Shown here one piece after another: positions 1 through 16,544 of a DNA stretch of 16,544 nucleotides. The notes under the pieces are model-generated. The model was not told the DNA's origin, searched no databases, and saw only the letters and a program-made list of their open reading frames with translations. Both the position numbers and the translations under genes were made by a program. How positions within the stretch are numbered: position 1 is the stretch's first letter; every line of letters begins with the position of its first letter. The DNA comes from Globomyces pollinis-pini (taxonomy: Eukaryota > Chytridiomycota > Chytridiomycetes > Rhizophydiales > Globomycetaceae), in the NCBI GenBank assembly GCA_025399215.1, contig MU621447.1:1-16544 (forward strand), given 5' to 3'.

Positions 1-301
1 TTGGTTATTTAGCTTCAAGTAATGAGCTACAGTACAGCTTCAGCATACTTTACTTTTTTTGTGGTATGCAGTTATTCTTTCGTTCTGTAGGTGTGCAATT
101 ATTGTTATCTGCACAGATTACAAACAGCATGTGACTTTCTTTATTTCTCGCAAGGGAACTCCACCAAAGGAAGGGGACTGTGAGCAAATCAAATAAATTC
201 CTTAGTTTCTAACTATTTCATATTTGATCAATTAAAGGGCTGGAATTACTTTACGATCACTTAAAGGTGGAATAGCATAAAATGATTGATGAACGGTTCT
301 C
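1..301. other. Intergenic, no gene seen
   Basis: No reading frame of useful length and no convincing exon/intron chain was found on either strand in this AT-rich stretch. It may hold the end of an upstream gene or the 3' region of the weak minus-strand candidate at 302-589. Confidence 0.5.
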
Positions 302-589
302 TCAATTCATTTTAATTAGTAATCGTATAAGTTCTTCTGAGAAATGTATGTATAATAGGATGGCTTTAAATGAAGATCCTGTCAAGACGACCGAACGCGT
401 CTTTCTCATTGCTTAAAATATCGAAATCCATTCAACTCGCTTCTGGCTCGAATGATCAATATTACAACGAGATTTTATAATATTGGCGAATACATGACTT
501 TGATTAACAGAAATAATTTTCTTGATATTTTCAGTGAGTTCTGCGATTTAGTCCACAAAATTTTTGACATATTTACGTTGGTACCACAT
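302..589 (-). CDS. Weak candidate small spliced gene upstream of and divergent from the Hsp70-like gene
   Basis: On the minus strand an ATG at 589-587 opens M-W-Y-Q. A canonical-looking 36-nt intron follows (541-576: GTAAAT donor, ACTAAAT branch candidate, CAG acceptor), and then a coding-like stretch that stops with TAA at 415-413, giving 46 aa. The same frame stays open after that TAA down to a TGA at 304-302. A second possible 36-nt intron (401-436) would skip the TAA and give about 71 aa. I do not recognise the product, and no domain is visible. The intron resembles those in the solid genes, which is the main support. Against it, the ATG would lie only 4 bp from the ATG of the divergent Hsp70-like gene, and there is no homology evidence. 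Confidence 0.2.
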
Positions 590-593
590 TCTG

Positions 594-3441
594 ATGACAG
601 AAAGTAATGGTGCATTGAGGATATCGCAATCGAATTTTAGACCAACTAGTGCTGGTTGGGTTCCATTACGAAAAGGTGATAACGTTTACTTATCAAGGGT
701 ATCTGACAAACTTTACTAATCATCAAAGGAATCAATAAGTCAGGGGGATCCTAGCGCATATAATCAGACAACCGGAGCTTATGGAAGAATCAAATTGGAC
801 TGTTTCCAAGCACCAACTGTTGCTATTGATTTAGGCTGCATGTATGAAAGAATTGGATATTGGAAACAGTCTGTATATTATCCTATAGTGAATAGAAATG
901 GGGAACACGAATTTCTATCAAGAGTATTTTACAATTCAACCAAAAAGGAATATTCAACCAATCCATCATCAATGACCGGATCCATCCGTGGTTGGAAGAG
1001 ATGGATAGTTTCACCTCAAAGTGAATTATCAACCGACGACTATTTCCAGCTCTCAAACACCCAGATTATGAATGACTCCCTATTGGTTAAGTTTATCAAC
1101 GGAGGCAATAGCATTGATATCAACCAACTCTTGTATATAAGCTTACTGAATTTGAAGAAGATGGCTGACGCACAATTTTCAATACCAAGTACTAGTGTCG
1201 TCTTACCTTTACCTAATCATTGGGATTTATATCAAAGACTATTAGTGGAGACTTCTGCAAGAAAAGTTGGGTTTAACGACGTGAAACTAATGTATTCTAC
1301 TACTGCGATAGCGAATTTTGGAATTATTAACAAAATTGTAACGGAAAATATTGTATTGATAGTCGATATTGGAGCTGGAAACACAAATCTTTCAATAATT
1401 CAAGTTGATAAAAAAGGACCAAAAGTTTTAGCAGTTGATGGTTCAACAGCTGTGTCTGGTGGATTATTTACAAAGGTGATTTATGATTACATCCTTACGC
1501 AACTGGACAATATTCAGGAATTGGACTTAAGCATTAAACGGCAGTTATTTAGCGATTGTGAGGATGCAAAAATGGTATTGTCAAATGGTAGCAGTATTGA
1601 CATTTACTTAATGGATGAATGTTTCACGATTGATAAATTGTTATTCGACAGATTGTGCCAAGATACATTGAAGTATTATCTTGAAGTTTCTAATCATGTA
1701 GTTGTTTAACCAATTCAATACTATCGATGGTAAAGAAAACACCGCTAGGACATAAATGGATTCATCAAATCTTATTAGGTGGCGGAGCTTCTCAAATACC
1801 ACCAGTTGAAAAGCAAATGAAAGCAATATTCCCAAACGCGAAGCTTTCTATCGTACCACCTGATGCTGCAGTACGTGGAGCTACGCACTCGCAGAATGAT
1901 GAGAAATTATCCGAGCCACTTCATTATCCTGTTGGGATTAGAGATTGTAATGGGGTATTCCGTCCAATAATTAAAGCGAACCAAGAAATATTGAATGGAG
2001 AATTGCTTGTCACACCTTCAAATTCATCCTTGGCTAATATTTCAATTTATGAAGGGAAGTTTTCAGACTGCAACCGAAACTTGCACTTGGCAACTCTTCA
2101 GATTGATTCACTTCCATTAATGGAAATAGCCCAAATTAGGATCCGACTTGAGTTCAATCAGAACAGGCAATTAATAATTATTGCTAATTTTATCTAGAAC
2201 ACTCAAAATCATTATTGCGGATGATTTATTTCCCGAACTTTCTCAGCAACAATACTTCGTAAACCAGCCAAGAAGTATACTGCAAAATTATATAGAAAGA
2301 GAACAAGAAGACAATGGTTTAATGGTCAGGTTATGTTCTGTTGGCCAAGAAATACCCAAAGGTTCTATTTCTCACGCTAATTATAATAGACGAATCGTCG
2401 CAATCTAATTGGATTGAAATTCCGAATTCAAATAATCAAACAGTGTATTCACTTAGGTTATTGCACATACTTTCAAGGATTGAATCCCCAAAGTTTCATA
2501 CGTTGTCAAGTCACTGTAAAAGTTTAATGATTTTACAGCTGGAAAGTCATAAAGGTTTAGTGAAGGCTTTCCTTGACGCGCCAAAATATTCAGAAAGTGA
2601 AAGTGCCTTTCTACTTTCCTCATCTAATCAGATTTCAGGCCTGATATCTTCTGTAAATGATCTAGTAAAGGAAATCGATGAGGACTTCTGTACGAATGGC
2701 TTTAATTCTAATGATTCGACACAAGACAGACGTCATCGAAACTATGAAACGAAATTAACTAGTTATTTAACTCAATTAGATGATTCACACGGTCATGGAC
2801 AAGATCAGTTGCAGCGATTAAGAAAATCCAGTATCGAATTATGCATTTCTAGACTTGCGATGCTTGAACAATGCCGAAATCTTTTCGTCTCAAAATATTA
2901 CCCGCCAATCAACCATGCACAAGCAAAGCAACATTTTGATGATGGGAATGGAATGGATGAATACAATTCAATATGTATTGACCTCCTTAATTTATGGGAC
3001 TCATTTGAATCCAAAAGCATACTTACTCACCTTCGTGACGAAATGTGTGCCCAGTTGAATAGACAGGAGTTATTTATCAGTGGTTGGATTGCTGAAGCTC
3101 CTCGTTGTAAATTGGATATAGAAGGTGATCTTGATCAAGAGCAATCATTAGTGTTTCAAAAGTTATGTGAGATTCATTGTGAAATAGAAGAGTTTATATC
3201 TTCTAATCATGAGTTAGTAACTCAATCTCCTGTAGTGGTTAACAATGGACGAATTTCTCCCGAATTCAACAAAGCTTTATATATATATGAAGATGCAATG
3301 GTGAAAAAGTTGATTTCACTTGATCGAATTGACACGTTGGGTAATATGGAACTAAGAGCTCTCCGAAAATCGATTGTGACTCTATGTGAATTCAGGTCAA
3401 ATCAAATTGATATACTAAAAAGCTTATATTTGAATTTTTGA
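594..3441 (+). CDS. Divergent Hsp70-superfamily protein, about 909 aa
   Basis: Exons are 594-698, 729-1672, 1702-2166, 2198-2361 and 2390-3441, with introns of 30, 29, 31 (GC-AG) and 28 nt; together they make one 910-codon frame. The Hsp70 fold is visible in order: phosphate-1-like strand AIDLG (res. 67-71), phosphate-2-like VDIGAGNTN (near 248), adenosine-site ILLGGGASQIP (from 373) followed by PPDAAVRGA, then a substrate-binding beta domain beginning YPVGIRD and ending LEFNQNRTLKIIIADD. After this comes a mostly helical C-terminal region of about 380 residues that I cannot match to Hsp110 or Lhs1. About 65 residues precede the ATPase domain, with no signal peptide and no ER retention signal. 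Phosphate-1 reads GCM where ordinary Hsp70s have GTT, and the phosphate-2 glycines are altered, so ATP hydrolysis may be weak. ATG 594 is the first ATG in frame after a stop at 549. It is probably a cytosolic chaperone-like protein; its exact subfamily is unknown. Confidence 0.85.
2167..2197 (+). other. GC-AG intron in the Hsp70-like gene
   Basis: This 31-nt intron has donor context CAG|GCAATT, a GCTAAT branch-site candidate and a CTAG acceptor. Removing it joins EFNQNR to TLKIIIADD, which matches the conserved last strands of the Hsp70 substrate-binding beta domain. The only nearby GT donor (2152) would give a 46-nt intron and delete FNQNR from that strand, so GC-AG is preferred. Confidence 0.7.
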
Positions 3442-3448
3442 CAGAATC

Positions 3449-3454
3449 AATAAA
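3449..3454 (+). terminator. Poly(A) signal candidate of the Hsp70-like gene
   Basis: AATAAA lies 8 nt after the TGA stop, inside the 60-nt gap between two convergent genes. No equally good signal is seen on the minus strand for the RINT1-like gene. Confidence 0.45.
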
Positions 3455-3501
3455 TTGCAGTTTTGTATTAAAGTTCATTATTATCGAATTATAAATTTGT
3501 A

Positions 3502-5939
3502 TTAGAATAAACCTCCTAGTTTGAATCGAACCAGTGTATGTTTCACTTGCTCCACAGACAGTCGTATCCCTAAAGTATCCAATAAATCCATGTCACTTTC
3601 TAGCGATTCAATCAAGTCTGTCATCGAAGTTCCTGTGTCAGATTTCAATGGCAATGATAGAATTAAAATGGCATCGAAGGACCTAAAGATAAATGCCTAA
3701 AGTGCATTACTTTGGAAATTGACTTTTCATGTTCACATTTAGTGTTTTTGCAATCCAATTTAAATCGTGATTTAAACGCTTCACCCCAGACAATCCAAAC
3801 AGTTTGGAGAGTATAAAATTAAAGATATCTGCATCCAACCGGACACAAATCTCGTTCATCAATTCTGCTCTAGATTTTTGAGCAATCTGCTCAAGCAACT
3901 CGGATGTACTCTTCAATTTTTGCAATGAATTGAAGAGGTCTCTTGTGTCATTTTCATCCCAAAACCCAGTCCAATCCGGTCTAATGTTAAGCAAAAAATA
4001 TTTACATATCAAGGTAGTCTAGGGCTGAATCTTGAATCGATGTATGTATCTCTTGTGCTATTGTTTGTATTAATGCCGTTTTTAAATTATTGAAAGAGAG
4101 TATTATATCTTCAAATAAAGACTCTGAGTGATCCTGTTGTTTAGAACCAAGTATGTTGATGAATAACTATTGAATCATTAAGCAACATCAGATTACATCT
4201 TCATTAGACCAATCTCGTAGTAATCCAATTATATACTGAGTTGAGTTAATGCACCCAATTATTTGTAACATATCTTTAAACTTCTGGCTTTTAGTATTGA
4301 TTGGATAAAATCGATTTTGAAATTCTTTATGCACCGTTTCAATGGACTGTATGTATTGCATTAAAAGTGGAAGCATTATATCATTGAAAAACTGAGTTGA
4401 AATATCCAATGATAATAATTGATAGCGGTCTGTTATTATAAGTGCTAATATTTCGAATTACCTATGAGGGATTCAAATAACAGTTGAAACAAATTAGCCG
4501 ATTCTGTAACTTTCTCTTTATCATCAGAAAAATCCTTGAGAAGTGGTAACCATGCTGATTCGCTGCTTAAAATTTCATCCAATTTCGATAAACTATCTAA
4601 CGCAATTAGCTTTGCAAGATACCAGTAGATTCAATCTCGTTCCATTTTGAAAACAGTAAGGAATTTTGAATGAGTTTCCCAACACAGCCTACCCATTCAG
4701 AACCATCTCTTTGGACGTATAATAAATTCTCTTTAATATAATTGTCAAATTTAGAAATTTCCATTATGGTATGAAGAAAAGTAGCAGGCTGATTAGTTAA
4801 CTTGAGCAAGTCGCGATTCATTTTATCTTCAACTAGTAAAATGCACCCCAAAAGAAATTCATTCTTCAATTAAAAAATACAATTACCAATGCAGAAAGTT
4901 GAATATTGTGGTCATCCAGAATACTTTGTACAAATAACTCAAGAAAGATTTGCTGTTCTTTTATCACATTTAATAAGAAGCTTGTGTAATATTCTGGCTT
5001 TTAATGTAAAACATCGCATATAAATAAATACCTTATCGATTTGATTTGTCGGTTTCTTGCCACGAAAATGGAAATTAAATCTTATAAAAAATGATTTAAA
5101 GAGACTTTGAAAGGCATCTATGGTGAACAGCGATTAAAATACCTAATTGTAAGTATAGGTAGTAATATACCAAGCATCACTACGCTGTCAGACGAGCTAA
5201 ATATTTAGACGTCTGTGAACTTACGAATTAGTCAATTGTGATCTACTAGTTATTCCAAATTCCTCTACTTACGGTGCTTTTAATTTAAGAAATGGGAGAA
5301 AGCATTCCTCAAATGCAATTTTATATGAATCGCTTGTATTTGGTGACTTTGGCCAATTCATATCATTGAGTAGATTTGTCAAATTGGTATCAAGCATGGT
5401 TTTCAAGTCGTGATGTGATACTTTTACTGTTTTTTCAAGATGTAATTCATAAGATCCAAAGCAATTCTGAAGCAATTCTAATGATGGAATGTCTTTGATT
5501 TTGAATGGATCCAAGATAGTGAAGTATAATAGATAGATTTCAATAGCTTCATGTATGTTGCTTGAACTCAGCTCATGATTTATTTTCTTTCTAAAACATC
5601 AGGAATTAAGTGACTACTGTAAATCATGCAGTTTTTGCAGTATAGATAAGTATTGGTTTGCCATTTGTAACCTTTTAATCTTTGAATGTGTTTCTAGAAG
5701 CTTTGAATACTGTTCTGAATTTGATAAAGCAACTAAAGCTTCTTTCTCTGATTTAATTTCAGTCTTTAAAGTCTGAAGATTATCCAAAGTTATTGCTGAC
5801 TGTGATATGATTTGTTTTTCTAAAGTATCAGATTTACTCTTCAATGCATTCCACTAGGAGATGAAATAGAAATGGCCTTTACTTTCTTTGTTAAATTGGC
5901 CAGATTATCTGCTTCCAAATTCACCAGATTTTGAATCAT
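3502..5939 (-). CDS. RINT1: RINT1/Tip20-family ER vesicle-tethering subunit, about 691 aa
   Basis: There are 13 exons, from the 5' end: 5939-5883, 5853-5618, 5590-5273, 5245-5225, 5196-5171, 5117-5032, 4997-4887, 4863-4623, 4596-4462, 4429-4197, 4166-4006, 3980-3711, 3682-3502. The introns are 29, 27, 27, 28, 53, 34, 23, 26, 32, 30, 25 and 28 nt, and every junction keeps one frame of 692 codons. An N-terminal coiled coil covers roughly residues 1-95. The centre holds the family signature RFNFHFRGKKPTNQIDK followed by PEYYTSFL, and later LFESLIDRYQLLS and PDWTGFW. The length is close to yeast Tip20 (701 aa). Known role: with the Dsl1/NRZ complex it tethers COPI vesicles returning from the Golgi to the ER and works with ER SNAREs. 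It is a peripheral membrane protein on the cytosolic face. It is divergent from VPS8 and convergent with the Hsp70-like gene. The family is clear; orthology to RINT1 rather than Tip20 naming is a matter of convention. Confidence 0.88.
5118..5170 (-). other. 53-nt composite intron with internal AG|GT junction
   Basis: This is the only long intron in the window. On the coding (minus) strand it consists of a 28-nt GT-AG unit (5170-5143) immediately followed by a 25-nt GT-AG unit (5142-5118). Removing the full 53 nt joins SVVML to DAFQSLF in frame and restores the conserved RINT1 region. Removing only the first unit would regenerate a 5' splice site. Confidence 0.7.
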
Positions 5940-5996
5940 TTGCGCAAAGTGATTTTTCCTAATTTGATTAAAACAAGTGAAATTGGCGAAGATAGC
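5940..5996. promoter_or_regulatory. 57-bp bidirectional promoter / 5' leader between RINT1 and VPS8
   Basis: Only 57 bp separate the minus-strand ATG (5939-5937) from the plus-strand ATG (5997). Both transcription starts and leaders must fit in or overlap this spacer, unless upstream non-coding exons exist. No TATA box is visible. Confidence 0.55.
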
Positions 5997-8900
5997 ATGG
6001 AACAGAATCATTCAGGAAAAGATCAAGAGAATGTAGGAGCAGAGTTATCACTTTTGTCAGGATCGGAAAGTAGTGAAATTGTAATGCAAGAGATGGATAT
6101 TCCATCAGTAGAAAGTAATCCAAGTTTCAGCGTACTGACTGCAGGCCATCTGGTTAGAATTCAGGGATTATATTTAAAGCATTTGATTCCAGAAACAGAG
6201 TTGCTGGATACTCCACCACAAGTCCTGGTTGATCGAATTCGATACTTTGACCAACTTCGAACAATGACACTACAACTACATGAACCAGGGATTGCATCTG
6301 CCCCTCAGGCACTTGCTTTGCATGACCGGATTACACGGGATATGGCATTATATCAGCATTTCGCGGATTCACCTCAATCTCTAGCTCTATCACTCACTGC
6401 TAGTTCAGATGTACATTTTCCTTCAAATTATAATAACTCTCTAAATACTTCAAATCACCCCTCTTCCCTTCATAGACCACCTTCCATGACTTCTCTACAC
6501 TCTACTCAACGAACTACACTCTCCACCACAATCATACCCCCAACGGTGTCTCTAGATGATTCTTTTTTTACTGTTCCTCCTGGTAAAGACTTTGAGCATA
6601 ATATTTTAGGGCCTTTAAACATATTTCGGTGGACATCGTTACGACTTTTGACTGGATCAATTTTCAACTCAGAATTCGAGACTCAATTTGGTCTCCCCAC
6701 AGTATTTTCGGTATAATTGACTGACATTGCTTATAATATCGTTAGGTTACAGCTGGAATTGCCATAGGAACTACAAAATCTATCATTATGCTGTATGATA
6801 TGAATCAACAGCTGTCTGGCACACTTGGTTCTATTGAAGATGGTAAAATTTAACTCTGTTAACTATAGAAAAATCATATGGGTCGGTCACTTGCTTAGAT
6901 GTGAGCTCAGATCAAACGCAAATAGTTGTGGGTTATGCAAACGGATTTGTAACCTTTTGGGACTTACAAAATCGAAATTGCTTAAAAATTGTCAGCCCTG
7001 TCGCACCACTTTCGACTGCTGATGGTCATCTTATTGGCCTACCAATAGTGTCCGTTGCATGCTCCACAAAAGATAAGTTTTTTTCGTGCGATTTTGTGGT
7101 ATTGACTTTCTTTTTGATGATCAGGGTACCGCATTCTTTCATACTCTACTTCGGCGTGTCCTTTATATCTCGATGAGGTCAATAAGAATACATGGCAAGA
7201 AAGTTATAAATGCCGAAGATCCTTTAGTTTCTACAACAGTTCGGTCTTTGCAGGCCATTTCCAAATCCAACGTCAAATACCCTGGTGATACGTCTCTCCT
7301 TGTAGCCATTTCGTCTCCATATAAAATTGCAATTCTATGCATGAAACCAACTCCTCAAATTATTTATCGATCTACATGGGTAAATTTACAAAAGCTGGAT
7401 AAAGAAAGGCCTATTACACAAGTGAATCAGTCTCACCTAAAATGGTGGGTTCCAACAAAAAACAAACATGGTATTTGATTATCCTAACGTTTAGCTCTTG
7501 CCCCTTCTCATCCAATTCTTGCCTTCTCTTATGAAAATGTGTTAGGGATTTTATACGTGACTTGGGGAGTTAGTGAAACCCCTGAAGGATCAATACCCAA
7601 ATTAGTGTTTAGAATACAAAACCAAATTGAATGTCCCAGTCCAATAACTTCCATTAATTGGATTAACTCTCAGGTAATCTCATGATCTATTATTCATATC
7701 CATACAGTTTATTCTGTGCAGCTGTGAAGATGATACTTTCAGAATATATGAAGCATCGAAACTATCTTTTGTTGAATCATCCTCAATGACTCCCAGAAAG
7801 CTACTACAGAACATCAAATGGCCTGAAAATGTCAACGCATCGATAGACTTTGTACCAACCTTTAATCATAGTATTTGCTCTTCCTTTCATCGCCTATTTG
7901 CTTTAACCGAAGCTGAATTCTGTTTTGCGACACTGCTAACTTGGCAAGATAGGATATCAGTTTTAGTCAGAGCTGGCCGATTTTCAGATGCATTCGAAAT
8001 GGGTGTTGAACTGTATAAAGGGAACTTTCCAGTTGCGGTATGGGGCATTCCAGTAACACAAGAAGAGAGAGAGCATGCCTTATCTGATCATCTGGCGGGT
8101 TTAGTCTTGAATTTAGTATCTATGTCATTATCCAGCTACAACGAATCAGATGGTGACGTTGCAACTTATGAATCGACTTGTAAACTGGTATTTGAAACTT
8201 GCCTTGCTATTGAAAAGTCGGAATTAATATTTGGGGAAATTTGGGATCGGTTTGAAGACGCTGGACTGGAAAATATCTTTATATCTATTCTGCAAAATTT
8301 GATATTGGTTGAATCTATCACCGCTGTTCCTAACCCGCATATTATTCAGGTTATGTTTTCACAGGAAAAATTGAACCCCGCTGTAATTGAACAAGTTGTG
8401 CTTCATTTGGATCCTCGTAGTTTGGATTTGAATCACACGATCGGTGTGTGTAAAAAACTGGGATTAATGAATGCACTGTTTTATGTTTACAACCGTGGCT
8501 TGTCAGATTATAAAAGCCCTCTCATTGAGGTCCTTTCAATGCTGACACCAGATAACTTAAATGAATTAGTTGATACCTTGAAACAGCAAATTTATACTTT
8601 GTTTGTCTATATTGCCTTTATTCTTACCGGAAAGTCTTTTCCAATGGGAGAACTGCCAGAGGAAGAATACAGAACGGCATCAAATGATATTTTGGGGTTC
8701 CTATGTTCACCAACGTTTCTTAAACATGGAAAGAATTCCGTATTAGCAGTAGGAATAGAGCCTTGGCCTTATTTTCAAATATTATTAGAATTAGATACAT
8801 TTGAAATGCTGAAAGTTTTGGGGGCTGTATTCGACAGTCAATCATTGGATATGGGTATTGCATTAGAGCAGAATAACACACTTTTAATCACTCGACAATA

Positions 8901-10873
8901 TGTGATCAATCTATTATTACATCTCATCGAGTCTGGCAATTGGACTCAAGAGCAACTGGACAATATCTATTCATTTATTGGTCGGGCATATTACAAACAT
9001 AGTGTCAGTCTGAAGCTACATAAACTGGAGTTGATGAAAATATTCAAGGCTTTGTTGTCCAGCGAACTGGCAGCCACTATAGAAATGCGACAGATTGCAT
9101 TGCTATCACTGTATGATGCTGGTTTTTCGCCAGCGAGAGCAGATTCTGACAAAGAGGTTTACTTGGAGCAGTTCCAAAAGGCACAATTTTGGAGAGTGTA
9201 CGAAAGGATTGTTCTACAAGATAACAAATTTGATTTGGCTATACATTCTTATATTCAAGATCCAAGCAGGCAAACTGAAATGTACAAGAATATCCGCAGA
9301 TGGCTGAATGACACATCGTTAAACTTAAATGATTTATCTCTGATTAAGAATACAATTAAGACTAGATTAGGTGAAATTGTCTGGGATGGCCTTGAAATTA
9401 CAAAACTGTTTACTGACTACTGGCCCTCCGAACACTACGATATGATTGAATCTCTTGCATCAAATCTAGAAGCTCAGTTCTATTATATCGGAGGACTGAT
9501 AAACCCATCAGAAAATTCCACAAATATTAAATCTGGGAATTTATCAGCTGTATATGAAAGAAGAATATATGATTTATATATTAGATTGATGAGCTCTCTC
9601 AAACCCAACGAGGTGAGGCCTTTTTTGGAGTGGTGTGGAGGGATGTTTCTGGAAGTGCCATATTCACAGCAGGAAGTGCTTCAAATTTGTACAGATGAAG
9701 GTTTAACAGATGGATTGATATACTTACATAAACAAATGGGAAATTACCACCAGTCAGTTACACTTTGCATTGACCAGTTACTGGAAAATTTGGCAGAGTT
9801 TGAAAAATGTGAGTTGACGCCATGTAATTCATCAAAGAAACTTCAGCCATCTAGATCGACTGATAACGATATAAGCCTTGTACATTTAACTTTAACTAAA
9901 CAATCACAACCAAAAACGGAAGATGATGGAAAACTAATGCAGAATGTGGAAAAGCAGGCGTATTACTATTTAAATCAATGTATAGAAATATGTGAAAATT
10001 ATACCAGTGAAGTAGGTAAGAGTGCTAGTGAAATAGCATATTACTCCATGCTCGAACGTATTTGCTTCCAATTAGAGGCCGTTACCGATTTGCATTCATC
10101 GATAAGAGATAAAGCAATTACTTTTGTCATGACAGTTGTTTCAATTCCCTCAATTTTGATTCGACTCTTTCAATGTAGAAGCAATGTTCAGTTTGGAAAG
10201 TATAAAAGCTTGGTTAGCTATTTATTAGCCACATGTGGACATCAAAAAATCACATTAGAATATGTTAATGAAATTGTGAATTCGTATCTGTTTGAAGATT
10301 ACAACGAGTTAGTCAAGTCAACAAAATCGTCTTTCCATCCATCGTTGGGCCAATGCCAACTCTGTAGACGCCTATTTCATATCAGGGTAATGACTATTCA
10401 ACAGCAAAAAGATCGAGTCATTTTATTCAAATGCCATCATGGTTATCACTTGAGATGTTTAAAGGATACTTTAGAAACAGTTCAATTACAGATGGGGATC
10501 GGAGGTTCTTTAGATGATTACGAATTGTGGTATGAATTTACGATATTAAATGGTAGGTGTGTCGTGTGTGGTAGTCCATCGGAACAGAAACGGAAAGGAA
10601 AACTTTCGGCTGCATTACTTCCTCCTAAAACGGTAACTCGATATTGTTTTAATAGTAAGGTAGCTGAAATAGATGAACCTACAAAAGAAGATGTTGTGGA
10701 ACAATCATATGTCAATATCGATTCGCATATCTACAAAAAATCCAACATGGTAACCCAGTTTTAGATTTAATATTCAATAGTTTGATACGTATCGAAGCTT
10801 GAAACTCCTGAATGATAAGCTAGATGAAGATGAAATACAAATGAATGAAAGTTTTATTGAAGATAGATTTTGA
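5997..10873 (+). CDS. VPS8: VPS8, CORVET tethering complex subunit, about 1565 aa
   Basis: Exons are 5997-6710, 6746-6842, 6869-7095 (or 7098), 7125-7470, 7495-7673, 7708-10749 and 10781-10873. Introns are 35, 26, 29 (or 26), 24, 34 and 31 nt. The N-terminal 190 residues are polar and Ser/Thr-rich. A beta-propeller follows, starting at FRWTSLRLL with AGIAIGTTKSIIMLYD and YANGFVTFWDLQN, the typical Vps8 blades. A long alpha-solenoid leads to a C-terminal RING with C1404, C1407, C1430, H1432, H1435, C1438, C1472 and C1475. Known role: Vps8 binds Rab5/Vps21 and, with Vps3 and the class C core, tethers early endosomes. The last exon adds 30 acidic residues ending EDRF. Reading through its intron would instead stop at TAG 10762-10764, which is less likely because the 31-nt segment looks like the other introns and the next exon is open in the right phase. 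Human VPS8 is about 1430 aa. Confidence 0.95.
10750..10780 (+). other. Last intron of VPS8, hiding the true C-terminus
   Basis: This 31-nt segment starts GTAACC and ends AATAG, with an A/T-rich TTTAATATTC tract before the acceptor. It contains the in-frame TAG that would end the protein. It lies between codons (phase 0), and the following 30 sense codons are open and rich in Asp/Glu. Confidence 0.7.
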
Positions 10874-11225
10874 TCATTGGATTGATTGAAGAAATAGTTT
10901 AGTTTGAATAATTGTAACTTCTAAATATATAAGATTCATATTGAAATGTTCGCCTTTCATTTGATGGCATGACCATCGTTCAAACATCTAGAAAATTCTG
11001 CTCGTGATTCGATTGAATCACAACATGTCCTCAATTCGCGAAAACCAAGATACAACATACGAATTCATTGCTCAGCTAACGATATCCACGTTTATTTATA
11101 CATGGTACGTTTATTGTTTATCATGGTATCAAAAAATCATCAGATGTGTTTCAACGGAAAGCCTGTTATGATCACCTGAAGTCTTTTTAAATCCTGCATC
11201 AAATCAGATTTTCTTTGACTTTTTA
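10874..11225 (+). promoter_or_regulatory. Intergenic and 5' region of the repeat protein gene
   Basis: No confident gene lies here. It contains an 18-nt perfect hairpin at 11004-11021 (GTGATTC, loop GATT, GAATCAC) and, at 11032-11044, a 13-mer CAATTCGCGAAAA that recurs upstream of the P450 gene. A 48-codon open frame starts at ATG 11025 and has a hydrophobic stretch, but I could not link it by splicing to the gene downstream. A possible leader intron (11181-11207, 27 nt, GT to CAG) ends 18 nt before the ATG at 11226. Confidence 0.35.
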
Positions 11226-11609
11226 ATGAAAACTTTCCTTCCTGAACTACAGTCGATCTCCGAAACTCTTTTCAAACCAGTGGATTTATCAACACTTACA
11301 AAGCCTTTAGGGACTTTGGATTTGATGCGACCTTTCCCAACTTTGGATGCTTTTGATGATGAAAATTCTGATATTCCTCAACAAACTAGTCCAGAGAGTG
11401 CCAATTCTAAACAATACGAAATATTCAATATTTTGAAACCGTTAGGAACATTGGACATTATGCAACCATTCCCAACATTGGATAATTTTGATGAAGACCA
11501 TTCAGATACGGTTGTTATCAATGATCCATTAGCTATATCCTCAGTTACATTAACAAGTCTTCAAAAGAGTATGTCTGCTTTTCACTAACAATTAGTGATG
11601 ACTGAATAG
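11226..11609 (+). CDS. Small acidic protein with a duplicated 24-residue motif, about 118 aa
   Basis: Exons are 11226-11568 and 11596-11609. The 27-nt intron is a textbook example (GTATGT donor, ACTAAC branch candidate, TTAG acceptor) and replaces the apparent end SMSAFH with MMTE and a TAG stop. I do not recognise the protein. Residues 26-49 and 71-94 are copies of one motif, consensus KPLGTLD[LI]M[RQ]PFPTLD then x-FD and an acidic tail ending SD, identical at 18 of 24 positions. Eight of the codons differ only synonymously, so the protein motif, not the DNA, seems to be conserved. The protein lacks signal peptide, membrane segment and visible fold, so it is probably disordered with two linear binding motifs. 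It might bind a partner or activate transcription; neither is shown. The start at ATG 11226 is tentative because frame 0 remains open just upstream and a leader intron is possible. Confidence 0.7.
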
Positions 11610-11628
11610 TGTTTTAAGATTCTGTTTT

Positions 11629-11634
11629 AATAAA
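11629..11634 (+). terminator. Poly(A) signal candidate of the repeat protein gene
   Basis: AATAAA lies 19 nt after the TAG stop, facing the OGG1 signal 22 nt further on. Confidence 0.5.
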
Positions 11635-11656
11635 GTCTTTTTGTGAATAATATTTG

Positions 11657-11662
11657 TTTATT
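11657..11662 (-). terminator. Poly(A) signal candidate of OGG1
   Basis: On the minus strand AATAAA lies 19 nt beyond the OGG1 stop. The two convergent genes therefore have closely spaced 3' signals in a 72-nt spacer, and their mRNAs may overlap. Confidence 0.5.
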
Positions 11663-11681
11663 TTAACAGTATATTGAAGGT

Positions 11682-12951
11682 CTATCGTTTACGTTTCTTT
11701 GTTGGACCTTTCTGGAACATACTTAAATCTGCTGCAAACAAGATTGTATGTGCCCATCCCGAGTACGTCCCAAATTTCTTCAGAAACAATTCGTGTATGC
11801 TCTTATAAACTTTTGGAGTTAGTGTTGTTCCTTTTAAATTATAGTCTCGTTGAGCGATTTGCCAAACGTGAGTGTCAACTGGAATCGCGTCGTATTTGTC
11901 CATGCTAAAGTCAATAATCTGATCACGAAATACCTAAATAAACATATGCAATCGGCAACCTTGGGTCCCACTACAAGTTAATGATAATGCAAAAACCTCC
12001 AGTTAATTTCAATAATTCAGATTTCGTATCTTCCATTTGATGTATATTGGCCAACCAACTTTCACCTTGATCTGATATAAACTTGACACTAATTGCGATA
12101 TATTTGGCACGATAACCAAACCCAAATTCACGAAGTTTACTTTCCAAATTCTTTTGACTGTTTAATGATTGCAACGTTGGAAACGAATAAAATTCTTGAT
12201 TCACTTGATTATGATCTAAAACATTTCCATAGTAGTCTCCATACTCTTTACAGAGTCTTTGAACCATAGATGTAATTCTTGGAATGTTGTTATTTGACGA
12301 ACAAATAAACGATAGAATTGTTTCCAACTTTGGCTGCTTAAGTATTCTTAACCCTTCAAAACCAATTGATTTCTTTTCAAAATTAGAATCATTTCTCCAT
12401 TCTTTCCTGTTCAAGAGTCAATTACGTGATAGATACCATAGAGGTGCTAAGAGAATATCCAACTGAAAATAACTTCGCAATTGTCTTCGAACTTCTTCCA
12501 CTGTTTGGTTGTTCCGTATCTATTACCGTTTAGAAATAATATACATAAATACAGTAAATAAAACGTCATCATTTGTCTGTCTAAGGGTTATCCAAGAAGT
12601 ATCCAATACACATGTCCACTCTGAAATGTTAGTTTGGATCCATCGAAATGACTGTCCAGAGACCAAAGATTTCTCGATTCTTAGTTCAGTGGGTTTAACC
12701 TCAAGAGAATGCCAGATTAATCCATCATGTGGAAGTTCAATATCATCGCTTTTGCAATCCTGAGAACCAAATTCATTTTTGATAGGATTTTCATCCATTA
12801 TATTGGCTTGTGTTTCGGTTTTTACAATTGAATCAGAATGATTGTAGGTTGTTGTTGTATCTTCTGTGATTGAATCACTTACTTCTATTTTAACTTTCTT
12901 TAGAGTTTCTGAATCCTCTGATCCGGAGTTTATAATAGGTTTACAGTCCAT
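11682..12951 (-). CDS. OGG1: OGG1, 8-oxoguanine DNA glycosylase/AP lyase, about 383 aa
   Basis: Exons from the 5' end are 12951-12553, 12519-12437, 12406-11997, 11970-11934 and 11904-11682, with introns of 33, 30, 26 and 29 nt. It removes 8-oxoguanine from DNA and nicks the abasic strand in base-excision repair. All hallmarks are present: WHSLEV (from 80), SGQSFRW (98-104), SFICSSNNNIPRI (from 193, the strand-inserting asparagine loop), the hairpin LTGVGPKVADC with catalytic Lys301, and IPVDTHVW with catalytic Asp320, followed by WQIAQRDY. The first 75 residues are an acidic, Ser/Thr-rich extension not seen in human OGG1, and the C-terminus PTKKRKR looks like a nuclear localisation signal. 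ATG 12951 is the only in-frame ATG in its open frame, which continues upstream without a stop for about 60 codons. The gene is convergent with the repeat protein gene and divergent from the sulfatase-like gene. Confidence 0.96.
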
Positions 12952-13285
12952 TTTGCCAGATATTGTTATATGTTTTGTAATATCAAGAATTGAGACCGGT
13001 ATCGATTTCGGATGATATTTGCTATTGAACAAAGGTAAAGTTGATACAATAGGAAGAACCGAGAATACTGTTGTTTTGTATATAATTGGCAAGGTTAATT
13101 TGGATAAAATGACAATTTTGAGACAAATGGAAATAGGTTAACAAAGAATTTAATTTTTACGAAAGTGACGGTTTATCCATGAATGTTTCTTGGATACTTT
13201 CTTCTTTCTGTTCTTGGTCTAGGAATACCGGATAAAATTGATCATTCTTGGCTAATGAATTGAAAACTGTTGCCTTTGTTTCAAC
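12952..13285. promoter_or_regulatory. Spacer between divergent OGG1 and sulfatase-like gene
   Basis: This 334-bp stretch should carry both promoters. The OGG1 frame stays open to about 13138 on the minus strand without an ATG, encoding a hydrophobic, Lys-containing stretch that could be chance or a non-AUG extension. A separate 44-codon open frame lies on the minus strand at about 13155-13290, but it has no start and no splice link. No TATA box is obvious. Confidence 0.35.
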
Positions 13286-15477
13286 ATGTTAAAGTCGTTT
13301 TTACTTGCCAATATTCTATCAAATGCCCTTTATAAACTGTACATTTCATATATAGAAGCAGAACAAGTGGATTTAATATGGTTTGTATGGTGTCCGTCAG
13401 TGTTTCTATCTGATGGACTATTCTTTGGACTATTATATTGGATTTATACTGGCATAGAATCATCAAAAACTACGGCTATTGTAAGAGTTATGTATGGGTC
13501 ATTATTTATGATGATGAATGTTGTATACTTATTCGCATTGCTTGCAGCAAGTACTTATTTAGCATTTACTGGTTCAATGGTAATATCGTTTGTCTAAGAA
13601 TAGTTGAATTTTGCCTTGATTGGTGATGTAGGAGAAGAGATTTCTGAGTTTGGTCCAATGTTATCTTCTGCAAAACAGTACATTGGTGTTTTTGTATTGG
13701 TGTATATTGTTCTTTACACCGTGATATATCTACTGAATAATATGCACCACAAGAAATCAAAAGGAAACCGATTACGGAAGAAGCAAGTAGTTATGCAAAC
13801 GCTGTTATGTATAACATATCTTCTATTGGTGTTCGTTTATCGACCATTAACTCCATGGGACGCAATATCTACAAATATATTTTTAGAAGTATTAGATGGC
13901 CCGAAAAGGGATGAAATGCCAGAGTATTTCTAATCCGACCTAATCATTTTAGTTTACATTGTTTTCCAATTCTGGACAAAAATGCCTTGTCTCCTGCTGG
14001 ATTATTTAACTTAACTACAAAAACTACATCTAACTCAAGCTCAATCTTTATTCAACCGGATTCTTTGCGAGATGTACATGATTTCCGATTTTTGAATACC
14101 ACACCAAAGCAAAACACCATAAAGAACATTGTTTGGGTTTTTATAGAATCAGGTCGAAATGATTTGTGGCCGATGGACTACAATTCTAAAATCGCAAAAG
14201 AGTACTTCAATAATGAAACCAGACATATGAAACCTATCAATCCATTTTATTCCAAGTTAGTTAATGAATCACTCTGGATCCAAGGAGCTACTACTACTTC
14301 CAGTTATACTATCAAATCATTGGCAAGCAGTCTTTGCTCTATGTCGCCGCTTCCAGCAGATTTTGCAAAGGAACGAAACTACCCATTTTACAAAACATGT
14401 TTGCCGGAACTTCTCAACACTCATGGTTTCAGTACACTATATTTACAACCTTCAAGTATAAATTTTGATTTGCAGTACATTGTCCTGGAAAAGACTGGTA
14501 TCCCCTGGTTTGCAAAATCAAGCATTGATGAAGGTGGGTTGGATTCGTTTGGTGGAGAAAAGCCAGAAGAAATTAATTACTTTGGATATCAGGATCAAGT
14601 TTTAATTCCGAAAGTTATAGATTTTATAAAAAACTCTACAGCACATCAAAAACCTTATTTTTTGTCGCTCTTAACAAACGCAAATCATCATCCATTTGGA
14701 ACACCAAAGAACTGGACTATGAGAGAATTTACTGCTGATGAAAAGATGAATCAATTTTTTAATTCTATCGCATATGTGGATACTTATTTAGAGAGTTTGA
14801 TCAGCGAACTAAAAACGCTAGATCCTAGAAATGAAACCCTATATATATTTACGGGAGACCATGGCTATGGTTTAAACGAATATGGTATGTCAGGGGCATG
14901 TGGAAATGGATATGAACAGGCATTCAAGATAACAATGTCATTACATACTGAAAATAAATATTTCAAGAAAATACTTGGCCATCAGAAAATCTTTGGAAAC
15001 TATGAAAACACTGATATCGTACCTACTATTCTTGACATTTTAAATTACGATAATTTCAACCCGCAAATCAGATTGGATTATGGTTACGAAGGAGATAGTT
15101 TGTTGCACGCATATCGGCCTAGACCAACATTTTCGTATGGAAATCCGGGCCTATCCGTTGTCGTTTTCCGAGAAAATGGTCTAAAATTGCTCTTGCAAGT
15201 AGATATTTGCAAATTTACAGTTTATGACTTGATTCAAGATCCGAACGAGTTAAACCCAGTCGACATTAACACAAATGAAACAGTAAAATTATGGGTTGAG
15301 TATGGAAAATATAAAATGCACTCGGAAATCAAAAGAGTTCGATCAGAGTATCATTTCGATGATACACCCAAATCCACTGTTCCTGTCGTAGTAATTATCA
15401 TATTGATGGTTACACTAATCTGTTTATGTTCAGGTACTGCGAACAAGACTGAATATCAAACGGTGTCTTCAAAATAA
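13286..15477 (+). CDS. Polytopic membrane protein with sulfatase/alkaline-phosphatase-fold domain, about 712 aa
   Basis: Exons are 13286-13579, 13604-13923 and 13953-15477, with introns of 24 and 29 nt. The first 200 residues hold about four hydrophobic helices and end with RPLTPWDAIS, an arrangement typical of fungal sulfatase-domain membrane proteins and comparable to bacterial LtaS. The catalytic domain follows: NIVWVFIESGRND with metal-ligand candidate Glu270, TTTSSYTIKSLASSLC with probable nucleophile Thr324 in place of the Cys/Ser of true sulfatases, and IFTGDHGYG with metal ligands Asp507 and His508. NHHPFG may supply another His. Several N-x-S/T sites fit an extracytoplasmic domain. 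A further hydrophobic helix lies at about 679-698. Likely activity is a metal-dependent phospho- or sulfo-transfer/hydrolysis at the membrane; the substrate is unknown. Alternative 3' splicing (15463-15489) would change the last residues and move the stop to 15523-15525. Confidence 0.85.
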
Positions 15478-15565
15478 ATTAAATATTAGTCTGTTAGTAA
15501 TGATGGTTCCCCACTTCCACTTTGAGATTTTTCCCCCTTGTGCCACTTTCATTTTGATGGCCCCG

Positions 15566-15578
15566 CAATTCGCGAAAA
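15566..15578. promoter_or_regulatory. Shared 13-mer with TTCGCGAA palindrome core, second copy
   Basis: CAATTCGCGAAAA is identical to 11032-11044. Both copies lie about 180-215 bp upstream of a start codon, on the same strand. The core resembles E2F/MBF-type sites, but no binding factor can be assigned from sequence alone. Confidence 0.3.
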
Positions 15579-15741
15579 TCATCCAAATTTGCACTCCTTT
15601 TAATTGCAGTCACATAATCAGTTAGTGAATTATTTTAGACACCAAAAAGGAGGCCTTTTTAAATCCAAAAATCGCTTTTGGTGGGAAACACTGATCAATG
15701 TGGCTTACCATACTAAAGTGGAAATGGAATTTAATGAAAAG

Positions 15742-15747
15742 TATAAA
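15742..15747 (+). promoter_or_regulatory. TATA-box candidate for the P450 gene
   Basis: TATAAA lies 32 nt upstream of the ATG, which would leave a leader of only a few bases. It could be chance in this AT-rich DNA. Confidence 0.25.
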
Positions 15748-15779
15748 TCAAAGGAAAAAATAAAGGAAAGTCTACAAAT

Positions 15780-16544
15780 ATGGATATCATCAGATATGAA
15801 TTAGTTGAACAGGTGTTGGCTGCCGGAAAAGAAAATCCAACTATAGTAAAAACTTTGGTAGTTATTGGAGGTTTATTGATTTGGTCAAAATTACCAAAAT
15901 CAAGTAAAATCCCTGGTCCACCTACCATTCCTTTAATAGGAAATTATCAAATGATAGCGTATGCTTTTTGTCTGCTTATCCTAGTCATTCATTTTCAAGA
16001 ACTGTCAATGAGTACTTTATCAAACTCAACAATCAATACGGACCATTGGTGGAATTAAAGCAAATGACATTGTATAATCCCAATCGATTAACACTATTAG
16101 GACCAACTATGTTGTTGCTGATGCTTATGAAGTGAAGCGAATCCTCACTGATACAACAACGTTTTCTAGAAGTGAACTGTTCCAACAAATTGGAAGGTAA
16201 CTTGTACTATTAATTGATCATAGTGGGTTGTTCCATCACGCTCTGTTTGTCCTTCCCAGTGGCGAACAATGGAAACGACACCGAAAGTTGATTCAACCTG
16301 CCTTTGGTCCAACACATCTCAGACATGCAGCATTGGTTTCAGTGGAAACTATGGGTGAACTTATCACTACACTGGATGCAATGTTCACAGATTCTGACAC
16401 GGTAAAAGTTAATATGCATGGTGCTTTAACGGCCACTGCACTGGACGTTGTGTAAGACACTAAAACATTTAACATTAGTGGCAAAGTAGCATTTGGAGAG
16501 TCTCTTCATTCAGTTGAACGATTTTCAAGTGGAGGAGATACAGT
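15780..16544 (+). CDS. Cytochrome P450, N-terminal part (3' end outside window)
   Basis: Exons are 15780-15958, 15985-16071, 16101-16196, 16224-16451 and 16479 to the window edge, with introns of 26, 29, 27 and 27 nt. P450s are haem-thiolate monooxygenases; this one has a microsomal layout. A hydrophobic anchor (TLVVIGGLLIW) is followed by the proline hinge IPGPPTIPLIG, then YGPLVELKQMTLTNYVVAD (beta-1 region), TFSRSELFQQIGSGL (B-C region), the helix-C haem-propionate motif GEQWKRHRKLIQPAF with the W-x-x-x-R pattern, and ALDVVGKVAFGESL. The I-helix, ExxR and haem-binding Cys lie beyond the window. The splice chain is supported by the continuous P450 alignment at every junction. ATG 15780 is the first ATG in frame directly before the anchor. 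Family and substrate cannot be assigned. Confidence 0.94.

Follow-up and report, generated by a model that had tools for sequence, protein, structure and literature searches.

The window analyzed here, a 16,544-nucleotide stretch of contig MU621447.1 of the chytrid fungus Globomyces pollinis-pini, raises the question of whether the short segments that interrupt its genes are genuine spliceosomal introns, and whether such introns are typical of the genome. A first-pass annotation had described 33 ultrashort spliceosomal introns, nearly all of 23 to 35 nt, in genes that were continuous only after their removal, and both statements were borne out. In the curated set, six genes contain 36 intron units of 23 to 35 nt (median, 28); taking an abutting pair in the RINT1 gene as one gives 35 introns, 34 of them within that range. 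The unspliced start frames of the six genes hold 11 to 98 stops each, whereas with all units removed the six frames are free of internal stops and conserved proteins are recovered. The donor is GTA in 33 of the 36 units and the end is TAG in 28 (earlier counts, about 29 and 26 of 33). GT-AG ends were found in 35 units and GC-AG ends in one (2167-2197), GT or GC together with AG being a requirement of the intron caller. A YTRAY motif is present in 21 units. The window introns are thus confirmed as genuine, ultrashort, and narrow in length range.

Three deposited G. pollinis-pini proteins match the window exactly: P0005 (HSP70), P0008 (RINT1), and P0001 (VPS8). In the first of these genes the public protein agrees with our model at three introns, and the segment kept upstream of the remaining one (2059-2166) aligns to HSP70 7kw7. 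Lengths divisible by three are marked 3n.

594-3441, plus strand: gene for an HSP70-like protein with a C-terminal BAG domain (Pfam HSP70 and BAG; P0005)
699-728, plus strand: intron, 30 nt, 3n with stop
1673-1701, plus strand: intron, 29 nt
2167-2197, plus strand: GC-AG intron, 31 nt
2362-2389, plus strand: intron, 28 nt

In place of the 31-nt GC-AG intron, P0005 implies a 139-nt intron at 2059-2197 (108 plus 31 nt). Two further candidates were set aside: 1947-1976, called by a forced gene model, is conserved sequence aligning to HSP70, and 2445-2477 (33 nt) is implied solely by P0005, with no other support.

The RINT1 introns were called by the gene model and agree with P0008, apart from 4864-4886, where the segment kept under the 23-nt model is found in all eight aligned homologues (of 10 found).

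3502-5939, minus strand: RINT1/TIP20 family gene (spliced model, 214.8 bits to PF04437; P0008)
5854-5882, minus strand: intron, 29 nt
5591-5617, minus strand: intron, 27 nt, 3n with stop
5243-5272, minus strand: intron, 30 nt, 3n with stop
5197-5224, minus strand: intron, 28 nt
5143-5170, minus strand: intron unit, 28 nt, touching 5118-5142
5118-5142, minus strand: intron unit, 25 nt, touching 5143-5170
4998-5031, minus strand: intron, 34 nt
4864-4886, minus strand: intron, 23 nt
4597-4622, minus strand: intron, 26 nt
4430-4461, minus strand: intron, 32 nt
4167-4196, minus strand: intron, 30 nt, 3n with stop
3981-4005, minus strand: intron, 25 nt
3683-3710, minus strand: intron, 28 nt

P0008 implies a 98-nt intron at 4789-4886, where the 23-nt intron fits better. 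There is no exon between the two abutting units, for which P0008 implies a single 53-nt removal; 5118-5170 is either removed in this way or consists of two introns spliced in turn.

In VPS8, five introns are spliced out in the public protein. The others are supported by homologues or, in one case, by the splice score only.

5997-10873, plus strand: gene for the CORVET subunit VPS8 (TPR_Vps8, 148.9 bits; P0001)
6583-6609, plus strand: intron, 27 nt, 3n stopless (9 residues absent from both spanning homologues, P0002 and P0003)
6711-6745, plus strand: intron, 35 nt (P0001)
6843-6868, plus strand: intron, 26 nt (P0001)
7099-7124, plus strand: intron, 26 nt (P0001)
7471-7494, plus strand: intron, 24 nt, 3n with stop (P0001)
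7674-7707, plus strand: intron, 34 nt (P0001)
10530-10556, plus strand: intron, 27 nt, 3n stopless, within the RING finger (9 residues absent from P0002 and P0003)
10633-10659, plus strand: probable intron of low confidence, 27 nt, 3n stopless (splice score only, unconserved region)
10750-10780, plus strand: intron, 31 nt (removal restores a C terminus resembling that of Boothiomyces P0002)

P0001 reads through 6583-6609 and through 10530-10556 inside the RING finger, a place at which a third homologue, P0004, diverges. The last intron is missed by the public model, whose end is a stop within that intron.

The remaining three genes were assessed from the gene model and from alignments.

11682-12951, minus strand: gene for OGG1, 8-oxoguanine glycosylase (spliced model, 224.2 bits to PDB 1ko9; 4/4 junctions within the alignment)
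12520-12552, minus strand: intron, 33 nt, 3n with stop (gene model; OGG1 alignment)
12402-12425, minus strand: intron, 24 nt, exact ends uncertain (gene model; small insertion left beside it in the OGG1 alignment)
11971-11996, minus strand: intron, 26 nt (removal restores the OGG1 helix-hairpin-helix)
11905-11933, minus strand: intron, 29 nt (gene model; OGG1 alignment)
13286-15477, plus strand: gene for a sulfatase-domain protein (Sulfatase, 116.8 bits)
13580-13603, plus strand: predicted intron, 24 nt, 3n with stop (gene model alone)
13924-13952, plus strand: predicted intron, 29 nt (gene model alone)
15780-16544, plus strand: cytochrome P450 gene, incomplete at the contig end (p450, 63.5 bits, residues 45-210, spanning 4/4 junctions)
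15959-15984, plus strand: intron, 26 nt (gene model; p450 match)
16072-16100, plus strand: intron, 29 nt (gene model; p450 match)
16197-16223, plus strand: intron, 27 nt, 3n with stop (gene model; p450 match)
16452-16478, plus strand: intron, 27 nt, 3n with stop (gene model; p450 match)

An alternative 35-nt OGG1 intron ending at 12402 was judged by eye and dropped, as a stop arises. A 27-nt call at 11569-11595, in a small open reading frame, was left out as unsupported.

The three checkable genes contain 25 introns, 19 of which are spliced out in the deposited proteins (20 of 26 with the RINT1 pair counted separately). In total, these proteins imply 22 introns: 19 of 24 to 35 nt, plus one each of 53, 98, and 139 nt. 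The expectation that standard annotation software would render such genes as frameshifted or pseudogenic found no support in that form, and the faults of the public models are different ones: stopless 3n introns are read through (0/3 removed, all in VPS8), one last intron is missed, and two false long introns are introduced.

To extend the analysis, the window was surveyed together with 20 stretches of 10 kb (contigs C1 to C95), about 1.2% of the 18.5-Mb genome; part of the sequence is masked, 251 kb of input holding 10,256 N. Outside annotated genes, the evidence for introns comes from a home-made gene model. This model cannot detect introns longer than 400 nt, and its decoys were called at 11 to 19% of the GT..AG rate at 20 to 39 nt (297 versus 34 to 56). 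Under a flat length prior, 145 GT..AG calls of 20 to 39 nt were made versus 18, 30, 25, and 15 for decoy pairs, while at 40 to 150 nt there were 107 versus 135, 156, 119, and 104, the decoys in both cases being scored with the GT..AG matrix and none of their own. Retraining the matrices for two decoys gave 74 GT..AG calls versus 15 and 15. Without any matrix (penalty, -7), GT..AG calls of 25 to 34 nt numbered 25 versus 6, 6, 7, and 6, and no excess over decoys was seen at 40 to 400 nt with this model in the same sample. Forbidding exons below 9 nt left the 20- to 39-nt result nearly unchanged (145 versus 17, 30, 23, and 15), and GT..AG calls of 40 to 150 nt again did not outnumber decoys. Short introns therefore recur in the sampled contigs beyond the window, peaking at 24 to 35 nt with no length preference in the model; 97% of the 272 calls in the 20- to 45-nt class lie in this band.

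Removal of the called introns also yields continuous predicted proteins elsewhere in the genome: VPS11 (12 short introns), FAP251 (16 introns, with 13 of the 16 junctions within stretches aligned to PDB 9fqr), SF1 (6 introns), UPF1 (8 introns), Cwc25 (3 introns of 27 to 33 nt), and Isy1 (3 introns of 28 to 38 nt). The density of called introns is approximately 2.75 per kb of coding sequence; this value and some of the sample proteins come from a model retrained on its own exons, a step that lost most of the window genes. An introner test found 7 of 3,886 equal-length intron pairs to be at least 70% identical, compared with 1.6 (SD, 1.0) after shuffling, a slight excess that could be explained by shared splice signals.

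YTRAY is enriched twofold, occurring in 161 of the 272 short introns compared with 77.3 (SD, 7.5) after shuffling. The median distance of its A is 18 nt to the donor and 8 nt to the last intron base, the commonest positions being 6, 7, or 8 nt before that base, in keeping with the compression of branch point and acceptor described in the first-pass annotation. The paper on Paramecium introns, which at about 25 nt are close in length to those of Globomyces, describes 3n introns as underrepresented and often carrying in-frame stops. In Globomyces, by comparison, 83 of the 272 sampled introns and 13 of the 36 window units are 3n, and there is no gross shortage. Stops occur in 71 of the 83 versus 58.6 (SD, 3.5) after shuffling, although the gene model misses stopless 3n introns and this detection bias is inseparable from the excess.

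From these data, the introns of Globomyces are almost certainly U2-type spliceosomal introns that form a narrow 24- to 35-nt band across the sampled part of the genome and would be recognized as compact units. What was observed directly is the anatomy of the sequences, the conserved proteins restored by their removal, their recurrence across contigs, and the presence of U2, SF1, U2AF65-like, Isy1, and Cwc25 genes.

The alternative that fares best adds to the ultrashort majority a second class of at least 50 nt, among them double-length introns in which two short units adjoin. Deposited models do imply introns of 53, 98, and 139 nt, but the latter two delete conserved residues and are better replaced by the 23- and 31-nt introns. 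In the survey, sparse longer introns are inseparable from decoy noise, and with exons below 9 nt forbidden there was no excess of GT..AG calls at 40 to 65 nt (22 versus 39, 39, 22, and 23). Length-prior decoding gave 10 neighboring pairs with no exon between them, in eight of which both units are 25 to 34 nt; these and the RINT1 pair may be introns of 50 to 65 nt split by the decoder; alternatively, TAG|GTA neighbors may be removed one after the other via a zero-length exon. A second class is regarded as unlikely, with perhaps a quarter of the weight, slightly raised by the 53-nt case. Far less probable is that short interruptions are mimicked by decayed genes or by indels from assembly or sequencing, the case that the first-pass annotation had named as its refutation: the same donor, branch, and acceptor signals recur from one interruption to the next, the narrow band is absent from decoys, OGG1 and FAP251 are restored with few gaps near junctions, and the public models agree at most of the checkable introns. 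Least credible of all is removal by internal eliminated sequence (IES)-type DNA elimination or ribosomal bypassing, since despite a length like that of short ciliate IESs the GT(A)..AG ends and positioned YTRAY are spliceosomal, SF1, U2AF65-like, and U2 are encoded, and fungi are not known to have an IES system.

The genome was searched for splicing-related factors, a check suggested at the outset. U2 is encoded, with its branch-recognition stretch GUGUAGUAUC intact. A protein family search identified an SF1 gene, and a U2AF65-like gene was found as pieces below the whole-protein cutoff; Isy1, Cwc25, and UPF1 genes were also found. Nothing unusual is apparent in U2, SF1, the U2AF65-like gene, Isy1, or Cwc25. 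The five families other than RED (SF1, U2AF65, UPF1, Isy1, and Cir_N) were all matched, although they are a small part of the spliceosome. No candidate emerged with RED_N or RED_C, and neither U1 nor U6 was found, all of these searches lacking a working positive control. The combination of a reduced genome and a reduced spliceosome is not seen in Globomyces, whose genome is 18.5 Mb and in which no loss was shown among the tested factors.

We infer that each intron would be read by intron definition as one compact unit, consisting of a GTA donor, a degenerate YTRAY whose A follows the first intron base by about 18 nt, and a mostly TAG acceptor some 8 nt past that A; hardly any space is left for a pyrimidine tract. 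Commitment would fall to the SF1/U2AF/U2 pathway, after which splicing would be carried out by a conventional catalytic core, presumably at these YTRAY branch points. The narrow band may be upheld by a bias toward shrinkage and bounded below by a spliceosomal minimum. In the human B complex, a distance of about 21 nt (15 nm) separates the donor helix from the branch helix, a layout for which Globomyces introns would be too short, with only about 18 nt between the donor and the branch A. RED and Smu1 are the human short-intron pair.

According to PMC9505925, Stentor has introns of 15 to 16 nt genome-wide and retains its snRNAs and most spliceosomal proteins, with an odd Cwc25 N-terminal plug and a nonconserved Isy1 N terminus. 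Compared with these, Globomyces introns are nearly twice as long and their branch A is about 18 nt from the donor rather than at position 10, while the Cwc25 N-terminal plug region and the Isy1 N terminus both align to PDB chains. If RED (with Smu1) is truly absent, it is possible, though rather doubtful, that the spliceosome is activated via a different B-complex arrangement with ordinary Isy1 and Cwc25, unlike the Stentor proposal.

Ciliates, nucleomorphs, and dicyemids had been named as the comparable eukaryotes, a list that omits mikrocytids, for which PMC10245619 gives introns of 16 to 17 nt, alongside 18 to 21 nt for chlorarachniophyte nucleomorphs. Both share with Globomyces a narrow ultrashort band; however, their genomes are strongly reduced, as is the mikrocytid spliceosome, in contrast to the larger, intron-rich genome described here. 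Cryptococcus neoformans is likewise an intron-rich fungus with short introns, but their mean is 56 to 63 nt and those of Globomyces are about half that. Among the matches listed in the open-licence literature, no title or abstract opening mentioned ultrashort introns in a chytrid, and the parts consulted of PMC5364385, PMC13391722, PMC7466969, PMC6733946, and PMC3569864 give no chytrid intron lengths; PMC13391722 cites Amses et al. 2022 for the Globomyces genome. An intron-rich fungus seems to be a new lineage for ultrashort introns, hitherto seen in ciliates, nucleomorphs, and mikrocytids.

These introns create a hazard for annotation, as stopless 3n introns become 9-residue inserts, here in a RING finger, and conserved residues are lost to false long introns. 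Occasional retention of stopless 3n introns as such inserts may also occur, for example in the RING finger of VPS8. If the three checked genes are typical, the Globomyces proteome and comparisons resting on it would hold many errors of this kind. An intron-rich fungus joins the few eukaryotes with near-minimal introns, and the limits of spliceosome geometry become open to study in a lineage in which the factors tested look like their counterparts in solved spliceosome structures.

The window is contig C358 of the 18.55-Mb, 459-contig genome of Globomyces pollinis-pini, a chytrid of the order Rhizophydiales. Using a spliced dynamic programme together with homology, 36 intron units were identified in six window genes, each 23 to 35 nt long, with a median of 28 nt.

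Intron units per window gene
HSP70-BAG: 4
RINT1/TIP20: 13
VPS8: 9
OGG1: 4
Sulfatase: 2
P450: 4

The units begin with GTA in 33 cases and end with TAG in 28, and one is GC-AG (2167-2197, + strand, HSP70-BAG gene); thus, the donor at ultrashort length is not strictly GT. RINT1 units 5143-5170 and 5118-5142 (- strand) abut with no exon between them, forming one 53-nt intron that divides exactly into 28 and 25 nt; the total is 35 introns if this pair is counted once. The least secure are 10633-10659, for which no homologue support was found, 12402-12425 in OGG1, the ends of which are uncertain, and the two sulfatase introns, which were called by the gene model.

All six window frames are open once the introns are removed; unspliced, the start frames contain 11 to 98 stops. 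Spliced OGG1 scored 224.2 bits to PDB 1ko9 in an alignment containing all four junctions, the P450 family match spans 4 of 4 junctions, and spliced RINT1 scored 214.8 bits to PF04437, the matched part (221-683) spanning 7 of 13. The HSP70-like protein (594-3441, + strand) has a BAG domain in its C-terminal part; a search with it returned itself and two weak HSP70 matches, with nothing further. The sulfatase-domain protein (13286-15477, + strand) has a long, hydrophobic N-terminal part. A small ORF (11226-11588, + strand) carries the motif KPLGTLD(L/I)M(R/Q)PFPTLD twice and had no Pfam match.

The deposited Globomyces HSP70-BAG, RINT1/TIP20 and VPS8 proteins map onto the window letter for letter, and the 992-aa VPS8 window frame matches a 1,511-aa NCBI protein of this species at 100% identity over its full length. 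With intron ends inferred from the protein sequences, these proteins imply 22 introns, of which 19 measure 24 to 35 nt and the other three 53, 98 and 139 nt; as the mapper accepts zero-length exons and GC-AG, it outputs the 53-nt intron as 28 + 25 nt and the 139-nt intron as 108 + 31 nt. The public 98-nt and 139-nt introns look wrong because the segments they delete are conserved in homologues: the former removes a RINT1 segment found in all eight aligned homologues (of 10 retrieved), and the latter removes residues alignable to HSP70 7kw7. A 23-nt intron in RINT1 and the 31-nt GC-AG intron in HSP70 explain both false-looking long introns. The public HSP70 model also has a 33-nt intron (2445-2477) outside the curated set.

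Against the 25 curated introns of these three genes (abutting pair counted as one), the public models include 14 of 17 frame-shifting introns (15 of 18 with the pair as two), 5 of 5 of those with a length divisible by three (3n) and an in-frame stop, and none of the three 3n stopless introns. Two of these three putative VPS8 introns are supported, because the nine residues are missing from the relatives P0002 (Boothiomyces) and P0003. One falls within the VPS8 RING finger, where the corrected region gave a small gain in Pfam score for zf-RING_Vps41 (30.5 versus 29.1 bits); scores for the VPS8 RING models did not improve. At the position of VPS8 intron 10530-10556, a JGI metagenome homologue (P0004) has approximately eight extra residues, followed by an apparently frame-shifted reading of the conserved CxxCG; the relative behind it may have an ultrashort intron at the same site that its gene model left unspliced.

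To sample the genome, 20 separate 10-kb stretches of contigs C1 to C95 were decoded along with the window. The gene model had long open frames as its training set, and dinucleotide pairs other than GT..AG served as decoys. Without a splice matrix (flat lengths, penalty of -7), 25 GT..AG introns of 25 to 34 nt were called, versus 6, 6, 7 and 6 for decoys. With matrices retrained per pair, there were 74 at 20 to 39 nt versus 15 and 15 for two decoys. With flat lengths to 150 nt and a GT..AG matrix trained on calls of ≤80 nt, also used for the decoys, 145 were called at 20 to 39 nt versus 18, 30, 25 and 15, with no excess at 40 to 150 nt (107 versus 135, 156, 119 and 104). Forbidding exons of <9 nt again gave 145 (versus 17, 30, 23 and 15), with no excess at 40 to 65 nt (22 versus 39, 39, 22 and 23). 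A learned length prior gave 297 versus 34 to 56 for decoys. A version of the gene model retrained on its own exons gave no genes in one 10-kb stretch (C75, positions 1-10000). Extrapolation of the raw call rate gives 26,381 introns genome-wide; after subtraction of decoys and split pairs, the total is of the order of 20,000.

Length-prior decoding also produced 10 adjacent pairs with no exon between them, both units being 25 to 34 nt in eight. Abutting ultrashort pairs were seen in the window (5118-5170, - strand) and in sample stretches L013, L021, L025 and L026. Each such pair may be a single intron of double length or two introns removed one after the other via a zero-length exon.

Intron anatomy was examined in 272 calls of 20 to 45 nt with known phase, of which 90% start with GTA, 74% end with TAG and 97% are 24 to 35 nt, at 25% G+C. 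YTRAY occurs in 161, versus 77.3 (standard deviation [SD], 7.5) with shuffled interiors, and the A of its last occurrence lies a median of 18 nt from the first base and 8 nt from the last; an AG intervenes before the acceptor in 14 of the 161. Across stretches L009 to L028 and the window, the YTRAY A is 6 nt from the last base in 33 introns and never nearer (4 or 5 nt in none), as though some minimum distance separated the branch-like A from the intron end. Stops occur in 71 of the 83 3n introns versus 58.6 (SD, 3.5) when shuffled; this enrichment is no proof of selection, as a gene model of this kind overlooks precisely those 3n introns that lack a stop.

In predicted proteins from beyond the window, conservation runs through the intron junctions. 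A Pfam family match was obtained for all nine proteins tested (eight of 10 listed sample proteins and the window P450). FAP251, with 16 introns, scored 308.7 bits to PDB 9fqr chain Xj, with 13 of 16 junctions within aligned stretches; that chain is labelled Adenylate kinase 7, and the five following matches are labelled CFAP251 or FAP251. VPS11, with 12 introns, matched Pfam VPS11 models strongly and PDB PEP5 more weakly (65.8 bits).

Searches for the splicing machinery identified U2 (135.4 bits), with its branch-recognition stretch intact. UPF1 is encoded, as is SF1, whose predicted protein aligned to Splicing factor 1 in the PDB with 197.8 bits; the SF1 gene model has six introns of 25 to 29 nt and, further on, an exon that is probably wrong. 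On C16, a U2AF65-like gene was recovered in four pieces covering profile positions 191-508, the best at 94.7 bits versus a whole-protein cut-off of 310.3, and 2 of 14 control genomes likewise gave matches below the cut-off. No candidates were found with the RED_N and RED_C profiles, nor any U1 by family search, and control genomes were also without matches, so absence is not implied; the same holds for U6, with no match by family search (controls also zero) or by pattern (no control). A distance of ~21 nt (15 nm) is reported to separate the donor helix from the branch helix in the human B complex, with Smu1 and RED required where that distance is short (PMC6692369). We infer that this layout cannot hold unchanged in Globomyces, because the entire donor-to-A distance is ~18 nt.

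Ultrashort introns are described at ~25 nt in Paramecium (PMC5014332) and at 16 to 17 nt in mikrocytids, 18 to 21 nt in nucleomorphs and 15 to 16 nt in heterotrichs (PMC10245619). Among fungi compared in a 2025 study, Cryptococcus is given the largest share of short introns, with an average of 56 nt (PMC11913375), and elsewhere an average of 63 nt (PMC8476143). Going by search listings, no report of ultrashort introns in chytrids was found in the open-licence literature. In the Cwc25 gene (stretch L036, contig C17), a predicted 33-nt intron separates the conserved start MGGGDL from NLKKSWHP, and the Cwc25 message itself thus seems to depend on ultrashort splicing. The N-terminal regions of Cwc25 and Isy1 are reported to be unusual in Stentor (PMC9505925), whereas those of Globomyces align to the PDB proteins; the alignment begins at the first residue of Cwc25, with 14 of 14 residues through MGGGDLNLKKSWHP identical, and at residue 4 of Isy1. 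With these regions ordinary in Globomyces, a Stentor-type change is unnecessary for a 28-nt intron.
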